DNA of 64,000 nt from Thiothrix litoralis (GTDB taxonomy: Bacteria > Pseudomonadota > Gammaproteobacteria > Thiotrichales > Thiotrichaceae): assembly GCF_017901135.1 (NCBI RefSeq), contig NZ_CP072801.1, positions 4,182,501-4,246,500 on the forward strand. The letters run 5' to 3'. Shown piece after piece: positions 1 to 64,000 of this stretch; within the stretch, counting starts at the first letter, position 1; each line of letters starts with the position of its first letter. Made by a program: the position numbers and the translations under genes. Under the pieces are notes generated by a model, which was given only the letters and a program-made list of their open reading frames with translations, made no database searches and was not told the DNA's origin.

Positions 1-1
1 T

Positions 2-640
2 GCGCTGTTTTTGCTGATGGCGATGGGGGCGTTGATGTGGGAAGCCTTTGGGCGGCTAGGCAGTCAGGCTGTCCCGGATGGTTATACCGTTATGTGGGTA
101 GCGGGCGTGGGGGTTATGGTGAATACCTTGACGGCCTTGCTGTTCATGCGTGGGCAGTCGCATGACCTGAATATCCGGGGTGCTTTCCTGCACATGGCGG
201 CCGATGCGCTGATTTCAGCCGGTGTGGTGGTGTCGGGCGCATTGGCGTTGTGGTTTGGTTGGGGGTGGTTGGATCCGGTGGTCAGTTTGGTGATTGCTGT
301 CGTGATTGTGGTGGGAACATGGGGCTTGTTCCGCCAGTCACTGCACTTGTTGTTTGATGGCGTGCCGCACACGGTCAGTTTGCCGGATGTTCACGCCTAC
401 TTGGCGGCATTGCCGGGGGTGGAACAGGTGCATGACTTGCATATCTGGGCGTTGGGGACTTCAGAAGTGGCATTGACGGCACATTTGTTGATTCCCGCCG
501 GGTGTCCGGGGGATGCGTTTTTGGTGGATTTGGCTACTACGCTGCGGCAGAAGTTTGGCATCCATCACCCGACCATCCAGATTGAAACCTTACCGGCGGA
601 ATGCGGCTGTCACCAACATTTTTTGTCCGGTGACGTGTAA
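2..640 (+). CDS. Cation diffusion facilitator transporter, 5' end missing
   Basis: This is the C-terminal 212 residues of a CDF-family metal/proton antiporter (CzcD/ZitB-like); the reading frame is open to the window edge, so the start lies outside. Hydrophobic membrane segments are followed by a cytoplasmic tail. The HMAAD motif near residue 60 fits the HxxxD metal site of the fifth helix. The HDLHIW motif in the tail is typical of the CDF C-terminal domain. Members export Zn, Cd, Co or Fe across the inner membrane; the metal cannot be told from this fragment. The last residues are rich in Cys and His (CGCHQH), which may add a metal site. Confidence 0.88.
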   Translation, partial: ALFLLMAMGALMWEAFGRLGSQAVPDGYTVMWVAGVGVMVNTLTALLFMRGQSHDLNIRGAFLHMAADALISAGVVVSGALALWFGWGWLDPVVSLVIAVVIVVGTWGLFRQSLHLLFDGVPHTVSLPDVHAYLAALPGVEQVHDLHIWALGTSEVALTAHLLIPAGCPGDAFLVDLATTLRQKFGIHHPTIQIETLPAECGCHQHFLSGDV

Positions 641-733
641 TCCATTCGCCTCCTAAGTCAGGGCTAAGTTTCGACGGTTAAGCTCCTTGTCTATCCATTA
701 CCGGATAGTTAAACCAATAAAAGGAGCCTGCCA

Positions 734-1516
734 ATGAACGCTATAACGGCCAATTCGGCGCTGATCAAAGTGCCGATTATTATCACCCTGTATTTCTGGG
801 TCATCAAAATTCTCGCCACCACCGTCGGTGAAACCGGCGCGGATTTCCTGATTTTTAACCTGAACTGGGGGCTGCCCCTTACCTCTGCGCTGATGAGCGT
901 GGTGCTGGTGGGGTTTCTGTTTGCGCAGGTGAAAACCAAAACCTATACGCCGTGGCTGTACTGGCTGACGGTGGTCATGGTGAGCATTGTGGGTACACTG
1001 ATTACCGATAACCTGACGGATAACCTTGGTGTGCCGTTAACGGTTTCTACCGCTGCTTTCAGTGCGGTGCTGGCGGTGACATTCTGGCTGTGGCATAAAA
1101 GTGAAGGTTCGCTTTCCATCCACAGTATCTACACCGCTAAACGTGAGTTGTTTTACTGGGCAGCAATCCTGTTTACTTTCGCATTGGGTACGGCGGCGGG
1201 CGACTTGCTGGCGGAATCCGTGGGGCTGGGTTACGCCATTTCTGCGTTGGCGTTTGGTGCGGTGATTGCGGTGATTACCATCGGCTTTTATGCCTTTAAA
1301 CTCAATGGGATTCTGGCTTTCTGGCTGGCTTATATCATTACCCGCCCGTTGGGGGCTTCGATCGGTGACTTGCTGTCGCAGAATGTGGGCAACGGTGGTC
1401 TGGGTTTGGGAACAATGGGAACCAGCGCGGTGTTTCTGGTGGCTATCGTGGGGTTGGTTTCTTACCTGACCCTGAGCCGTGTGGATGCGCCGAAAGCTGT
1501 TGAAGGAGCTGTGTAA
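734..1516 (+). CDS. COG4705-type membrane protein with four internal repeats (copy 1)
   Basis: A 260-residue polytopic inner-membrane protein of the COG4705 type, function unknown. It has four similar blocks, each with a Gly-Thr/Glu-x-x-x-Asp core: VGETGADF, VGTLITD, LGTAAGD, LGASIGD. This suggests internal duplication and a channel or transporter built from repeats. A good Shine-Dalgarno (AAAGGAG) lies seven bases before the ATG. It is the first gene of an apparent operon with a paralogue (two bases downstream) and a response regulator/histidine kinase pair, so it is probably a target or partner of that two-component system. No substrate can be assigned. Confidence 0.75.
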   Translation: MNAITANSALIKVPIIITLYFWVIKILATTVGETGADFLIFNLNWGLPLTSALMSVVLVGFLFAQVKTKTYTPWLYWLTVVMVSIVGTLITDNLTDNLGVPLTVSTAAFSAVLAVTFWLWHKSEGSLSIHSIYTAKRELFYWAAILFTFALGTAAGDLLAESVGLGYAISALAFGAVIAVITIGFYAFKLNGILAFWLAYIITRPLGASIGDLLSQNVGNGGLGLGTMGTSAVFLVAIVGLVSYLTLSRVDAPKAVEGAV

Positions 1517-1518
1517 GG

Positions 1519-2328
1519 ATGAATACGAATACAACGACGATAGATACTGGTGTTAAGTCCAGCGCAATGGGGGCGCTGGTTAACCGTGTACCGCACATTA
1601 TCCTGCTGTACTGGGTGATCAAGATTGCTTCGACTACGCTGGGTGAAACCGGGGCAGACATGGTTTCCATGACCTACAACTTCGGGTATGGAACCACCAT
1701 CCTGATGTTCATGGGGCTGTTTCTGGTTTTTCTGGGCATCAAACTGGCGATCAAACGCTATGAGCCAGTGACGTACTGGCTGACCTTTACCGCAACTGCC
1801 ATTGCCGGGACGGCGATTTCCGATTACATCGACCGCACCTTGGGACTGGGTTATGCAGCAGGTTCTGCTTTGCTGGTCACGCTGTTACTGATCGTGTTGT
1901 TGGCGTGGTACGTGCGGGAAAAATCCATCAATGTGGAAGTTATTACCAGCACACCATCGGAAGTGTTTTACTGGCTGGCGTTCTTGATTGCCAATACGCT
2001 GGGGACAGCGGCAGGTGATTTCTTGGCCGATAATATGGCGTTGGGTTTTGCTACCAGCGCTGCGTTGATTACGGGTGTGCTGGTGGCGATTGCTTTGCTG
2101 CACTTCTATACCAAAGTCTCCGGGACTTTGCTGTTCTGGCTGGCGTTTGTATTGACCCGTCCGTTTGGGGCAACTTTTGGCGACTGGTTGACTAAAACGC
2201 ATGAGAAAGGCGGCCTTGATCTGGGTACAGTGGGGGCATCGCTGTTTTTTGCCGTCATCCTGATTGCGGCGATTTACCGCGAAACGTGGGTGGAAAAGTC
2301 TGGCAAAGCCATCTCCGAACTGGATTGA
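1519..2328 (+). CDS. COG4705-type membrane protein with four internal repeats (copy 2)
   Basis: A 269-residue paralogue of the preceding gene with the same four-repeat plan (LGETGADM, AGTAISD, LGTAAGD, FGATFGD) and the same pattern of membrane segments. It starts two bases after the stop of copy 1, with GAAGGAG just upstream, so the two are translationally close. Tandem duplication followed by divergence is the simplest history; the pair may form a heteromer. The stop is 15 bases before the response-regulator start. The function of the family is not established. Confidence 0.75.
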   Translation: MNTNTTTIDTGVKSSAMGALVNRVPHIILLYWVIKIASTTLGETGADMVSMTYNFGYGTTILMFMGLFLVFLGIKLAIKRYEPVTYWLTFTATAIAGTAISDYIDRTLGLGYAAGSALLVTLLLIVLLAWYVREKSINVEVITSTPSEVFYWLAFLIANTLGTAAGDFLADNMALGFATSAALITGVLVAIALLHFYTKVSGTLLFWLAFVLTRPFGATFGDWLTKTHEKGGLDLGTVGASLFFAVILIAAIYRETWVEKSGKAISELD

Positions 2329-2343
2329 TATAGGACAGGAACC

Positions 2344-3006
2344 ATGCGACTGTTGCTGGCGGAAGATGACCGGCTGATCGGCACAGCCATTCAGCAAGCC
2401 CTGAAAGATGCGGCTTACGCGCTCGATTGGGTGCTGGATGGTGAATCCGCGCTGAGTGCCATCAGAACACACAGCTACGATTTGTTGCTGCTTGATCTCG
2501 GCTTGCCGCGTAAGGATGGCGTGGCAGTCCTCCAGCACTTGCGGCAAAGCCAGCAAATCTTGCCCGTCATTATCATTACCGCCCGCGATTCGTTGGAAGA
2601 CCGGGTACAAGGGCTGGATTTGGGGGCGGATGATTACCTCGTTAAGCCTTTTGCCATCAATGAATTGCTGGCGCGTATTCGTGCCGTCTCCCGGCGTCAT
2701 CAAGGCTCGGGTCATCCGCTTCTCGGCAATGGTATCCTCGAACTCGATCCGCTAACCCATACGGTCACGCGGGGGGAAACCAGCACCACGCTGTCCGCCC
2801 GCGAATTCGCTTTGTTGCAAGCGTTACTGGTACGCCCCGGCACGATCCTTTCCCGCGCTGAACTGGAAGACCGTATCTACGGCTGGAATGAGGAAGTGGA
2901 AAGCAATGCGGTCGAATTCATCATCCACTCCCTGCGTAAAAAGCTGGGCAGTGATGCCATCAAGAATGTACGGGGTGTGGGATGGATGGTCGTCAAAGGA
3001 AACTGA
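2344..3006 (+). CDS. OmpR-family response regulator
   Basis: A 220-residue DNA-binding response regulator of the QseB/PmrA type. The N-terminal receiver domain shows the acidic pair (EDD near residue 7), the phospho-acceptor Asp in LLLLDLGLP and the conserved Lys in DDYLVKPF. The C-terminal half is a winged-helix Trans_reg_C domain ending in a typical RGVGW block. The AGGACAGGAACC stretch before the ATG gives a weak Shine-Dalgarno. It follows the two COG4705 genes and overlaps the histidine kinase by 25 bases, so it is co-transcribed and its kinase partner is clear. Confidence 0.93.
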   Translation: MRLLLAEDDRLIGTAIQQALKDAAYALDWVLDGESALSAIRTHSYDLLLLDLGLPRKDGVAVLQHLRQSQQILPVIIITARDSLEDRVQGLDLGADDYLVKPFAINELLARIRAVSRRHQGSGHPLLGNGILELDPLTHTVTRGETSTTLSAREFALLQALLVRPGTILSRAELEDRIYGWNEEVESNAVEFIIHSLRKKLGSDAIKNVRGVGWMVVKGN

Positions 3007-4295
3007 ACCGTTCGCTCCAGCAAAATCTGAACCGCTGGATATTGTCGGCGGTGCTGGTATTTTCCCTGCTGGCGGGGGGCATATCCGGTTGGATAGCTTT
3101 TAATGAAGCCCGCGAATGGCAGGATTCCTTATTGCAACAAGTGGGGGCGCTGGTTGCTACCCAGTCTGGTGATAGGAATTTACCCGCTGATTTTGACCCG
3201 GAAGATACCCTCGTATTGCAACGTTTGGGGGAAAAGTCTGTAAACAGCTTGCCCCTTGCCACCGATCTGGGGGATGGTTTGCACACCCTGGAGGTGCAGG
3301 GAACAGGCTGGCGAGTGTTGGTTTACGGCGGACATTTTGCGGTCAGCCAGCAAACGGAAGTGCGCGACGAAGTAGCTTGGGATAGCAGTTTACGCACTTT
3401 TCTGCCCATCTTGCTATTGGCTCCCATCCTGATGGCGGTGGTTAGTTTTGCGGTTAATCGCAGTTTCATGCCGGTGCGTGCTCTCGCTAGCGTGGTTGAC
3501 CGGCGCGACGAAAACCGGTTGGATGCCTTGCCGGACAAGCGCGTTCCGCAGGAATTGCAGCCTTTTATCAATTCCCTCAATCGCCTGCTGGCACGGCTGC
3601 GCCAAGCGATTGCCCAGCAACAGCGTTTTGTCGCCGATGCCGCGCATGAGTTACGTACTCCGGTAACAGCCATTTCCCTGCTGACCGAAAACCTTGCCAA
3701 TGCGACCACGCTGGCAGAGTCTCGCGAGCGGCTTGCCCCGGTGCAGGAAGGGCTGGAACGGATGCGTACTCTGGTCACGCATTTGCTCGACCTCGCCCGT
3801 GTACAGGGGGAAAATCAGGCTGCGTTACAACCCGTCGATTTTCAGCAAATCGTGCAGGCAGCTATCGGCGAGTCATACCCGCTGGCGGAAGCCAAATCCC
3901 TTGATCTGGGAATGCTGCGCAACGAGCCAGCCACGTTGTTGGATGTGGCAAGCAATCTCAGTATCTTGGTGCGTAATGCGCTGGAAAACGCGATCCGCTA
4001 CACCCCCGCAGGCGGTCAGGTGGATGTTAGCCTGTTTGTGGAAAACGGGCAGGCAGTGTTGCTAGTGGAAGATAGCGGCTGTGGCATCCCCGAAGCCGAG
4101 CTGCAACAGGTTTTCGAGCCATTCTACCGGGTGGGTGTCAGCACCGAGCCGGGGAATGGGCTGGGGCTGGCGATCAGTCAGGAAATAGCCAAACGGCTGG
4201 GGGGGAATATTACCTTATCCAATCGCCCGCAGGGTGGGCTGGTGTTTGGTTATCGTCAACCCACTAGCCTATCATTTACCGTTTTGTTGCGGTGA
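2982..4295 (+). CDS. Sensor histidine kinase (QseC-like architecture)
   Basis: A 437-residue membrane histidine kinase. Residues about 18-38 and 138-158 are membrane segments flanking a short periplasmic sensor. The HisKA H-box is AAHELRTPVTA. The ATPase domain shows the N-box (NALENAIRYTP), G1 (DSGCGIPE), the F-box (FEPFYRV) and G2 (GNGLGLAIS). The start overlaps the end of the response regulator by 25 bases, typical of a coupled pair. The last 24 bases overlap the 3' end of the oppositely oriented cytochrome gene. The signal is unknown. Confidence 0.92.
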   Translation: MDGRQRKLNRSLQQNLNRWILSAVLVFSLLAGGISGWIAFNEAREWQDSLLQQVGALVATQSGDRNLPADFDPEDTLVLQRLGEKSVNSLPLATDLGDGLHTLEVQGTGWRVLVYGGHFAVSQQTEVRDEVAWDSSLRTFLPILLLAPILMAVVSFAVNRSFMPVRALASVVDRRDENRLDALPDKRVPQELQPFINSLNRLLARLRQAIAQQQRFVADAAHELRTPVTAISLLTENLANATTLAESRERLAPVQEGLERMRTLVTHLLDLARVQGENQAALQPVDFQQIVQAAIGESYPLAEAKSLDLGMLRNEPATLLDVASNLSILVRNALENAIRYTPAGGQVDVSLFVENGQAVLLVEDSGCGIPEAELQQVFEPFYRVGVSTEPGNGLGLAISQEIAKRLGGNITLSNRPQGGLVFGYRQPTSLSFTVLLR

Positions 4296-4934
4296 AACCC
4301 AACCTTCTTCCAACGTACTCAACATGTACTCGGTCATCATTTTGAATTCTTCCGTGGAAAGGCTGTTGCTGCCGCCGTGCGCATACATGTGGCCTTTGCC
4401 ATCAATCACGGTTTTCACCAAGGCGTCGATGCCCTTGTCTTTGCGTGTTGCCCACGCTTCAGCGTTGCCCAGTTGGGGAGCGCCCAAGTCGCCATAATCG
4501 TGGCACTTGAAACAAGCCTGTTCATACAGCTTGCGCCCATGCATCAAGCGCAGATGCTGTGCTTTATCCGCCTCACTGGCAGAGCCAATCTGCGCTTGGG
4601 TTGATGCATCGGTCACTGTACTGGTCAGGTAACGGATCATGCTTTTGAGTTGCCACTCTGACCAGATGGGGCTAATGCCTTTTGAATACATGTGATTGGG
4701 GCCATCAATGATGGATGTGTAGAGCGTATCTTCACCCAGCGGTAACAACTTTGCCCAATCACCCTTTTCACCGGGGCGAGGAGCATGACCAAGCCCCCGG
4801 TCGTGGCACATAAAGCAATAGGTTTCATACAGGGTTTTCCCGGCGGCTGGGTCAATCGGTTTATCTTCTGCGCTAGCATTCCATGACGCGAAACACAGGG
4901 TGGAAAATACGACGGAAACAATCAACTTTTTCAT
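4272..4934 (-). CDS. Dihaem c-type cytochrome, periplasmic
   Basis: A 220-residue secreted protein with a cleavable signal peptide (residues 1 to about 22, ending in ASA) and two cytochrome c domains. The haem motifs are CFMCH in the first half and CFKCH in the second, so two covalent haems are expected. The two halves resemble cytochrome c4/c5-type class I domains, with candidate distal Met residues in each. It is transcribed alone and converges on the histidine kinase, sharing its last 24 bases with that gene. Likely a periplasmic electron carrier; its partner is not evident from the neighbours. Confidence 0.88.
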   Translation of the reverse strand: MKKLIVSVVFSTLCFASWNASAEDKPIDPAAGKTLYETYCFMCHDRGLGHAPRPGEKGDWAKLLPLGEDTLYTSIIDGPNHMYSKGISPIWSEWQLKSMIRYLTSTVTDASTQAQIGSASEADKAQHLRLMHGRKLYEQACFKCHDYGDLGAPQLGNAEAWATRKDKGIDALVKTVIDGKGHMYAHGGSNSLSTEEFKMMTEYMLSTLEEGWVSPQQNGK

Positions 4935-4968
4935 ATAGTTACTCCTTGGTAGGTAAGTGTTATTTAAT

Positions 4969-4999
4969 ACACTAAAAATCCTTACTTTGAGTTTAGTGT
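4969..4999. promoter_or_regulatory. Inverted repeat upstream of dihaem cytochrome gene
   Basis: ACACTAAA and TTTAGTGT form a perfect 8-bp inverted repeat separated by 15 bases, 35-65 bases upstream of the cytochrome ATG. The region is AT-rich and likely carries the promoter. It may be an operator; no regulator can be named. Confidence 0.35.
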
Positions 5000-5135
5000 T
5001 CTTCCCTTGGAAAAAAAGTTGTTATTGATGTAATCCTTGCTTTTATCAATATTTTAGCTTGAAATTGCAACGGCAGGGTATTAAGACCAATAGACTTGCC
5101 TGTAAGATGACAGGTAAACAACTGGAGAACCCCCC

Positions 5136-6215
5136 ATGAATACACCACCCAATACACCGACTTCCCGCTTGCAGCAGGCAGGCGTCAGCCTGTGGCTGGA
5201 CAATATCACCCGCACTTTGTTGGATGACGGCACGCTGCAAGGTTACATTGATGAGTACAACGTCACTGGCCTGACGTCCAACCCCAGCATTTTTGACCAA
5301 GCGATTGACAGCGGCGCTTACGATGCAGCCATTCAGCACAAGCTGGCGGCTGGCAAATCTGGCGAGGCGTTGTTTTTTGAATTGGCGATGGAAGATTTGC
5401 GTCGAGCGGCTGATCTGTTCAAGCCGGAGCATGAACGTAGCAAAGGGCTGGATGGTTGGGTATCACTAGAGGTTTCACCGCTGCTGGCTTACGACACTGC
5501 CAGCACTTTGGCAGAAGCACAACGCCTGTATGCAGAGGCCGATCGTGCCAACCTGTTCATCAAGATTCCGGGAACCAAGGAAGGTTTACCCGCGATTGAA
5601 GAAGCTACGTTTGCCGGGGTTCCGGTCAATGTGACCCTGCTGTTTTCGATGGAACAGTATCTGGCGGCGGCGGAGGCGTGGTTACGCGGGGTTGAGCGGC
5701 GTATGGCGGCTGGTTTGAACCCGGATGTGCGCTCGGTGGCGTCTGTTTTTATCAGCCGTTGGGACAAGGCCGTTGCGGGTAAAGTGCCTGACACCTTGAA
5801 CAACCAACTGGGGGTGGCGATTGGTAAGCGTACTTATCAGGTTTACCGGGAATTTCTGGGCAGCAAACGTTTTACCGCCGTCCAGCAAGCGGGTGTCCAA
5901 CCCCAGCGCCTGTTGTGGGCGAGTACTGGAACCAAAGACCCGGTGCTGCCTGCTTCTTTCTATATTGATAGCCTGATTGCCCCTGACACCATTAACACCA
6001 TACCGGAGAAAACCTTGCTGGCTTACCGCGAGCATGGGGCAGGTGGAATGCCGTTATCCCCGGATGGGGGCGATGCAAACAGCATCCTCGCGGCGTTTGC
6101 ACAGGCTGGGGTCGACTACCACGCGTTAGCCGACAAGCTGCAACAGGATGGGGCGGCAGCCTTTGTGGAGTCTTGGCATAAGTTGTTGGCGACGATTGCC
6201 TCCAAGAGCGAATAG
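5136..6215 (+). CDS. tal: Transaldolase
   Basis: A 359-residue transaldolase of the longer type often seen in cyanobacteria and chemolithotrophs. It transfers dihydroxyacetone units between sedoheptulose-7-phosphate and glyceraldehyde-3-phosphate in the non-oxidative pentose phosphate pathway. The N-terminal block TGLTSNPSIFDQAI and the Schiff-base lysine block FIKIPGTKEG are family signatures. A GGAG Shine-Dalgarno precedes the ATG. It is monocistronic in appearance: the cytochrome gene upstream is divergent and an IS-disrupted locus lies downstream on the other strand. Confidence 0.95.
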   Translation: MNTPPNTPTSRLQQAGVSLWLDNITRTLLDDGTLQGYIDEYNVTGLTSNPSIFDQAIDSGAYDAAIQHKLAAGKSGEALFFELAMEDLRRAADLFKPEHERSKGLDGWVSLEVSPLLAYDTASTLAEAQRLYAEADRANLFIKIPGTKEGLPAIEEATFAGVPVNVTLLFSMEQYLAAAEAWLRGVERRMAAGLNPDVRSVASVFISRWDKAVAGKVPDTLNNQLGVAIGKRTYQVYREFLGSKRFTAVQQAGVQPQRLLWASTGTKDPVLPASFYIDSLIAPDTINTIPEKTLLAYREHGAGGMPLSPDGGDANSILAAFAQAGVDYHALADKLQQDGAAAFVESWHKLLATIASKSE

Positions 6216-6242
6216 GCAGAGTAGCCTGTGTTATCTGATAAT

Positions 6243-6271
6243 GGGGAGCATGGCGCATGAGGGTGCTCCCC
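6243..6271 (+). terminator. Hairpin downstream of transaldolase, possible terminator
   Basis: GGGGAGCA and TGCTCCCC form a perfect 8-bp stem with a 13-base loop, 28 bases after the tal stop. There is no clear U-tract, so it may only be a weak terminator or an RNA-stabilising hairpin. Confidence 0.4.
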
Positions 6272-6323
6272 AGAGAGAGTAAGGGGCGATAGGTGCAACG
6301 GCTGGTTTTGCTGCATCTAACAC

Positions 6324-6511
6324 TCACTTCCAACCTTGAAGCCATTTCTCGTCATTTTTTAGTTCTTGCCATTCGATTGGCTCTGAGCGTTTAGAGATGA
6401 TCGCCTCTATTAGGCAGTGAATCACCTCTTCGTCTTCGTCGAAATCAAGTTCTGTGATCAGAAAATGCTTTTCTCTGTTAAGGGGGGTAACCGCAGTCCA
6501 TTTGCTATTAA
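6324..6511 (-). pseudogene. TIGR02450-type small Trp-rich protein, 3' portion, split by IS605-type element
   Basis: The C-terminal 62 codons of a small Trp-rich protein family (TIGR02450/DUF2389), recognised by NSKWTAVTP, EKHFL and the ending WLQGWK. The 5' end is missing here. It lies at 8125-8176 on the other side of the insertion element, and joining the two gives an uninterrupted 79-codon frame with the family's usual N-P-K-K-L-L-N-S-K-W core. A residual ATG lies in the IS end at 6518-6516, so a shortened 64-residue product could still be made. Family function is unknown. Confidence 0.82.
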
Positions 6512-6521
6512 TTGACATCCT

Positions 6522-6542
6522 CCCCACGGCTAAAGCCGGGGG
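6522..6542 (-). repeat. Right-end hairpin of the IS605-type element
   Basis: On the minus strand CCCC-CGGC, loop TTTA, GCCG-T-GGGG forms an imperfect hairpin with one bulged T, the usual recognition structure for the Y1 transposase. It overlaps the last codons of tnpB. In this family the transcript of this end also forms the omega-RNA scaffold of TnpB, whose guide would be the flank next to 6512. Confidence 0.75.
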
Positions 6543-7630
6543 ATTCCTCCTGCGAGACGGCAATGTCCTGCCGTGAGAATGTTCCGGGCTGCATTGACAT
6601 CTCTGTCGTGCAGCTCCCCACAGTCGGGGCATGTCCATTCTCTTATTCCAAGTCCTGCTCTACCTTTCGGACTGTTGACGGAAATGCTTCCGCAACACGA
6701 ACAGGCTTGGGTACTGTACGCTTCGTTGACTTCGAGAAACACGCCTTGCATCGCTTTCGATTTTGCATCAAGTTGTGTTTTCAGCATTGACCACCCGGCA
6801 TCCAATACAGACTTAGCCATATTGGTTTTGACGAGTGCCTTGCTGCTGACGTTGCCGACAACGATTAATGAATTTTCACGCACCAGCTTGGTGGTGAACT
6901 TGTGCAGGTGGTCAGCCCTGCGGTTTTTAACCTTAGCGTGAATAGCCTTGACGCGCTTCTTTTTGTTAGCGCGTTGAGCTACTGCCAGTTGCTTTTCAGC
7001 GTTGCGGTAGAACGGCTTTGATTCCAGTTTTAAACCGTTGCTACAAGTGGCAGTGTCTTTCAGACCAAGATCAATCCCGACTTCACCGCGCCCTGCGACT
7101 TCAACAACGGGAACTTGCACCACGACATTGAAGTACCAGCGTCCACGGGAATCCTCGGTGAAAGAGCCAGACCTGAAAGCGTATTGTGACAAGCCGTAAC
7201 TGTCCCACACTTTGAAAAAATGTTTGTTGTAACGGACTTGTCCGTCCTTCCACACAGCAGCACCTGATTTGAAAGGAATCCAGCCCAGTGAACGACGGCT
7301 ACCGCCAGACACACGCCAGCGTAGCTTGTCCGTCTTGAATTGCTTGCGGGCTTTAGCGTGGGTGGCAATGACTTCTTGAATGGTTTGCGAGTGCAATGTG
7401 AAGCCCCGTTCGCCATTGAAACCCTTCATGACCTTTTGCAGATCGAATGCCGTGAAGTGGTTACGAATCCAACCAACACCCGGAACAGGAACATAGCTGT
7501 AGTCTGCGGTGGTTGCATTAGCTTCATTCCAAACTTGGTTACACTCGAATGCCCACTGCTTTAGGACAGCAGCGTGCTTGTCCTTGACGCGGACTTTGAG
7601 TGTTTTCAGGATGGTGGCTTCGGCTTCCAA
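6530..7630 (-). CDS. tnpB: TnpB RNA-guided nuclease homologue, RuvC-II Glu replaced
   Basis: A 366-residue TnpB (OrfB_IS605/OrfB_Zn_ribbon). The RuvC-I Asp is in VGIDLGLKD, the zinc ribbon is CSCC...CPDC, and the RuvC-III Asp is in HDRDVNAARNI. At the usual RuvC-II position the block reads VVGNVSSKALV, where canonical members have Glu (IEDLN-type). A possible substitute Glu lies in FLEVNEAYST just before the ribbon. Family role: omega-RNA-guided cleavage of the donor joint to help retain the element. The start is a TTG directly after the tnpA stop, with an AGAAGGG Shine-Dalgarno. Confidence 0.9.
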   Translation of the reverse strand: MEAEATILKTLKVRVKDKHAAVLKQWAFECNQVWNEANATTADYSYVPVPGVGWIRNHFTAFDLQKVMKGFNGERGFTLHSQTIQEVIATHAKARKQFKTDKLRWRVSGGSRRSLGWIPFKSGAAVWKDGQVRYNKHFFKVWDSYGLSQYAFRSGSFTEDSRGRWYFNVVVQVPVVEVAGRGEVGIDLGLKDTATCSNGLKLESKPFYRNAEKQLAVAQRANKKKRVKAIHAKVKNRRADHLHKFTTKLVRENSLIVVGNVSSKALVKTNMAKSVLDAGWSMLKTQLDAKSKAMQGVFLEVNEAYSTQACSCCGSISVNSPKGRAGLGIREWTCPDCGELHDRDVNAARNILTAGHCRLAGGIPRL

Positions 7631-8023
7631 CTATTTTCCCTTCTGTTGTTCAATGTATTGTTTGATAGTAGCTAACGGTGCGCCACCAACAGTGGCTACA
7701 AAGTAGCTGTTTGTCCATAACGTCGGTAGACGTGTTTTCAGTTCTGGAAAATTACCCCGTAGAACGAAAGAGCTTCTGCCCTTGATCTGTTTCACCAATC
7801 GGTGAATCCCGTATTGAGGGTCAACCGCAACCAAGAGATGGAAGTGATCGCCGCCCCCTTCCATCTCAAGGATGGTGGCGTTGCGTTCTTCACAAACGTC
7901 ACTCACTATTTGCTTGAGAGCCACCTCAATTTCTGATGACAGTACCCTGCGGCGATACTTAGTACACCATACAACGTGGTACTTACAGTCGAAAGCGATG
8001 TTACCATTTGTTTCCATGTGCAA
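7631..8023 (-). CDS. tnpA: IS200/IS605 TnpA transposase (Y1, HUH)
   Basis: A 130-residue single-strand transposase. The HUH metal motif is HFHLL near residue 60 and the catalytic tyrosine is in IKQYIEQQ at the C-terminus. It acts on single-stranded left and right ends of the element, cutting and rejoining without target duplication. The gene appears intact, so the element may be active. It abuts tnpB without a gap. Confidence 0.95.
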   Translation of the reverse strand: MHMETNGNIAFDCKYHVVWCTKYRRRVLSSEIEVALKQIVSDVCEERNATILEMEGGGDHFHLLVAVDPQYGIHRLVKQIKGRSSFVLRGNFPELKTRLPTLWTNSYFVATVGGAPLATIKQYIEQQKGK

Positions 8024-8087
8024 TATTATACAGGCTTAAGCTATCTAGTGCGGCACGTATTTTGTTTTTAGCATAAGACGCTTATAT

Positions 8088-8108
8088 CCCCATGCCTAAA
8101 GGCAGGGG
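8088..8108 (-). repeat. Left-end hairpin of the IS605-type element
   Basis: On the minus strand CCCC-TGCC, loop TTTA, GGCA-T-GGGG folds into a hairpin with the same stem plan and bulged T as the right end. This matches the imperfect palindromes bound by TnpA of this family. Confidence 0.75.
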
Positions 8109-8124
8109 CATTACGCGAATTTTG

Positions 8125-8176
8125 GTAATTTTTTAGGGTTTATTTGGTTCAATGAAATCACCTGATGATTTGTCAT
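8125..8176 (-). pseudogene. 5' portion of the split TIGR02450-type small Trp-rich protein gene
   Basis: ATG at 8176 opens 17 codons reading M-T-N-H-Q-V-I-S-L-N-Q-I-N-P-K-K-L plus one base. N-P-K-K-L is the standard start of the TIGR02450 family. The frame continues across the IS into 6511-6324, with the split codon C+TT becoming Leu. Alone it runs into the IS left end and stops after a few codons (TAA at 8115-8113). Confidence 0.78.
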
Positions 8177-8273
8177 TTTTTCCAGAAGTATCCGCAACTG
8201 TTACAGTTTAAACCATTTTACCAAACGTATAGAACTAATGATCACGTGGGTCTAAACTAGAAGTTCATCATGG

Positions 8274-8915
8274 TCAACGCTTTCTCAACAGCATTAATGT
8301 ACTATGTAATAAATTACGTCTAGGTAAAATGTCAGTGCCATCATAAACACTTTTCACATCTGATATGGAATAAATTGCTGTTTGGTCAAATGCTTTAATT
8401 GACTGAATAAGCGAAGGTACTTTGCGCCTTTTTTCAGTAATAAACAGTAGTTCAATTGGATAGGGCTTTCCCATGTCGCCATCGAATGAAATCACCTTGT
8501 ATCCTTTTTCACGTAAATTTTCTGCCAAAACATCATTATTGAATGATATGCAGCGGACAAGTTCATCACCAATGGCAAAGTGGCTTTCAATTATGATACC
8601 AACATAATTACCCACGGAAAAACCGCAGGCGTAGGCTAATGCAAGATACCATTGATCAAGATTTGCAAAAACCTGAGCTGCTGCAAGCAACCAAATAGTA
8701 ATTTCAAAAAAACCAATAAACGAAGCTAGAAATTTTCGACTACGAAATATTAGAATTGTTCGAAATGTTGCAAGCGAGACATCAGCAACTCTGGCAAAAA
8801 AGATTAACAGTGCTAAAAAATACGGATATTCAGCTAATAATTCGATAATGACTACTCCTTGATAAAGGCAATTGCAGCATAATGTTGGCTCTTTGGGAAT
8901 TCCTGTGAAAGCCAC
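8274..8915 (-). CDS. UPF0316/DUF2179-DUF5698 membrane protein (YebE-like)
   Basis: A membrane protein of the UPF0316 family: about three N-terminal helices (FFARVADVSLATFRTI is the family signature) followed by a soluble DUF2179 domain with the GYKVISFDGDMGKP block. DUF2179 domains are linked to nucleotide or ion sensing, but this family's function is unknown. The first ATG (8915) adds about 22 residues not typical of the family. An AAGGAG sits just before an in-frame ATT at 8849, which would give a 191-residue product of normal length. The true start is therefore uncertain. Confidence 0.8.
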   Translation of the reverse strand: MAFTGIPKEPTLCCNCLYQGVVIIELLAEYPYFLALLIFFARVADVSLATFRTILIFRSRKFLASFIGFFEITIWLLAAAQVFANLDQWYLALAYACGFSVGNYVGIIIESHFAIGDELVRCISFNNDVLAENLREKGYKVISFDGDMGKPYPIELLFITEKRRKVPSLIQSIKAFDQTAIYSISDVKSVYDGTDILPRRNLLHSTLMLLRKR

Positions 8916-9014
8916 AACATGTAGTATTGCGATGAAAATCGAGCAACCCTAGCGAGGATACCCCTATGAAGAGTAGCTTGCAAATGCTTGATACCCCCAA
9001 CGTCGTTTGAATAG

Positions 9015-9023
9015 GAATAAACC
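9015..9023. repeat. Target-site duplication, left copy (GAATAAACC)
   Basis: The 9-bp direct repeat GAATAAACC flanks the IS4-type element here and at 10430-10438. Nine bases is the duplication length of the IS50-like IS4 group. Confidence 0.85.
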
Positions 9024-10429
9024 CATCTCTTTATACACAAATCAGTCCTTCCCCCAATTCACTAGCCATCTGAATCCCATAAATACAGTCCAGCACCCTT
9101 GAGTAGCCCAACCAGATACTTTTAGCTCCCGGTTCGCCATCGCATTTTCTGCCCAGAAAGCCCCCCAGTTCTGCCAGATTGCGGATCACTTGATTGAGGG
9201 TAGGTATGCCATCGGGCAGTGCTTTTTTGCCGAGCCGGAAGGATACTTTCCATTCCAGCGGGTCAAACACCAGCTCAGCCGGAAGTTCTGGGCAGGTACG
9301 CCCCAACCGCATCAGAAACATAATCCGCCAGGCCACCATGATGTAGAGCGCGAGGGCTTTTTCGATGCGCTCTTTAGTGTCCAGTTGCAGTTTTTCGACG
9401 CGACAGCCAACTTTCAGGACATCAAAAAACATTTCGATTTCCCAACGCGCCCGATACCAGTCGATGAGTTCACAAGCGGCATCGGCGGTCTCTACACAAC
9501 GGTTGGTGACTAAACGCCAAATGAGGGGCGATTTTCCGGCGGGTGGGTTGATTTCTTTGGCTTGAACCAAGGTCAATAGCATCGGGTGCTTGCTCTTGGG
9601 ACGCAGGGTATAACGTAACACCTTGATTTCCTGTACCACTTTGCGGGCTTTTTCACCCTGCTTGCGCGGTTTGGTAAAGGTGATGCGGGTCAACGCCTGT
9701 TGTTGCTCAATGGCATCCCACAGTTTGAGGTCATCTCCTAAGGCACGGTTATGTTGCGCCCGTATCAGCAGGTCAGCCGGGTAATCCAAGGCTTGTGCCC
9801 GTTTGAGCAAGTCGTAAAAGTCGCTTTCACGGTCGCCCGTATAGATGAGCCGGTGTCCGGGGCAGCGTGCCGCCAGTTCGGCTACCCGTTCATACCCTTC
9901 GATCCAGCGACGGCTTTCTTTGATGCTGGGGTTCGCTTGGTCGGCGGCTTTGCTCAAGCCCCGTGACCACATCCACGTATCGGTGATGCCCAACGGCAGG
10001 CGTTCCGGGGTGATACACAAGGTCGGATGCAGGTACATCCCGCGTTGCTTATCGTAGGATAACCGCCCCAAGCCCTCGGTTTCCTGTCCATTGAAGTCCA
10101 ATTCGGTGGTGTCTTGAATGCACAGGATAATCTTCGAGTCTTGTTGACGGATTCGGCACTCTGTCGCTTCAAAGTGGGATGCCATCAAAGCATCATGGCT
10201 CACCGCCTCATTCCAGAAGAAACGGTACGTCGCCAAGGTACTTGACCAACTCTGGCAAGCCTTGGGGAGGCTGGATTGGGGCGCTTTCAGCATGGCATTG
10301 AGAATATGGGCGGCGCGTGTTTCGAGGCGCTTGTCTCCCAAATCAAGATCGGTGAGTTCGCTAGATGACCAGTTCATAGGTGAAAATTGCTTATCTTACA
10401 TCAGCTTGGGACTTGTGTATAAGGAGATG
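9024..10429 (-). mobile_element. IS4-family (IS50-like) insertion sequence, 1406 bp
   Basis: The ends are 19-bp imperfect inverted repeats: CATCTCTTTATACACAAAT at the left, and CATCTCCTTATACACAAGT read inward from the right. The TTATACACAAGT core is the same as in the IS50/Tn5 outside end. One transposase gene fills the element. Flanking 9-bp duplications are identical, which suggests a recent insertion. It lies between the YHYH gene and the UPF0316 gene; the target seems non-coding. Confidence 0.92.
9031..10377 (-). CDS. IS4-family transposase (DDE)
   Basis: A 448-residue IS50/Tn5-like transposase. It starts MNWSSSELTDLDLGDKRL, like Tn5 Tnp. DDE residues are in QDTTELDF (first Asp), YTGDRESDFYD (second Asp) and the YREK-type block WYRARWEIEMFFDVLK (Glu). 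The frame is complete and the stop codon lies inside the left inverted repeat. It cuts and pastes its element through hairpin ends. No sign of inactivation. Confidence 0.93.
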   Translation of the reverse strand: MNWSSSELTDLDLGDKRLETRAAHILNAMLKAPQSSLPKACQSWSSTLATYRFFWNEAVSHDALMASHFEATECRIRQQDSKIILCIQDTTELDFNGQETEGLGRLSYDKQRGMYLHPTLCITPERLPLGITDTWMWSRGLSKAADQANPSIKESRRWIEGYERVAELAARCPGHRLIYTGDRESDFYDLLKRAQALDYPADLLIRAQHNRALGDDLKLWDAIEQQQALTRITFTKPRKQGEKARKVVQEIKVLRYTLRPKSKHPMLLTLVQAKEINPPAGKSPLIWRLVTNRCVETADAACELIDWYRARWEIEMFFDVLKVGCRVEKLQLDTKERIEKALALYIMVAWRIMFLMRLGRTCPELPAELVFDPLEWKVSFRLGKKALPDGIPTLNQVIRNLAELGGFLGRKCDGEPGAKSIWLGYSRVLDCIYGIQMASELGEGLICV

Positions 10430-10438
10430 GAATAAACC
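10430..10438. repeat. Target-site duplication, right copy (GAATAAACC)
   Basis: Identical to 9015-9023; marks the right edge of the IS4-type insertion. Confidence 0.85.
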
Positions 10439-10475
10439 GAGGCTCTTCGTGAATTCCCGAAGATCCTGATTTTTC

Positions 10476-12170
10476 TCATTTATCAGGGCAATCCGCCGGG
10501 CACTGTTGATTACTTTCTGTGTTGTCACAGAGGCCATCGCCGCAATATTTACGTGGTTCCTGATTATTGGCTGGTGGTCTTGGTTCGGGATTTTTACCTG
10601 CACCGTTAGTGGGGGCAGGTCTTTGTTTCTGATCATTTTTCTGGAATGTTTCGACAGATTCTTTGCCATCTGCGTCGACATAGACAAACTGGTACTGCCC
10701 TTTTTCATCCCAGTTATAGTTAACTTGGTGTGGCTTGTCGTTTACTGTGTATTCCAATGAATAGCTGCTGTCATTTATTTTCTTGAAATCTGTTATTTTG
10801 GCACCTTTTAAAGGGCCATAATCATCCGTGCGTATAGGCTGGGATTTGGCTTGCGGTTCAATTTGATCTTCTGGTGCATTTGCCAGTGAATCGACTTGTA
10901 CCTTGCCCCTTAAGCCCGCAATTAAATACGGTGGGTAGTCAGTGGCATGATATTCATAAGAGCCAGTTTCATTAAATCTCCCTAAGTATTTATCAAGGGT
11001 TTTATCAGTTTTTCCGTACAGGGGATAACCGTCTAACGCATAAGCAATAGGATTGCCTTTACCGACCACCTTTTCCAAATGTTCGGGGGCTAGGTGGTAG
11101 TGATAATCATCAGCCCGGCCACTATGACCACCCCACTGATCAAGCTCGCCTATATCAGCCGCATACTCACCGCGATTATTCATGGCAGTAAAGATGGGTA
11201 CACCATTCACCGCAATGGCAATCGCACCTTTATGAAAATGGTCTTTGGTTAACATCGGTTCATCAGCGAGAACGGGTTTTAGCGGGATTTTCCAACTGTT
11301 TTGACCGGTATAGTTTTGTGGGAGTGGAACTTGTTGTTGCCAATTGGTAATGCCTACCATCATATTGTGCTCAGGTAGGCCATTGGATTCTACATTTAAA
11401 TAGTCTGAGTCTTCACTGGTTTTAACATGATGGGAATGCTGAAAGAGTGAATGCATGTGACTATGAGTGGTATTATTCTGGGTGGTTGGAAGCGTATGCT
11501 TGCCATCCACGACTAGCCGACAAAGCAGGGTGTTGTCTTTTTCCAGATCATCTGTCCAGATAAGTTTTGCGTTTGCATCCCATTTTATTTCGTCGTAGCC
11601 ATCTTTCGGTCTAACCTGAGCGACGCTATATTCTGTGGCATGTTGCCATGCGCTATCATCAAAGTTTGGCATTTGCCAAGATGCTGGTTCAGCCTCAGAT
11701 GTAAACTGGCATTCACCTTGTCCCGCTATAGGATTGGATACCTTGGCGCAGTTACTGTCCAGCGGAGCCTTGTGAATGACTTTACAGCGCATCGAGGCAT
11801 CAGAAACAGCAACGACATTACCAGATTTCAGGTCAGTAATTTGGGTGATAAAACCACCATCGCCCATTTGCTGACGTGGAGAAGCAATATATTCAAGCCC
11901 GGTGTTGTTTTCTTTGAAGTCTTTAATCATGAATGCCAAGACAAAGGGGCTTGATGCGGAAAACTGATGTGTTTCAGCATTAAATGATCGTTCTGTGGTA
12001 ATAGATACAGAGTCTTCCAAGAGTGGCTTGCCATCAATATAGGCAGAAAACCAATTATCAGCCCATACGTCAATATTATACTGATTTTGTTCGGCTGACA
12101 TTGCGGTGGAGCTAAATGCCAAGCAACCAATGGAAAATAATGACAGCGTTTTTAGACTAAAGGGTTTCAT
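10476..12170 (-). CDS. Secreted YHYH-domain protein
   Basis: A 564-residue exported protein with a signal peptide ending near SAMSA (residue 26). The central part carries a YHYH domain (DDYHYHLAPEHLEK, then ALDGYPLYG), a family of unknown function found in secreted proteins. The N-terminal third may be a carbohydrate-binding-like beta domain. The tail has low-complexity Pro/Asn residues and a six-Cys knot-like motif, CGDGLCDNTESNQQCPADC, similar to extracellular calcium or structural modules. It is downstream of, and in line with, the unknown gene at 12181-12645 (10 bases apart). Surface or periplasmic role likely. Confidence 0.8.
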   Translation of the reverse strand: MKPFSLKTLSLFSIGCLAFSSTAMSAEQNQYNIDVWADNWFSAYIDGKPLLEDSVSITTERSFNAETHQFSASSPFVLAFMIKDFKENNTGLEYIASPRQQMGDGGFITQITDLKSGNVVAVSDASMRCKVIHKAPLDSNCAKVSNPIAGQGECQFTSEAEPASWQMPNFDDSAWQHATEYSVAQVRPKDGYDEIKWDANAKLIWTDDLEKDNTLLCRLVVDGKHTLPTTQNNTTHSHMHSLFQHSHHVKTSEDSDYLNVESNGLPEHNMMVGITNWQQQVPLPQNYTGQNSWKIPLKPVLADEPMLTKDHFHKGAIAIAVNGVPIFTAMNNRGEYAADIGELDQWGGHSGRADDYHYHLAPEHLEKVVGKGNPIAYALDGYPLYGKTDKTLDKYLGRFNETGSYEYHATDYPPYLIAGLRGKVQVDSLANAPEDQIEPQAKSQPIRTDDYGPLKGAKITDFKKINDSSYSLEYTVNDKPHQVNYNWDEKGQYQFVYVDADGKESVETFQKNDQKQRPAPTNGAGKNPEPRPPANNQEPRKYCGDGLCDNTESNQQCPADCPDK

Positions 12171-12180
12171 ATGGATTTGC

Positions 12181-12645
12181 CTATAATTGATCGCGTTGTT
12201 CAGATGAAAGCGATTGACTGGATTGGACTATTGGTGTGCCTACAAGTGTTTGTGTGAAACCTGGAGAATCAAACTCAATGTGACCCTGTGGCCAATTAAC
12301 TTTGATAGACCATTGAAAAGACTCGGAATCTGTAGAAAGTTTTGATGGGCGCCGCTCGATACCATCAATCGAAAAAGGGCACATACCTGCTGTTGGAGTA
12401 GCATAGTCAAGCATAAATCTCATGCCAAAAATCTGGTGAAATCTCAATGTCGCACGGCAAACGGTAAATAATAATTCATTGTTGATGTTCTCCCATTTTA
12501 GAATGTAGTCGATGTCAAAGAGCAAATCGGCGACACCCTGATCAGGAACGAATGAATCAAGCTTAAACCCGTGAATATGTACATCATGCCAAGAAAGTGA
12601 CTCAAAATCGCTGGTGTACCAAATTTTTTTAGACATCATTGTCAT
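12181..12645 (-). CDS. Hypothetical protein, 154 aa
   Basis: I do not recognise a named domain. The protein is soluble, with no signal peptide, rich in aromatic residues and beta-type segments (SLSWHDVHIHGF, DLLFDIDYILKW). Its ending QTLVGTPIVQSSQSLSS looks like a tail strand. Similar small single-domain proteins occur widely and some act as immunity or binding proteins, but nothing here shows that. The ATG is preceded by AAAGGAT. It lies 10 bases from the YHYH gene, so co-transcription is likely. Confidence 0.6.
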   Translation of the reverse strand: MTMMSKKIWYTSDFESLSWHDVHIHGFKLDSFVPDQGVADLLFDIDYILKWENINNELLFTVCRATLRFHQIFGMRFMLDYATPTAGMCPFSIDGIERRPSKLSTDSESFQWSIKVNWPQGHIEFDSPGFTQTLVGTPIVQSSQSLSSEQRDQL

Positions 12646-12872
12646 CCTTTAATTTTGAATGATTCTATCACAATTAGCCATGTAAAGCCGCTGTGCTGGG
12701 AAAATTGCTACCACCACACAACAAGGCCATCTCAGATATTTATGTGTGCATAACGTTTTGTCTGGATGGACGGAGCAGAAAGTAAACTTTGGAAAAGTCA
12801 TGAGTTGTTACCGCGTCAGCCGTCGGAATTATAATTATGTAATTTCATCAATTATTTTTCTTAATTAACAGG

Positions 12873-13322
12873 CTACCCTTCATCTCTATTATTCTGGGAT
12901 TTTTCAATGCGTGCTTGAGTGTATTGTGACCAATTGCTATTTTCTCTTGAGATCAAGTTTTCAACTCGCTGGACAAAAATAGCAAAAGAGTTTTTTGTAT
13001 GATAAGGTTCTGCTTTTGTTAGAAAAAGAAATTTCTCATGTTTTAATGATTCACAAGTAGTACGATACTCTCTCCAGTTCTCTTGAAATTGATTTAAACT
13101 GATTGCAGCAGAAATTATTGCTATTGCTGCACCTAGCAAAGCAATAACTAGTGTTACAGGAAAAGGTTCTTTAGCAAATCCTGCGATTAATGGAATTGCA
13201 GCAGCAGCTACAATTTCTATTGCTCTAAGCCGCTTAAACCAACGTTGTGCTTTTTGACTCTTGCTATCATACCATCCAATTTGATCATCAACTCTTGATG
13301 CAAGGTATTCATCTTCATTCAT
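12873..13322 (-). CDS. DUF4231/SLATT-type two-helix membrane protein
   Basis: A 149-residue protein matching the SLATT/DUF4231 plan: an N-terminal helix with YLASRVDDQIGWYDSKSQKAQRWFK, two adjacent membrane helices (about residues 32-50 and 56-75), then a long soluble helical region with ENWREYRTTCESLKHEKFLFL. SLATT proteins are predicted pore-forming effectors in nucleotide-signal-dependent antiphage systems. It is the last gene of an AT-rich cluster, 59 bases after the thymidylate-synthase-like gene. Its role as effector of this cluster is inferred from family and position. Confidence 0.75.
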   Translation of the reverse strand: MNEDEYLASRVDDQIGWYDSKSQKAQRWFKRLRAIEIVAAAAIPLIAGFAKEPFPVTLVIALLGAAIAIISAAISLNQFQENWREYRTTCESLKHEKFLFLTKAEPYHTKNSFAIFVQRVENLISRENSNWSQYTQARIEKSQNNRDEG

Positions 13323-13381
13323 ATACTAACTCCTAATTAATTATTAATCTTTGAATTGATAGGTGCAACGGAATTTGACAA

Positions 13382-14074
13382 CTATTCAATCCTAATGGAT
13401 TTCGGACCATTTGTATAATATTTATCTTGAATGTGTACTTTTTTGCTTGAGATTAACAACTGAGCATCAGAAAAGTCATATTCATATATGTGTGCAGAAG
13501 CAATATATCCTTTCAAGCTTCCTATGCCTACAGAGCATCTATCGGAAAGATCATTTTGTAGTCTAGCTAATGCCAATAAGTTTGCATATTGCCGTCCAAA
13601 GATATTTTGACTTCTAAAGAAAAACTGTAACACTAATTTTTCATTTCTTATCTTTGCATCGATTGTTGTTAAACAGGGTAAATTTGCTGATTGATTTCCC
13701 GGTGTTAGGAGGCAAATAGTGGCAGATTTAGTTTCATTTTTAGTTAAAAGTCTTTCAATCATCCATTCAAATTGATCTACTCCAGAATGATCATAGATAC
13801 AAGCGCCATATGTGAAAGGTCTATCTAGCATAACAACACCTTTTCTAAATTTAGCCAATGTTCTTTTTACTATTGCAGAATCACCATATTTTTTAATTAT
13901 ATGATCCTCTGGCTTCGGATTCAATATTTCAATATTTAATCCGAGAATTTCTTTAATTATAATGTCTTCATCATAATGTAATGAACCAAAGTCCATTACC
14001 TCTTTGATGCTTTTTATCCAGCCTTCGCCAATCGTTTGAGCATGAATAGCTCGACATGTATAATTAGATTTCAT
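13382..14074 (-). CDS. Thymidylate-synthase-like protein
   Basis: A 230-residue divergent ThyA-fold protein, shorter than bacterial ThyA and closer to short archaeal-type members. The active-site Cys appears to be in ANLPCLTTID; RSQNIFGRQYANLLALARL matches the RSxDxFxGxPFN block, with Arg, Ser and Asn kept and Asp changed to Asn; ASAHIYEYD matches the DxHxY block with His and Tyr kept. The arginine pair that usually binds the dUMP phosphate seems replaced (NETKSATI), so the substrate may not be dUMP. It overlaps the upstream ThiL-like gene by 4 bases and is AT-rich like its neighbours. Not a housekeeping thyA by context. Confidence 0.7.
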   Translation of the reverse strand: MKSNYTCRAIHAQTIGEGWIKSIKEVMDFGSLHYDEDIIIKEILGLNIEILNPKPEDHIIKKYGDSAIVKRTLAKFRKGVVMLDRPFTYGACIYDHSGVDQFEWMIERLLTKNETKSATICLLTPGNQSANLPCLTTIDAKIRNEKLVLQFFFRSQNIFGRQYANLLALARLQNDLSDRCSVGIGSLKGYIASAHIYEYDFSDAQLLISSKKVHIQDKYYTNGPKSIRIE

Positions 14075-15189
14075 TCATGATCCTTTAAGCAATATAGCTC
14101 TACATTCTCACCAAATAACTCAATCTTAGAACCTAAAGTATCAAAAAAGCTGTAACCACTTGGGTTACTAAATCTATCATTTTCAATTCTTTTTAAAATT
14201 TTATAATCTTGTTCTAAAGTCTTGGCGATTACATGTCTTTCTTCAATAATTTGACCAATTATAGTTATGTTGTAATTACATTCTTGAGCTATTTGATGGG
14301 CGATGTCAATATTTTCTTTCGGAATAGAATATAAGTATTGCCAATCTCCACCTGTTAGTGTTAATTGCATAGGTCTTATATTTAACTTATTAGCGATGTC
14401 GAGACTCGCAGAATGTAAAGGTATTTTAGTTTCATCTATAATGGCACCTACACCGCTTGCGTTACACAAGTTATATATACTACTTGCTAACCCATCACTG
14501 ATGTCAGTACAGGCATTTGCTACTTTTGCTCTTGCTAACTTTAGACCTAATTCGTATGGTGGATTTTGATAAATCAGTGCATGTTTAAGTATTTTTTCAG
14601 TTTCTTTAGAAATGCAAATATTTTTTTTGAAAGCAAATCGTCCTGAAAGCATAGTACCTAAGTGTCCCGTTACGATTAATAGATCACCCTTTTTTGCTTT
14701 TGAACGTGTAAGTCTCTCAGTTTTTTGTGCTTTCCCCGCAACAGTTACCACCATGGCGAACGTTGAATTTTTTTTGGTATCTCCTGCTGCTAAAAATGCC
14801 CCATATTTTTTTGCTGCTTTTTGTGCGCCGATCATAACTTGCTTTACAAAATTGAATTTCAACGAGCCTGGCAACAAAAGTGCGATAGTTATTGCAAGCG
14901 GTTTTCCTCCTGAAGCGACAATATCACTTACTGCATGTGATACGCCAAAATCACCTACGCATTCAGCATTCCCATCTGTAAGACCAAGTGTATAGGCTAT
15001 ATTGATTCCTGACCTATCAGTATTCATCAGTAAAATATCATCTTCACCTATTGTAATGTCGATAAAAGCTGAATCATGTCCAAAGCCATCAAGCAATAAA
15101 TCAGATGTTTCTAGTAACTGTGTTATCTCTTGTACTATTTCTTTTTCACTGATTTCATCTAATATTTTATCAAGCATACACTCTTCCAT
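14071..15189 (-). CDS. ThiL/PurM-like (AIR synthase superfamily) protein
   Basis: A 372-residue ThiL-like protein. The AIRS N-terminal domain shows HAVSDIVASGGKP and LAAGDTKKN; the C-terminal domain shows DISDGLASS and LTGGDWQYLY, where ThiL has LTGGEDYEL. ThiL phosphorylates thiamine monophosphate with ATP; relatives include PurM, SelD and HypE. The changed LTGG block and the genetic partner (TS-like gene, 4-base overlap) argue for a different substrate. Start chosen at the ATG at 15189; a TTG six bases upstream or an ATG at 15177 are alternatives. It is the second gene of the four-gene cluster. Confidence 0.75.
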   Translation of the reverse strand: MEECMLDKILDEISEKEIVQEITQLLETSDLLLDGFGHDSAFIDITIGEDDILLMNTDRSGINIAYTLGLTDGNAECVGDFGVSHAVSDIVASGGKPLAITIALLLPGSLKFNFVKQVMIGAQKAAKKYGAFLAAGDTKKNSTFAMVVTVAGKAQKTERLTRSKAKKGDLLIVTGHLGTMLSGRFAFKKNICISKETEKILKHALIYQNPPYELGLKLARAKVANACTDISDGLASSIYNLCNASGVGAIIDETKIPLHSASLDIANKLNIRPMQLTLTGGDWQYLYSIPKENIDIAHQIAQECNYNITIIGQIIEERHVIAKTLEQDYKILKRIENDRFSNPSGYSFFDTLGSKIELFGENVELYCLKDHE

Positions 15190-15216
15190 AATCAATTCAT
15201 GTGTATCATATTCTGG

Positions 15217-16515
15217 TTATTTACATCCATCCATGAGTTCAATAATCTTTAATGTTCTTTGATAGTCTTTATTCTTCTTGAGGTTTTTTGCTCCTGACGC
15301 TTCTTTCCATTTGTTTTCTTTTATCATTAATTCTTTTAGTTTTAATAATGCATCAAGTTTTTCTGAGTCAAATTCACCATTCTCAATGGCATTCATTAAT
15401 GATATTGATTCTGTCATATTCGAATTTCCTTCATTTATTGTCAAAATCTTTTGTTCTATAGGTGTAAGGCTATTAAATTCTTCTTTTTTCTTCTTGCGTA
15501 GTTCTTCTAATTTTTTTGAGGCTGGTTTTTTATATTCGTTATATTGTGAGTCAGTGTATTTTTGTAAAAAAGCTTCTAGGTTTTGAATTTTAATATCAGG
15601 AGAATTTAAAATGTCATTTAGTTCAGTGTTGACAGTATCGTAAGTCCATAATCTTACGCAACGTATATATCGAGTTTTGTATTTCTCTTTATTGCCATGT
15701 TCACTTTTGCTATTATTTCTTTTTCGATTAAAATTAATACCATATGCAAGATTATTGTTTTTAGGGTTAGAAGTGCTACTCCAAAACCTTCCGTACTTCA
15801 TGATCATTGAGTATACAAGAGGTTTTTTTATGAAGGTTTCTTCATCATATCCATAGCTATTTTTATAACTTTCCTCTGTATTGATGGTTTTAAGTTCATC
15901 AATGCTAGGAATTCTCCAGTCATTGAAACCTCCGTAACTATTTTGATTTAATTGATTTCGATACTTCAGTTGGTCAACAAATGCATATCTTATATCAGGT
16001 ATTTGTACCTGCCACATAAAACCAGTGTCGTCATCCAACCATACTTTATTTTCTTCAATATAAACTGATTTAATGATTTCATGAGCGATGTCTTCTATAT
16101 TTGTACTTTTATAATGAAAACTCAAAGTATGATTTTTATCAAGTTCTTTTCGCCATTCTTTCATTTTTTGTATTGTAGTAGATCTAATTACATTATTGGT
16201 ATCGGATTTCCCTATGCAAAATACATATATGTTTTTTTTATATTTCTTGGCTTCTTCATATTCTAGATGTGTATATGATTTTGATTTTCCTGGTAGGGGA
16301 TTGCCATAAGTGTCTCCAACTAATAAAATGACTGTATCACTTTCACGCACATTTTGTAATGACCTTTCAAGAGGTGGATGAGCAACAGCTTTATTATCAT
16401 TAAGATCTATAAAATCCATGCCATAGTATGATAGTTCATTTCGAAGTCTCTCTCTTATTTCCTTAAACTCTTCAAATCGTGATGCTATGAAGATTTTTTT
16501 GATTTGGTTTGCCAT
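15217..16515 (-). CDS. DUF4062-DUF1566 fusion protein
   Basis: A 432-residue soluble protein. Residues about 5-100 form a DUF4062 domain (KKIFIASRFEEFKEIRERL, then ILLVGDTYG and SYTHLEYEEAKK), a TIR/SLOG-like alpha-beta domain common at the N-terminus of bacterial defence and STAND proteins. Residues about 145-295 form a DUF1566 (Lcl C-terminal) domain: WLDDDTGFMWQ, FNDWRIPSIDEL, FWSSTS, IRCVR. The rest is charged and helical. First gene of the AT-rich cluster and possibly its sensor or NAD/nucleotide-binding part. A TTG at 16530 is an alternative start; the ATG at 16515 is preferred. Confidence 0.75.
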   Translation of the reverse strand: MANQIKKIFIASRFEEFKEIRERLRNELSYYGMDFIDLNDNKAVAHPPLERSLQNVRESDTVILLVGDTYGNPLPGKSKSYTHLEYEEAKKYKKNIYVFCIGKSDTNNVIRSTTIQKMKEWRKELDKNHTLSFHYKSTNIEDIAHEIIKSVYIEENKVWLDDDTGFMWQVQIPDIRYAFVDQLKYRNQLNQNSYGGFNDWRIPSIDELKTINTEESYKNSYGYDEETFIKKPLVYSMIMKYGRFWSSTSNPKNNNLAYGINFNRKRNNSKSEHGNKEKYKTRYIRCVRLWTYDTVNTELNDILNSPDIKIQNLEAFLQKYTDSQYNEYKKPASKKLEELRKKKKEEFNSLTPIEQKILTINEGNSNMTESISLMNAIENGEFDSEKLDALLKLKELMIKENKWKEASGAKNLKKNKDYQRTLKIIELMDGCK

Positions 16516-16584
16516 TAAGTAAATACCCAATAAGTTATCGTATATTGTTGCCGCGTTCAGCCAGTACTGATCTGACTCAGATTT

Positions 16585-17799
16585 TTAGAGATTCCTCTTA
16601 GTATTATTCGTTTTAACTTCAGGTTCTACGTTGTTCGTTTCTTCCACCAATGCAGGCATCCGATGTAATCTGTCATGGATGGCATGATGAATAAATGACA
16701 GTTTTGTACGTACCGGTTCTGTTAATACAAACGGATAAGCATCATTCATTCCCATGCTACGATTTAATGAGTTGAGAATGACAGCAAAATCTATCCAAGT
16801 ATCCAAGATACTGGTAATTGATGTTTGCGCAGAGAAAAAGTAGGTGCTCTGGGGTAAGTTCAAATCTTCGATTTCTTCAGCATCATCTGTATTTGCGGAG
16901 GTCGAGCCGGTAATGGAAAAGTTTTTTGCGGTTTCTAGCGTGTCCATGATATGCATATAATGCGCCCAAGTTTCTGCCCAGTCCTCATAGGGATGCATGG
17001 TGGCATATTCGCTAATAAATGCTTCACGCCAGTTTTCTGGAGAACCATTTTTGTAATGTTTGTCCAGTGCTTCTTGGTAATCCAGTTCATCATCACCAAA
17101 ATATTGTTTGCATAATGCATGTTTTTCTGGTGAGCTTGCAATTAATATATCAAAATAATAGTGGCCTAGTTCATGACGAAAATGCCCCAGCAATGTACGA
17201 TAACGCTCACCCATTGCCAGTTTTGTATGAGAGCGGGCAACGTCGTTCGCTTCAGCTAGATTGATGGTTATGTGGCCACAATCATGGCCAGTAAATACCG
17301 TTTCAGAACCGTGTAGTTTACTAACAAAATGATCATTGACATCGCGATCGGTAATAAAATCAAAACTTAATCCATTGTCTGGATCTTGGCTAATATTACG
17401 CAATGGCAAGGAAAATGCTTTCAAGGTATATAAAGCACGCCGCTTGGCTCTTTCCATTTTCCGCCACAGAGGAATGTGCTCAACGATGCTTAAATTCGGA
17501 ATGGTTTCATTAAAGCGACAAGCGAAACACAACACTTCATCTTTATCGTCAGCAGGGGCAAGCGTATTCAACTTAACCATGCCATTACACGCTTGGAAAT
17601 TAGCATTGTTATCACATTTTTGATAGCGAATATGTGGCTGTTCTGCTTTGAAATATTGTCCACTTTTTTCATCTAAATCATAAGGTTCTACTTTTTCAAA
17701 CTCGTCATCAATCCCAACAGTCCTGTTGCAAGAACTACAGGTACTGCTCTCGAAGAATAAAATCTGATGATCTTGGCAAGTGCAGTTAAAGGTTTTCAT
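16585..17799 (-). CDS. Zinc-ribbon putative metallopeptidase (COG4307 type)
   Basis: A 404-residue cytoplasmic protein. It starts with a zinc ribbon (C-T-C...C-S-S-C) and a second Cys set (CDNN...C...CFAC). The middle holds a metallopeptidase-like motif, FRHELGHYYFD, with the downstream EDWAETWAHYMH block supplying the likely third ligand. This matches the putative zinc-binding metallopeptidase family whose substrates are unknown. It lies 69 bases upstream of the DUF4062 gene on the same strand, so it could be co-transcribed, but homologues commonly occur alone. The 17800-17883 gap shows nothing notable. Confidence 0.8.
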   Translation of the reverse strand: MKTFNCTCQDHQILFFESSTCSSCNRTVGIDDEFEKVEPYDLDEKSGQYFKAEQPHIRYQKCDNNANFQACNGMVKLNTLAPADDKDEVLCFACRFNETIPNLSIVEHIPLWRKMERAKRRALYTLKAFSLPLRNISQDPDNGLSFDFITDRDVNDHFVSKLHGSETVFTGHDCGHITINLAEANDVARSHTKLAMGERYRTLLGHFRHELGHYYFDILIASSPEKHALCKQYFGDDELDYQEALDKHYKNGSPENWREAFISEYATMHPYEDWAETWAHYMHIMDTLETAKNFSITGSTSANTDDAEEIEDLNLPQSTYFFSAQTSITSILDTWIDFAVILNSLNRSMGMNDAYPFVLTEPVRTKLSFIHHAIHDRLHRMPALVEETNNVEPEVKTNNTKRNL

Positions 17800-17883
17800 A
17801 TATATTTGTGGCTCACAAAAAATGATTGACAGAATGTCTGAAACTCTATCACAAGCGGGTGAAAAATACCTACGTATTGATGC

Positions 17884-18480
17884 TTAAAGAAAAATACGAT
17901 CCTTCTGGGGGGTTCCAGGCGGCTTGGTTGGTGGCGTGGGCGTAATCGTAGTGGGGGGGATTGCCGTCGACGGTGTACCGGGCGGTTGGAAAAATTGCTG
18001 AAAATCAGGCATGGGTGCAAAGGTTGGCATGTCATCGAAAAATTGCTTGAAAAAATCGTCATTGAGCGGGCTGTTCTTGAAGAACGGGTCATCAAATGGG
18101 TTGCTTCCCCCAAACATCGGTTGGTTGAACAGGGCTTCCGGCCTCATATCCAAGGCTTGCAACAATGCCTGTTTGCGCTCTGCGGGCAGGGTGGTGTTCT
18201 GTTGCACCTGTTGACGGATTTCATCCTGCGTGCCTTCAAAGGTGAAGTTGCGGGTGTCGTTGGCCTCGTCCTGATAGTTGATTTCGGCGTGGTAACGTCC
18301 ATCCGGCAACGTCTGGACTTGCACCGATTGGGACTGGCTGATCATGCTGGGTTGGAGCTGTTGTTGCGGCGGCTGGGCGGGTGCTGCCGAGCCTTGGAAA
18401 ATGTTAAGACCGTTTGCCCACAATGTGCTGGAATGCAGCAGGGCAATGAGCGTTAACGGTATGAAATGTTTTGCGTGCAT
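17884..18480 (-). CDS. Secreted Pro/Gln-rich protein of unknown function
   Basis: A 198-residue exported protein: signal peptide of about 22 residues ending TLWA-N, a Gln/Pro-rich stretch, a small domain with LPDGRYHAEINYQDE and FEGTQDEIRQQV, an Asp/Phe-rich part (NPFDDPFFKNSP, DDFFKQFFDD) and a Pro/Thr-rich tail. No named domain recognised. The disordered ends suggest a periplasmic or surface role. A CAGAGGAGTG Shine-Dalgarno precedes the ATG. Confidence 0.65.
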   Translation of the reverse strand: MHAKHFIPLTLIALLHSSTLWANGLNIFQGSAAPAQPPQQQLQPSMISQSQSVQVQTLPDGRYHAEINYQDEANDTRNFTFEGTQDEIRQQVQQNTTLPAERKQALLQALDMRPEALFNQPMFGGSNPFDDPFFKNSPLNDDFFKQFFDDMPTFAPMPDFQQFFQPPGTPSTAIPPTTITPTPPTKPPGTPQKDRIFL

Positions 18481-18613
18481 GGCTTCACTCCTCTGGGATG
18501 GTTGATAATAAAAGTGTAGACAAGCTCACGGGGCAAAAAAAGTTACCAATATTTAACATGACTGCATGATAAATTATGGCTGTAATCATCATAAATATAA
18601 CAAAGGAGCTTTT

Positions 18614-18817
18614 ATGGATACTGCTACCCTGTTGTGGGGCTTACTGTTTGGTTCGATTGGCATGGGCTACTTCCTGTACGGCAAAAAGCAGCATCGCCCG
18701 ATACCGCTGGTCTGCGGCTTGGGCTTGATAGTTTTCCCCTATTTTGTTTCCGGGCAATTCTTGCTGGTGGCGATTGGTTGTGCGCTCAGTGTGATTCCGT
18801 ATTTTGTACGGTTGTAA
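18614..18817 (+). CDS. Small membrane protein, 67 aa
   Basis: A 67-residue protein with about three hydrophobic segments separated by the basic loop YGKKQHRP. AAAGGAG lies seven bases before this ATG, which is why it is preferred to upstream in-frame starts. Small proteins of this plan are widespread in Proteobacteria and of unknown function. It stands alone between divergent and unrelated genes. Confidence 0.65.
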   Translation: MDTATLLWGLLFGSIGMGYFLYGKKQHRPIPLVCGLGLIVFPYFVSGQFLLVAIGCALSVIPYFVRL

Positions 18818-18883
18818 GTACAGTCTGTTACAGAATGTCTGGTTAGGCGGCAGCTTGACCGGCCATTTTTTTGCAGGCATTAT

Positions 18884-18902
18884 GTAAGTAATTACTCACT
18901 TA
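18884..18902. promoter_or_regulatory. Palindromic TetR-type operator
   Basis: GTAAGT and ACTTAC form an inverted repeat separated by 7 bases, 24-42 bases upstream of the tetR-type gene. The GTAAGT(N)ACTTAC pattern resembles known TetR/AcrR operators, so it is the likely autoregulatory site for the exporter operon. Confidence 0.6.
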
Positions 18903-18925
18903 CTTGTGATCAGGCAATAAATAAC

Positions 18926-19546
18926 ATGATTCATGCAAGCATCCAAACCCGTCTCCCCGCCGAACGTCGTCAGGCCGAAATGGTACAGGCTGTCCTGAAG
19001 CTGGCAGCACAGCAGGAGCCAGCCAGTATCACGACGACCCATATTGCCAACGAGATTGGTTTGAGCCAAGGCGCAGTCTTCCGCCATTTCCCCAACAAAC
19101 AGGCGATTTGGCTGAATGTGGCTGAATGGCTGGAAGCAACCCTGTTACCGTTGGTTCAAACTGCCGCCAAATCTTCGTCTGACCCGCTGGAAAACCTCAG
19201 TAATATCTTCCGCGCCCATTTGCAATTTGTGCAGGAAAACCCCGGCGTGCCGCGTTTCATCTTCCACGAATTGCAGCAACCCGCCGACTCCCCGGTCAAG
19301 CAGCAAGTGGCGGGGATGCTGCAAAGTTACAGCGGTATCCTGATCCGGGTACTGCAACAAGCCAAAGCGCAGGGGCTGGTATTGCCGACACTGGATGAAC
19401 GCAGCGCTGCCACGTTGTTCATCGGTTCGATTCAGGGGCTGGTGATGCAGGCGATGTTGATCGGCTCTTGCGCCGCCATTCAGCCACTGATCCCCGGTGT
19501 CTGGAACTTGTATTGTCGTGCTATCCGCGAGGAGCCAAACGCATGA
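18926..19546 (+). CDS. TetR/AcrR-family transcriptional regulator
   Basis: A 206-residue regulator. The N-terminal helix-turn-helix reads ITTTHIANEIGLSQGAVFRHFPNKQAIW, typical of TetR. The C-terminal all-helical ligand domain contains a block on fatty or drug ligand pockets (PRFIFHELQ). Its stop overlaps the start of the HlyD-type gene (ATGA), so it is the first gene of the exporter operon and probably represses it through the palindrome upstream. Confidence 0.93.
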   Translation: MIHASIQTRLPAERRQAEMVQAVLKLAAQQEPASITTTHIANEIGLSQGAVFRHFPNKQAIWLNVAEWLEATLLPLVQTAAKSSSDPLENLSNIFRAHLQFVQENPGVPRFIFHELQQPADSPVKQQVAGMLQSYSGILIRVLQQAKAQGLVLPTLDERSAATLFIGSIQGLVMQAMLIGSCAAIQPLIPGVWNLYCRAIREEPNA

Positions 19547-20730
19547 AAAGCCCGCTACTCAGAAAGATTATATTACCGCTGATTGTCTTGGTCATTCTGG
19601 GGGGCTTCGGCTGGGTGGTGACCCAACAAGGGCCGATGGCTCCGACGCAAGTGACCGTTGCCCCTGTGACCCGCCAAGCGATTGCGGCCAGTATCTTCGG
19701 CATTGGCACGGTCGAAGCGCGTTACAGTTACCGCATTGGCCCCACTGCCGCCGGGCGTATCAAGCAAGTGTTGGTCGATGTCGGCGACAGCGTACAGGCT
19801 GGACAAACGCTGGCGGTGATGGAGGGTGTTGACCTTGAAGCCCGCATTCAGGCCGCCGGTTTAGCCGCCGAACGTGCGTCCGCCAGTATTGCTTCAGCCA
19901 CCGCGCAGACCAAGGAAGCCGCCGCCCGCCTGAGTCTTGCCCAGCGTGAAGCTCAACGCCAGCGCGAACTCGCTGCCAAAGCCTTGGTCAGCCAAAGCAG
20001 CAGCGATACCCGCCAGCAAGACCTTGCGGTTACGACGGCCGCTGTCGAAGCCAGCAAAGCCGCGCTTGAGGTTGCCAATAAGGAACAGCAACGCCTGCAA
20101 GCCGAACAGCAAGTCTTACGCCAGCAACAAGCCAACCTCGTGCTGACCGCCCCGGTGGCGGGCATGATCACCACCCGCGATGCCGAAGCAGGCACAACGC
20201 TGGTGGCAGGCCAGCCTGTCCTCACCCTTGCCGACCCGCAAAGCTACTGGGTAAAAGCCCGCATTGACCAAAGCCAAGCGCTCGGTTTGCGAGCAGGGCA
20301 GGCCGCCAGCATTACCTTGCGTTCCGCCCCACAGCAAGCACTCGCAGGCAAGCTGATACGGATCGAACCCATCAGCGACAGCATCACCGAAGAACGCATT
20401 GTCGGCATTGCTTTCACCCCGGTTCCTGCGGCTTTATCGTCCGGCGAACTGGCAGAAGTTACCCTGCAAACCGGGCAAAAAGCCGCTGTACTGGTCATTC
20501 CCAATGCCGCCATCCAGCAACATGACGGGCAAACCGGGGTGTGGAAACTCAATGGCGACAACACCTTGCAATTCACTCCCGTGCAAACCGGTATCCAGTC
20601 ACTCGACGGGCAGGTGGAAATTCTCAGTGGCTTGCAGGCGGATGACAATATTGTGGTGTACACCAGCAAAACCCTCAGCGCTACCAGCAAAATCAAGGTG
20701 GTGCAGCAACTGGCTGGGGTCAAGCCATGA
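19543..20730 (+). CDS. HlyD/RND-type periplasmic adaptor (membrane fusion protein)
   Basis: A 395-residue membrane fusion protein: an N-terminal anchor (residues 9-26), lipoyl-like half motifs, a long coiled-coil hairpin rich in Ala, Gln and Arg (about residues 95-200), then beta-barrel and membrane-proximal domains. It links an inner-membrane ABC permease to an outer-membrane channel. The ATG overlaps the tetR stop by 4 bases and its own stop overlaps the permease start (ATGA). Resembles DevB-type adaptors. No outer-membrane partner is present nearby. Confidence 0.9.
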   Translation: MKSPLLRKIILPLIVLVILGGFGWVVTQQGPMAPTQVTVAPVTRQAIAASIFGIGTVEARYSYRIGPTAAGRIKQVLVDVGDSVQAGQTLAVMEGVDLEARIQAAGLAAERASASIASATAQTKEAAARLSLAQREAQRQRELAAKALVSQSSSDTRQQDLAVTTAAVEASKAALEVANKEQQRLQAEQQVLRQQQANLVLTAPVAGMITTRDAEAGTTLVAGQPVLTLADPQSYWVKARIDQSQALGLRAGQAASITLRSAPQQALAGKLIRIEPISDSITEERIVGIAFTPVPAALSSGELAEVTLQTGQKAAVLVIPNAAIQQHDGQTGVWKLNGDNTLQFTPVQTGIQSLDGQVEILSGLQADDNIVVYTSKTLSATSKIKVVQQLAGVKP

Positions 20731-21920
20731 TCAGCCTCGCCGCCCGCGACATTGCCCATTCATGGTCAAAATACGTGTTCACCGGGGTTGGCTTGGGTTT
20801 GCTGATCGGGGTCACCTTGTCGATGGCGGGCATTTATCGCGGCATGGTGGATGACGCACAAGTGTTATTGCGCAACAGCCATGCCGATGTGTGGGTAGTG
20901 CAAAAAGACACCCAAGGCCCCTATGCCGAATCCTCCAGCCTACCCGATGATATATACCGGGGTGTGCTGGGAATGCCCGGCGTGGAACAGGCCGCCAACG
21001 TCACCTATTTCACCATGCAAGTGCAGCATCAGGGCAAAGACACCCGTGTAATGGTGGTCGGCTTTGAACCGGGGCAACCGGGTGCGCCACCTTCACTGGT
21101 AGCTGGTCGCCACGTGACCCGTTCGCATTACGAAGCGGTGGCTGACGTGAAAGCGGGTTTCAAGCTGGGTGAAAAAATCCGCATCCGCCGCAACGATTAC
21201 ACCATCGTCGGTTTGAGCCAGCGCACCGTATCGACGGGGGGCGACCCGATGGTGTTCATCCCGCTGGCGGATGCACAAGCGGCACAATTCCAGAAAGATA
21301 ACGATGCGATTGTCAGCGGGCGCGAACGTACCGCTGCGAACCCCGCTTTCAACCGCCCCAGCGTGCCGGGCTTGCTGGAAGCAGTGCAAGCCAGCCAGAT
21401 CACCAGCCACAACGTCAATGCGGTGCTGGTGCGGGTACGCCCCGGCTGGGATGCGGCGCAAGTGGCTGCCGACATCCAGCGCTGGAAACACTTGCAAGCC
21501 TACACCTACGCCGACATGGAGGAGATTGCTGTCCAAAAGCTGATTGCTACCTCCGCCAAACAGATTGGTTTGTTTCTGGTCATTCTCACCCTTGTCAGTA
21601 CTGCGATTGTGTCCTTCATCATCTATACCATGACGCTGGGGAAAATCCGTGAAATTGCCGTCCTCAAGCTGATCGGTACGCGCAACAGCACGATTGCGTG
21701 GATGATTTTGCAGGAATCCATCGGGCTAGGGTTGGTCGGTTTCATTATCGGCAAAACCGTGGCGACCTTGTGGGCACCTGTCTTCCCCAAGTATGTATTG
21801 TTGCTGCCGCTGGATGCGGTGCTGGGGCTGTTGGTGATTGTGCTGGTGTGTACGCTGGCCAGCGTGATGGCGATCCGTGCGGCTTTGAAAGTAGACCCCG
21901 CCGAAGCAATAGGAGGCTGA
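20727..21920 (+). CDS. ABC exporter permease, FtsX/MacB-DevC type
   Basis: A 397-residue FtsX-domain permease. Helix 1 lies near residues 18-38, a large periplasmic MacB_PCD domain follows (about 40-270), and three C-terminal helices include the conserved block GKIREIAVLKLIGTRNSTI. The arrangement (adaptor, permease, ATPase) is that of DevBCA exporters. Overlaps the adaptor gene by 4 bases and ends two bases before the ATPase start. Substrate unknown. Confidence 0.9.
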   Translation: MISLAARDIAHSWSKYVFTGVGLGLLIGVTLSMAGIYRGMVDDAQVLLRNSHADVWVVQKDTQGPYAESSSLPDDIYRGVLGMPGVEQAANVTYFTMQVQHQGKDTRVMVVGFEPGQPGAPPSLVAGRHVTRSHYEAVADVKAGFKLGEKIRIRRNDYTIVGLSQRTVSTGGDPMVFIPLADAQAAQFQKDNDAIVSGRERTAANPAFNRPSVPGLLEAVQASQITSHNVNAVLVRVRPGWDAAQVAADIQRWKHLQAYTYADMEEIAVQKLIATSAKQIGLFLVILTLVSTAIVSFIIYTMTLGKIREIAVLKLIGTRNSTIAWMILQESIGLGLVGFIIGKTVATLWAPVFPKYVLLLPLDAVLGLLVIVLVCTLASVMAIRAALKVDPAEAIGG

Positions 21921-21922
21921 TC

Positions 21923-22636
21923 ATGAGCGCTACCCGTTCTAACGACATCCCGGCGATTGAACTGCGCGGCCTGTGCAAGCGTTACGGCAGCGGCGACACC
22001 GCAGTGGATGCGCTCAAAGGCGTGGACATGCGCATTGCCCCCGGTGAAGTGGTCGGTCTGGTCGGCCCCAGCGGTTCAGGCAAAAGCACCTTGCTGAAAA
22101 GTTTGGGCGCGGTGATTGACCCGACGGCGGGGCAGATGTTTCTGGGCGGGGAAGCCATTTTCGATGGGGTATGGAAGGTCAACGATTTACGCACCTTGCG
22201 CCGTGACCGGATTGGCTTTGTGTTCCAAGCCCCGTACCTGATCCCGTTTCTGGACGTGACCGACAATGTGGCGCTGTTGCCGATGCTAGCGGGCAAATCC
22301 AACCGCGAAGCCCGCCGCCGGGCGCTGGAATTGCTGGAAGCGCTGGACATGGGGCATCGTGCCAAAGCCAACCCGTCGCAACTTTCCGGCGGTGAACAGC
22401 AGCGCGTGTCGATTGCGCGTGCCTTGGCGAATAACCCGCCGATTATTCTTGCCGACGAACCCACCGCACCGCTGGACAGCGAACGTGCCTTGGGGGTAAT
22501 GGGTATCCTTAACGCGATGGCGCAACAGCACCAGACCGCCATTATCGTGGTGACACACGACGAAAAAATCATTCCCCTGTTCAAGCGGATTTACCACATT
22601 CGCGACGGCAAGACATATGAAGAAAGCGTAGGATAA
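21923..22636 (+). CDS. ABC transporter ATP-binding protein (LolD/DevA type)
   Basis: A 237-residue ATPase. Walker A is GPSGSGKST, the signature is LSGGEQQRVSIARAL, Walker B is IILADEPTAPLD and the switch His is in VVTHDEK. AGGAGG lies just before the ATG, and this start gives a protein of the normal family length. It powers the preceding FtsX-type permease. Last gene of the TetR-led operon. Confidence 0.93.
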   Translation: MSATRSNDIPAIELRGLCKRYGSGDTAVDALKGVDMRIAPGEVVGLVGPSGSGKSTLLKSLGAVIDPTAGQMFLGGEAIFDGVWKVNDLRTLRRDRIGFVFQAPYLIPFLDVTDNVALLPMLAGKSNREARRRALELLEALDMGHRAKANPSQLSGGEQQRVSIARALANNPPIILADEPTAPLDSERALGVMGILNAMAQQHQTAIIVVTHDEKIIPLFKRIYHIRDGKTYEESVG

Positions 22637-22727
22637 ATACCTTATCAATTTGATCAACTTTAATGCCGTGCACTATCCGTTAGTTTAAGATGCACATTCC
22701 ATTTTTTTGTAACAAGGAAAGACCCAG

Positions 22728-23096
22728 ATGAGAGACGTATTCAAACGCATTGGTGGCAAAGCCGCTGTTGACGCGGCGGTAGACCGTTTTTACGTTTACA
22801 TGTTGGAAGATGACCGTGTAAAACACTTCTTCGCCAATATCAATATGGAAAAACAACGCCAGCACCAGAAGGATTTCATCAGCTTCGCCTTGGGTGCAGA
22901 AGGTGGCTATGCGGGTAAGGACATGCGTGCCGCCCACCAGCACATGGTTGACCACATGGGGCTTTCAGATGTGCATTTTGATGCCACCATGGAAAATCTG
23001 GTGAAGGCACTGCGTGACCTGAAAGTACCGGAAGACATCATTGCCGAGGCGGGTGCCATTGTGGAAAGTACCCGTACCGACGTGCTCTGCCGTTGA
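22728..23096 (+). CDS. glbN: Group 1 truncated haemoglobin
   Basis: A 122-residue truncated haemoglobin. The B10 Tyr is in RFYVYML-type context, GGKAAVDAAVDRFY is the usual start, and the proximal His is in MRAAHQHM. Such proteins bind O2 and NO and often act in nitric-oxide detoxification, which suits the nitrate-respiration context. AACAAGGAAAG precedes the ATG. It converges on ubiT. Confidence 0.93.
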   Translation: MRDVFKRIGGKAAVDAAVDRFYVYMLEDDRVKHFFANINMEKQRQHQKDFISFALGAEGGYAGKDMRAAHQHMVDHMGLSDVHFDATMENLVKALRDLKVPEDIIAEAGAIVESTRTDVLCR

Positions 23097-23123
23097 GTCC
23101 AGCTTGCGAATCGTCATCACCTA

Positions 23124-23606
23124 TTAGGTGGTGGCGATGCCATCTTCCCGCAACGCCCGTTCCCGCAGCCCGTTCACCAGCCGCCCCAGCACACCGGGGA
23201 AACTGGCCAGCAAGGCTTCAAATTCTACCCCATCGAGCATGTTTTTCACCCGTAACCCAAGGTCAGTATCGCCTTCAATCCGTAAGCGGCGGTTGAAAAA
23301 TAAGGTATCCGGGTCTTCTAGGCGCATCGCGAGGCGGATGAAATCCATCAGTGTCGCAGTAAAGGTGACATCCTGCCGCCCGGCTGTTTCTGCTTTCAAG
23401 CCGGACGTTGCCACTGAGAACCACAGCGTCATACCAATATCCGCTACATGCACGCAAAAGCGGCGGCCTTGCAGGGCATCCCAGTCCAGATCTTGCAGGC
23501 TTTTCCATACCGAGAGGTTGAAAGCGGTGGCGAAAGCCAACGATGCGGGATAAGCGGGCAGACGAGCCACCAGCCGTGCCAGTGAAGTGGGGAATTTTAA
23601 TGTCAT
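23124..23606 (-). CDS. ubiT: SCP2-domain ubiquinone synthesis factor UbiT
   Basis: A 160-residue SCP2-like lipid carrier protein of the YhbT/UbiT type. With UbiU and UbiV it allows oxygen-independent ubiquinone synthesis. The SCP2 core is recognised by DWDALQGRRFCVHVADIG, LMDFIRLAMRLEDPDTLFFNRRLRIEGD and DLGLRVKNMLDGVE. Third gene of the ubiU-V-T operon, 15 bases after ubiV. Convergent with glbN. Confidence 0.9.
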   Translation of the reverse strand: MTLKFPTSLARLVARLPAYPASLAFATAFNLSVWKSLQDLDWDALQGRRFCVHVADIGMTLWFSVATSGLKAETAGRQDVTFTATLMDFIRLAMRLEDPDTLFFNRRLRIEGDTDLGLRVKNMLDGVEFEALLASFPGVLGRLVNGLRERALREDGIATT

Positions 23607-23621
23607 CGAAGCATTTCTCCT

Positions 23622-24521
23622 TTAAGCGGTAGCTAGGTCTAACCCGGCTTTTCCGAGCCAATACCCGTCACAGGCGGGTGCTGGCAAATACGTTTCCAGC
23701 CGTGCTGCCACTTGCGCTGCGGGCAATGCGCCATCCAGCACCTCGCGGAACAGCGTGATCACTTCCGCCATGTGCTGCGATTGCGGCGACAGGCGTAGCG
23801 TTGTTACCGGCGTTCCGGCCAGTTCTGCCAGCCGGTGTGCTAGTGTGTGTACTTTGCCAGATTGGGTTTGCGTGCCGTTGATGGTGAGGAAACCTTCACC
23901 TTCGCGGGTGTTCATCAGCAAGCCATCCGGGTGGTCGAGGCAGCGGAATTCGCAGGCATCCTTTTGCAGATTGTGGTGGCGGGCGGTGAAGCAGCGCGAG
24001 GAAAAGGCCAGCGGTAAACGCCCGTAGGCAAACACTTCGGTGGCCATCCCCGCCGGGATCGGCATCTCCGCCAGCATGGCACGCGGCATTTCCACGGGGG
24101 GAACCCAACGCACCGCACCCCAGCTTGCCAGCAAGGCCAGCGTATCAGGGTTATACACATTCAGGGCGGGGCCTGCCACAAACGCCTTGCCCGCTTCAAA
24201 CAGTAGCCGCACAGCCCCGAATTCATTGGCTTCCACCCGGAACGAGCCGTTGTCCACGATCTTGCGTAATGCCTTGAGGTCGGACTCGGACTCAATCAGG
24301 GTCTGGGTGGAAAGCACCACTTCCTTGCCTGCGGCGCTCAGCTTTTCCGCCAGCCCCAGCCAGTCATCGAGGCGCATGACGTGGCGGCGTGAACACACGG
24401 TTTCGCCCAGATACACGGTATCCACTGCCCAGTTGGCAGCTTGCTCATAGAAAGTCAGTACGGTGTCGCGGGGCCAGTAATACAACAATGGGCCAAGAGC
24501 CAATTTGATGGATGGTGTCAT
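23622..24521 (-). CDS. ubiV: Oxygen-independent ubiquinone hydroxylation protein UbiV
   Basis: A 299-residue U32-peptidase-like Fe-S protein (YhbV). Likely [4Fe-4S] ligands are the Cys in [11 protein letters not shown] and the set in [13 protein letters not shown] and [10 protein letters not shown]. It partners UbiU in O2-independent ring hydroxylation. Start chosen at [16 protein letters not shown], the usual N-terminus; upstream in-frame codons would run into ubiU. It begins seven bases after the ubiU stop. Confidence 0.93.
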
Positions 24522-24528
24522 CAGTACC

Positions 24529-25539
24529 TCACTTCCACGGGCGGTAATAAGCACCAAGAGTGTGCATACTGCCCTCGGATACCTTGTCGAGTTGCGCCAG
24601 CCAGCCGGGGTGTGGCTGGAAGCCTTGCGGGTTGCGTTTCACCGCATCAATCGCGGCACGCCATACTTGGGTCACTTGCGTGACGTAGGCGGGGCTGCGT
24701 TGGCGGCCTTCGATTTTGATGGCGGCAATGCCGAGGCGGTACATTTCCGGGAGCATTTCCAGCGTATTGAGGCTGGTGGGTTCTTCCAGCGCGTAATAGG
24801 TTTCGCCTTGCACTTCAAAGCGGCCTTTGCACAGGGTTGGGTAGCCTGCCTTTTCGTGGTCGGCGTAACGGTCGATCAGCACCCCGTTGAGGCGGGTTTC
24901 CATGCCTGTGGGGGTCTGTTGCCAGCGCACCGCATGACCGGGCGAACACGCCCCGAAGGTGTTGGGCGAATCCCCGCAGGCATACGAGGACAGCAAACAG
25001 CGCCCTTCCACCATTACGCACAGGCCACCAAAGCCAAACAGTTCGATTTCCACCGGCGTGTGCCGCACGACGTTGGCGACTTGCTGCAAGGACAGCACCC
25101 GTGGCACGACCGCCCGCTGGATGCCGAAATGTTCGTGGTAAAAATTAATGGCTTCGTAATTGGTGGCAGAGCCTTGCACGGAAAGGTGCAGGCGCAATTG
25201 CGGGTGGGTTTTCAGTGCATACGCCATCAGACCGGGGTCGGCGAGGATGATGGCGTCTAGCCCTGCATCTGCCGCTGTATCCACGGCTTGTTGCCAGCGT
25301 TTGAGCATGGCAGGTTGGGGGAAGGTGTTGAGCGCCATCAGTACCTTGCGGTGTTTGGCATGGGCGTAGCGGATGCCGTCGGCGAGTGCCTTGGCGTCGA
25401 AATTCAGGCCGCTGAAATTACGGGCGTTGGTGTTGTCTTTTAAGCCGAGGTATACCCCATCCGCCCCGTGGTCAACGGCTGCCTTGAGTGCGGGCAGACT
25501 GCCAGCGGGGCAGATGAGTTCGAGCAGTGGTGTGGGCAT
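24529..25539 (-). CDS. ubiU: Oxygen-independent ubiquinone hydroxylation protein UbiU
   Basis: A 336-residue U32-family protein (YhbU). It begins [27 protein letters not shown] as in UbiU, and carries the Fe-S cysteines in [30 protein letters not shown], which include the U32 signature. First gene of ubiUVT. An FNR/DNR-like palindrome lies 59 bases upstream, consistent with anaerobic induction. Confidence 0.94.
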
Positions 25540-25597
25540 GGTTTGGCCTCTTGTCGCGGTGGATGGTACTTCATACGCCCGCTAATGGCAGGACGCC

Positions 25598-25611
25598 TTG
25601 ACCCATGTCAA
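25598..25611. promoter_or_regulatory. FNR/DNR-like box upstream of ubiU
   Basis: TTGACCCATGTCAA is a perfect inverted repeat TTGAC-N4-GTCAA, close to the FNR/ANR/DNR consensus TTGAT-N4-ATCAA. It lies upstream of the oxygen-independent ubiquinone operon, the expected place for anaerobic or NO control. The same half-sites recur at 30655. Confidence 0.7.
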
Positions 25612-25628
25612 CGTTCCCGTGGGTGTTG

Positions 25629-26189
25629 TTACATCATGATCACCAGCACCAACATCAAAGCCCAAGCGATAAGGCCAATACCGATAACGGTCTGCACGAC
25701 ATTGGCGGCAGCCATATCTTCACCCGTGTGGCCTAAACCCTCAATACCATGATAGATGATGCTACAGGACAGGCCAATAGCAGCCAGAGACACGACCACA
25801 TTGAAGCTCAGGCTTGGCACAAACAGCGCCAGAGATGAGAGCCACAGCGGAATGGGGCTGATGCTGGCGAGCAAATAGGCATCGTGGTAGTCGATACGTA
25901 AAGTATTGGTTTCGGCGACTTGCTTGATGAGCCACCCCATGACCAAGAGGGTGAATACCTCGGTCAGGAAGAAGGCCGCCGCGACCGCAGCCCAGTCTTT
26001 AGCCAGTCCTTGAGGAAGGAAAGCTTCCGGGTAATGCGTGCCCGCATAATACACCATGAGTGGCGGCAGCAAGGATAAAGGCAGCACGATAAAAGCGAAC
26101 AGCTTCAGCAACCGTGGGTGGATGCGCTCGATTTCCAGCCAACCTTCGTGAGTGGAAAACGGCAGATACAATAGGGTATTCAGTTTCAT
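25629..26189 (-). CDS. Yip1-domain membrane protein
   Basis: A 186-residue polytopic membrane protein with five or so helices and the Yip1-family layout (N-terminal helix PRLLKLFAFIVLPLSLLPPLMVYYAG, then paired helices). The ATG at 26189 is preceded by GAGGAG; a TTG at 26195 is an alternative. It is divergent from the MarR-type gene and shares its promoter region, where a 23-bp palindrome sits, so it is probably controlled by that regulator. Function unknown. Confidence 0.75.
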   Translation of the reverse strand: MKLNTLLYLPFSTHEGWLEIERIHPRLLKLFAFIVLPLSLLPPLMVYYAGTHYPEAFLPQGLAKDWAAVAAAFFLTEVFTLLVMGWLIKQVAETNTLRIDYHDAYLLASISPIPLWLSSLALFVPSLSFNVVVSLAAIGLSCSIIYHGIEGLGHTGEDMAAANVVQTVIGIGLIAWALMLVLVIMM

Positions 26190-26240
26190 GATCAAACTCC
26201 TCTTGGTAGAACAGGCTTGTTGCCCGGAAAACCCCGCTAT

Positions 26241-26263
26241 TTAATATCACACTGTGATATTAA
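26241..26263. promoter_or_regulatory. 23-bp perfect palindrome, MarR-type operator
   Basis: TTAATATCACA, a central C, then TGTGATATTAA: a perfect 11-bp inverted repeat lying between the divergent Yip1-domain and MarR genes, about 52 bases from the Yip1 start. Size and symmetry fit a MarR dimer site. A further half site (AATATCA) follows at once. Confidence 0.7.
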
Positions 26264-26384
26264 TATCATAGTCTTCCTTGCGGATATGTCAAGGCAGAAA
26301 GTAGCCATGTCGACCGAATAGGGTTCTTTGAATTGCTGTAGAATCTCATTCACTTTATGGGCATGGATATTTAGGAACACTTCA

Positions 26385-26858
26385 TTGACTAATGCAAAGA
26401 CTGACACGAACTTGACATCCACAGGTGCTCCCGCTGGAAGTACCTTTCCTAATCACTTGGTGAAGGCTGACTATGTGCGGTTGTCCGATTTCCGCCATGG
26501 ATTGCGCCGCTTCTTGCGCGTCAGTGAGCGGATTTGCCATGAGCAGGGGCTTACCTCGCTGCAATATCAGCTACTGCTGCACGTGCGTGGTTTCCCTGAG
26601 CGCGACTGGGCTTCGATCAGCGAGCTGGCTGAACGTCTACAAGCCCAGCATCACGGGGTGGTGGCGCTGATCGACCGTTGCGAGAAACTTGGTTTGGTGG
26701 TTCGTCGCACGGGGTGCGAGGACAAGCGGGTGGTGGAAATCCACTTGTTGCCCGCCGGGGAGAACTTGCTGGAGCGTATTGCCCTCCAGCATCAGGATGA
26801 CCTGCATCAGTTGCTCAGGATGTTTGCTTGGGTAGAGGCGCAGACACCGGTGGCGTAA
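26385..26858 (+). CDS. MarR-family transcriptional regulator
   Basis: A winged-helix regulator of the MarR family, about 157 residues. The recognition region is ASISELAERLQAQHHGVVALIDRCEKLGLV, followed by the wing with VRRTGCEDKRVVEIHLLPAGE. The start is uncertain because no ATG is in frame: a TTG at 26385 with AGGAAC upstream is used here, while TTG 26328 and GTG 26460 are alternatives. Divergent from the Yip1-domain gene, with a perfect palindrome between them. It overlaps the 3' end of the gene at 26815-27159. Confidence 0.85.
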   Translation: MTNAKTDTNLTSTGAPAGSTFPNHLVKADYVRLSDFRHGLRRFLRVSERICHEQGLTSLQYQLLLHVRGFPERDWASISELAERLQAQHHGVVALIDRCEKLGLVVRRTGCEDKRVVEIHLLPAGENLLERIALQHQDDLHQLLRMFAWVEAQTPVA

Positions 26859-27159
26859 AACTTTCGGGAAAAAGGACAGGCCAGCAAGCCTCGGAACCCA
26901 TGAGCAACCCTAGATCCGTGGGAATCGGCTGTCTACACGGCATTGCATTGATCGCCGTTGCGATGAGAACAGTAGCAGGAGGGAGATAGACTTTGACCTC
27001 ACAATGCAGCCGTCCCTCGGATTCATGCCGGAAAAAGAGGGCGGTATCGTCTGCATACTCCTTCAGGCCATACGTTTCCAAAAACAGTTTTTGGATGTGT
27101 TCCACAGCAGGATTTGCCAGCATGGCATCCCCCAGATTTTTGGTGAACCAAGTGGTCAT
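26815..27159 (-). CDS. Hypothetical protein in nrd operon, 114 aa
   Basis: A small soluble protein starting MTTWFTKNLGDAMLANPAVEHIQ, with GGAGAAAAACCC before the ATG. No domain recognised. It follows nrdG by 20 bases on the same strand and so probably belongs to the tauD-nrdD-nrdG operon. Similar small proteins with a WFTKNLGDA start occur beside anaerobic genes, but I cannot name a function. The 3' end overlaps marR by 44 bases. Confidence 0.65.
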   Translation of the reverse strand: MTTWFTKNLGDAMLANPAVEHIQKLFLETYGLKEYADDTALFFRHESEGRLHCEVKVYLPPATVLIATAINAMPCRQPIPTDLGLLMGSEACWPVLFPESFTPPVSAPLPKQTS

Positions 27160-27179
27160 GGGTTTTTCTCCATTCCCGG

Positions 27180-27785
27180 TCAAAACATGCCGGACTTGTC
27201 TGGTTTTTGGCAGGTCTGTAATACATGCCGCTTTACCCCGCACTTTGCCAGTGATACTGCCAATTGTTCAATATCCGCTTTCCCCAGCAGGGTTGGGTCA
27301 ACCGTTGTCCTGATCTCGTAATCCACATGATGGGCGTTCAGCAGCAAATCCAGACTTTCTGCTGCCTTGTGACCGCTGCCTGCCAATCCTGTAATCCTTT
27401 TGTAGGCATGGAACGGGGCTTTAATGTCCAGCCCCACCCAATCCACATAGGGCAACACTTTCGCCAATCGTGCTGGCATGATCCCTGCCGTGTGCAGGGC
27501 AATCTTGAATCCCAGCGCTTTCACTGCCTGCATGGCTTCTGGCAAGCGTGGTTGCAGCAGTGGTTCGCCGCCACTGAACACTACCCCATCCAGAAAACCG
27601 ACCCGTTCCTGCAAAAACCGCATGACCTCGCCCCATTCCAGCGTGCTGGGTACATCGGTGCGCAGCAGGTGTGGGTTATGGCAGTAACTGCAATGCCACG
27701 GGCAGCCCTGACAAAACAACACGGCTGCCAAGTGTCCCGGAAAGTCGATGCTGGTTAGCGGCACTAGCCCGCCTAACTGCAACAT
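27180..27785 (-). CDS. nrdG: Anaerobic ribonucleotide reductase activating protein (radical SAM)
   Basis: A 201-residue radical SAM activase of the TIGR02495 (NrdG2) type. The cluster-binding motif is CQGCPWHCSYCHN, a CxxxxxxxCxxC/CxxC variant, and the SAM-binding GGEP is in FSGGEPLLQ. It makes the glycyl radical on the class III reductase. It overlaps by 13 bases the small ORF that carries the glycyl-radical loop, so activase and radical subunit are coupled. Confidence 0.92.
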   Translation of the reverse strand: MLQLGGLVPLTSIDFPGHLAAVLFCQGCPWHCSYCHNPHLLRTDVPSTLEWGEVMRFLQERVGFLDGVVFSGGEPLLQPRLPEAMQAVKALGFKIALHTAGIMPARLAKVLPYVDWVGLDIKAPFHAYKRITGLAGSGHKAAESLDLLLNAHHVDYEIRTTVDPTLLGKADIEQLAVSLAKCGVKRHVLQTCQKPDKSGMF

Positions 27786-27970
27786 GGACGTTTCCCCTCC
27801 AACCGTGGAGAGGTTTCCTGGAAAGGAAGCCGCTCCGCATGTTCGCTTTGTTTGCCGGGGTTGAAGGAGCTGACCGGGCGGTGGTAGCCCATGACCCGTG
27901 TCCAGACTTCACAACGCTGACGTTCATGGTCAGCCAGTTTGCCGGGCTGCTGGTTTATTGGATGGCGCAT
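27773..27970 (-). CDS. Stand-alone glycyl-radical domain of class III ribonucleotide reductase
   Basis: A 65-residue protein carrying only the NrdD tail. RVMGYHRPVSSFNPGKQSEH aligns with the E. coli NrdD end (RVCGYLG...FNAGKQEE), so Gly28 is the likely radical site. The ATG lies 7 bases after a perfect AGGAGG (27983-27978) and overlaps the nrdD stop by 16 bases in another frame. Its own ribosome site shows it is a real split subunit rather than a sequencing frameshift. It also overlaps the nrdG start. Confidence 0.85.
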   Translation of the reverse strand: MRHPINQQPGKLADHERQRCEVWTRVMGYHRPVSSFNPGKQSEHAERLPFQETSPRLEGKRPCCS

Positions 27971-29667
27971 AGGGATTCCTCCTGTTTTTGGTGCAATAGC
28001 TCTTCATCACAGCGCGGGCAGAACTCGTGTTCTCCACTGAGATAACCGTGTTTGGGGCAGATGGAAAAGGTGGGTGTCACCGTGATGTACGGCAGCCGGA
28101 AACGTTCCAGACTGCGGCGTACCAGTTGCTTGCAGGCTTGTGGGCTGGAAATGCGTTCCTGCATGTATAGGTGCAGTACCGTGCCACCGTTGTACAGGGT
28201 CTGCAAACCGTCTTGCAGGCTCAGTGCTACGAAGGGGTCGGCAGTGTAACCCACCGGCAACTGGGTGGAATTGGTGTAATACGGGCGTTCTACGGTTCCG
28301 GCCTGCAAGATGTTGGGAAAACGTTTCTGGTCTTCCCGTGCAAAACGGTAGGTTGTGCCTTCTGCCGGGGTGGCTTCTAGGTTGTACATGTGTCCGGTTT
28401 CTTCCTGAAAGTCCCGCAGGCGGCGGCGGATATGCCGCAACAGGCGTACTGCCAGTGCTTGCCCCGCAGGTTCGGCAATGTGGGTCGTATCCCCGCTAAA
28501 ATTGCGGATCATCTCATTCACACCGTTCACGCCGATGGTGGAGAAATGGTTGCGCAAGGTTCCCAGATAACGTTGGGTGTAGGGGTAAAGCCCCTGATCC
28601 ATGTGCTGCTGGATTACCCGGCGTTTGATTTCAAGGCTGTCGCGCCCCAGTTCCAGTAACGTGTCCAGCCGTGCAAACAGTGCCGCCTTGTCACCTCTGT
28701 ACAAATAGCCCAGCCGGGCGCAATTGATGGTAAATACCCCCAGCGAGCCGGTTTGTTCCGCCGAGCCGAACAAGCCGTTGCCACGCCGTTCCAGTTGGCG
28801 CAAGTCGAGTTGCAGGCGGCAACACATGGAACGCACCATGCCCGGTTCCAACCCTGACTTCAGGAAATTCTGGAAGTAGGGCAGGCCGTATTTCGCCGTG
28901 ACCCGGAACAACAGGTCGGTATTGTCATCTTCCCACGGGAAATCCTGGGTGATGTTGTAAGTGGGGATGGGGAAGGTAAACACCCGCCCACAGGCATCGC
29001 CCTCTTCCATCACTTCAAGGAAAGCGCGGTTGATCATGCCCATTTCCACTTGGCAGTCAGCGTAGGTGAACGGCATTTCTTCCCCGGCAATCACCGGGAC
29101 TTGGGCTTTCAGGTCATCCGGGCATGTCCAGTCGAAGGTCAGGTTGGTGAACGGGGTTTGTGAGCCCCAGCGTGAGGGGAAATTCAGGTTGAAAATGAAG
29201 GACTGCATCAGTTGCCGGACATACCCGTATTCCAGCCCATCCTTGCGGATGTAGGGGGCAAGGTAAGTGTCGAAGGAACTGAATGCCTGTGCGCCTGCCC
29301 ATTCATTCTGCAAGGTGCCGAGAAAATTCACTGCCTGCCACAAGGCACTGTCCAGATGTTTGGGCGCTTTGGCATCGGTACGCCCCGGCACGCCGTTGAA
29401 ACCTTCGTGCAGCAGGCTACGCAATGACCAGCCTGCGCAATAGCCGCCCAGCATGTCGAGGTCGTGGATATGCACATCCCCGTCACGGTGGGCTTGCCCG
29501 ATGTCCGTTGGGTATACCTGATCGAGCCAGTAGTTGGCAATCATTTTTCCCGCCGTGTTCAGGATCAGCCCCCCGACGGAATAGCCCTGATTGGCATTGG
29601 CATTCACCCGCCAATCACGTTGTTGCAGGTAACTGTCGATGGTATCGGCAACCTCCACGCAGCTCAT
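27955..29667 (-). CDS. nrdD: Class III (anaerobic) ribonucleoside-triphosphate reductase, large part
   Basis: A 570-residue NrdD. It makes deoxyribonucleotides without oxygen. HIHDLDMLGGYCAGWS and TNLTFDW are family blocks, and FSICPKHGYLSGEHEFCPRC is the zinc site that normally precedes the glycyl-radical loop. The protein ends there: the radical loop is on the next ORF. It also lacks the N-terminal ATP-cone, so the usual allosteric on/off site is absent. The ATG at 29667 overlaps the tauD-like stop by 4 bases. Confidence 0.93.
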   Translation of the reverse strand: MSCVEVADTIDSYLQQRDWRVNANANQGYSVGGLILNTAGKMIANYWLDQVYPTDIGQAHRDGDVHIHDLDMLGGYCAGWSLRSLLHEGFNGVPGRTDAKAPKHLDSALWQAVNFLGTLQNEWAGAQAFSSFDTYLAPYIRKDGLEYGYVRQLMQSFIFNLNFPSRWGSQTPFTNLTFDWTCPDDLKAQVPVIAGEEMPFTYADCQVEMGMINRAFLEVMEEGDACGRVFTFPIPTYNITQDFPWEDDNTDLLFRVTAKYGLPYFQNFLKSGLEPGMVRSMCCRLQLDLRQLERRGNGLFGSAEQTGSLGVFTINCARLGYLYRGDKAALFARLDTLLELGRDSLEIKRRVIQQHMDQGLYPYTQRYLGTLRNHFSTIGVNGVNEMIRNFSGDTTHIAEPAGQALAVRLLRHIRRRLRDFQEETGHMYNLEATPAEGTTYRFAREDQKRFPNILQAGTVERPYYTNSTQLPVGYTADPFVALSLQDGLQTLYNGGTVLHLYMQERISSPQACKQLVRRSLERFRLPYITVTPTFSICPKHGYLSGEHEFCPRCDEELLHQKQEESLCAIQ

Positions 29668-30572
29668 GCCAGCCACTCCCGCATCCCGGTGCCAGCCAGC
29701 CTGTCCATGTAACGGGCACGGTACAGTAAACGGTGGCGTTCGGGGGCGTCCTCAAAGCCGCTACGGTCATGCAGCACATTGTTGCTGACCAGTCCCATGC
29801 CCGGTTCCAGCTTGCCCCGAAAAATATAGCGTGATTCACCTTCCAGCCAGTTGCTGAGGGCAGCCAGTGCTTCGAGTGTTAGCGGGTCGTTTTTCCACAC
29901 CACATTGCGCCCACGGATGGTGTAACGCATGTGCAAATCACCCGTCAACGGGTTAACAGAAAACACTGGCCCGACATTTTCCGCACGGGCAACCGTATTG
30001 CCGTGGGTACGGGCGGGGATGGTCATCACATCTGGTTGCATCAAGGCACGGATGTAGTCCGGGTTCTGGTCACGCAGGTGCAAATAGGCCATTTCATGAT
30101 CCAGCAAGCGGTTCTCGCCACCCGTAGGAGCGCTTTGCACGCAATGCAGCAACAGGCCGTGGACTTGCTGGTCGGGTGGGTTGTAATAGCCGTCGGTATG
30201 CCACTGGATAGCGCGGTTACTGTAGGGAATGTAATGTTCGCGTTCCCCGCTATCCCCGGCGGCGACGGTCAGGGAGGTCAGCCCATCGTCGTCTGCCAGC
30301 CAGTTATGGTTGAGGTGTAGAAGGCCAAACTGTTGTGCCAGCCGATGCGGGATGTTGCGGTCAGGGTCATCGCCGGTTTTGCCCACATAAATGGCCATAT
30401 TGGCTTTGCGGCAGCGTGTCAGGATGGCTTGGTGTTCGGCATCCGTCAGATGGCGTGGATCGTTGACTTCCACGATCAGGTCTTCCAGATGCGCTGGGTA
30501 GTTTTGCAGCTTTTGCTCACGCCAGTGTTGGTACAGGGCTTCATCATCCAGCAGGAAAAGGCTATGCGTCAT
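29664..30572 (-). CDS. TauD/TfdA-type Fe(II)/2-oxoglutarate dioxygenase
   Basis: A 302-residue TauD/GbbH-like dioxygenase. The metal HxD is in QWHTDGYYN, the distal His in NNVLHDRSGFED and the oxoglutarate Arg in RLLYRARYMDRL. Members use O2 to hydroxylate small molecules. It is the first gene of the nrdD operon (4-base overlap with nrdD), an odd setting for an O2-dependent enzyme. An FNR/DNR-like box lies upstream. Substrate unknown. Confidence 0.87.
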   Translation of the reverse strand: MTHSLFLLDDEALYQHWREQKLQNYPAHLEDLIVEVNDPRHLTDAEHQAILTRCRKANMAIYVGKTGDDPDRNIPHRLAQQFGLLHLNHNWLADDDGLTSLTVAAGDSGEREHYIPYSNRAIQWHTDGYYNPPDQQVHGLLLHCVQSAPTGGENRLLDHEMAYLHLRDQNPDYIRALMQPDVMTIPARTHGNTVARAENVGPVFSVNPLTGDLHMRYTIRGRNVVWKNDPLTLEALAALSNWLEGESRYIFRGKLEPGMGLVSNNVLHDRSGFEDAPERHRLLYRARYMDRLAGTGMREWLA

Positions 30573-30654
30573 GAGTGATACCTCTTTGTAAATACTATAT
30601 GTAGTGTCTTTTAAAGAAATAACATACTTTATGTAGAGTTATCGGCTGCTGGCT

Positions 30655-30668
30655 TTGACTTAAGTCAA
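30655..30668. promoter_or_regulatory. FNR/DNR-like box between nrdD operon and nnrS
   Basis: TTGACTTAAGTCAA, a perfect inverted repeat with the same TTGAC/GTCAA half-sites as the ubiU box. Its centre is about 90 bases from the tauD-like start and about 40 bases from the original nnrS ATG, so it could have served both directions. The 30573-30717 stretch otherwise shows only an AT-rich promoter-like region. Confidence 0.7.
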
Positions 30669-30701
30669 GGTGTGGTGTAACGATTTACCTTAAAAAACAC
30701 C

Positions 30702-30717
30702 CATGAGCAAACTAAAT
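30702..30717 (+). pseudogene. nnrS: First five codons of nnrS, cut off by ISNCY-type element
   Basis: ATG-AGC-AAA-CTA-AAT reads M-S-K-L-N and is followed by the IS. Beyond the IS the same CTA-AAT continues in frame as I-E-S-P-V-T-G-K-Y, the usual NnrS beginning. This fixes the original start and the insertion point. Confidence 0.75.
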
Positions 30718-30875
30718 AGTGTCTGACCGGAAACCCTAAAACCCTTTTCCGATCAAGATGCTACGCCCGTTTTCCTTGCCCTAAGATTTCCCGGAAGCAG
30801 GCCAGAAAGCTGCAAAAGCGCCCAAAATAGGGCAAAATAGGGCATCCATCCGCCAAACTTCGCAGGAGACACACG

Positions 30876-31343
30876 ATGCGTGAAGTGATCGCCCGCCAAC
30901 TTCGCCTGGGTCACGCTGACATCGGCAGGCTGACCTTCAACCCACGTTCGCGGGACGACATCCCGCAGGTGTTGCAAGGGCTGCAATACATTTATGTGAC
31001 AGACGAACTGCGTGAGGCGGTGTTTGCGGTGCTGGAAAAGCGGGTTCCGGCGGAGGTGGACGCCAGCCGTGGACGCCCCGGCATGGATCTGTGGAATGCG
31101 CTGGTGCTGGCGACATTGCGGGTGAACCTGAACTGGGACTATGACCGGCTGCTGGAGATGGCGAACCAGCACCGCAGCATCCGTCAGATGCTGGGGCATG
31201 GTTTCTGGGATGATGACGATGAGTACAAGCTGCAAACGGTCAAGGACAACGCCGCTCTGGTGGACGAAGCCAGCCTGCAACGCATCAACCAGTTGGTGGT
31301 GGAGGCCGGTCACAAGCTGCTAAAAAAAAAGCCGCGCCGCTGA
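30876..31343 (+). CDS. ISNCY-type transposase, upstream frame
   Basis: A 155-residue N-terminal part of the transposase (SRDDIPQVLQGLQYIYV is a family block). It ends shortly after nine consecutive A bases (31322-31330), where a -1 shift would fuse it to the downstream frame with no intervening stop. Most likely a programmed-frameshift transposase; a plain indel is the alternative. Confidence 0.8.
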   Translation: MREVIARQLRLGHADIGRLTFNPRSRDDIPQVLQGLQYIYVTDELREAVFAVLEKRVPAEVDASRGRPGMDLWNALVLATLRVNLNWDYDRLLEMANQHRSIRQMLGHGFWDDDDEYKLQTVKDNAALVDEASLQRINQLVVEAGHKLLKKKPRR

Positions 31344-31363
31344 GCGCCCGTTGTGACTCCTTC

Positions 31364-32350
31364 GTGGTGGAAAGCAACATCCACTACCCGACCGACATCA
31401 ACCTGTTGTACGACGCGGTGCGTTGTTCGGTGCGCACGGTGGCCGATTGGTGTGAAGGGCACGGCGACAGCCGCTGGCGGCAATGGCAGTACAATCTCCG
31501 CCAGGTGAAGAAAGCCTGCCGTCATGCGCAGAAGCTCAAGCACTCCAGCTCCCAAGACCCGGACAAGCAGGCCACCCGGCAACAGGCCATCCGTGACGCC
31601 CACCACACCTACCTGGGCCTGTGCGCCGCGCTGTTGTCGAAAGTGGAGGAAACGGTGGCTGACCTGCCCCTCAGCCTGCTGGACAGCCGGTCGGGCAACG
31701 ACCTCCAGCGCTGGCTGGGGTACGGGTGGCATCAGGTTGACCTGGTGCGGCGGCGGGTGCTGGACGGGGAAACCATCCCCCACGGCGACAAGATCTTCTC
31801 CCTCTTCGAGGATTACAGCGAATGGCTCAGCAAGGGCAAAGCCGGTGTGCCGGTGGAGCTGGGCCTGAACGTGTGCGTGATGGAATCGGCTGACGGCTTC
31901 ATCCTCCACCACCAAGTGATGCAACACTGCCCCGACAGTGAGATTGCCGTGACCATGGTTAAGCAAGCCAAAGCGCTGTTCCCCTCCCTGAGCGCGTGCA
32001 GCTTTGACAAGGGGTTCCACTCACCGGCCAACCAGCGCGAACTGGCCGAACTGCTCGACCGGGTGGTGTTGCCGAAAAAGGGCCGCTGGAGCCAGGCGGA
32101 CACTGCCCGTGAAACCGACCCGGCGTTTGTCCAGGCCAGACGCCAGCACTCAGCGGTGGAATCCGGCATCAACGCACTGGAAGTCCATGGGCTGGACTAT
32201 TGCCCCGACCGGGGGCTGGAACGCTTCAAGCGCTATGTGGCACTGGCGGTGGTGGGCAGGAACCTGCAAAAGGTCGGGGCCATTTTACAGGCCAGGGCGT
32301 TGGAGGCCTTGCAGAAGGATGAACGCCGACGACAGCGCCAAGCCGCCTGA
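31364..32350 (+). CDS. ISNCY-type transposase, downstream catalytic frame
   Basis: A 328-residue DDE-type catalytic part of the ISNCY-family transposase. The frame is open back to the A9 run, giving a fused protein of about 490 residues. Candidate acidic residues: Asp in VELGLNVCVMESADGF or SFDKGF, and Glu in AVESGINALE. The GTG start used here is only the first possible start; frameshift expression is more likely. Confidence 0.8.
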   Translation: MVESNIHYPTDINLLYDAVRCSVRTVADWCEGHGDSRWRQWQYNLRQVKKACRHAQKLKHSSSQDPDKQATRQQAIRDAHHTYLGLCAALLSKVEETVADLPLSLLDSRSGNDLQRWLGYGWHQVDLVRRRVLDGETIPHGDKIFSLFEDYSEWLSKGKAGVPVELGLNVCVMESADGFILHHQVMQHCPDSEIAVTMVKQAKALFPSLSACSFDKGFHSPANQRELAELLDRVVLPKKGRWSQADTARETDPAFVQARRQHSAVESGINALEVHGLDYCPDRGLERFKRYVALAVVGRNLQKVGAILQARALEALQKDERRRQRQAA

Positions 32351-32477
32351 ACCACCCCACAACGCCGACCGATGAGGGAAAATGCCGGGAAGGCAGGGCA
32401 GCCCCTGCACCGAAGGCAAGCCTGCGCTGCCAGCCATGCCTTGAAACCCAGCGTTTTACCCTCGTGCTTGCCAGAAG

Positions 32478-33755
32478 GTGGCGGGGAAAACGGCTGCATG
32501 GACTAAAATTGGGCACTCGTGGCGGCAGGAAGGCTTTTTCGGTCAGACACTAAATATCGAGTCGCCTGTTACGGGCAAATACGCGCTTTCCCAGCTAGGC
32601 TTCCGGCCTTTTTTCTTGGCTGCCGGACTATTTGCCATTGTCAGCATGGTGCTATGGACAGGCATTTACAGCTTTGGCTGGGGTGGGTTGCATTCCGGGT
32701 ATCCCGCCATCACGTGGCACGCCCATGAAATGGTGTTTGGCTATACGGTGGCGGTGGCTGCCGGTTTCCTGCTGACTGCTATCAGGAACTGGACGGGGCA
32801 ACAAACTTTGCATGGCTGGCCTTTGCTGGCATTGGTGGGGATGTGGCTGCTGGCGCGTATCTTGCCCTTTGTGGGGGAGCTGCCACTGCTCGTGTTGGCG
32901 GTGGTGGATACGCTGTTCCTGTTTTGCCTGTTGCTGGCGGTGGCGTACCCGATCATTCGGGCAAAACAATGGCAGCAGATGGGCATCGTGGGCAGTGTCA
33001 CCCTGTTGGTGGTGGCAGATGCCGTGTTTTATCTGGGCTTGCTGGGGATATGGCCTAAAGGGCTGCAACTCGGTTTGTATGGCGCTTTTTACCTTATCCT
33101 TTCTTTGATTCTCATCGTCGGGCGGCGGGTTATCCCGTTTTTTATTGAACGCGGGGTAGGTTGCCCGTTTACTGCGCGTAACCGTGGATGGATCGACAGT
33201 TCCGCCCTGGTATTACTCCTGCTGTTTGCTGTGGCGGATTTGACCTTCATGGTGACGGGTCATGGGGTGGCTGGTTATGTCAGTGCTGAGCTGGCGTTGC
33301 TGCAAGTACTGTTGCACAGCCTGCGCTTGTGGGGGTGGCATCACCCCAATATCTGGAAAAAGCCGCTGCTGTGGGTGTTGTATCTGGCTTATCTCTGGCT
33401 GGTGCTGGGCTTCCTGTTGAAATTTCTTGCTGTCGTGGCGGGTGTGTCGCCGTGGTTAGCTGTACATGCCTTTGCTTATGGCGGTTTTACGGTCGTTACC
33501 GTCGGGATGATGGCTCGTGTCATTCTTGGGCATACCGGGCGTAATGTCTTTGAACCACCGCTGGTGGTGGTCGCGGTTTTTGTGTTGCTATTGGGTGGGG
33601 CGGCTATCCGGGTGCTGGCGGTGTGGTGGTTGCCGCATAGCCATGCGGTGTGGATTTTGGCATCACAACTGTTGTGGATCGCTGCTTTTACCCTGTTTGT
33701 GTGGAAATACGCGCCGATGCTGCTCAAGCCAAGGATCGATGGACGTTATGGCTGA
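32478..33755 (+). CDS. nnrS: NnrS-family haem-copper membrane protein, 5' end replaced by IS
   Basis: NnrS is a polytopic membrane protein linked to nitric-oxide stress and denitrification. About 12 hydrophobic segments are present, with family blocks LGFRPFFLAAG, WHAHEMVFGY, GRRVIPFF and HAFAYGGF. Native codons begin at 32553 (N-I-E-S-P); the first 25 codons come from the IS right end, starting at a GTG, so a chimeric product could be made if transcribed from the IS. The native ATG is at 30702 on the far side. It is followed directly by the radical SAM gene. Confidence 0.83.
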   Translation: MAGKTAAWTKIGHSWRQEGFFGQTLNIESPVTGKYALSQLGFRPFFLAAGLFAIVSMVLWTGIYSFGWGGLHSGYPAITWHAHEMVFGYTVAVAAGFLLTAIRNWTGQQTLHGWPLLALVGMWLLARILPFVGELPLLVLAVVDTLFLFCLLLAVAYPIIRAKQWQQMGIVGSVTLLVVADAVFYLGLLGIWPKGLQLGLYGAFYLILSLILIVGRRVIPFFIERGVGCPFTARNRGWIDSSALVLLLLFAVADLTFMVTGHGVAGYVSAELALLQVLLHSLRLWGWHHPNIWKKPLLWVLYLAYLWLVLGFLLKFLAVVAGVSPWLAVHAFAYGGFTVVTVGMMARVILGHTGRNVFEPPLVVVAVFVLLLGGAAIRVLAVWWLPHSHAVWILASQLLWIAAFTLFVWKYAPMLLKPRIDGRYG

Positions 33756-34643
33756 ATGAACCTTGCCAAGCACCTCAATACTTTCGGGCAATACCTGTTA
33801 CAGCGTCACGGCGAGCGGGTACATAAACTTGCCTTGAATGCCAGTTTCACCTGTCCTAACCGCGATGGCAGTATCGGGCGGGGTGGCTGTACTTTTTGCA
33901 ATAATGCCTCCTTCAACCCGCAAGGCAGGCAGCCACCGACCGTTACGCAGCAAATTGCTGCCGGGCGTGCGGTGCTGGCCAAACGTACCGGGGCGAAAAA
34001 ATTTCTGGCCTATTTTCAGGCTTACACCAACACCTATGCTGCGCTGGAAGTGCTAAAGCCACTGTATGACCTGGCTTTGGCAGAACCCGATGTCATTGGT
34101 TTGAGCATCGGCACACGCCCGGATTGTGTCCCTGATGCGGTGCTGGATTTACTCGCCAGTTACCGTGATCAAGGCCATGAGGTGTGGCTGGAACTGGGGC
34201 TGCAATCCAGTTTTGACCGTACCTTACGCCGGGTCAACCGGGGTCATGGCTTTGCCGAGTACGTGGACGCAGTGCAACGTGCTCATGCCCGCCACCTGCC
34301 CGTTTGTACCCATCTGATTGTGGGCTTGCCGGGTGAATGTTTATCACACAGCCGCATAACACTGGCGCGTGTGCTGGAATTGGGGGTGGAAGGGCTGAAA
34401 TTACACCCCCTGCATGTTGTTCGGGGGACACAACTGGCGAATGAATGGCGGCGCGGCGAATACCAGCCGCTGGCACTGGAGGATTACGTGGACAGTGCAG
34501 TTAACCTGATCCGCACCACTCCGCCTGATGTCATCTTCCACCGCGTTACCGCCACGGCATCCACCGAAATATTGCTGGCTCCCGCATGGTGCAATAAGAA
34601 GTGGCTGGTATTGAACAAAATTGCTGAACAATTAGGAACGTGA
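33756..34643 (+). CDS. YhcC-like radical SAM protein (TIGR01212)
   Basis: A 295-residue radical SAM protein of the TIGR01212/YhcC family, function unknown. The cluster motif is CPNRDGSIGRGGCTFCNN, where the spaced Cys are typical of this family; IGTRPDCVPD and HLIVGLPGE are further blocks. Its ATG follows the nnrS stop with no gap, so both are on one transcript. Confidence 0.9.
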   Translation: MNLAKHLNTFGQYLLQRHGERVHKLALNASFTCPNRDGSIGRGGCTFCNNASFNPQGRQPPTVTQQIAAGRAVLAKRTGAKKFLAYFQAYTNTYAALEVLKPLYDLALAEPDVIGLSIGTRPDCVPDAVLDLLASYRDQGHEVWLELGLQSSFDRTLRRVNRGHGFAEYVDAVQRAHARHLPVCTHLIVGLPGECLSHSRITLARVLELGVEGLKLHPLHVVRGTQLANEWRRGEYQPLALEDYVDSAVNLIRTTPPDVIFHRVTATASTEILLAPAWCNKKWLVLNKIAEQLGT

Positions 34644-34646
34644 ACC

Positions 34647-35672
34647 ATGCTGAGCATTACCCTGGATGAAAACATCCCCTACGCGGAACAGGCTTTTAGC
34701 ACCTTGGGGCAAACCCGGCTGTTGGCAGGGCGTTCCCTGTGCCATGCTGATTTGCAGGATACCGATATACTGGTGGTGCGTTCCATTACCAAGGTGAATG
34801 CGCAATTGCTGAGGGGGACGCCCGTCCGTTTCGTTGCCACTGCCACGGCTGGATTTGACCACATTGACCTCGATTACTTGCGCGAACAGGGCATCGGCTT
34901 TACGCGTGCGCCCGGTTGCAATGCGGTGTCGGCGGCGGAATATGTGCTTGCTGCCCTCAGCCATTGGTCATTAATGCGTAACAAGCCTTTGCAGGAATGC
35001 AGCATTGGCATTATCGGGCATGGCAATGTCGGCTCACGGGTCAGGCAGTTGTGTGAAAGCAAGGGGATGCGTTGTATCGCCCACGACCCGCCGTTGCAGG
35101 AGCTGGGGCACACCGGGCTGCATTCGCTGGAAGCCGCGCTGGCTTGCGATATTGTGACGCTGCACGTCCCCTTTACCTGTACTGGCAAGCATCCGACATT
35201 CCGCCTGCTGGATGCGGCACACCTTGCTACCTTGCGCCCCGGCAGCCTGTTGCTCAACACCGCACGCGGTGGGGTAGTGGAGGAAAGCGCCTTGCTGGCA
35301 CGCCTGCAAACCCGCACTGATCTGGATGTGGTGCTGGATACGTGGGAAAATGAACCTGCCATCAACCTGACCCTGCTCCAGCATACCCTGCTTGGCACGC
35401 CACACATTGCTGGTTACAGTCTGGATGGCAAAGTCCGGGGAACAAAAATGGTGTACGGCGCTTGCTGTGAGTTCCTGCAAGTGGAACCACGTTGGGAATC
35501 CCCGCTTGCCCCGGCGGAACCTTTGTTCAGCGTCCTTGAGGCTTATGACATCCGTGAAGATGACCGGCGGTTAAAAGCCTTGCTGCATGACAAAATGCTC
35601 GATTCTGCCCGCTATTTCGACCAGTTGCGCAAGAACTACCCGGTACGGCGCGAGTTCAGCGGTTTATCCTGA
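34647..35672 (+). CDS. pdxB: Erythronate-4-phosphate dehydrogenase
   Basis: A 341-residue D-2-hydroxyacid dehydrogenase of the PdxB type, second step of DXP-dependent pyridoxal phosphate synthesis. The Rossmann motif is GIIGHGNVGSRV; the catalytic Arg is in LNTARGGVVEE, the Glu in WENEP and the His in GTPHIAGYS. The C-terminal DUF3410 dimerisation part is present. Starts three bases after the radical SAM stop. Confidence 0.95.
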   Translation: MLSITLDENIPYAEQAFSTLGQTRLLAGRSLCHADLQDTDILVVRSITKVNAQLLRGTPVRFVATATAGFDHIDLDYLREQGIGFTRAPGCNAVSAAEYVLAALSHWSLMRNKPLQECSIGIIGHGNVGSRVRQLCESKGMRCIAHDPPLQELGHTGLHSLEAALACDIVTLHVPFTCTGKHPTFRLLDAAHLATLRPGSLLLNTARGGVVEESALLARLQTRTDLDVVLDTWENEPAINLTLLQHTLLGTPHIAGYSLDGKVRGTKMVYGACCEFLQVEPRWESPLAPAEPLFSVLEAYDIREDDRRLKALLHDKMLDSARYFDQLRKNYPVRREFSGLS

Positions 35673-35689
35673 GACTTTTGCCCCCCTTT

Positions 35690-35723
35690 TCAAGACAAAA
35701 AACGGGCGGTATTGCTACCGCCC
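35690..35723 (-). terminator. Rho-independent terminator of the nar operon
   Basis: GGGCGGTA, loop TTGC, TACCGCCC: a perfect 8-bp stem. On the minus strand it is followed by GTTTTTTGTCTT, a good U-tract. It lies 55 bases after the ppiC stop and is placed to end the 10.7-kb nar transcript; it may also slow plus-strand reading from pdxB. Confidence 0.85.
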
Positions 35724-35777
35724 ACAACCCCTGGTCAGTGGCTTACTTCCGACCAGTTTCGGAGGGTCTTGAAAACG

Positions 35778-36536
35778 TTACTGCATCAGTGGTGAACCCG
35801 CCGCATTAAAGGCAATCCCTTCTACGCCAATCTCGGCACCCAACACTTGCAGGTACTGGCTTAATGCCCGCCGGGTAACTTGCTCATGCAAATACTGGCG
35901 GATACGGGTCGCAACGTGCTGATACTCCAATGGCTCACCTTCGACGCGCTGGTCTACCCGAACCAGATGAAAACCAAAGCGGGTTTCCACCGGGTTCGCG
36001 CACAGCCCTACCGGGAGCAGCCACACTTGCCGTTCAAATTCTGCCACGGTTTGCCCTTTGGACAACTGCCCCAGACTGCCGCCTTGCCCGGAAGAAGGGC
36101 AGGCAGAATATTGCTGCGCCAGTGCGGCAAAACTGCCAGGGTCAGCTTGCAATTGCCGTAACAATTGCGCTGCCAGAATGCGCTGCTGGTCACGTTGCGG
36201 CATATCATCCGGTGCAGCGGGCAGCAGGATATGGCTGACCGCCAGCAATACGGGTGTATGGAAACGCGCCCGGTTGCTATGGAAGTAATGTTGGCATTGC
36301 TCTTCTGTCGGCTCAGGAACAATCAGCTCCTGTTCCAACAGCAAGGCAGTGCGTTCTTCTTCCGTCGCAGCGGTAATGCCCAGTTCGGTGGCGCGTTGTT
36401 CCAGCAAGGTTTTGATGACCAAGCTAGTGGCGGCCGCCTGCCACGCTGCTTCCATCTGCTCGGCGGGGTGGTATTGCAACTCGCTGGCAATCGCCTCTTC
36501 CGTCACCTCGTGCTTACCCACTTGAATGTTTTCCAT
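35778..36536 (-). CDS. PpiC/NifM-type peptidyl-prolyl isomerase in nar operon
   Basis: A 252-residue parvulin-type isomerase. The rotamase domain (about residues 95-195) contains AVSHILLPA, FAALAQQYSACPSSGQGGSLG and FGFHLVRVD. No signal peptide, so it likely acts in the cytoplasm on nitrate reductase or its maturation factors, as NifM does for nitrogenase; that role is inferred from position. Last gene of narK1K2-dsrC-like-GHJI-ppiC. Confidence 0.88.
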   Translation of the reverse strand: MENIQVGKHEVTEEAIASELQYHPAEQMEAAWQAAATSLVIKTLLEQRATELGITAATEEERTALLLEQELIVPEPTEEQCQHYFHSNRARFHTPVLLAVSHILLPAAPDDMPQRDQQRILAAQLLRQLQADPGSFAALAQQYSACPSSGQGGSLGQLSKGQTVAEFERQVWLLPVGLCANPVETRFGFHLVRVDQRVEGEPLEYQHVATRIRQYLHEQVTRRALSQYLQVLGAEIGVEGIAFNAAGSPLMQ

Positions 36537-36546
36537 GATGAACTCC

Positions 36547-37224
36547 TTAGCCGCGCTGACGCACGATCTGGTATTGACGGCTCACGTATTGCACCGGCAC
36601 GCTCCAGATGTGCACCAGACGGGTGAACGGGAACAGCAGGAAGATGGTCAGGCCGAGGAAAATATGCAGCTTGAAAATAAAGCCGACAGTCGCCAGATGT
36701 TCCGCCGCGCCACCTTTGAAGAACACGATGGATTGCGCCCATTCCGCCAACAGCAACATATTGCTGCCATCCAGATGCCCCAGTGTCGGGATGATGGTCA
36801 ACAGACCCAAGGTAACTTGCACCAGCAAGATACCAATCACGGCCAGATCCATTGTCGAACCGGTAGCACGTACCCGTGCGTCATTCTTGCGGCGCATGAA
36901 CAGCAAGAATGCACCATACCAGCAAGCCGCCCCGGCAATGCCACCGACCAGAATCGCCAGTACCTGTTTCGTACCCGGTGACATGAACGGTTCATACAGC
37001 CAATGCGGGGTCAGCAAGCCGACCAAATGCCCGAAAAAGATCACCAAAATGCCCACATGGAACAAATTGCTCGCCAGTTGCATCCCGTTCTTGCGCAACA
37101 TCTGGCTGGAACCTGCCCGCCACGTATATTGCGCTTGGTCGTAACGCAACCAGCTACCGATCAGAAACACCGCACCCGCCACATAGGGGTACAGCCCAAA
37201 GAAAAGTGAATCAAAGTATGACAT
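36547..37224 (-). CDS. narI: Respiratory nitrate reductase gamma subunit (cytochrome b)
   Basis: A 225-residue membrane cytochrome b with five helices that passes quinol electrons to NarH. Haem-ligand His candidates lie in FHVGILVIFFGHLVG and KLHIFLGLTIFL, and VHIWSVPVQYVSRQYQIVR is the usual end. The start at MSYFDSLFFGLYPYV is the family start; longer versions would overlap narJ. Confidence 0.95.
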   Translation of the reverse strand: MSYFDSLFFGLYPYVAGAVFLIGSWLRYDQAQYTWRAGSSQMLRKNGMQLASNLFHVGILVIFFGHLVGLLTPHWLYEPFMSPGTKQVLAILVGGIAGAACWYGAFLLFMRRKNDARVRATGSTMDLAVIGILLVQVTLGLLTIIPTLGHLDGSNMLLLAEWAQSIVFFKGGAAEHLATVGFIFKLHIFLGLTIFLLFPFTRLVHIWSVPVQYVSRQYQIVRQRG

Positions 37225-37225
37225 A

Positions 37226-37909
37226 TCAGTTCTCCCGAAAATGCAGCGTATGGGTTTGGCTGGTGGATTGGGTAGGTCGGCAAGAAGCCCCTTTGTCTTC
37301 CACAAAGTTGACCATTTCTTCTTCCCAGACCTTATCCATCGCAGCGGCAGTATCGTCACGCGGTTCAGCAGCGGCTTTCTCGCGTAACACCGCCATATCC
37401 GGCTGGATATTGATCATCGCCAACAGCGCATCAAACAGCAGGTGGTAAGCACTTTCGCGTTCCTGCAAACGTGCCGACAACAGGGCGAGGATGGGGTGAA
37501 CATCCCCCAAGCCTTGCGCCGCCTCGTCTTCCTCGCGGGTCGACAGGTATTCGAGGAACAGCGGAATGTAATCCGGCAATTCCTTGGCGCTCAGCTCCAG
37601 CCCCGCATCACGGTATTGCTGGAGCAGATCCACCATGGCCTGCCCCCGCGCCCGTGATTCACCGTGGACGTGTTCAAACAACAGCAGGGAAAGGGTGCGT
37701 CCCCGGTCAAACAGGGCAACGTAGTCTTCCTGACTATCCATCAACTCAGCGGTACACAGTTGCTGCACAAAGTTTGTCAGCGAACCGCGTAGCGCTGCCG
37801 GGAAACGGGTTTCCTCACGGATCACGTCGATCAGGGCGCTACGGGCTTCCACTAGCTCCGCGCTGGGGTAATCCAGCAAGCGGGCGATAACGGCAAGACT
37901 CTTGATCAT
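37226..37909 (-). CDS. narJ: Nitrate reductase maturation chaperone
   Basis: A 227-residue NarJ of the TorD/DmsD-like chaperone family, needed for Mo-cofactor insertion into NarGH. LLDYPSAELVEAR, FEHVHGESRARGQAMVDLL and DYIPLFLEYLS are family blocks. Its start overlaps the narH stop (ATGA) and its stop is one base before narI. Confidence 0.94.
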   Translation of the reverse strand: MIKSLAVIARLLDYPSAELVEARSALIDVIREETRFPAALRGSLTNFVQQLCTAELMDSQEDYVALFDRGRTLSLLLFEHVHGESRARGQAMVDLLQQYRDAGLELSAKELPDYIPLFLEYLSTREEDEAAQGLGDVHPILALLSARLQERESAYHLLFDALLAMINIQPDMAVLREKAAAEPRDDTAAAMDKVWEEEMVNFVEDKGASCRPTQSTSQTHTLHFREN

Positions 37910-39459
37910 GATTGACCCTCCTGTTTCACGAACTCGATCTTTTTCACCATAGTCACGGTTTGCTTGCGCCCACCGAACAGGTTGGTCTCATTCGTGCCAG
38001 TGCTGTTGCCACAACCGTCACCGAAGCTGAAACCGCAACCGCCCTTTTCCGGGAAGGCTTCACGCGCCAATTCGCGGTGGCTGGTGGGGATGACATAACG
38101 GTCTTCGTAATTGGCAATGGCGAGGTAACGGTACATTTCCTTGGCTTGCGCTTCCGTCAGGCCGACTTGCTCCAAGGCGCGGATGTCGTGGATGCCTTCC
38201 ACGGTTTCCGCACGCTTGTATTGGCGCATCGCCATCAGGCGTTTGAGTGCCAGTTTGACCGGCTCTTCATCGCCTGCCGTCAGCAAGTTAGCGAGGTAAC
38301 GCACCGGAATCCGCAAGCTGTCCACGTCCGGCAATACGCCGTCGTAGCCGATCTTGCCTGCATCTGCCGCCGATTGGATTGGGGAAAGCGGTGGCACGTA
38401 CCACACCATGGGCAAGGTACGGTATTCCGGGTGCAACGGCAGCGCCAGTTTCCAGTCCATCGCCAGTTTGTAGACCGGGGATTCTTGCGCGGCTTTCAGC
38501 ACATTGTCGGGGATACCGTCTTGCTTCGCCTGTTCAATCACTTTCGGGTCGAATGGGTCGAGGAAAACGTCCAACTGCTTCTGGTACAAATCCTTTTCGT
38601 TCGGGGTGCTGGCGGCGGCTTCAATCTGATCCGCGTCATACAGCAAGACGCCAAGGTAACGGATACGCCCGACACAGGTTTCGGAGCACACGGTCGGCAT
38701 CCCGGATTCGATGCGTGGGTAGCAGAAAATGCACTTCTCGGATTTACCAGACTTCCAGTTGTAGTAAATCTTTTTGTAAGGGCAGCCGCTGACGCACATG
38801 CGCCAGCCTCGGCATTTGTCTTGGTCGATCAATACAATGCCGTCTTCGTCACGCTTGTAAATCGCCCCACTGGGGCAAGACGCGACACACGCCGGATTCA
38901 AGCAATGCTCACACAAACGCGGCAGGGTAAACATGAAGGTGTTTTCAAATTCACCGTAAATGTCCGCCTGAATCTGGTCGAAGTTTTTATCCTTACGGCG
39001 TTTGGAAAATTCCGTGCCGAGGATTTCTTCCCAGTTGGGCCCCCACTCGATCTTGTCCATGCGCTGCCCGGAAATCAGCGAGCGCGGGCGGGCGACCGGT
39101 TGATGTTTGCTATCCGGCGCATTGTGCAAGTGTTGGTAATCGAAATCGAACGGCTCGTAATAATCGTCAATTTCCGGCAAATCCGGGTTGGCGAAGATAT
39201 TCGCCAGTACCCGGAAACGCCCGCCAATGCGTGGCTCAATCTTGCCATCCGCACGGCGTAACCAGCCGCCTTTCCACTTGTCCTGATTTTCCCACTCTTT
39301 GGGATAACCGATACCGGGTTTGGTTTCGACGTTGTTGAACCACGCGTATTCCATGCCTTCGCGTGACGTCCACACGTTTTTGCAGGTAATGGAACAGGTG
39401 TGGCAGCCGATGCATTTGTCTAAATTCAGCACCATGCCGACTTGGGAACGTATTTTCAT
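37906..39459 (-). CDS. narH: Respiratory nitrate reductase beta subunit (Fe-S)
   Basis: A 517-residue electron-transfer subunit with four Fe-S clusters: CIGCHTCSITC, CEHCLNPACVASC, CRGWRMCVSGC (Trp in place of Cys, giving a [3Fe-4S] cluster as is normal for NarH), and CIFCYPRIE...CSETC. Overlaps narG and narJ by 4 bases each. Confidence 0.97.
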   Translation of the reverse strand: MKIRSQVGMVLNLDKCIGCHTCSITCKNVWTSREGMEYAWFNNVETKPGIGYPKEWENQDKWKGGWLRRADGKIEPRIGGRFRVLANIFANPDLPEIDDYYEPFDFDYQHLHNAPDSKHQPVARPRSLISGQRMDKIEWGPNWEEILGTEFSKRRKDKNFDQIQADIYGEFENTFMFTLPRLCEHCLNPACVASCPSGAIYKRDEDGIVLIDQDKCRGWRMCVSGCPYKKIYYNWKSGKSEKCIFCYPRIESGMPTVCSETCVGRIRYLGVLLYDADQIEAAASTPNEKDLYQKQLDVFLDPFDPKVIEQAKQDGIPDNVLKAAQESPVYKLAMDWKLALPLHPEYRTLPMVWYVPPLSPIQSAADAGKIGYDGVLPDVDSLRIPVRYLANLLTAGDEEPVKLALKRLMAMRQYKRAETVEGIHDIRALEQVGLTEAQAKEMYRYLAIANYEDRYVIPTSHRELAREAFPEKGGCGFSFGDGCGNSTGTNETNLFGGRKQTVTMVKKIEFVKQEGQS

Positions 39460-42400
39460 TTGACTGCCTCCTGAATGGTGTCATTGCCTTCGCCGTCCAG
39501 CCAATCGACGTTGGTCATCTTGCGCACAATGACGAATTCATCGCGGTTAGAACCGACCGTGCCGTAGTAGTTGAAGCCGTAAGCCTGTTGCGCATAGCCG
39601 CCAATCATGTGGGTTGGTTTCGGGCAAACACGGGTGACGGAGTTGTGGATACCGCCGCGTGTGCCGGTAATGGCAGAACCCGGTACGTTCACAATGCGTT
39701 CTTGCGCGTGGTACATCATCACCATGCCCGGCATGACCCGCTGGCTGACGACTGCCCGTGCTGCAATCGCGCCATTGGCGTTGAACAGGTCGATCCAGTC
39801 GTTGTCTTCAATGCCCAGTGTTTTGGCATCGTCTTCACTCATCCACACAATGGGGCCACCGCGTGACAGGGTAAGCATCAGCAGGTTGTCGGTGTAAGTG
39901 GAATGGATGCCCCATTTTTGGTGCGGGGTAATCCAGTTCAGTGCCAGTTCCGGGTTGCCGTTGGACTTTTGGTTGAGCATTGGCTTGATGGTTTTGGTGT
40001 TGATCGGCGGGCGATACACCAACAGGCTTTCACCGAAATCACGCATCCAGTCATGGTCGAGGTAGAACTGTTGCCGCCCCGTCAGGGTACGCCACGGAAT
40101 CAGCTCGTGAACGTTGGTGTAACCGGCGTTGTATGACACATGCTCGTCTTCCAAGCCCGACCACGTAGGGCTGGAAATGATCTTGCGCGGTTGTGCCACG
40201 ATGTCACGGAAGCGGATTTTCTCATCTTCCTTGGGCAGTGCCAGATGGGTATGGTCGATGCCGGTGATTTTCGACAAGGCTGCCCAGGCTTTCACGGCGA
40301 CTTGCCCATTGGTTTCAGGCGCAAGGGTGAGGATCATCTCTGCCGCATCAATCGCGGTATTCAGGCAAGGGCGGCCTTCGCTGGTTCCACTGGTTTGCTG
40401 ATGGTTGAGCTTGCCGAGCAAGTCAATTTCAGATTCAGTATTCCAACTGATGCCCTTGTTGGCATTGCCGAGCTTTTCCATCAAGGGGCCAATGGAGGTG
40501 AAGCGGGCGTAGGTTTCGGGGTAATTGCGTTCCACCGCAATCAGGCTTGGGGCGGTTTTGCCGGGAATCAGTTCGCAATCGCCGTTTTTCCAGTCCTTCA
40601 CGCCCATCGCTTGCCCCAGTTCGGCGGGGGCGTCGTGTAACAGCGGGAGTGTTACCAGATCGGTTTCGACACCGAGGTGCCCAACGCAGACCCGTGAGTA
40701 TTCCTTGGCAATGCCTTTGTAGATTTCCCAGTCGCTACGTGCTTCCCATGCGGGGTCTACGGCGGCGGTCAGCGGGTGGATGAAGGGGTGCATGTCGGAA
40801 GTATTCAGGTCGTCCTTTTCATACCATGTCGCGGTAGGCAGTACGATGTCGGAATACAAACAGGTGGTGGACATACGGAAGTCGAGCGTCACCAGCAAGT
40901 CGAGCTTGCCTTCCTGCATTTCTTCACGCCATTTCACTTCCTGCGGTTTTGCGCCGCCCATTTCGCCAAGGTCTTTGCCTTGCACGCCGTGCTTGGTTCC
41001 CAGTAAATATTTGAGTAGGTATTCATGCCCCTTGCCGGAGGAACCCAGCAAGTTGGAACGCCACACAAACAGGTTGCGCGGGAAATTTTGCGGGGAATCC
41101 GGGTCTTCTGCCGCAAACGCGATCTTGCCGGATTTGAGGCTGGCCACGGTGTAATCCGCCGGGGACATGCCAGCATCCTTGGCGGCCTTGGCAATGCGCA
41201 GCGGGTTGGTATTGAGCTGCGGTGCTGAAGGCAACCAGCCCATGCGTTCTGCCCGCACGTTGTAGTCGATCAGGCTGCCGGGGTATTTGGCAGGGTCGGC
41301 TAGCGGCGAGAGAATTTCCTTGATTTCCAGCTTCTCGTAACGCCACTGGTTGGAGTGGTTGTAGAAGAAGGATGTGCCGTTCATTTGACGCGGTGGGCGG
41401 CTCCAGTCCAGACCGAAGGCCAAAGGCAACCAGCCCGGTTGCGGACGCAGCTTTTCCTGCCCGACGTAATGCGCCCAGCCACCACCGGATTGCCCGACGC
41501 AGCCACACATGGCGAGCATATTGATCAGGCCACGGTAGTTCATGTCCATGTGATACCAGTGGTTCATGCCCGCGCCGACGATGATCATCGACTTACCCTT
41601 GGTTTTGTCGGCGGTATCGGCAAATTCACGCGCAATGCGGATCACTTTGTCACGCTGTACGCCGGTAATTGCTTCCTGCCATGCCGGGGTATACGGTGCA
41701 TTGGCATCGTCAAAGTCCTTGGCGCTGTCGTCGTCGCCCAAGCCATTGCTGACGCCGTAGTTCGCCATGTTCAGGTCGTAAACGGAGACCAGCACGCCTT
41801 CGCTGCCGTCTGCCAGCGTCACTTTGCGGGCTGGCAATTTGTGCTTGAGGATGTCCTTCAGGGTATTGCCCTTGAAGTAGTCGCTTTGTACCCCACCGAA
41901 ATACGGCAATGATACTTCCACAACTGCGTCATGACGCTCTTTCAAGGACAGAGACAGCACGGTGTCTTCGTGGGTCTTGCCATCTTTTTGTTGCAGGTTC
42001 CACTGGCTGCTGCCATCCCAGCGGTAGCCGATGGAGCCGTTGGGGGAGATGATTTCGCCGCTGGCATCGTCAATGGCGACGGTTTTCCAGTCAGGGTTTT
42101 TGTTTTCACCCAAGCCTGCTACGAAGTCGCTGGCACGCGCAAAGCGCCCGGCTTGGTAACTGCCATCGTCACGCGCTTCCAGTAAGACCAGATTCGGCCA
42201 GTCGGTGTAACGCCGCACGTAATCGGTGAAATACACGCTGGGCTTGTCACGGTGGAACTCGGTGAGGATAACGTGTCCGAACGCCATGGCCAGCGCCGCA
42301 TCCGTACCCTGTTTCGGGTTCAGCCATTGGTCGGCGTGTTTGGCAACTTCTGCATAGTCCGGGGTAATTGCGACGGTTTTCGTGCCTTTGTAACGTACTT

Positions 42401-43208
42401 CGGTGAAGAAATGCGCATCCGGGGTACGGGTTTGCGGAACGTTGGAACCCCACGCAATAATGTAGCTGCTGTTGTACCAGTCGGCAGATTCCGGTACGTC
42501 AGTTTGCTCGCCCCACACCATCGGTGAGGCAGGTGGCAAGTCGCAATACCAGTCGTAGAAGCTCAAGCACACGCCGCCAACCAGTGACAGGTAACGGCTA
42601 CCGGCGGCATACGACACCATCGACATCGCCGGGATCGGTGAGAAACCGATTACGCGGTCAGGGCCGTATTGCTTGGCAGTGTAGACATTGGCAGCAGCGA
42701 TTAATTCATTCACCTCATCCCAGCTAGAGCGGATGAAACCACCCAAGCCCCGGCGGGTTTTGTATGCCTTTGCCATGTCCGGGTTTTCAACGATGAATGC
42801 CCATGCTTCGACCGGATCAGGGTTTTTGGCTTTGACTTCACGCCACATTTGCAGCAATTGCTTGCGCATCAGCGGGTATTTGAGGCGATTGGCACTGTAC
42901 ATGTACCACGAAAAACTCGCCCCACGCGGGCAGCCACGCGGCTCATGGTTCGGCAGGTCAGGGCGGGTGCGTGGGTAATCGGTCTGTTGGGTTTCCCAGG
43001 TGACCAGCCCGTTTTTCACGTAAATTTTCCAGCTACACGAGCCGGTGCAGTTCACGCCGTGGGTGGAACGTACTACTTTGTCGTGCTGCCAGCGTTGGCG
43101 GTAGCCGTCTTCCCAGGCACGACTTTCGTCAGTGCTTGCGCCATGCCCATTGGAAAATGGGGTGGTGTTGCGTTTAAAGAAATTCAGTCTGTCAATAAAG
43201 TGGCTCAT
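39456..43208 (-). CDS. narG: Respiratory nitrate reductase alpha subunit (Mo-bisMGD)
   Basis: A 1250-residue membrane-bound, cytoplasm-facing nitrate reductase. Near the N-terminus HGVNCTGSCSWKIYVKNG holds the His/Cys ligands of the FS0 cluster, and YCDLPPASP with WGEQTDVPESADWYNSS holds the molybdenum-ligand region. Length is normal. ATG at 43208 starts the standard MSHFIDRLNFF; a TTG nine bases upstream sits nearer the GGGGAG and overlaps the preceding stop, so it is an alternative. Confidence 0.97.
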   Translation of the reverse strand: MSHFIDRLNFFKRNTTPFSNGHGASTDESRAWEDGYRQRWQHDKVVRSTHGVNCTGSCSWKIYVKNGLVTWETQQTDYPRTRPDLPNHEPRGCPRGASFSWYMYSANRLKYPLMRKQLLQMWREVKAKNPDPVEAWAFIVENPDMAKAYKTRRGLGGFIRSSWDEVNELIAAANVYTAKQYGPDRVIGFSPIPAMSMVSYAAGSRYLSLVGGVCLSFYDWYCDLPPASPMVWGEQTDVPESADWYNSSYIIAWGSNVPQTRTPDAHFFTEVRYKGTKTVAITPDYAEVAKHADQWLNPKQGTDAALAMAFGHVILTEFHRDKPSVYFTDYVRRYTDWPNLVLLEARDDGSYQAGRFARASDFVAGLGENKNPDWKTVAIDDASGEIISPNGSIGYRWDGSSQWNLQQKDGKTHEDTVLSLSLKERHDAVVEVSLPYFGGVQSDYFKGNTLKDILKHKLPARKVTLADGSEGVLVSVYDLNMANYGVSNGLGDDDSAKDFDDANAPYTPAWQEAITGVQRDKVIRIAREFADTADKTKGKSMIIVGAGMNHWYHMDMNYRGLINMLAMCGCVGQSGGGWAHYVGQEKLRPQPGWLPLAFGLDWSRPPRQMNGTSFFYNHSNQWRYEKLEIKEILSPLADPAKYPGSLIDYNVRAERMGWLPSAPQLNTNPLRIAKAAKDAGMSPADYTVASLKSGKIAFAAEDPDSPQNFPRNLFVWRSNLLGSSGKGHEYLLKYLLGTKHGVQGKDLGEMGGAKPQEVKWREEMQEGKLDLLVTLDFRMSTTCLYSDIVLPTATWYEKDDLNTSDMHPFIHPLTAAVDPAWEARSDWEIYKGIAKEYSRVCVGHLGVETDLVTLPLLHDAPAELGQAMGVKDWKNGDCELIPGKTAPSLIAVERNYPETYARFTSIGPLMEKLGNANKGISWNTESEIDLLGKLNHQQTSGTSEGRPCLNTAIDAAEMILTLAPETNGQVAVKAWAALSKITGIDHTHLALPKEDEKIRFRDIVAQPRKIISSPTWSGLEDEHVSYNAGYTNVHELIPWRTLTGRQQFYLDHDWMRDFGESLLVYRPPINTKTIKPMLNQKSNGNPELALNWITPHQKWGIHSTYTDNLLMLTLSRGGPIVWMSEDDAKTLGIEDNDWIDLFNANGAIAARAVVSQRVMPGMVMMYHAQERIVNVPGSAITGTRGGIHNSVTRVCPKPTHMIGGYAQQAYGFNYYGTVGSNRDEFVIVRKMTNVDWLDGEGNDTIQEAVK

Positions 43209-43213
43209 GGCAA

Positions 43214-43513
43214 TCAATGCTCCCCTTTGGTTCTACGGATTCCCGCCAAGCGATTACCCTGCTTTTGTGGGCCGCCTTTGGGGAAAATTTCATGCAAGTA
43301 ATGGTTGGTGGCGAACTCTTCGCCCCAGGCTTTTTTGAAATGCTTGAGCATGTCACGCACCGGGGCTTCCACGAAACTTTCGCTCCACTCATCCATGTTC
43401 TGGATGTAACCTTCCTGATCGGTGAGGACTTGCTTGCCATCCACATCCAGCGCCACGGTATAAATCGCGTAAGGGTTGGTTTGCAGGTTGTCGTCGTATT
43501 GTTGAACAGCCAT
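43214..43513 (-). CDS. DsrC/TusE-like protein lacking both conserved cysteines
   Basis: A 99-residue DsrC/TusE-fold protein. VLTDQEGYIQNMDEWSESFVEA matches the family start and FPKGGPQKQGNRLAGIRR the C-terminal arm, but where DsrC has Cys (K-x-A-C-x-I-A-G and T-G-C-V) this has Asn/Gly and Glu, and the protein has no Cys at all. It cannot carry sulfur. Located between narK2 and narG (its stop is 5 bases before the narG ATG), so it likely has a structural or regulatory job with nitrate reductase. Confidence 0.82.
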   Translation of the reverse strand: MAVQQYDDNLQTNPYAIYTVALDVDGKQVLTDQEGYIQNMDEWSESFVEAPVRDMLKHFKKAWGEEFATNHYLHEIFPKGGPQKQGNRLAGIRRTKGEH

Positions 43514-43534
43514 AACTTATCTCCTGTCGGGTTC

Positions 43535-45142
43535 TTAAGGGTTCTTGATGTCGCTGCCACTACGCAGGTAGAACCACCAGTTCAGAATCAGGCACAGCGC
43601 GTAGAAAATCGCAAAACCGTACATGGCGTTTTCAGGCGTACCCGCTTTCACTTGTGCACCAATCACGACCGGGGCAATGAACGAGCCGTAAGCCGCGACA
43701 GCAGATGTCCAACCCAATACCGGCCCCGCTTGCAAGCGGTCAAAGATCACCCCAACGGTGCGGAAGGTAGAGCCATTGCCCAAACCCGATGCCGCAAACA
43801 GCACCACGAACGTCCACAGGAATGGTTGGAAGAACACTTCAGGGGTAGCAGATTGGTAAGCCTGCATCATCAAGTAACCCGCATAAGCGGAAGCACCAAC
43901 CATGACCACGGAAATGATTTGCGTCACAATCGAGCCGCCCACCTTGTCAGAAATCCAGCCACCGACCGGGCGAATCAACGCGCCGACGAAGGGGCCAATC
44001 CATGCATAGGTCAGGGCTGAAGGGCCATTCGGGTTTTTCGCATGTACCCACAGTTGGGTAGCTGTATCAAACACGTGGGTATTGCCAAAAATGACCTTGA
44101 TAGCCAGGGGCAGCGCCATGGAGAAGCCAATGAAAGAGCCGAAGGTCAGTACATACAGTACGGTCATTGACCACGTGTGCTTGTTGCTGAAAATCGCGAA
44201 TTGCTTGTTGATGCCAACTTTCATTTCACCAAAGGCGGTCACTTTCATGATCATCAACATCGCCACAATGATCAGCGGCAAGGCTATCCACATGTTCAGC
44301 ACGCCCAAGCCGGTAGGTGCTGGCAGGTACAGGTACAAACCAACTGCCGTAACGAAGAATGCCAAGCCATACAGCCACAGGATTTTGACGAAAGCAGCCA
44401 ACGTGCCGCCAATGCTAGGGGAAATCGGCAACAAGTTATTCATGCCAAAGAAGCCGAGGAAAGCCAGCGGAACCAAGAACACCAGCCAGATAAAGCCCGC
44501 GTTTTGAATCCAAGTGTCAGTGCCCGCCAGAATCTTGCCGAGAATCCAGCCAGAGTCTTTGATCAGCGGCATGGAGTCGCCACCCAATGCACCAAACACG
44601 CCCATGGTCATGGCCAATGGGATCAGCACTTGCATGGTGGTCACACCGAAGTTACCCAAACCAGCATTCAAGCCGAGTGCAGTACCCTGCAAGCGTTTAG
44701 GGAAGAAGGTGCTGATATTGGACATGGAACAAGCGAAGTTACCGCCACCAATCCCGGACAACAGTGCCAGAATCTGGAAAGTTAGCAGCGAGGTTTCCTT
44801 GCTTTGCAGCGCAATCCCGGTGCCAATCGCCGGAATCATCAGCAGTGCGGTGGTCAGGAAGATGGTGTTACGTCCGCCTGCCAGCCGGATGAAGAAAGAG
44901 GCCGGAATCCGCAAGGTTGCACCTGCTAACCCGGCAATGGCTGTCAGGGTGAATAATTCATCATCCTTGAACGGGAAGCCAAGGTTGGACATTTGTACCG
45001 TGATAATTCCCCACATCAGCCAGACGGCGAAACCCATCAGCAGGCTGGGGATCGAAATCCACAAATTACGGTTGGCAATCTTCTTGCCGGTGCTTTCCCA
45101 GAACGTGGTGTCTTCCACGTCCCAGTTCTTGATGTCTGTCAT
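43535..45142 (-). CDS. narK2: Nitrate/nitrite transporter, NarK2 type
   Basis: A 535-residue MFS protein of the nitrate/nitrite porter family with about 14 hydrophobic segments. LFTLTAIAGLAGATLRIPASF and ASGLGNGSTFRTV are signature blocks of NarK, and the second NNP motif GGGNFACSMSN is present. The type with a long loop fits nitrate/nitrite antiport. Follows narK1 by 15 bases. Confidence 0.93.
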   Translation of the reverse strand: MTDIKNWDVEDTTFWESTGKKIANRNLWISIPSLLMGFAVWLMWGIITVQMSNLGFPFKDDELFTLTAIAGLAGATLRIPASFFIRLAGGRNTIFLTTALLMIPAIGTGIALQSKETSLLTFQILALLSGIGGGNFACSMSNISTFFPKRLQGTALGLNAGLGNFGVTTMQVLIPLAMTMGVFGALGGDSMPLIKDSGWILGKILAGTDTWIQNAGFIWLVFLVPLAFLGFFGMNNLLPISPSIGGTLAAFVKILWLYGLAFFVTAVGLYLYLPAPTGLGVLNMWIALPLIIVAMLMIMKVTAFGEMKVGINKQFAIFSNKHTWSMTVLYVLTFGSFIGFSMALPLAIKVIFGNTHVFDTATQLWVHAKNPNGPSALTYAWIGPFVGALIRPVGGWISDKVGGSIVTQIISVVMVGASAYAGYLMMQAYQSATPEVFFQPFLWTFVVLFAASGLGNGSTFRTVGVIFDRLQAGPVLGWTSAVAAYGSFIAPVVIGAQVKAGTPENAMYGFAIFYALCLILNWWFYLRSGSDIKNP

Positions 45143-45157
45143 AAAAAGTTCCTCGCA

Positions 45158-46435
45158 TTAAACAGTTGTGGTGAGCGGTGAATCTGAATTTTGTGCACGT
45201 GTCAGTTCTTTCTCGGCATGGACAGGTCTGACTTCGGTGAAATACATCCACATCAGTGATACCCATACCACCCCGAACATCAGCATGAATGCGGAAGAGC
45301 GGATGCCGGTCAGGTCAACCAGCGCCCCGAACATGATTGGCATCAGGAAACCACCCATGCCGCCCGCGAGGCCGACCACGCCGGAAACCACGCCGATATT
45401 GTCTGGGTAATCATCCGAGATGTACTTGAAGACCGAGGCTTTGCCGATGGCAAAGAAAACGCCCAGTGTGAACAGCAGGATGGTGAATACCGTGGGGGTC
45501 AGGCCAAAATGGAAAGTAGTCGGGCCACTAATGGTCTGGATGGTGATGTCACTCTGTGGGTAAGACAGGAAGAACAGGCAAACCAGCGAAACCCACAACA
45601 CCCACCAGGTCATGGTGTGTGCGCCGAATTTGTCAGAGAAGTAACCACCAACCGCCCGCAACAGGCCACCAGGGATACTGAACGCAGCCGCAAGGAAGGC
45701 GGCAGTTTTCAGATCAAAGCCGTATTCGCTGACGTAATACTTGGTCATCCACAAGGCCAGCGCCACATAACCGCCGAACACGATCGAATAATATTGGCTG
45801 TAACGCCAAACTCTGGGGTCTTTGAGAGCCGCGAGCTGCTCCTTGACGCTGACGGATTTTCCAACCTTATGGCTGGTATCCGTGAAGGTGAAAAACCAGA
45901 ACAGGATGGCCGTCACCAGCATCAGCACCGCGTAGACTTTTGGAACCATTGTCCAGCCATAGCCGACAACAATGATGGGAGCGAGCAGTTTAGTAATGGC
46001 CGCGCCGGTATTGCCTGCGCCGAAAATACCCATTGCCGTCCCTTGACGTTCCCTAGGGAACCAGCGGGCGCAATAGGCAATACCAACGGTGAACGAGCCG
46101 CCTGCAATCCCCACAAACAGACCGATCAAGAGGAACTGCCAGAATTGGGTTGCATACGAGATGAGCCAGATGGGAATGACGGTGCAGAGCATCAGGATAA
46201 AAAAGACCAGCCGCCCGCCGAACTTATCTGTCCACATACCGAGTGGCAGACGCGCTAATGAGCCAGTCAGGACGGGCGTCGCGATCAAAATGCCGAACTG
46301 GGTTTCGTTCAAACCCAAGGTTGCTTTGATGGGAATGCCGATGACGGCAAACATCATCCAGATCATGAAGCACACGGTAAATGCCAGTGTGCTCATGATG
46401 ACGACCGACCATGCCTTGTATTGTTGCGTTGCCAT
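45158..46435 (-). CDS. narK1: Nitrate transporter, NarK1 type
   Basis: A 425-residue MFS nitrate porter with 12 helices. LLGLNETQFGILIATPVLTGSLARLPLG and GGSFTVGIAYCARWFPRERQGTAMGIFGAGNTGA are NNP blocks. The NarK1-type is thought to take up nitrate with protons; paired with NarK2 it supplies nitrate and exports nitrite. First gene of the nar operon, with NarL-like heptamers upstream. Confidence 0.93.
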   Translation of the reverse strand: MATQQYKAWSVVIMSTLAFTVCFMIWMMFAVIGIPIKATLGLNETQFGILIATPVLTGSLARLPLGMWTDKFGGRLVFFILMLCTVIPIWLISYATQFWQFLLIGLFVGIAGGSFTVGIAYCARWFPRERQGTAMGIFGAGNTGAAITKLLAPIIVVGYGWTMVPKVYAVLMLVTAILFWFFTFTDTSHKVGKSVSVKEQLAALKDPRVWRYSQYYSIVFGGYVALALWMTKYYVSEYGFDLKTAAFLAAAFSIPGGLLRAVGGYFSDKFGAHTMTWWVLWVSLVCLFFLSYPQSDITIQTISGPTTFHFGLTPTVFTILLFTLGVFFAIGKASVFKYISDDYPDNIGVVSGVVGLAGGMGGFLMPIMFGALVDLTGIRSSAFMLMFGVVWVSLMWMYFTEVRPVHAEKELTRAQNSDSPLTTTV

Positions 46436-46533
46436 AACTCACCTCGTGACGGAACCTTAAGTGGTTTCAAGTTGATTCTATGCCGATAAACGCCTGATTT
46501 CAGTGGGGGTAATGGCTGAAAAATGGGTTGAAA

Positions 46534-46549
46534 TACCACTTTAGTGGTA
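46534..46549. promoter_or_regulatory. NarL-type 7-2-7 inverted heptamer pair
   Basis: TACCACT-TT-AGTGGTA, an inverted pair of heptamers two bases apart, the arrangement preferred by NarL. Each heptamer fits TACYYMT at six of seven places. It lies 99 bases upstream of narK1 and faces the TDT-narXL side too. Confidence 0.6.
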
Positions 46550-46617
46550 GTGGTGTTATTCATTAACTTGCTGTTAATAAAGGGTATTTTTTCGTTATTG
46601 ATTTGCTGCCCCAGTGA

Positions 46618-46660
46618 GGTGGTACAAAGGTGGTACACCTTCTTACCCGCTAATACGGGT
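46618..46660. promoter_or_regulatory. Further NarL-like heptamers in narK1/TDT divergent region
   Basis: Two direct GGTGGTA (complement TACCACC) heptamers at 46618-46624 and 46629-46635, 11 bases apart, then ACCCG...CGGGT at 46645-46660. With the 7-2-7 site they form a cluster between the divergent genes. The 46436-46746 region holds no gene; I saw no FNR-type box in it. Confidence 0.45.
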
Positions 46661-46746
46661 GGGGGGTATGCCTATACATTCAGGTAAGCTGTGGGCGATG
46701 CGGGTTGCGTGCGACAATGCCGTTTTAGTTTTTTCGGGAAGTATTC

Positions 46747-47784
46747 ATGCTGGATGATGCATCACGGGATCAATCCTTGCGTTGGCTGGAAGGCTTACCG
46801 CCGGGGTATTTTGCGCTGGTCATGGCAACGGGCATTCTGGCGATTGCCTTTCAGATGATCGGGCAGTTGTGGTTGTATGAGGCGATGTCGGTACTCACCG
46901 GGATTTTCTGGGTGGTGTTATTGCTGTTAAGTGCGTGGCGGTTGCTGCGTTTTCCCCATGCGGTGAAAATTGATTTGCTGAATATCCGCCGGGTTTTTGC
47001 CTTTTTTACGTTGGTGGTGGCGACCAATATTGTGGGGATATTATTTCACCAGCATGGCTATCCACAGTTGGCGATGGCGTGTTGGGTGATGGCCTTTTTG
47101 TCATGGTCAGCTTTGTTGTACCTGAGTTTTAGTGTGCTGACCTTTTTGACGCATCCGCATACGGTGAATGTGGTGCATGGCGATTGGCTTTCCTCGATTA
47201 CCGGTACGCAATCGCTGGTGTTGTTGGGGCTTATCATTGCCCCGGATCTGGGGGAATATGCTGATTACATGCTGGTTGAAGTGCATTTGTTGTGGATGCT
47301 GGGGCTGATTTTTTACGGTATTTTCATTACCTTGTTTTGCTACCGGATCTTTTTCAAGCGCTTCCAGCCGGAGGATACTTCACCGCTGTTGTGGGTCATT
47401 ACCGGGGCAGCAGCGGTGGGGACAAATGCGGGGACAGGGTTGCTGAACGGCGATGTGCATTTGTCATTTTTGCTGGCGTTACACCCCTTTATTGATGGTA
47501 TGGCCATGCTGATGTGGGCTTGGGCTACTTGGTGGATTCCCATGTTGATTATTTTTGGCATCTGGAAGCACTTTGTGCGGCGCTATCCCATAGCTTATGA
47601 GCCTGCCATGTGGAGCATGGTGTTCCCGCTGGGTATGTATGCCGTGGCGAGTTTTCGCTTGGGGCTGGCTGCCGAGTTTCCGCCACTGGGGTGGATTTCG
47701 TATCTGATGGTGTGGGTGGCCTTCGCGGTGTGGTGTTTGACGCTGTTGGGGTGGGGGTATTCGTGGTTTAAGCAAGACCGTTGA
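46747..47784 (+). CDS. TDT/SLAC1-type transporter (TehA-like)
   Basis: A 345-residue tellurite-resistance/dicarboxylate-type (SLAC1-fold) channel with ten helices; PPGYFALVMATGILAIA is the family start. SLAC1-fold channels carry anions, including nitrate in plants. It is divergent from the nar operon and 6 bases upstream of narX, so transport of nitrate or nitrite is plausible, but substrate is inferred from context only. Confidence 0.87.
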   Translation: MLDDASRDQSLRWLEGLPPGYFALVMATGILAIAFQMIGQLWLYEAMSVLTGIFWVVLLLLSAWRLLRFPHAVKIDLLNIRRVFAFFTLVVATNIVGILFHQHGYPQLAMACWVMAFLSWSALLYLSFSVLTFLTHPHTVNVVHGDWLSSITGTQSLVLLGLIIAPDLGEYADYMLVEVHLLWMLGLIFYGIFITLFCYRIFFKRFQPEDTSPLLWVITGAAAVGTNAGTGLLNGDVHLSFLLALHPFIDGMAMLMWAWATWWIPMLIIFGIWKHFVRRYPIAYEPAMWSMVFPLGMYAVASFRLGLAAEFPPLGWISYLMVWVAFAVWCLTLLGWGYSWFKQDR

Positions 47785-47790
47785 GATAGT

Positions 47791-49683
47791 ATGGGTATAT
47801 CCACGCGAGGGAGTATCCGCTTGAACCGTTTTCTCTGGAACAAATTGCAAAACTCACTGCTGTTGCGAGTAGGAGGCATGATTGCTGCTATTACGATTTT
47901 GGCGGTGGTGGGCATGTCGACGTCCTGGATGGTGGCGGAAACGACTCAGGGCAACGGTGAAGCCATCAACGTCGCGGGTAGTTTGCGGATGCAAAGCTGG
48001 CGTATGGCCTCCTTCTACCAGCGTTTGTTGCAAACCGATAAGCCCGAGTACCGTGAAACTCTGCAACAAGCGATCGAACGTTTTGAACAGGACTTGGAGG
48101 CAGGTTCGATTCTCTCTGTGTTACCAGAAGATAACACAACACCGCTCAAACAAGTGTACCGTCAGGTAGAAATCGATTGGCAGCAACGCATTAAGCCCGC
48201 CTTGGTGCTCCAGTCTAGCACGGCTCAAAATGCTGTGGTATTGGATGAGATTCCATTATTCGTTAAGCACATCAATGACTTGGTTAAGCAGATTGAAGAG
48301 GCTACCGAAGCCAAGATTTTCGTGCTGCGTGTCATTTTGGGTGTCGCTATTATTGGTACTATCCTTGCTGTCATCCTGTCGATTTATTTGGTCAACAGCA
48401 TTCTGGTTATTCCACTCAAGGCGCTGTTGGGGCTAACCGACCAAATTCGCCAAGGCAACCTTGCTGTGCGTACCGAATTGGCGGGCGATGATGAAATCGG
48501 GCAACTCGCGCAAGCCTTCAACCTGATGGCGGAAGACCTTTCCAAGCTCTATCAGGATCTCGAAGCACGGGTGGAACAGAAAACCGCCGAACTGACCCGC
48601 AGCAATCGCTCGCTGGATTTGCTGTACCGCTCCATCACCCGTTTGCACGGCATTGCCCCCGACCGCGCTATATTCCATCATGTACTCACCGATGCCGAGG
48701 CGGTACTGGGTCTGGGTAATGGCACGATTTGCCTGAAAGGTGATCACGGCACTCAGGGGCAGGTAGTCGCCACCACCGCCTTGCACAACCGCAGCCCGTT
48801 ATGCCAACACGCCAACAATTGTGCGGAATGTCAGGACCCGCTCGCCGTCCGCATGGATGCCCTCCCTGATGGCAGGCAAATCTTGCGGATGCCGCTGACC
48901 GATGCTGGAAAACATTACGGTATGTTGGCTATCGACGTTCCCGCCAATACCAATGCCGAGCGTTGGCAAGTGCAATTGCTGGAAGCCCTGTCGCGCCATA
49001 TTGGTGTCACCATTGCCTCAGAACAGCGTAGCGAACAGCACCGCCGCGTGTCATTGCTGGAAGAACGCGCCGTCATTGCCCGTGAACTGCACGATTCACT
49101 CGCACAATCGCTGGCTTACATGAAAATTCAGGTCAGCCGCTTGCGTAATGCCCTCAAGCACCCTGAAGAGGGGGAGGAAATTACGGCGGCATTGGAAGAA
49201 CTTCGTGATGGCCTCAGTAGTTCCTACCAACAATTGCGTGAACTGCTCTCCACCTTCCGTTTGCGCATGGAAGATGACGATCTGGGCATGGCACTGGCGC
49301 AAACCACGACTGAATTTACCGAACGCGGTCATTTGCCGATTGAGCTAGCGGTGAATCTGGATAACCTCAACCTCAGCCCCAATGAAGAAATCCACTTGCT
49401 GCAAATTGTGCGCGAAGCCCTGTCCAACATTCTCAAGCACGCCCATGCCCGCCATGCTTGGGTAACGCTGCAAAGCCAAGCCGACGGTCGTGTCCAGCTT
49501 TGGGTTGACGATGATGGGGTGGGCATCCAGAAAAGTGCAACACTGCACCATTACGGCATGGCGATCATGGCCGAACGTGCCCGCGCCTTGCACGGTACGC
49601 TGGAATACTTGCCCCGCGCTGAGGGTGGAACCCGCGTCCAACTCGATTTCACCACCCAAACAAGGATTGCCCATGCCGCCTGA
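47791..49683 (+). CDS. narX: Nitrate/nitrite sensor kinase NarX
   Basis: A 630-residue NarX/NarQ-type kinase. Two membrane helices flank a periplasmic domain with the P-box-like INVAGSLRMQSWRMASF that binds nitrate. A HAMP domain, a coiled coil (ARVEQKTAELTRSN), a central GAF-like module with a Cys group (CQHANNCAEC) and a HisKA_3/HATPase end (ARELHDSLAQSLAYMK, DDDGVG) follow. It overlaps narL by 11 bases. Confidence 0.94.
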   Translation: MGISTRGSIRLNRFLWNKLQNSLLLRVGGMIAAITILAVVGMSTSWMVAETTQGNGEAINVAGSLRMQSWRMASFYQRLLQTDKPEYRETLQQAIERFEQDLEAGSILSVLPEDNTTPLKQVYRQVEIDWQQRIKPALVLQSSTAQNAVVLDEIPLFVKHINDLVKQIEEATEAKIFVLRVILGVAIIGTILAVILSIYLVNSILVIPLKALLGLTDQIRQGNLAVRTELAGDDEIGQLAQAFNLMAEDLSKLYQDLEARVEQKTAELTRSNRSLDLLYRSITRLHGIAPDRAIFHHVLTDAEAVLGLGNGTICLKGDHGTQGQVVATTALHNRSPLCQHANNCAECQDPLAVRMDALPDGRQILRMPLTDAGKHYGMLAIDVPANTNAERWQVQLLEALSRHIGVTIASEQRSEQHRRVSLLEERAVIARELHDSLAQSLAYMKIQVSRLRNALKHPEEGEEITAALEELRDGLSSSYQQLRELLSTFRLRMEDDDLGMALAQTTTEFTERGHLPIELAVNLDNLNLSPNEEIHLLQIVREALSNILKHAHARHAWVTLQSQADGRVQLWVDDDGVGIQKSATLHHYGMAIMAERARALHGTLEYLPRAEGGTRVQLDFTTQTRIAHAA

Positions 49684-50317
49684 AACCCCGCAAAGTCTGT
49701 TGATCGTGGATGATCACCCCCTGTTCAGGAAAGGGGTACGGTATTTAGTCAACATGGTGCCCGATTTCATCATCGTCGGTGAAGCCTCATGCGGTCAGGA
49801 AGGCATCGACATGGCGCTGGAGCTTGCCCCCGACATGATCCTGCTCGACCTGAACATGAAGGACATGAGTGGCATTGAGGTGCTCAAAGTCATCAAAGCC
49901 TCTGGCAGCGATGCGCGGGTGGTGATGCTGACGGTTTCCGATCAGGCGAGTGATTTGGTGGCAGCGTTACGCGCTGGGGCAGATGGCTACTTGCTCAAAG
50001 AAATGGAGCCGGAAGATTTGGTCGCAAAACTCTCAGAAGCGGCGGCAGGCCGTATTACCTTGACCGAGCGCCTGGTCAACTTGCTGGCGCACGCGATGCG
50101 CCACGATGCGATTCACCCCAAAACCAGCCACGAAGCGGGGCTGACGGATCAGGAACAGCGCATTCTAGAACGGGTCGCGGCTGGCAAAAGCAACAAACTG
50201 ATAGCACGGGAACTGGGTATTACCGAAGGCACTGTTAAGGTGCATGTCAAACACTTGCTGCGCAAGCTCAACCTGCGCTCGCGGGTGGAAGCAGCCGTGT
50301 GGTTTGTGGATCAATAG
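49673..50317 (+). CDS. narL: Nitrate/nitrite response regulator NarL
   Basis: A 214-residue LuxR/FixJ-type regulator: receiver with DDHPLFRKGV, acceptor Asp in MILLDLNMK and Lys in YLLKEME; then a LuxR HTH, LTDQEQRILERVAAGKSNKLIARELGITEGTVKVHVKHLLRKL. Start chosen at the ATG inside the narX end because it gives the normal length. Cognate regulator for the heptamers at 46534-46660. Confidence 0.95.
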   Translation: MPPETPQSLLIVDDHPLFRKGVRYLVNMVPDFIIVGEASCGQEGIDMALELAPDMILLDLNMKDMSGIEVLKVIKASGSDARVVMLTVSDQASDLVAALRAGADGYLLKEMEPEDLVAKLSEAAAGRITLTERLVNLLAHAMRHDAIHPKTSHEAGLTDQEQRILERVAAGKSNKLIARELGITEGTVKVHVKHLLRKLNLRSRVEAAVWFVDQ

Positions 50318-50393
50318 GCTTAATTTTTCAGGTTCATTTCAGCTAGCCCCCTTAGCATTCGTCACAACTGATGATTGATTAAGGAATGTAAAC

Positions 50394-51149
50394 ATGAAAA
50401 TCCATAACAAAACGGGCAGCTTTTTACTGGCTTGTTCCCTTGCCTTGTTGGCAGGTTGTGGTAGTGATGGAACGTCGACCAGCCTTACTGATAACTTGAT
50501 TGGTACAGCAAGTGCTGCAACGCTTGATACAGCAAGTAATACCAGCACGACCACGGATACTGCTGTGGTCACGACGATTCCAACGGTCACAACCCCCACG
50601 CTTGCGGCACAACCACTGACGGTTGCTGAGACCGAAACGCTGCTGTTTGTGCGCGAAGAAGAAAAGCTGGCGCGGGATGTGTACCTGACCCTGTACAACC
50701 AATGGGGAACCAACATCTTCCAAAACATCGCCAACAACGGTGAACAGCAACACATGGATGCCATCAAAGTATGGGTGGATGCATTCGGCTACGTTGACCC
50801 GGTATCATCCAACGAGATTGGCGCTTTCACCGACCCGGTGATCCTCAAACTGTATAACGACTTGGTGGCGCGTGGCATGACCTCTTCGCAAGAGGCACTG
50901 ATGGTGGGCGGTTTCATCGAAGAATACGACATCAAAGACCTTCAGGATGCCATTGATGAAGCCAAACAAGGCACGAATCAAGCCGCCGTTATCCAGACTT
51001 ACGACAGCTTGTTGTGCGGTTCGCGCAACCACTTACGTTCCTTTGTTGGGCAAATCGAGAAAGACGGCCTTGTCTACCAAGCACAGTATGTCTCTCAAGC
51101 CACGGTTGACGCGATTGTGAACAGCCCCGACGAAAAATGCGGACAGTAA
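50394..51149 (+). CDS. DUF2202 ferritin-like lipoprotein
   Basis: A 251-residue lipoprotein: lipobox LALLAGC near residue 22, a Thr/Ala-rich linker to about residue 75, then a DUF2202 ferritin-like domain. Metal-ligand candidates are in FVREEEKLARDVYLTLYNQWG, NGEQQHMDAI, FIEEYDIKDL and CGSRNHLRSF, giving a paired Glu/ExxH-like set. Possibly a di-iron oxidoreductase or metal-storage protein in the periplasm. Paralogous to the next gene. Confidence 0.87.
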   Translation: MKIHNKTGSFLLACSLALLAGCGSDGTSTSLTDNLIGTASAATLDTASNTSTTTDTAVVTTIPTVTTPTLAAQPLTVAETETLLFVREEEKLARDVYLTLYNQWGTNIFQNIANNGEQQHMDAIKVWVDAFGYVDPVSSNEIGAFTDPVILKLYNDLVARGMTSSQEALMVGGFIEEYDIKDLQDAIDEAKQGTNQAAVIQTYDSLLCGSRNHLRSFVGQIEKDGLVYQAQYVSQATVDAIVNSPDEKCGQ

Positions 51150-51177
51150 TTAATTATAATGACAAGGAGAAACTCCC

Positions 51178-51834
51178 ATGACTTTACCTAAAACCCTCAT
51201 CGCAGGCATGGTTGCCATTGCTTGCACAGGTTTGCTGACCACACCCGCAACGTTTGCCAAAGGTAACGGTCAAGCCGTTGCGCCCCCTCAGACCGAGGTA
51301 CTGACTGTGACCGAAAGCGAAGCCCTGCGCTTCATGCGTGAAGAAGAAAAGCTGGCGCGTGATGTCTACATCACCCTCTACAATCAGTGGAAACTGCCGG
51401 TATTCAACAATATTTCCCAATCTGAACAACGGCATACCGATCGGGTAAAAGCCTTGCTGCAAACCTATCGGCTAACTGACCCGGTGACGAATGACACGGT
51501 AGGCGTGTTCCTGAATGCAGATTTGGCGGCCTTGTATGCGCAACTGGTAGCACGAGGGCAAACCTCGCCGCTTGAAGCCTTGCATGTCGGCGCTTTGATC
51601 GAGGAGGTGGATATTGTGGACTTGCAAAAATCCATGAGCGAAACCACGCGCCCCGATATTCTCAGCACTTACGACAACCTGATGCGCGGTTCACGCAACC
51701 ATTTGCGGGCGTTTGTCGGGCAGATTCAAGCGCAAGGCGTGACTTACGTGGCGCAAACCATGCCACAAGCGGAAGTAGATGCCATCGTCAACAGTCCGAA
51801 TGAACGTGGTCAAGGTGGAGGGATGGGCAGATAA
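51178..51834 (+). CDS. DUF2202 ferritin-like exported protein
   Basis: A 218-residue periplasmic protein with a signal peptide ending near ATFA (residue 27) and the same DUF2202 domain as its neighbour (FMREEEKLARDVYITLYNQWK, EQRHTDRVK, LIEEVDIVDL, GSRNHLRAF). It is not lipidated, so the pair places one copy at the membrane and one in solution. AAGGAG precedes the ATG. Followed by a two-component system. Confidence 0.87.
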   Translation: MTLPKTLIAGMVAIACTGLLTTPATFAKGNGQAVAPPQTEVLTVTESEALRFMREEEKLARDVYITLYNQWKLPVFNNISQSEQRHTDRVKALLQTYRLTDPVTNDTVGVFLNADLAALYAQLVARGQTSPLEALHVGALIEEVDIVDLQKSMSETTRPDILSTYDNLMRGSRNHLRAFVGQIQAQGVTYVAQTMPQAEVDAIVNSPNERGQGGGMGR

Positions 51835-51866
51835 TGCTACTATCTCTTCACTAAAGGGAGAAAGTA

Positions 51867-52556
51867 ATGCGCCTGTTATTGGTTGAAGACGATACCGAAC
51901 TGAGTAGCAGCTTGCACGCCCGCCTGAAGCGCGAAGGTTTCGCCGTGGACATCGCCGCGAACGGTGTGGATGGCGAATTCATGGGCAACGAAGAGCCTTA
52001 CGATGTGGTGATTCTTGACCTCGGCCTGCCGCAACGCAGCGGGCTGGAGGTGTTGCAACACTGGCGGCAACGTGGCAATCGCGTGCCGGTGATTGTGCTC
52101 ACCGCCCGCGATGCTTGGCACGAACGGGTGGATGGTTTCAAAGCTGGTGCAGATGATTACCTCGGCAAGCCGTTTCACTTTGAGGAATTGTTGGTGCGGG
52201 TGCAGGCGCTGATTCGCCGCAACCTTCAGGCATCGGTTCCCGATCAGAAGCTGGATTGCTGTGGCCTGCAACTGGATGAGGAACACCAGCAAGTCACTAC
52301 CCCGGAGGGCACGGTGTTCGACCTGACCGGCACCGAATTCCGCCTGTTGCGCTATTTTATGCTGCACCCCGGCAAAATTCTCACCAAGTCCCGCCTGACC
52401 GAACACGTTTACGAACAGGATTTCGACCGCGACAGCAATGTGATCGAAGTCTATGTGCGCCATTTACGCCGCAAGTTGGGTGAATGGCGCATCCTTACCC
52501 GCCGGGGACAAGGTTACATTTTCATCGACCCCGCCAAACCGGAGCCACCCGTATGA
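51867..52556 (+). CDS. OmpR-family response regulator (PhoP-like)
   Basis: A 229-residue regulator. The receiver has VEDDTEL, the acceptor Asp in DVVILDLGLPQ and Lys in DDYLGKPFHFEE; a Trans_reg_C domain follows, ending in RRGQGYIF. The 4-base overlap (ATGA) with the kinase shows pairing. It lies 32 bases after DUF2202 copy 2 and may control it. Confidence 0.93.
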   Translation: MRLLLVEDDTELSSSLHARLKREGFAVDIAANGVDGEFMGNEEPYDVVILDLGLPQRSGLEVLQHWRQRGNRVPVIVLTARDAWHERVDGFKAGADDYLGKPFHFEELLVRVQALIRRNLQASVPDQKLDCCGLQLDEEHQQVTTPEGTVFDLTGTEFRLLRYFMLHPGKILTKSRLTEHVYEQDFDRDSNVIEVYVRHLRRKLGEWRILTRRGQGYIFIDPAKPEPPV

Positions 52557-53569
52557 CATCGCTCGAACGCCAGTTGCAGATCAACCTTGCGATGACGCTG
52601 ATTGCAGTGATGGCATTGATTTGGGTGGTGGGCAGCCAGTTCCCGCGTTTTGCGCCGCACGCTTACACCGTAGCGGAAAGTACGGGGATGCCAGTTTCTG
52701 AACGTCCGCAACGTTTCAAATGGGTTTTCCCTATCTTGGCAGCGGGGGGGATTGCTTTGATTTTGGGGATTCAGGGTGTAGTTATCCGCCGTACCTTCCG
52801 CCGTCTCGACCGGATACGCGCCGAAGTCCGTGAGCTGGAAGCGGGTAAGCTTTCGATGCTGAGCGAAGATGTACCTGCCGAAATCTACCCCATTATCCAC
52901 GAATTCAACCACATCCTTAGCCTGATGCAGGAACGCCTGGAACGTTCGCGCAATTCCCTCGGCAACCTTGCCCACGCGCTGAAAGCACCACTCAACCTGC
53001 TGGTGCAATACCTCGATCAAGAACCGGATGCTAACCACAACCAGCAGGCGCAATTACAGGCCGAACGCATCCGCCAACTCACTGAACGCGAACTCAAACG
53101 CGCCCGCATGGCGGGGCTGGGCAACACCACGCAACGCTTTGACCCGCGTGCGGAACTGCCCACCTTGGTCGACGTGCTGGCACGGATTCACCACAAATCG
53201 CCGCGCAGCATTGCGCTCGACATTGCCCCTGACATCACCCGTTTCGGCGACCGCGAAGACATGCTGGAACTGGTCGGCAACCTGCTCGACAACGCCTGCA
53301 AATGGGCGACGCAACACGTGCGCTGCCAGCTTGCCTGCGTTGACGCACACATCCTGATCACGGTGGAAGACGACGGTGCAGGCCGCAGCGCCGCCGAATT
53401 GCAGCAAATGGCGGCACGCGGCGTGCGCCTCGATGAATCGGTGGAAGGTCACGGATTAGGGCTTTCGATCTGCAAGGATATTGTGAAATTGTACGGCGGG
53501 GAACTAGCGTTTGGGCGTTCGGCAGCGCTGGGAGGCTTGCAGGTGACGGTGGCGTTGCCACAGCGCTAG
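52553..53569 (+). CDS. Sensor histidine kinase (PhoQ-like)
   Basis: A 338-residue kinase with two helices (about residues 12-30 and 60-80) and a very short periplasmic loop. HisKA H-box is LGNLAHALKAPLNLL, followed by NLLDNACKWA and GHGLGLSICKDIVKLYGG. The ATG overlapping the regulator stop is chosen because longer frames start inside that gene. Signal unknown. Confidence 0.92.
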   Translation: MTSLERQLQINLAMTLIAVMALIWVVGSQFPRFAPHAYTVAESTGMPVSERPQRFKWVFPILAAGGIALILGIQGVVIRRTFRRLDRIRAEVRELEAGKLSMLSEDVPAEIYPIIHEFNHILSLMQERLERSRNSLGNLAHALKAPLNLLVQYLDQEPDANHNQQAQLQAERIRQLTERELKRARMAGLGNTTQRFDPRAELPTLVDVLARIHHKSPRSIALDIAPDITRFGDREDMLELVGNLLDNACKWATQHVRCQLACVDAHILITVEDDGAGRSAAELQQMAARGVRLDESVEGHGLGLSICKDIVKLYGGELAFGRSAALGGLQVTVALPQR

Positions 53570-53581
53570 TTGTTCCCGTAG

Positions 53582-53600
53582 GGGCGTATGGCATACGCCC
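53582..53600. repeat. Short palindromic repeat-like element (GGGCGTATG...)
   Basis: GTAGGGGCGTATG followed by GCATACGCCC folds into a near-perfect hairpin between the convergent kinase and ATPase genes. Its form matches the common GTAGGGGCG...CGCCC repeat of many bacteria. A matching half (CATACGCCCGC) sits at 25572-25582. Could be a REP-like element or a terminator. Confidence 0.4.
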
Positions 53601-53607
53601 GCTTCAC

Positions 53608-55398
53608 TCAATCGAGTAACCGCCAAACCACTCGCTCAAACCCCAGTGCCACCACAGCCAAACAATACAAGCGTTCCGGCTGCTGGTATTTACTTTCCAG
53701 CACCGGGCGATACTGCCGCAATTGCACCAGTGCGTCCTGCAAGGCTTTTTGCACGGGGGGCATGGCTTCCAGTTCTGCCACGCTTTTCTCCCGCAATTGC
53801 TCACCCGTCAGTTTCAAATCATCCAGCTTGAGGTATTTGAATTCAAAGATGAAATCTTTCAGGGGGGCGTAGTGGCGCATACTGGGGCGGATAATCATCA
53901 CCAGATCAGAATAACGCCGTTGCAGCGCTGTTTCCGAGTCCATGATGTACCAGGTGTCATTGAACAGCAGGGTCAGGAATGCGGTTTTTACCGTGAGTTC
54001 ATTGCTCCAGCAGTAATCACGGTTGCTGAATACTGCAAAATACTTGTGCTCCATGAAATCCGCCAGCGGCTGTAAGTCGGCGGTTTGGTAAAATTGTTCG
54101 GCTAAATGACTTGCCCATTGTTCATCCTGAGTACGAGGCAGGGCATGTTGTTTGAGACGTTCCACATACAAACTATGAATCACGAGGTTAGGGATACCCA
54201 AAATCAACTTGCCTAAGCCATTCCGCCCAATAATGGTCAGTACCCCAAAGTAATACAACAATGACAGCATGTAATGGCTATCCTGTTGTACCTCCCGTAA
54301 ATTCTCTACCCCAAACTGGTTTTCCAACTCCTGCAACATCGCAGGGTTCTGCTCATCCAGTATGTGATCAATCACGGTGCTACCTTGCGGCAATGCTGCA
54401 ATATAACGAATTCGCCCCGCATCCATGGCTAGATTGCCATCGAGCATTTTTTCAGGTGCTTGGCATTTTTTCTGGTAATGGCGCAGAAAATAAAAACACA
54501 ACGTCGGGTTATACACCGTTGTTTGCGTCATATCCGCACAGAAGCGGTAGCCGTTATAGAACTGTTGCAGCGTTTCCATCACTGTGGCGGTTTGCGTAGG
54601 CGGTAACGCGCAGCTTTGCGCCGTTTGCTGTACCAATGTGCTCAGTTCGTTTTCAGTTAAACCACAAAGGCTATTGAAGTCTTCATCCAGATAAATGCTG
54701 GTAGCGACGTTATAGCCACTGGTCATGTCACTCAACACAATCGGCGATACACCCGTGATGAACACACGGGCAATTTTTCCCTCAGATGCACTCGCTTTGA
54801 TGATTTTGAACAGCGTTTTCAGGATGCCTTCACCCTGTAATAACTCACGGTAACGTGCGGCATCCGTGGTGTCTTGTATCAGCACGTCATTGGCAAAATT
54901 GTCGTATTCGTCAATCAGCAAATAAACCGTATAGCCGCTGCTTTTGGCAACATTGACCACCGACTGGAATGAGCCAAGCGCATCGTCATCGTAAATATCC
55001 ACACTGAAGGTTAGTTGCGCCTGATATTGCCGCACGAAATCTTTGATAGCTTGATTAATATGCTGAAACAGGCTGCTTCTGATGTGTTCAAGATCACCTT
55101 GTGCGGATACCTTGGAAAAATCCCAGCGCAGGATCAGGTACTGGTTATGTTCTGGTGTTGGCTGTTGCCCAATCGCCAAATTGCCGAACAGGGTATCGAA
55201 TTCACCCGTTGTTTTCACATCGTAATAATTCGCCAGCATGGATAGCAGCAGCGATTTACCAAACCGGCGCGGGCGCAGAAAGATCAATTGCCTGCCCGCC
55301 TCTTCCAGTACCGGGATGAAGGCAGTGCGGTCAACATACAGGTAATCATCCGTGCGGATGCGGTGGAAATCGCTGATGCCGTAGGGAAATTTGATCAT
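53608..55398 (-). CDS. AAA-ATPase-like / PD-(D/E)XK nuclease-like protein
   Basis: A 596-residue protein of the AAA-ATPase_like + PDDEXK_9 family. The N-terminal part starts FPYGISDFHRIRTDDYLYVDRTAFI; Walker A-like LRPRRFGKSLLLSML and Walker B-like VYLLIDEYDNFAND follow. The C-terminal end has a PD-(D/E)XK core, with Glu in DFIFEFKYLKL. Numerous copies occur in sulfur bacteria and other phyla; function unknown, possibly linked to mobile or defence DNA. Convergent with the kinase. Confidence 0.87.
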   Translation of the reverse strand: MIKFPYGISDFHRIRTDDYLYVDRTAFIPVLEEAGRQLIFLRPRRFGKSLLLSMLANYYDVKTTGEFDTLFGNLAIGQQPTPEHNQYLILRWDFSKVSAQGDLEHIRSSLFQHINQAIKDFVRQYQAQLTFSVDIYDDDALGSFQSVVNVAKSSGYTVYLLIDEYDNFANDVLIQDTTDAARYRELLQGEGILKTLFKIIKASASEGKIARVFITGVSPIVLSDMTSGYNVATSIYLDEDFNSLCGLTENELSTLVQQTAQSCALPPTQTATVMETLQQFYNGYRFCADMTQTTVYNPTLCFYFLRHYQKKCQAPEKMLDGNLAMDAGRIRYIAALPQGSTVIDHILDEQNPAMLQELENQFGVENLREVQQDSHYMLSLLYYFGVLTIIGRNGLGKLILGIPNLVIHSLYVERLKQHALPRTQDEQWASHLAEQFYQTADLQPLADFMEHKYFAVFSNRDYCWSNELTVKTAFLTLLFNDTWYIMDSETALQRRYSDLVMIIRPSMRHYAPLKDFIFEFKYLKLDDLKLTGEQLREKSVAELEAMPPVQKALQDALVQLRQYRPVLESKYQQPERLYCLAVVALGFERVVWRLLD

Positions 55399-55614
55399 GT
55401 GCGTGCCATGCTGCTGTTCGGGGGACTGATGCGCTTACTTTAGCACAGAAGCGCACGGTGGTAATTCCGCTTTGCCATCCGGCAAATGTCGTATGGTCAT
55501 TTGCGCGGTACGCTTGCGGCATTCGTCCGATTGAGCCGCGCTTCCACAAACAGCATGATGCACTCCAGCCAGACGCACCGTCTGACGCTATTTCCATTTA
55601 AGGAGTATTTAACC

Positions 55615-55941
55615 ATGTTGAAACAAGCTACCCTCGCCGCCGTTGTGCTGCTGACCGCCATGACTGCTCAAAGCGCTTTCGCGGGTGCGGATTGCCCTGC
55701 TAACCCCAAAGACCAGTGGCTGTCTGAGTTGGACATGCAGAAGAAGATCGTCAATGACTACGGTTGGGTGATCTATAAGTTCAAAACCGATGACGAATGC
55801 TACGAAGTCTACGGCATGGCTCCCAAAGAAGAGGTCAAACCTGCTGATGCTGCCACCCCAGCGGTTGCCCCGGAAATGGTTAAGGTTGAAGCCTACTTCA
55901 ATACCGCTACCGGCGAAGTCGTCAAAAAAGAAATGGACTAA
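55615..55941 (+). CDS. Exported PepSY-type small protein
   Basis: A 108-residue protein with a signal peptide (residues 1 to about 23, ending SAFA) and a PepSY_2-like domain: DQWLSELDMQKKIVNDYGWVIYKFKTDDECYEVYG, then a repeat-like EAYFNTATGEVVKKEMD tail. Starts after TAAGGAG. Six bases upstream of a cytochrome b561 gene, so it may assist haem protein function in that operon. Confidence 0.85.
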   Translation: MLKQATLAAVVLLTAMTAQSAFAGADCPANPKDQWLSELDMQKKIVNDYGWVIYKFKTDDECYEVYGMAPKEEVKPADAATPAVAPEMVKVEAYFNTATGEVVKKEMD

Positions 55942-55947
55942 TCAGTC

Positions 55948-56496
55948 ATGAAAACCAGTACGCATGAAATCGTTGTTTGGGATCTGTTTGTTCGGCTGTT
56001 CCACTGGTCTGTCGCCACCTTGTTCCTGCTGGATTTCTGGGTGCTGGAAGCGGGCGACCCGCCACATAATTGGTCGGGTTACGCCATTGGCTTCCTGTTG
56101 CTGGGGCGGATAGTGTGGGGCTTTACGGGCAACTATAACGCCCGTTTCAGCAGCTTTTTTCCGACCCCGGCGCGTATCCGCAAACATCTGTTGGAGATGC
56201 GCAAGGGGACGGTTGACCCCGCCGAAGGCCATAACCCCCTAGGTGGGGCAATGGTGCTGTTCCTGATGCTGATGTTGTCGCTGATTGTGCTGACTGGCTG
56301 GCTACTGACCTGGGATATGTTCTGGGGTGAGGGCTGGTTGGAAGATCTGCATGAGCTGTTTGCAGACATCACGATGTGGGCTGTGGTGGTGCATGTTAGC
56401 GCGGTGGTTATCATGGGCAAGTTGCTGGGTATTCGCTTGATCCGCACCATGATCACCGGGAAGCGCCCTATTAGCAGTAATATATTCCAGTGGTAA
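55948..56496 (+). CDS. Cytochrome b561-type membrane protein
   Basis: A 182-residue four-helix b-type cytochrome (cytochrome_B561/Ni-hydrogenase type). WDLFVRLFHWSVATLF and LHELFADITMWAVVVHVSAVV supply the haem-ligand His pairs. It likely passes electrons between quinol and a periplasmic c-type cytochrome. Follows the PepSY gene by 6 bases. Confidence 0.9.
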   Translation: MKTSTHEIVVWDLFVRLFHWSVATLFLLDFWVLEAGDPPHNWSGYAIGFLLLGRIVWGFTGNYNARFSSFFPTPARIRKHLLEMRKGTVDPAEGHNPLGGAMVLFLMLMLSLIVLTGWLLTWDMFWGEGWLEDLHELFADITMWAVVVHVSAVVIMGKLLGIRLIRTMITGKRPISSNIFQW

Positions 56497-56558
56497 TGCT
56501 AAAACATTGTTAAAAATGACACACTAATTACGCGAGCTATTATTCCCTGCTATTTATT

Positions 56559-56611
56559 CCGGGTTGGTCGTGATGGACAAAAATCTGTTACGACCAACCC
56601 GGATTTTTTTT
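56559..56611 (+). terminator. Rho-independent terminator after cytochrome b561
   Basis: CCGGGTTGGTCGT pairs perfectly with ACGACCAACCCGG across an 18-base loop and is followed by ATTTTTTTT. It ends the PepSY-cytochrome b transcript. Confidence 0.85.
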
Positions 56612-56625
56612 GGTTTTGCTGATGA

Positions 56626-56640
56626 GACAAGTGTCGTATG
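56626..56640. promoter_or_regulatory. GACAAGTGTC-GTATG motif, copy 1
   Basis: The palindrome-like GACA-AG-TGTC followed by GTATG. Similar copies are at 57815 and 59111. It lies about 75 bases upstream of the porin promoter element. Probable binding site for a local regulator. Confidence 0.5.
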
Positions 56641-56696
56641 GTTGAAATTTTTACAAGACATACCTCCTATACCTCCTGTTACTGGTCGATTGTGCT

Positions 56697-56733
56697 TTGA
56701 CAACGCATCTTTTTGGGACTAAATTCCCAAAAA
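56697..56733 (+). promoter_or_regulatory. Promoter with embedded palindrome upstream of porin gene
   Basis: TTGACA (56697-56702), 17 bases, then TAAATT (56720-56725) forms a sigma70-like promoter. Over the -10 lies TTTTTGGGA-CTAAAT-TCCCAAAAA, a perfect 9-bp inverted repeat. The same -35, spacer length, -10 and palindrome core recur at 59151-59184. The 56734-56836 leader shows no other feature apart from the AAGGAG before the ATG. Confidence 0.65.
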
Positions 56734-56836
56734 GTTGATGAGGCGCACAAACTTATCCTGGTGTTGCGACCACCGGGGTTTTTAACTGGAAGCCCGTTAT
56801 TGTCGGGTGAGCATTTTGGTAATAAGGAGATAATTA

Positions 56837-57814
56837 ATGATCATTAATAAAAGCATTTCCCTAACGTGTTTATTAGCGGGTGTCACCCTGTCTGGCTCTG
56901 TATGGGCGCTAGAAGTGGGTGATCCGGCGGAAGTGTCCGGTGTGGTTGAGTTGGAATATGGCGTTTCACGTGGGGATTCTGGTCGAAAATATGGGCCACT
57001 TGCTACCAAAATTGAAGTTGGGGTGGAGTACAAGCCGACCGATAAAGTCGATCTTCATTCGCTATTGTTGTATGAAGACCAACAACTGAGCGTGGATGAA
57101 GCTGATATTACGTGGCACGCCTTGCCAGATGAGAAGCTCGATATGACGGTGGGTAGACAATATTTACCGTTTGGTGCATTTGAAAAAGCCATGATTTCCA
57201 GCCCACTTACCAAAGACTTGGCTGAAGCAAGTCAGGATAAGGTGTTGCTGGCATCTCATAAGCAGGGCAACTTTCAAACCAAAGGTTATGTTTTTGCAGG
57301 TACGTCCCCCAATACGGGCGGGACGGGTAAGCATGACGCTGGCTATGGCCTGAGCGTTGGTTATGAGACGGATGCAGCGACACTGGGGGTGGATTATTTG
57401 TCTAATCTGGCTGAAACCAATCATTTTGAAACCAACGATGTTGCCAGCGAGATTCCAGCAATTGCGGTGCATGGTTTAACCAAAATAGGGCGCGTTACCC
57501 TGATCGGGGAACACATTGCGGCTGCCAAAGCTTTCCAGCCGGGGGATTTGGATGGGGCGGTGACGGTGGCTGCGAAACCCGCTACCTCCCAGCTTGAAGC
57601 TGATGTGGATTTGAATAACGATCGGACTGTGGCGCTTGCTTGGAGTAGTAGCAGCAACGCGGCAGAAATTGATTTGGCGAAAGAGGCATTGGGTATTACT
57701 TACAGCCAGCCGCTTTACAAAAGCCTAGCTGGTGCGGTGGAGCTAATGCGCTCCAAAAGCTATGACGGGGCGAATGATAATGCGTTAACGGCTCAACTTT
57801 CCTATGAATTTTAA
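56837..57814 (+). CDS. LbtU-type outer-membrane porin
   Basis: A 325-residue beta-barrel protein with a signal peptide ending near VWA (residue 24). Alternating beta strands and the ending LTAQLSYEF are typical of porins. The layout matches the LbtU family of siderophore-type porins. A low-complexity block at about 225-255 may be a surface loop. It lies between cytochrome genes and may be controlled by the TTGGGA palindrome. Substrate unknown. Confidence 0.82.
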   Translation: MIINKSISLTCLLAGVTLSGSVWALEVGDPAEVSGVVELEYGVSRGDSGRKYGPLATKIEVGVEYKPTDKVDLHSLLLYEDQQLSVDEADITWHALPDEKLDMTVGRQYLPFGAFEKAMISSPLTKDLAEASQDKVLLASHKQGNFQTKGYVFAGTSPNTGGTGKHDAGYGLSVGYETDAATLGVDYLSNLAETNHFETNDVASEIPAIAVHGLTKIGRVTLIGEHIAAAKAFQPGDLDGAVTVAAKPATSQLEADVDLNNDRTVALAWSSSSNAAEIDLAKEALGITYSQPLYKSLAGAVELMRSKSYDGANDNALTAQLSYEF

Positions 57815-57829
57815 GACATTTGTCTCATG
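57815..57829. promoter_or_regulatory. GACATTTGTC-TCATG motif, copy 2
   Basis: GACA-TT-TGTC followed by TCATG, starting one base after the porin stop and about 140 bases upstream of the next cytochrome b gene. Confidence 0.45.
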
Positions 57830-57954
57830 TAATCTTGTCGTTTTCCCCTTGTTTTAAGTGATTTGTTGGCTGTGTTTGGGATAGGGAAGGGCGCATGATG
57901 AGCCAGTGTGATAACGGCGTTTATCAAGGTTTTTAGTATTAAGAGGAATGACAA

Positions 57955-58560
57955 ATGAATAATGCAAATAATGGGATTGTCACGACCCGTCAATGGCAGG
58001 GTGTGACCCGTTTGTTACACGGTTTAATGGCGTTAGGCATCGTGGGGCAACTGATGTTTTCCCAGTTGATGGTCGCCCCGGATGAACTCGAAGAGGCCAC
58101 TGCACTGCAAAAATTTGCACTGGAAGGGCATGAAATTCTGGGTTTGGGGGTTGTTGGGGTAATGGTGCTGCATTGGTTGTGGCTGTTACTGCCTAAATCG
58201 GATGTGTCGTTTGCCAAGTTGTTTCCTTGGGGATCATCGGGTTTAAAGCGTGTCTTTGCCGATGTGGCGCATATTTTCAAGCGAGGTCATTTGCCAGAAG
58301 TGGGTAATGACGCCGGTCTGGCAGGGTTTATCCACGGTTTGGGGTTTTTGATCGCGACGGCGATGGCGGCTTCCGGTTTTGCCTTGTTTCTGGTGATGGA
58401 CTTTGGCGATGGTGCGGGTAGTGATTCGTTTGAGCAATTTGCTCATCTGCATGAGTTTTTTGCGACGTTCATGTGGGTCTATCTGGCAGGGCATGTGATC
58501 GCGGCTGCTTGGCATGAATACCGTGGGCAGCGTTTGATCTCTGGCATTTTCAAGCTGTAA
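57955..58560 (+). CDS. Cytochrome b561-type membrane protein (second)
   Basis: A 201-residue four-helix b-type cytochrome. GVTRLLHGLMALGIVGQLMF, FALEGHEILGLGVV and LHEFFATFMWVYLAGHVIAAAWHE hold the His residues for two haems. It follows the porin by 140 bases and is convergent with the LuxR-type gene (8-base gap). Probably quinol-linked electron transfer. Confidence 0.88.
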   Translation: MNNANNGIVTTRQWQGVTRLLHGLMALGIVGQLMFSQLMVAPDELEEATALQKFALEGHEILGLGVVGVMVLHWLWLLLPKSDVSFAKLFPWGSSGLKRVFADVAHIFKRGHLPEVGNDAGLAGFIHGLGFLIATAMAASGFALFLVMDFGDGAGSDSFEQFAHLHEFFATFMWVYLAGHVIAAAWHEYRGQRLISGIFKL

Positions 58561-58568
58561 TGGCTGAA

Positions 58569-59093
58569 TTATTGTAAGAAATCCTCGAAGAACCAGGCGG
58601 CAAATTCGTGCCGCCCATTCAAACCAGACTTGCGGTAGATAGCAGTTGCCTGCTGCCGCACAGTCTTTTCCTTGGTGTCGCGCATTCCGGCAATTTCATC
58701 AAAGCTCAGTCCTTTCAGCAAGAGTAGTGCTACTTCTTTTTCGCTGGGGGTGAAATCCCACGTTGTCAGTTGTTCCTGAATCACTTCGCCGTATTGGCGG
58801 CTGGCTTGCCCGAGTTTGTTGTTGAGTGCGTCAAGATTGGTATTCAAGGCACTTAAATCGTTGCGGGTGATTTTTAATTGTCCCCGCAGGTTGTCGACTT
58901 CCCGGCGGCGTTGCTGGATTTCTCGAATCAGAAAGCTGATGCCGAGGAGAGAAAGCACAATGATCAACCCTTCCATGAGCAGGTGTAGCCTGTTGTGGTC
59001 TTCTTCCTGATAGTCACTGGTGAAATCGAGAACGTTTAGCAATGTCAGGATAATCAGCAAAATAATGAAAAAACTGTCTCTGGTACGTGGCAT
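58569..59093 (-). CDS. Membrane-anchored LuxR-type transcriptional regulator
   Basis: A 174-residue protein: two membrane helices (about residues 8-24 and 36-57) with a short loop, a coiled coil (about 58-105, IREIQQRRREVDNLRG... NNKLGQASRQYG) and a C-terminal LuxR HTH (FTPSEKEVALLLLKGLSFDEIAGMRDTKEKTVRQQATAIYRKSG). There is no receiver or autoinducer domain, so it is a one-component, membrane-tethered regulator. It is divergent from DUF6502 and close to the GACAnnTGTC and palindromic promoter elements. Confidence 0.85.
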   Translation of the reverse strand: MPRTRDSFFIILLIILTLLNVLDFTSDYQEEDHNRLHLLMEGLIIVLSLLGISFLIREIQQRRREVDNLRGQLKITRNDLSALNTNLDALNNKLGQASRQYGEVIQEQLTTWDFTPSEKEVALLLLKGLSFDEIAGMRDTKEKTVRQQATAIYRKSGLNGRHEFAAWFFEDFLQ

Positions 59094-59110
59094 GGTGTTA
59101 TTCCTTGTGG

Positions 59111-59125
59111 GACAAATGTCTTATG
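59111..59125. promoter_or_regulatory. GACAAATGTC-TTATG motif, copy 3
   Basis: GACA-AA-TGTC followed by TTATG, 18 bases upstream of the LuxR-type gene start and upstream of the DUF6502 promoter. Third copy of the motif in 2.5 kb. Confidence 0.5.
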
Positions 59126-59150
59126 TGATTATTATATCATCAGTATCGCT

Positions 59151-59184
59151 TTGACACTGAGTGCTTTTGGGATTAAATTCCCAA
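59151..59184 (+). promoter_or_regulatory. Promoter with embedded palindrome upstream of DUF6502 gene
   Basis: TTGACA (59151-59156), 17 bases, TAAATT (59174-59179), overlapped by TTGGGA-TTAAAT-TCCCAA. It repeats the porin promoter, though the ATG at 59188 follows closely, which would make a very short leader. Confidence 0.6.
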
Positions 59185-59187
59185 GTT

Positions 59188-60036
59188 ATGAAAAACATGC
59201 TGAACCAAGCCATCCGCCGAATCCTGAAATCACTGGTGCGCATCCTGCACCGGAAGGGCGTGGCTTTTGGTGAATTCAGCCAGATTGTAAAACAAATCTA
59301 TGTTGAGGTATCGGAAGAAGTATTAGTAGTAGCAGGTGAGCGCCCCACAACCTCAAGAATTGCCATTGTCACTGGTCTCACCCGTAAGGAGGTTGCCCAG
59401 TTACGACTGGGTGAGGTCGAGAAGGGGCATTCCCCGACCGGTGGTTATAACCGGGGGGCACGGGTGATGACGGGTTGGCTGCACGATACCGAGTTTCTGG
59501 ATGCGTCGGGTAAAGCGGTGCGGCTGCCGTTACAGGGTGATACCGGCAGTTTTGCGGCGTTGGTCAGCCGTTACAGTGGGGATATGCCGTACCGGGCGAT
59601 GTTGCAGGAAATGGTACGGGTGGGCGCTGTTGAGGTGGATGAGGCATCGGCCTCTGTGCAATTACTGGGTTCTGGTTACATCCCGCATGGGGATGAGTCT
59701 GAAAAGTTTTCGATTCTGGGCACGGATGCCGCTGCCTTGATTGCCACCATTGACCATAATCTCACCACGCAAGAGCGTAGCCAATTGTATTTCCAGCGCA
59801 AGGTCAGTTACGACAATTTGCCTGAAGAAGCCTTACCCGCTTTCAAAGCGATGGTGGAGAAGGATGGCTTGGGCTTACTGATCAAGTTCAATGAATGGCT
59901 TGCCACCCAGGATAGGGACAGTAACCCGCAGGCAGGTGGAACCGGGCAGATGCGTGCCGGGGTAGGCATTTACTATTTCGAGGAGCCGGTTGCGGTGCAG
60001 CCAGAAGCGGATAAGAGGATTGAGGATGAAAATTAG
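59188..60036 (+). CDS. DUF6502-family protein
   Basis: A 282-residue cytoplasmic protein of the DUF6502 type. The N-terminal helices LNQAIRRILKSLVRILHRKGVAFGEFSQIVKQIYVEVS and TTSRIAIVTGLTRKEVAQLR look like a winged/HTH DNA-binding region. The rest is alpha/beta of unknown role. The ATG lies right after a TAAATT promoter-like element; a GTG at 59161 is an alternative start. Overlaps the DUF5666 gene start by 11 bases, so the two are coupled. Confidence 0.8.
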   Translation: MKNMLNQAIRRILKSLVRILHRKGVAFGEFSQIVKQIYVEVSEEVLVVAGERPTTSRIAIVTGLTRKEVAQLRLGEVEKGHSPTGGYNRGARVMTGWLHDTEFLDASGKAVRLPLQGDTGSFAALVSRYSGDMPYRAMLQEMVRVGAVEVDEASASVQLLGSGYIPHGDESEKFSILGTDAAALIATIDHNLTTQERSQLYFQRKVSYDNLPEEALPAFKAMVEKDGLGLLIKFNEWLATQDRDSNPQAGGTGQMRAGVGIYYFEEPVAVQPEADKRIEDEN

Positions 60037-61000
60037 GGCGATGGTTGTTTCCATGTTGCTAGCTGTGCTGCTGGTGGCGTGTGTTGGCAGTAATTCACTC
60101 CAGCTTGCCACGGGCGGGATTGGGGGAACCGGGATTGCTTCAGGGCCGATTACCGGGTTCGGTAGCATTTTCGTCAACGGTGTTGAATATGAGATCGACA
60201 CAGCCACGCTGACCCGTAATGGGCATCCTGCCACCGGGCAAAATGAATACCGTATCGGCGAATACGTGGTGGTCAAAGGCACGGTGAATGCCGATGGCCT
60301 GACAGGCACAGCGACCGAAGTGGCGTTCAGCAATGAGTTGGAAGGCACAGTGACCGCCGAAACGACTGATGGTGTTTCTATCGGCATTATGGGGCAGGTG
60401 ATCCGCACGAATGCGTTGACGGTGTTCCACGGTTTCACTCAGCTTGCTGAATTGGCTGTAGATAATGTGGTGGAAGTTTCCGGGGTACGGGATGGGCAGG
60501 ATGTATTGCTTGCTACCAGCATGACGCTGAAACAGCTCCGTTATGAGCCGGGGACGGTGACAGAACTCAAAGGCTTGGTGCGTCAACTGGATGCGGTGAA
60601 CAAGACCTTCCTGATTGGTGGCTTGTTGGTTGATTATTCGTCGGCAGTTTGGAAGGATTTTGGTGCGGCAACCTTGGCGAATGGTCAGTACGTCGAAGCT
60701 AAAACCCGGCAAGTTTTGCAAGGCAACCGGCTGTTGGCTTACGAAATTGAATTGGAAAATGAATACGACCACTACGATAACGGGGCGAAAGTTGAGCTGG
60801 AAGGGGTCGTGACCCGGTTTGTCTCCATCGCTGACTTTAGCGTAAACCGGCAGGCGGTGGTGACGACAGCAACGACTGAGTTTGAGGATGGCGCTGCCAG
60901 TGCGCTCAGGTTGAATGCCTTGGTGGAAGTCGAAGGGCAAATCAATGCGCAGGGCATATTGGTGGCGGATGAGGTATCCGTGAAGGATGCCGGTTTTTAA
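60026..61000 (+). CDS. DUF5666-domain lipoprotein
   Basis: A 324-residue lipoprotein: lipobox LLVAC at residues 13-17, a Gly-rich segment GGIGGTGIASGPITGFGSIFVNGVEY, and several DUF5666 beta repeats (about 70 residues each). Such proteins are paired with DUF6502 in many Proteobacteria. Likely a periplasmic or surface beta protein. Upstream of fccAB. Confidence 0.82.
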   Translation: MKIRAMVVSMLLAVLLVACVGSNSLQLATGGIGGTGIASGPITGFGSIFVNGVEYEIDTATLTRNGHPATGQNEYRIGEYVVVKGTVNADGLTGTATEVAFSNELEGTVTAETTDGVSIGIMGQVIRTNALTVFHGFTQLAELAVDNVVEVSGVRDGQDVLLATSMTLKQLRYEPGTVTELKGLVRQLDAVNKTFLIGGLLVDYSSAVWKDFGAATLANGQYVEAKTRQVLQGNRLLAYEIELENEYDHYDNGAKVELEGVVTRFVSIADFSVNRQAVVTTATTEFEDGAASALRLNALVEVEGQINAQGILVADEVSVKDAGF

Positions 61001-61006
61001 AAAAAA

Positions 61007-61033
61007 TGCCCCGGTGTTGCAACCACCGAGGCA
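61007..61033. terminator. Hairpin between DUF5666 and fccA genes
   Basis: TGCC-C-CGGTG pairs with CACCG-A-GGCA with one mismatch and a small loop, preceded by A8. There is no plus-strand U-tract, so it may be a weak terminator or an mRNA-end structure; the A8 makes a better U-tract on the minus strand. Confidence 0.4.
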
Positions 61034-61090
61034 TTCAACAACTTACCCATTAGGTAAGCACTTTGGTAAATGGCAACAGGAGAAAAACTC

Positions 61091-61531
61091 ATGAAAGCCA
61101 GTATAAACATTCCCTTGGCCTTTGCGCTAGGGGTATTGCTCACAGCTTGTGGTGGTGGGGGGAGTACCTCTACGTCAAGTAGCGAGAGCAGTGATAATGA
61201 CAACGGTGGTTCAACCACGACCACAACAACGACGGGTACGACGACAACAGGTAGTACCGCCCCCACGGTGAATGCACCTGATGGCGCTCGCTTGTTGGCG
61301 GCGCAATGCTTCCAGTGCCACGGCACGGGCGGCAGTTCCAGCAGTGGTATTGAGAGTATCGCGGGTGACAGCACCGGAGAGTTGGTCAGCGATATGCTGG
61401 AAATGAAATACAGCACCAACACGAATGACATCATGCATCGGCAGGCAATGGGCTATAGCGAAGACCAGATTCGCGCCCTTGCGACGTATATCGCGGCCTT
61501 GCCTAGAGGCGCTAATGGGGGGAATGACTAA
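61091..61531 (+). CDS. fccA: Flavocytochrome c sulfide dehydrogenase, cytochrome subunit (lipoprotein)
   Basis: A 146-residue lipoprotein (lipobox LLTACGGG) with a Ser/Thr linker and one class I cytochrome c domain (CFQCHGTGG; candidate Met in ILNEMKY-like block EMKYST). One haem only. Start chosen at the ATG after GGAGAAAAACTC. It ends where fccB begins (shared base), so both are translated together. In most sulfur oxidisers FccA is soluble; the lipid anchor here is unusual. Confidence 0.83.
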   Translation: MKASINIPLAFALGVLLTACGGGGSTSTSSSESSDNDNGGSTTTTTTTGTTTTGSTAPTVNAPDGARLLAAQCFQCHGTGGSSSSGIESIAGDSTGELVSDMLEMKYSTNTNDIMHRQAMGYSEDQIRALATYIAALPRGANGGND

Positions 61532-62781
61532 TGGCTAACTTGAATCGTCGTCAATTTTTGCAATCCTTGGGCTTGGCTTCGGCAGCCACGGCTGCGCTTG
61601 CCTTTCCGGGGATCATCAGGGCTGCGACTACTCGTCCGCACGTTGTGGTTATTGGGGGTGGCTTTGCTGGGGCAACGGCTGCCAAGTACTTGCGTTACTG
61701 GTCAGGTGCTGTCGATGTGACGCTGGTGGAGCCTAATACTACGTATTATTCACCGATCCTCAGCAATCTGGTGTTGAACAACCAGCGTAACCTGAGCCAG
61801 ATCAGTTTCAATTACAACACGCTGGCTTCCAAATACGGCATCAAGGTGGTGAATGATTGGGTGGATGGCATTAACGCGCCTAACCAAACCATTAACCTGC
61901 GCGGTGGCTCAACGCTGGCTTATGACCGTCTGATCATCGCGCCGGGTATCCAGTTCATGGATGTGCCGGGGCTGGATAGCAGCAAGGTTCCCCATGCTTG
62001 GCAAGCGGGGGCGCAAACCACCCTGTTGCAACAACAACTGGCAGCGATGCCAGCGGGTGGTACTTTCGTCATGAGCATTCCGGCTGCGCCTTACCGTTGC
62101 CCACCGGGGCCGTATGAACGGGCTTGCGTGGTGGCGGATTGGCTGCGTACTAACAAGCCCGGTTCCAACGTTATCGTGCTGGATGCGAACCCGGCGATTA
62201 CAGTGGAAGCGACAACCTTCGGTAATGCCTTCGCCACGTATGGGGTGGAATACATCCCGAATGCGGTGTTGCAAGGGGTTGATTCTGATCAGAAAATAGC
62301 ACATACCAGTTTTGGTGATTACAAGGCCGATGTGTTGAATGTGATTCCGCCACACAGTGCCGGGTCGATTGTGTTGCAATCCGGCCTCGCGAATGTGGGG
62401 GCGCGTTGGGCAGGGGTAAACCCGTTGAGTTACGAGTCCACCGCTGTTCCCAATATCCACATTATTGGCGATTCGCAAGGTACAGGCCAACCCAAGGCGG
62501 GGCATATTGCCAATGCGGAAGCCAAAGTGTGCGCCGATGCGGTGTTGCGCTTGTTATCCGGTGGTCAGCCTTTTGCTGCCCCGGTGACCAATTCGGCGTG
62601 TTATAGCCCGATTTCCAGCACTACGGCCTCTTGGTTGACGGCGGTCTATGCCTATGAACAGGCCAGCGGCACGATGAAGTTGGTGCCGGAATCCTTTGGT
62701 GCGTCAGATGTGCCTACGACCAAAAATTACAGCCGCATGTTTGACTGGACGACGAATCTGTTTAACGACACCTTCGCCTGA
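61531..62781 (+). CDS. fccB: Flavocytochrome c sulfide dehydrogenase, flavin subunit
   Basis: A 416-residue FAD protein (FCSD-flavin type) with a Tat signal RRQFLQSLGLASAATAALAFPG. FAD-binding GGGFAGATAAKYLR follows. Redox-active Cys candidates are in PYRCPPGPYERACV and TNSACYSP. It oxidises sulfide in the periplasm and gives electrons to the cytochrome subunit. Tat export and pairing with fccA fit the role. Confidence 0.92.
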   Translation: MANLNRRQFLQSLGLASAATAALAFPGIIRAATTRPHVVVIGGGFAGATAAKYLRYWSGAVDVTLVEPNTTYYSPILSNLVLNNQRNLSQISFNYNTLASKYGIKVVNDWVDGINAPNQTINLRGGSTLAYDRLIIAPGIQFMDVPGLDSSKVPHAWQAGAQTTLLQQQLAAMPAGGTFVMSIPAAPYRCPPGPYERACVVADWLRTNKPGSNVIVLDANPAITVEATTFGNAFATYGVEYIPNAVLQGVDSDQKIAHTSFGDYKADVLNVIPPHSAGSIVLQSGLANVGARWAGVNPLSYESTAVPNIHIIGDSQGTGQPKAGHIANAEAKVCADAVLRLLSGGQPFAAPVTNSACYSPISSTTASWLTAVYAYEQASGTMKLVPESFGASDVPTTKNYSRMFDWTTNLFNDTFA

Positions 62782-62806
62782 CACTTATCTCTTGAGGGAG
62801 TATTTG

Positions 62807-62832
62807 GCCACCGTTCGCGGTGGCTTTTTTTT
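62807..62832 (+). terminator. Rho-independent terminator after fccB
   Basis: GCCACCG, loop TTCG, CGGTGGC, then eight T bases. A strong terminator closing the DUF6502-DUF5666-fccAB region. Confidence 0.9.
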
Positions 62833-62896
62833 GTTTAAGGCTTGTTTAAGGTTAGTGGCTCAGTCTGTACTCATTGTTACAACAGAGGAAAAAATC

Positions 62897-63313
62897 ATGT
62901 TAACCCCCTATCGTTTATCACTCTCATTAGCGATCTGTGGCGTGCTGGCGAGCATTCCAGCTTTCGCAGAAACACCGCAGCAAATCCTCGACGGCTTCAC
63001 CACGCAAGCCAAAACGGAAGCACCTGATTTTCAAGGCTTTGATGCTGAACGCGGCAAACTATTTTTCAACAGCACCCACGGTAATGACTGGAGCTGTGCA
63101 ACTTGCCACACCTCTAACCCCGCCGCTTCTGGCAAACACGCTAAAACCGATAAAGTGATTGATCCGCTGGCTCCCGCCGTCAATGCCGAACGCTTCACTG
63201 ACCTGAAAAAAGTGAACAAGTGGTTCAAGCGCAACTGTGGCGATGTGCTGGATCGCGAGTGTACCTCGCTGGAAAAAGGCGATGTGCTGACGTATTTAAT
63301 GGCTATCCAGTAA
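62897..63313 (+). CDS. DUF1924/SHP-type cytochrome c
   Basis: A 138-residue exported monohaem cytochrome: signal peptide ending AFA (residue 24), haem motif CATCH in NDWSCATCHTSNPA, and the family end WFKRNCGDVLDRECTSLEKGDVLTYL. SHP-type proteins bind O2 or NO and pair with a dihaem cytochrome. AGAGGAAAAAATC precedes the ATG. Followed by the DHC gene 10 bases later. Confidence 0.88.
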   Translation: MLTPYRLSLSLAICGVLASIPAFAETPQQILDGFTTQAKTEAPDFQGFDAERGKLFFNSTHGNDWSCATCHTSNPAASGKHAKTDKVIDPLAPAVNAERFTDLKKVNKWFKRNCGDVLDRECTSLEKGDVLTYLMAIQ

Positions 63314-63323
63314 GGAGTTCACC

Positions 63324-63860
63324 ATGTTATTCAACGCAAAAAAATCTACGGCTGCCATCACGTTAGCGGTATTGCTGCTATCCAGTTTCGGTGCCATGCA
63401 AGCATTCGGTGATGATGACGAACATGAGGGCAGGGAACATGGTGAAGGCCGTGAAGGCATGACAGGTGGTTTGCTAACCGCTAGCGATGCAACGTTTCAG
63501 ACCGAATGCAGTGCCTGCCACATGGCTTACCCGCCCGGTATGTTGCCTGCGGCTTCCTGGAGGGAAATGATGGGGACGCTGGACAAGCATTTCGACACGG
63601 ATGCGAGTCTGGATGAAGCGACAGTTGCCGAAATCCTGCCATTCCTTGAACAGAATGCTGCGCCTGAGCGCAAAGCCGATAGCGGTGAAAAACCCGTGTT
63701 GCGGATTACTGAAACGAGCTGGTTCAAGCATGAACATGATGAAATATCTGCGGCGACGTGGAAGAGGGCTTCCATCAAAAGTGCTTCCAACTGCATGGCG
63801 TGCCATACGAGTGCGGATAAGGGCAATTTTGACGAAGATAGCGTGCGTATCCCACGTTAA
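63324..63860 (+). CDS. Dihaem cytochrome c, DHC type
   Basis: A 178-residue exported dihaem cytochrome: signal peptide ending around AFG, an Asp/Glu/His-rich stretch (DDDEHEGREHGEGREG) that may bind metal, then haem motifs CSACH and CMACH. DHC is the known partner of SHP. Ends 12 bases before a cytochrome b gene, giving an SHP-DHC-cyt b electron chain. Confidence 0.88.
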   Translation: MLFNAKKSTAAITLAVLLLSSFGAMQAFGDDDEHEGREHGEGREGMTGGLLTASDATFQTECSACHMAYPPGMLPAASWREMMGTLDKHFDTDASLDEATVAEILPFLEQNAAPERKADSGEKPVLRITETSWFKHEHDEISAATWKRASIKSASNCMACHTSADKGNFDEDSVRIPR

Positions 63861-63872
63861 GGAGTAGCTGCC

Positions 63873-64000
63873 ATGTTGCAACGTATTTTGGTGTGGGATG
63901 TACCGACGCGGGTATTCCATTGGACGCTGGCGCTGTCTTTCGCGGGGGCGTATCTGACCTCAGAGGGTGAGCGTTACCGTGACATCCATTTGGCGCTGGG
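63873..64000 (+). CDS. Cytochrome b561-type protein, 3' end beyond window
   Basis: First 42 codons of a b-type cytochrome: VWDVPTRVFHWTLALSFAGAYLTSEGER, the first helix with a likely haem His. It belongs to the SHP-DHC set and would link quinol to DHC. The rest lies outside the window. TAAGGAG is well placed before the ATG. Confidence 0.87.
   Translation, partial: MLQRILVWDVPTRVFHWTLALSFAGAYLTSEGERYRDIHLAL

Follow-up and report, generated by a model that had tools for sequence, protein, structure and literature searches.

We found that a class III ribonucleotide reductase (RNR) of Thiothrix litoralis is encoded with its glycyl-radical loop in a gene of its own. The genes lie on the minus strand of a 64,000-nucleotide stretch of the genome (hereafter the window). 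The large-subunit gene, nrdD (27955..29676), starts with GTG and encodes 573 residues that comprise a catalytic barrel and a zinc ribbon, with neither an ATP-cone nor a glycyl-radical loop. The putative zinc ligands C540, H543, C553 and C556 (28009..28059, placed from the translation) are close to the end of the protein, in the stretch SICPKHGYLSGEHEFCPRC, and the stop codon comes 17 residues past the last of these cysteines. A small gene (27773..27970, minus strand) begins in another frame, 16 bases before the end of the nrdD stop codon. It encodes 65 residues, RCEVWTRVMGYHRPVSSFNPGKQ, with the glycyl-radical loop RVMGYHRP, in which the radical glycine is Gly28 (codon at 27887..27889). A ribosome binding site, AGGAGG (27978..27983), lies within the nrdD reading frame, and the ATG of the small gene (27970) is seven bases past it.

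The flanking genes are on the same strand and also overlap. The start of nrdG (27180..27785), which encodes a radical SAM activase of 201 residues (NCBIfam NrdG2, 194.8 bits, cut-off 131.15), overlaps the end of the small gene by 13 bases. Directly upstream of nrdD, a gene for a TauD/TfdA-family dioxygenase (29664..30572; Pfam TauD, 65.6 bits) overlaps nrdD by 13 bases, where coding sequence for an ATP-cone would be. This neighbor of nrdD is also present in Thiothrix fructosivorans. A preliminary description of the locus had noted an NrdD that ends after the zinc site, a radical loop on a 65-residue open reading frame in a different frame, a perfect AGGAGG with 7-base spacing and an overlap with nrdG, and all of these are as described. 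The extent that it gave, 27773-29667, was about right, but the 5' end is at 29676.

Class III RNRs make DNA precursors without oxygen, and oxygen destroys their glycyl radical. Together, the two proteins match one such enzyme. The large protein matches Pfam NRDD (PF13597) from position 2 to 529 of 562 (581.6 bits, cut-off 26.2), and the small protein matches the same model from 530 to 560 (32.5 bits, above the cut-off); the model is shared out between them with no gap and no overlap. The sequence features that mark a class III RNR are present in the system: the NRDD barrel and zinc ribbon on the large protein, the glycyl-radical loop on the small one, and the activase encoded by the next gene. 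In the usual state, on which homology does not depend, the loop is on the barrel's own polypeptide. Because the loop here is on a separate open reading frame in another frame, we call the split system a variant of class III RNR. The large protein also contains RSMCCRL and GLFGS, that is, the MCCR motif and the finger-loop Phe that define the group NrdDh4 (PMC4493059). Both are invariant in our alignment A3 (65 rows), as are the equivalents of C540, H543, C553 and C556, which by family membership would be the zinc ligands.

The split was conserved in relatives, where the preliminary description had proposed to look for it. Five of 15 other genomes of the genus Thiothrix that we searched carry it, and one of the five has it twice. 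Among the matches listed in a search of one genome per species, a relative of the small protein was encoded in 565 of 589 stretches, the best 80 of which were kept. We then compared 89 loop records, namely the window, L001-L087 and L089, in which L081 duplicates the window and L086 duplicates L001. TRVMGYHR, and with it the radical glycine, was invariant in 89 of 89, and a Cys before EVW that is common to the split forms was found in 88. None of the 89 records with the WTRVMGYH loop was fused, in a set picked mostly by likeness to the small protein. Immediately downstream of the small gene, nrdG was present in 82 of 82 loci checked, and no fusion of the two genes was found in these 82.

The position of the small gene relative to nrdD was variable. 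Its frame was offset from that of nrdD by 0 in 19 records, +1 in 36 and +2 in 34. The two genes overlapped in 27 of the 89 records and did not in the other 62, with spacings from -41 to +180 bases (those of L001 and L086 are unreliable because of N in the sequence). A Shine-Dalgarno core preceded the nearest in-frame ATG at 72 of 81 loci; of the Met codons internal to nrdD, 69 of 1127 had one. We used the nearest ATG for this count since the choice of starts in the 89 records itself leaned partly on the Shine-Dalgarno sequence. In one genome (G007), a Thiothrix-like small protein and nrdG come after a longer barrel gene (a 685-codon frame, with room for a cone), the barrel of which clusters with sequences from Sedimenticolaceae and from animal symbionts.

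The small gene is under purifying selection. Across 18 aligned small proteins, 19 of 65 positions were invariant. For the core of the protein, dN/dS was 0.04-0.12 against five other sequences of the genus. Of four more distant sequences, three gave 0.12-0.24 and one was saturated; these are values for a short gene with few synonymous sites, near saturation.

In one genus, the small gene is not linked to nrdD. In G294 (L150), nrdD is at 4042..1997, and the small gene (13398..13144) and nrdG (13139..12444) are more than 9 kb away, with genes on the opposite strand in between. In a congener, G432, nrdD is on a contig of 73.9 kb, whereas a different contig (103.7 kb) carries the small gene together with nrdG; no loop was encoded within 12 kb around this nrdD. 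These are the only two genomes of their family in the data set. In both species the small gene must therefore act in trans, and where the parts separate it stays with the activase gene.

We found no NrdD with its own loop alongside the small gene. In the complete genome of Thiothrix litoralis, the large and the small protein are the only two matches to the NRDD family. In 22 split genomes (that of the window and 21 others), every NRDD match belonged to a large/small pair; G002 has two pairs, G008 has its large gene in two pieces, and none of the 22 encodes a loop-bearing NrdD beside the small gene. The small protein is thus an obligate subunit and not a spare of the GrcA/YfiD kind. Thiothrix litoralis also encodes a class I enzyme (NrdA and NrdB).

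Our results are most consistent with a class III RNR made of two gene products, an NrdD barrel and a separately translated 65-residue glycyl-radical protein, and we put the probability of this reading at roughly 0.88. To the preliminary description it had looked like a true split enzyme. That the split is conserved, that the small gene has its own ribosome binding site, is under purifying selection and varies in frame, and that it is unlinked in one genus strongly support a true two-gene enzyme. We weighed other explanations. Ribosomes that shift by -1 within the overlap (CACCAAAAACAGG) could yield a fused NrdD in Thiothrix litoralis, where the small gene is in the -1 frame and is preceded by a run of five A. 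However, relatives have all three frame relations and gaps of up to 180 bases, the genes are unlinked in two species, and the small gene has a Shine-Dalgarno sequence and ATG of its own. The variation in frame and spacing over the 89 loci means that there is no conserved programmed frameshift, and we rejected frameshifting as the general mechanism on these grounds and on the unlinked genes. A minor frameshift product in Thiothrix litoralis alone is conceivable, but we consider a fused protein made in this way very improbable.

Slightly less probable still is that the small gene encodes a spare part for an NrdD with its own loop, as GrcA/YfiD does for another enzyme. In size and content it is similar to what the spare-part idea envisages (PMC8683613). 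Against this, the large protein has no loop, and we rejected a spare part for an intact class III enzyme because a loop-bearing NrdD coexists with the small gene in none of the 22 split genomes. The least probable explanation, with almost no weight in our judgment, is a sequencing error or a decaying gene, to which nothing but the frame break itself points. The same split is present in the five other genomes of the genus, which is why we rejected sequencing error; in addition, the small protein is under purifying selection and RefSeq annotates the same pair elsewhere.

In the phylum sampled, this type of NrdD is split more often than it is fused. Resemblance to the small protein had governed the choice of the loop loci, so we give more weight to an even sample of the phylum. 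The window's type of NrdD (identity of at least 49%) was present in 20 of 397 genomes of this sample. In 17 of these, from 12 families, it was split and the small gene was present in each; in the other three (G037, G065 and G360) it was fused. Thirteen further matches were of the distant E. coli type (approximately 25% identity). Of the pseudomonads, the analysis covered Stutzerimonas and Pseudomonas other than P. aeruginosa. The pattern search initially labeled L068, L113, L136, L152, L114, L137, L160 and L126 as lacking a loop. Based on their tails and profile matches, we counted L068 and L113/L136/L152 among the split loci, and L114/L137/L160 among the fused ones; L126 is from G294, where the small gene is far away.

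Plasmids carry both forms. There were 29 matches among 72,556 plasmid records. Of 11 examined, seven were split (Cupriavidus necator, Sulfuricurvum, Cereibacter, T. fructosivorans, Shinella, Bradyrhizobium and Paracoccus) and four were fused (Acidiphilium, A. ferrooxidans, Actinomyces and Geoalkalibacter). The C. necator H16 pair, on pHG1, is split. Several RefSeq plasmid records name the large protein 'ribonucleoside triphosphate reductase' and the small one 'nrdD', so the annotation models see both genes. The sequence alone, on which the preliminary description was based, could show neither this naming nor that the split is not peculiar to Thiothrix litoralis. A search of 50,697 phage records with the small protein gave no hit at E 1e-3, and we rejected a phage origin of the gene on this basis.

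Fused relatives fall into two sets. The distant ones are Geoalkalibacter, G037 and G065. The close ones, each a single chain with the same WTRVMGY loop as the window, are those of Acidiphilium (pACMV3) and of the A. ferrooxidans and Actinomyces oris plasmids, with barrels 69% identical to that of the window, and that of G360 (57-62% identical). The preliminary description had held that relatives fused at this site, together with reads showing an indel, would count against a true split; fused relatives do exist, and the split is conserved in the genus. From the last zinc Cys to EVW there are 12 residues in Acidiphilium, A. ferrooxidans and Actinomyces and four in G360 and the distant fused forms (e.g., CPHCGKDAEVWSR). 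G360 also has no Cys before EVW.

In a tree of 98 NrdDs, 92 split and three fused sequences grouped together (SH-aLRT 100) relative to the three distant fused ones used as the outgroup. The tree needs four changes of state, three of them forced by starred branches. It omits partial NrdDs (L007, L013, L042, L043, L048, L057 and L157), one with a broken frame (L016), loci that are short or repeated (L081-L089, L095-L120, L126, L136 and L139), L140-L149, which are of the E. coli type, and any row whose identity to one that was kept reached 97%. G360 grouped with a split Sulfuricurvum sequence despite its short junction. In AU tests on a 38-row subset, placing all six fused sequences in one clade was rejected (p 2.3e-5), as was joining G360 to the three fused forms that are distant (p 0.024). 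Joining Actinomyces alone (p 0.33), or Actinomyces and Acidiphilium together (p 0.20), to the distant fused forms was not rejected. These trees contain long branches. Acidiphilium and Actinomyces have a junction of 12 residues and, like the split forms, a Cys before EVW, which suggests that their genes were re-fused, a point that the tree alone does not settle. A single split with later re-fusion is only partly supported by these sequences. Separation is not indispensable, because fused members (Acidiphilium, Actinomyces and G360) lie inside or next to the split group.

We found that the ATP-cone is really absent from the window's NrdD, as the preliminary description had it. The match of the large protein to PRK08270 covers positions 98-658 of 684, and the first 97 positions, which we take to be the ATP-cone region, are missing. 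There are just 25 open codons upstream of the GTG, and these and the 13-base overlap with the TauD-family gene leave no place for a cone. Fewer than 90 open codons precede WRVxANAN in 19 of the 110 NrdD records in which the motif was found (some of them repeated), and most split relatives have room for an ATP-cone. Having no room for one is therefore a minority state that is not peculiar to the Thiothrix litoralis genome, and the absence of the cone is not part of the split.

Structure models place the glycine at the radical site. Because the window's small gene is in another frame, we used AlphaFold to model two relatives that have both genes in one frame, each as a single chain with the stop codon read through. 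The models were of L060 (Pseudomonas sp. KBW05; 65-row alignment, pLDDT 86.1, pTM 0.82) and L075 (Alloalcanivorax; 46 rows with no naturally fused row, pLDDT 80.5, pTM 0.82). In both, the radical glycine (Gly693 and Gly638, respectively) is flanked by two strands. The best match among solved structures was from P. copri for L060 (Z 35.4, rmsd 2.7 over 554 residues) and from S. thermophilus for L075 (Z 33.6, rmsd 2.9 over 518 residues). For the T4 and T. maritima entries with an alignment that extends to the loop, the glycine coincided with T4 Gly580 or T. maritima Gly621 in 8 of 10 with L060 and in 9 of 10 with L075, and was off by one in the rest (numbering from PMC4493059 and PMC11226230, as for P. 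copri Gly711). For P. copri, three entries extend as far as the loop, and in both models they put the glycine one residue off Gly711. These placements were counted back from the ends of the aligned ranges and assume no gap between the glycine and the end of the range. The preliminary description had asked whether Gly28 reaches the active site: in these tethered models the relatives' glycine is predicted to do so, apart from one-residue offsets in P. copri and in a few other entries. Docking was favored by the tethering of the chains and by a predictor that was probably trained on fused NrdDs, so the models are supportive and not decisive.

The split pair has the same barrel, zinc ribbon, glycyl loop and NrdG as fused NrdDs (T4, T. 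maritima, P. copri; PRK08270), and differs in that the loop is on a separate gene product and, in the window's copy, in the lack of an ATP-cone. GrcA/YfiD and Y06I are likewise free-standing glycyl-radical domains that act on a barrel in trans (PMC8683613). However, the enzyme that they serve once oxygen has damaged it, PFL, carries a loop itself. The window's barrel never has a loop, nor does its genome encode a loop-bearing NrdD; the small protein is therefore obligatory, unlike GrcA/YfiD. According to the available text of that paper, just two spare-part proteins have been validated, both for PFL, and others may exist. NrdJa/NrdJb of P. aeruginosa is also an RNR in two adjacent genes (PMC4009431, PMC4520616) but, unlike the pair in the window, it is class II and B12-dependent and stores no glycyl radical. 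In the available part of a 2014 review, class III consists of the two proteins NrdD and NrdG, and the only enzyme called 'split' is the class II one of P. aeruginosa (PMC4009431). Phage nrdD genes in pieces include the introns of T-even phages, the intein of c-st and the fragments of Aeromonas phage phiAS4 and Lactococcus phage 949 (PMC3653736); as presented in the available text, these are introns, inteins or recent fragmentation in single phages, with no conserved glycyl-loop gene described. The NrdDG of C. necator H16 is reported to be essential for complete denitrification (PMC2864759), which is the best hint that the split enzyme works in cells. Our literature search, with subscription literature largely outside its scope, yielded no account of a class III RNR whose glycyl radical has a gene of its own, and an earlier report is possible. 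The NrdDs of C. eutrophus (by Siedow et al. in 1999) and N. bacilliformis (by Wei et al. in 2014) have reportedly been studied.

We suggest how the two-piece enzyme might work. The large NrdD would supply the catalytic barrel and zinc ribbon. The small protein would insert its loop into the barrel at the site of an ordinary NrdD's C-terminal tail, where the models predict that the glycine docks at the radical site. NrdG, from the next, overlapping gene, would put the radical on Gly28 and so activate the small protein. A small subunit cleaved by oxygen could then be replaced while the 573-residue barrel is kept, which would suit bacteria that meet oxygen. The preliminary description had called the subunit detachable; that it is exchanged during life is something we infer. 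The fullest form of this proposal is that the enzyme is the first obligate two-subunit glycyl radical enzyme, in which a part of some 50-90 residues is discarded after an oxygen cut and a fresh, NrdG-activated one restores the reductase, and that many oxygen-exposed Proteobacteria have it as their normal class III RNR. We regard this form as tentative, and rather less probable than its contrary.

The split might instead be neutral and harmless, the two proteins forming a permanent complex with no exchange and no benefit under oxygen. This would compete with the proposed benefit and not with the two-piece enzyme itself, and we give it about an even chance. The genes are adjacent in nearly all loci and overlap in 27 of 89, as a neutral split would allow, and the existence of fused relatives means that both states are viable. 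A COX1-type oxidase is encoded in 20 of the 22 split genomes (it is absent from two, G198 and G217; 0.9 Mb), as expected of organisms that meet oxygen. It is also encoded in two of three fused genomes (G037 and G360). Its presence in split and fused genomes alike means that there is no clean correlation, which again fits neutrality. In contrast, the split state is the commoner one (17 of 20 in the sample, 12 families), and in one genus the small gene has left nrdD and stayed with nrdG, neither of which favors a neutral split.

The two-piece form is a variant of class III RNR that is widespread and in which the small subunit is obligate, and this would have practical consequences. Expression and assay of such enzymes would change, as the large NrdD and NrdG would be inactive alone. 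Data sets filtered by length miss the small gene; sequences shorter than 400 residues were removed from that of PMC9531940, for example. The finding also bears on the remark that other glycyl radical enzymes may have separate radical-bearing proteins (PMC8683613). A separate radical subunit would allow radical loading and docking to be studied apart. For the bacteria that carry it, a gene of its own for the radical part may let the oxygen-sensitive piece of the enzyme be replaced by itself.

The small protein that carries the glycyl-radical loop has a cysteine immediately before an EVW motif (Cys20 in the Thiothrix litoralis protein). We found this cysteine in 88 of the 89 split small proteins. 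Among the fused NrdDs compared, it was absent from G360, which groups with the split Sulfuricurvum sequence, and from the three distant sequences (Geoalkalibacter, G037 and G065).

UbiT, UbiV and UbiU, which function in oxygen-independent ubiquinone synthesis, are encoded downstream of the nrdD operon (23124..25539, minus strand). In G294, a genome in which nrdD and nrdG are separated, genes judged by eye to be UbiU-like and UbiV-like lie between the two. On the other side, a gene for an oxygen-using TauD-family dioxygenase (29664..30572, minus strand) overlaps the start of nrdD, the gene for an anaerobic enzyme. The dioxygenase gene is also a neighbour of nrdD in T. fructosivorans. NnrS is encoded at 32478..33755.

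The class I NrdA of the same genome (G000:C1 3072866-3076702, minus strand; 467..4303 of stretch L174) contains an in-frame insert of ~365 residues. The insert starts with CFPAGTQVLTRDG and ends with GLVVHN, followed by CNLGSVN. It looks like an intein, and had weak matches to intein-containing families.

Some split loci were interrupted. On T. fructosivorans plasmid pTfr153 (L095), the large nrdD is broken into two open frames; the record annotates the small gene and nrdG and has no CDS for the large nrdD. The locus L157 (genome G008) has an identical junction, with nrdD likewise in two frames. In a T. singaporensis MAG (L001, L156), an ambiguous base (N) within the small ORF disrupts the frame, probably an assembly flaw.

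Four split pairs (L012, L018, L039, L077) came from MAGs labelled Chloroflexota, Omnitrophota and Verrucomicrobiota. In the NrdD tree they fall among proteobacterial sequences, reflecting either transfer or bin contamination.

One operon (L158, genome G007) was mixed, encoding a longer NrdD barrel, then a Thiothrix-like small protein, then NrdG. The barrel clusters with Sedimenticolaceae and symbiont sequences. The arrangement looks as if barrel and radical module were exchangeable.
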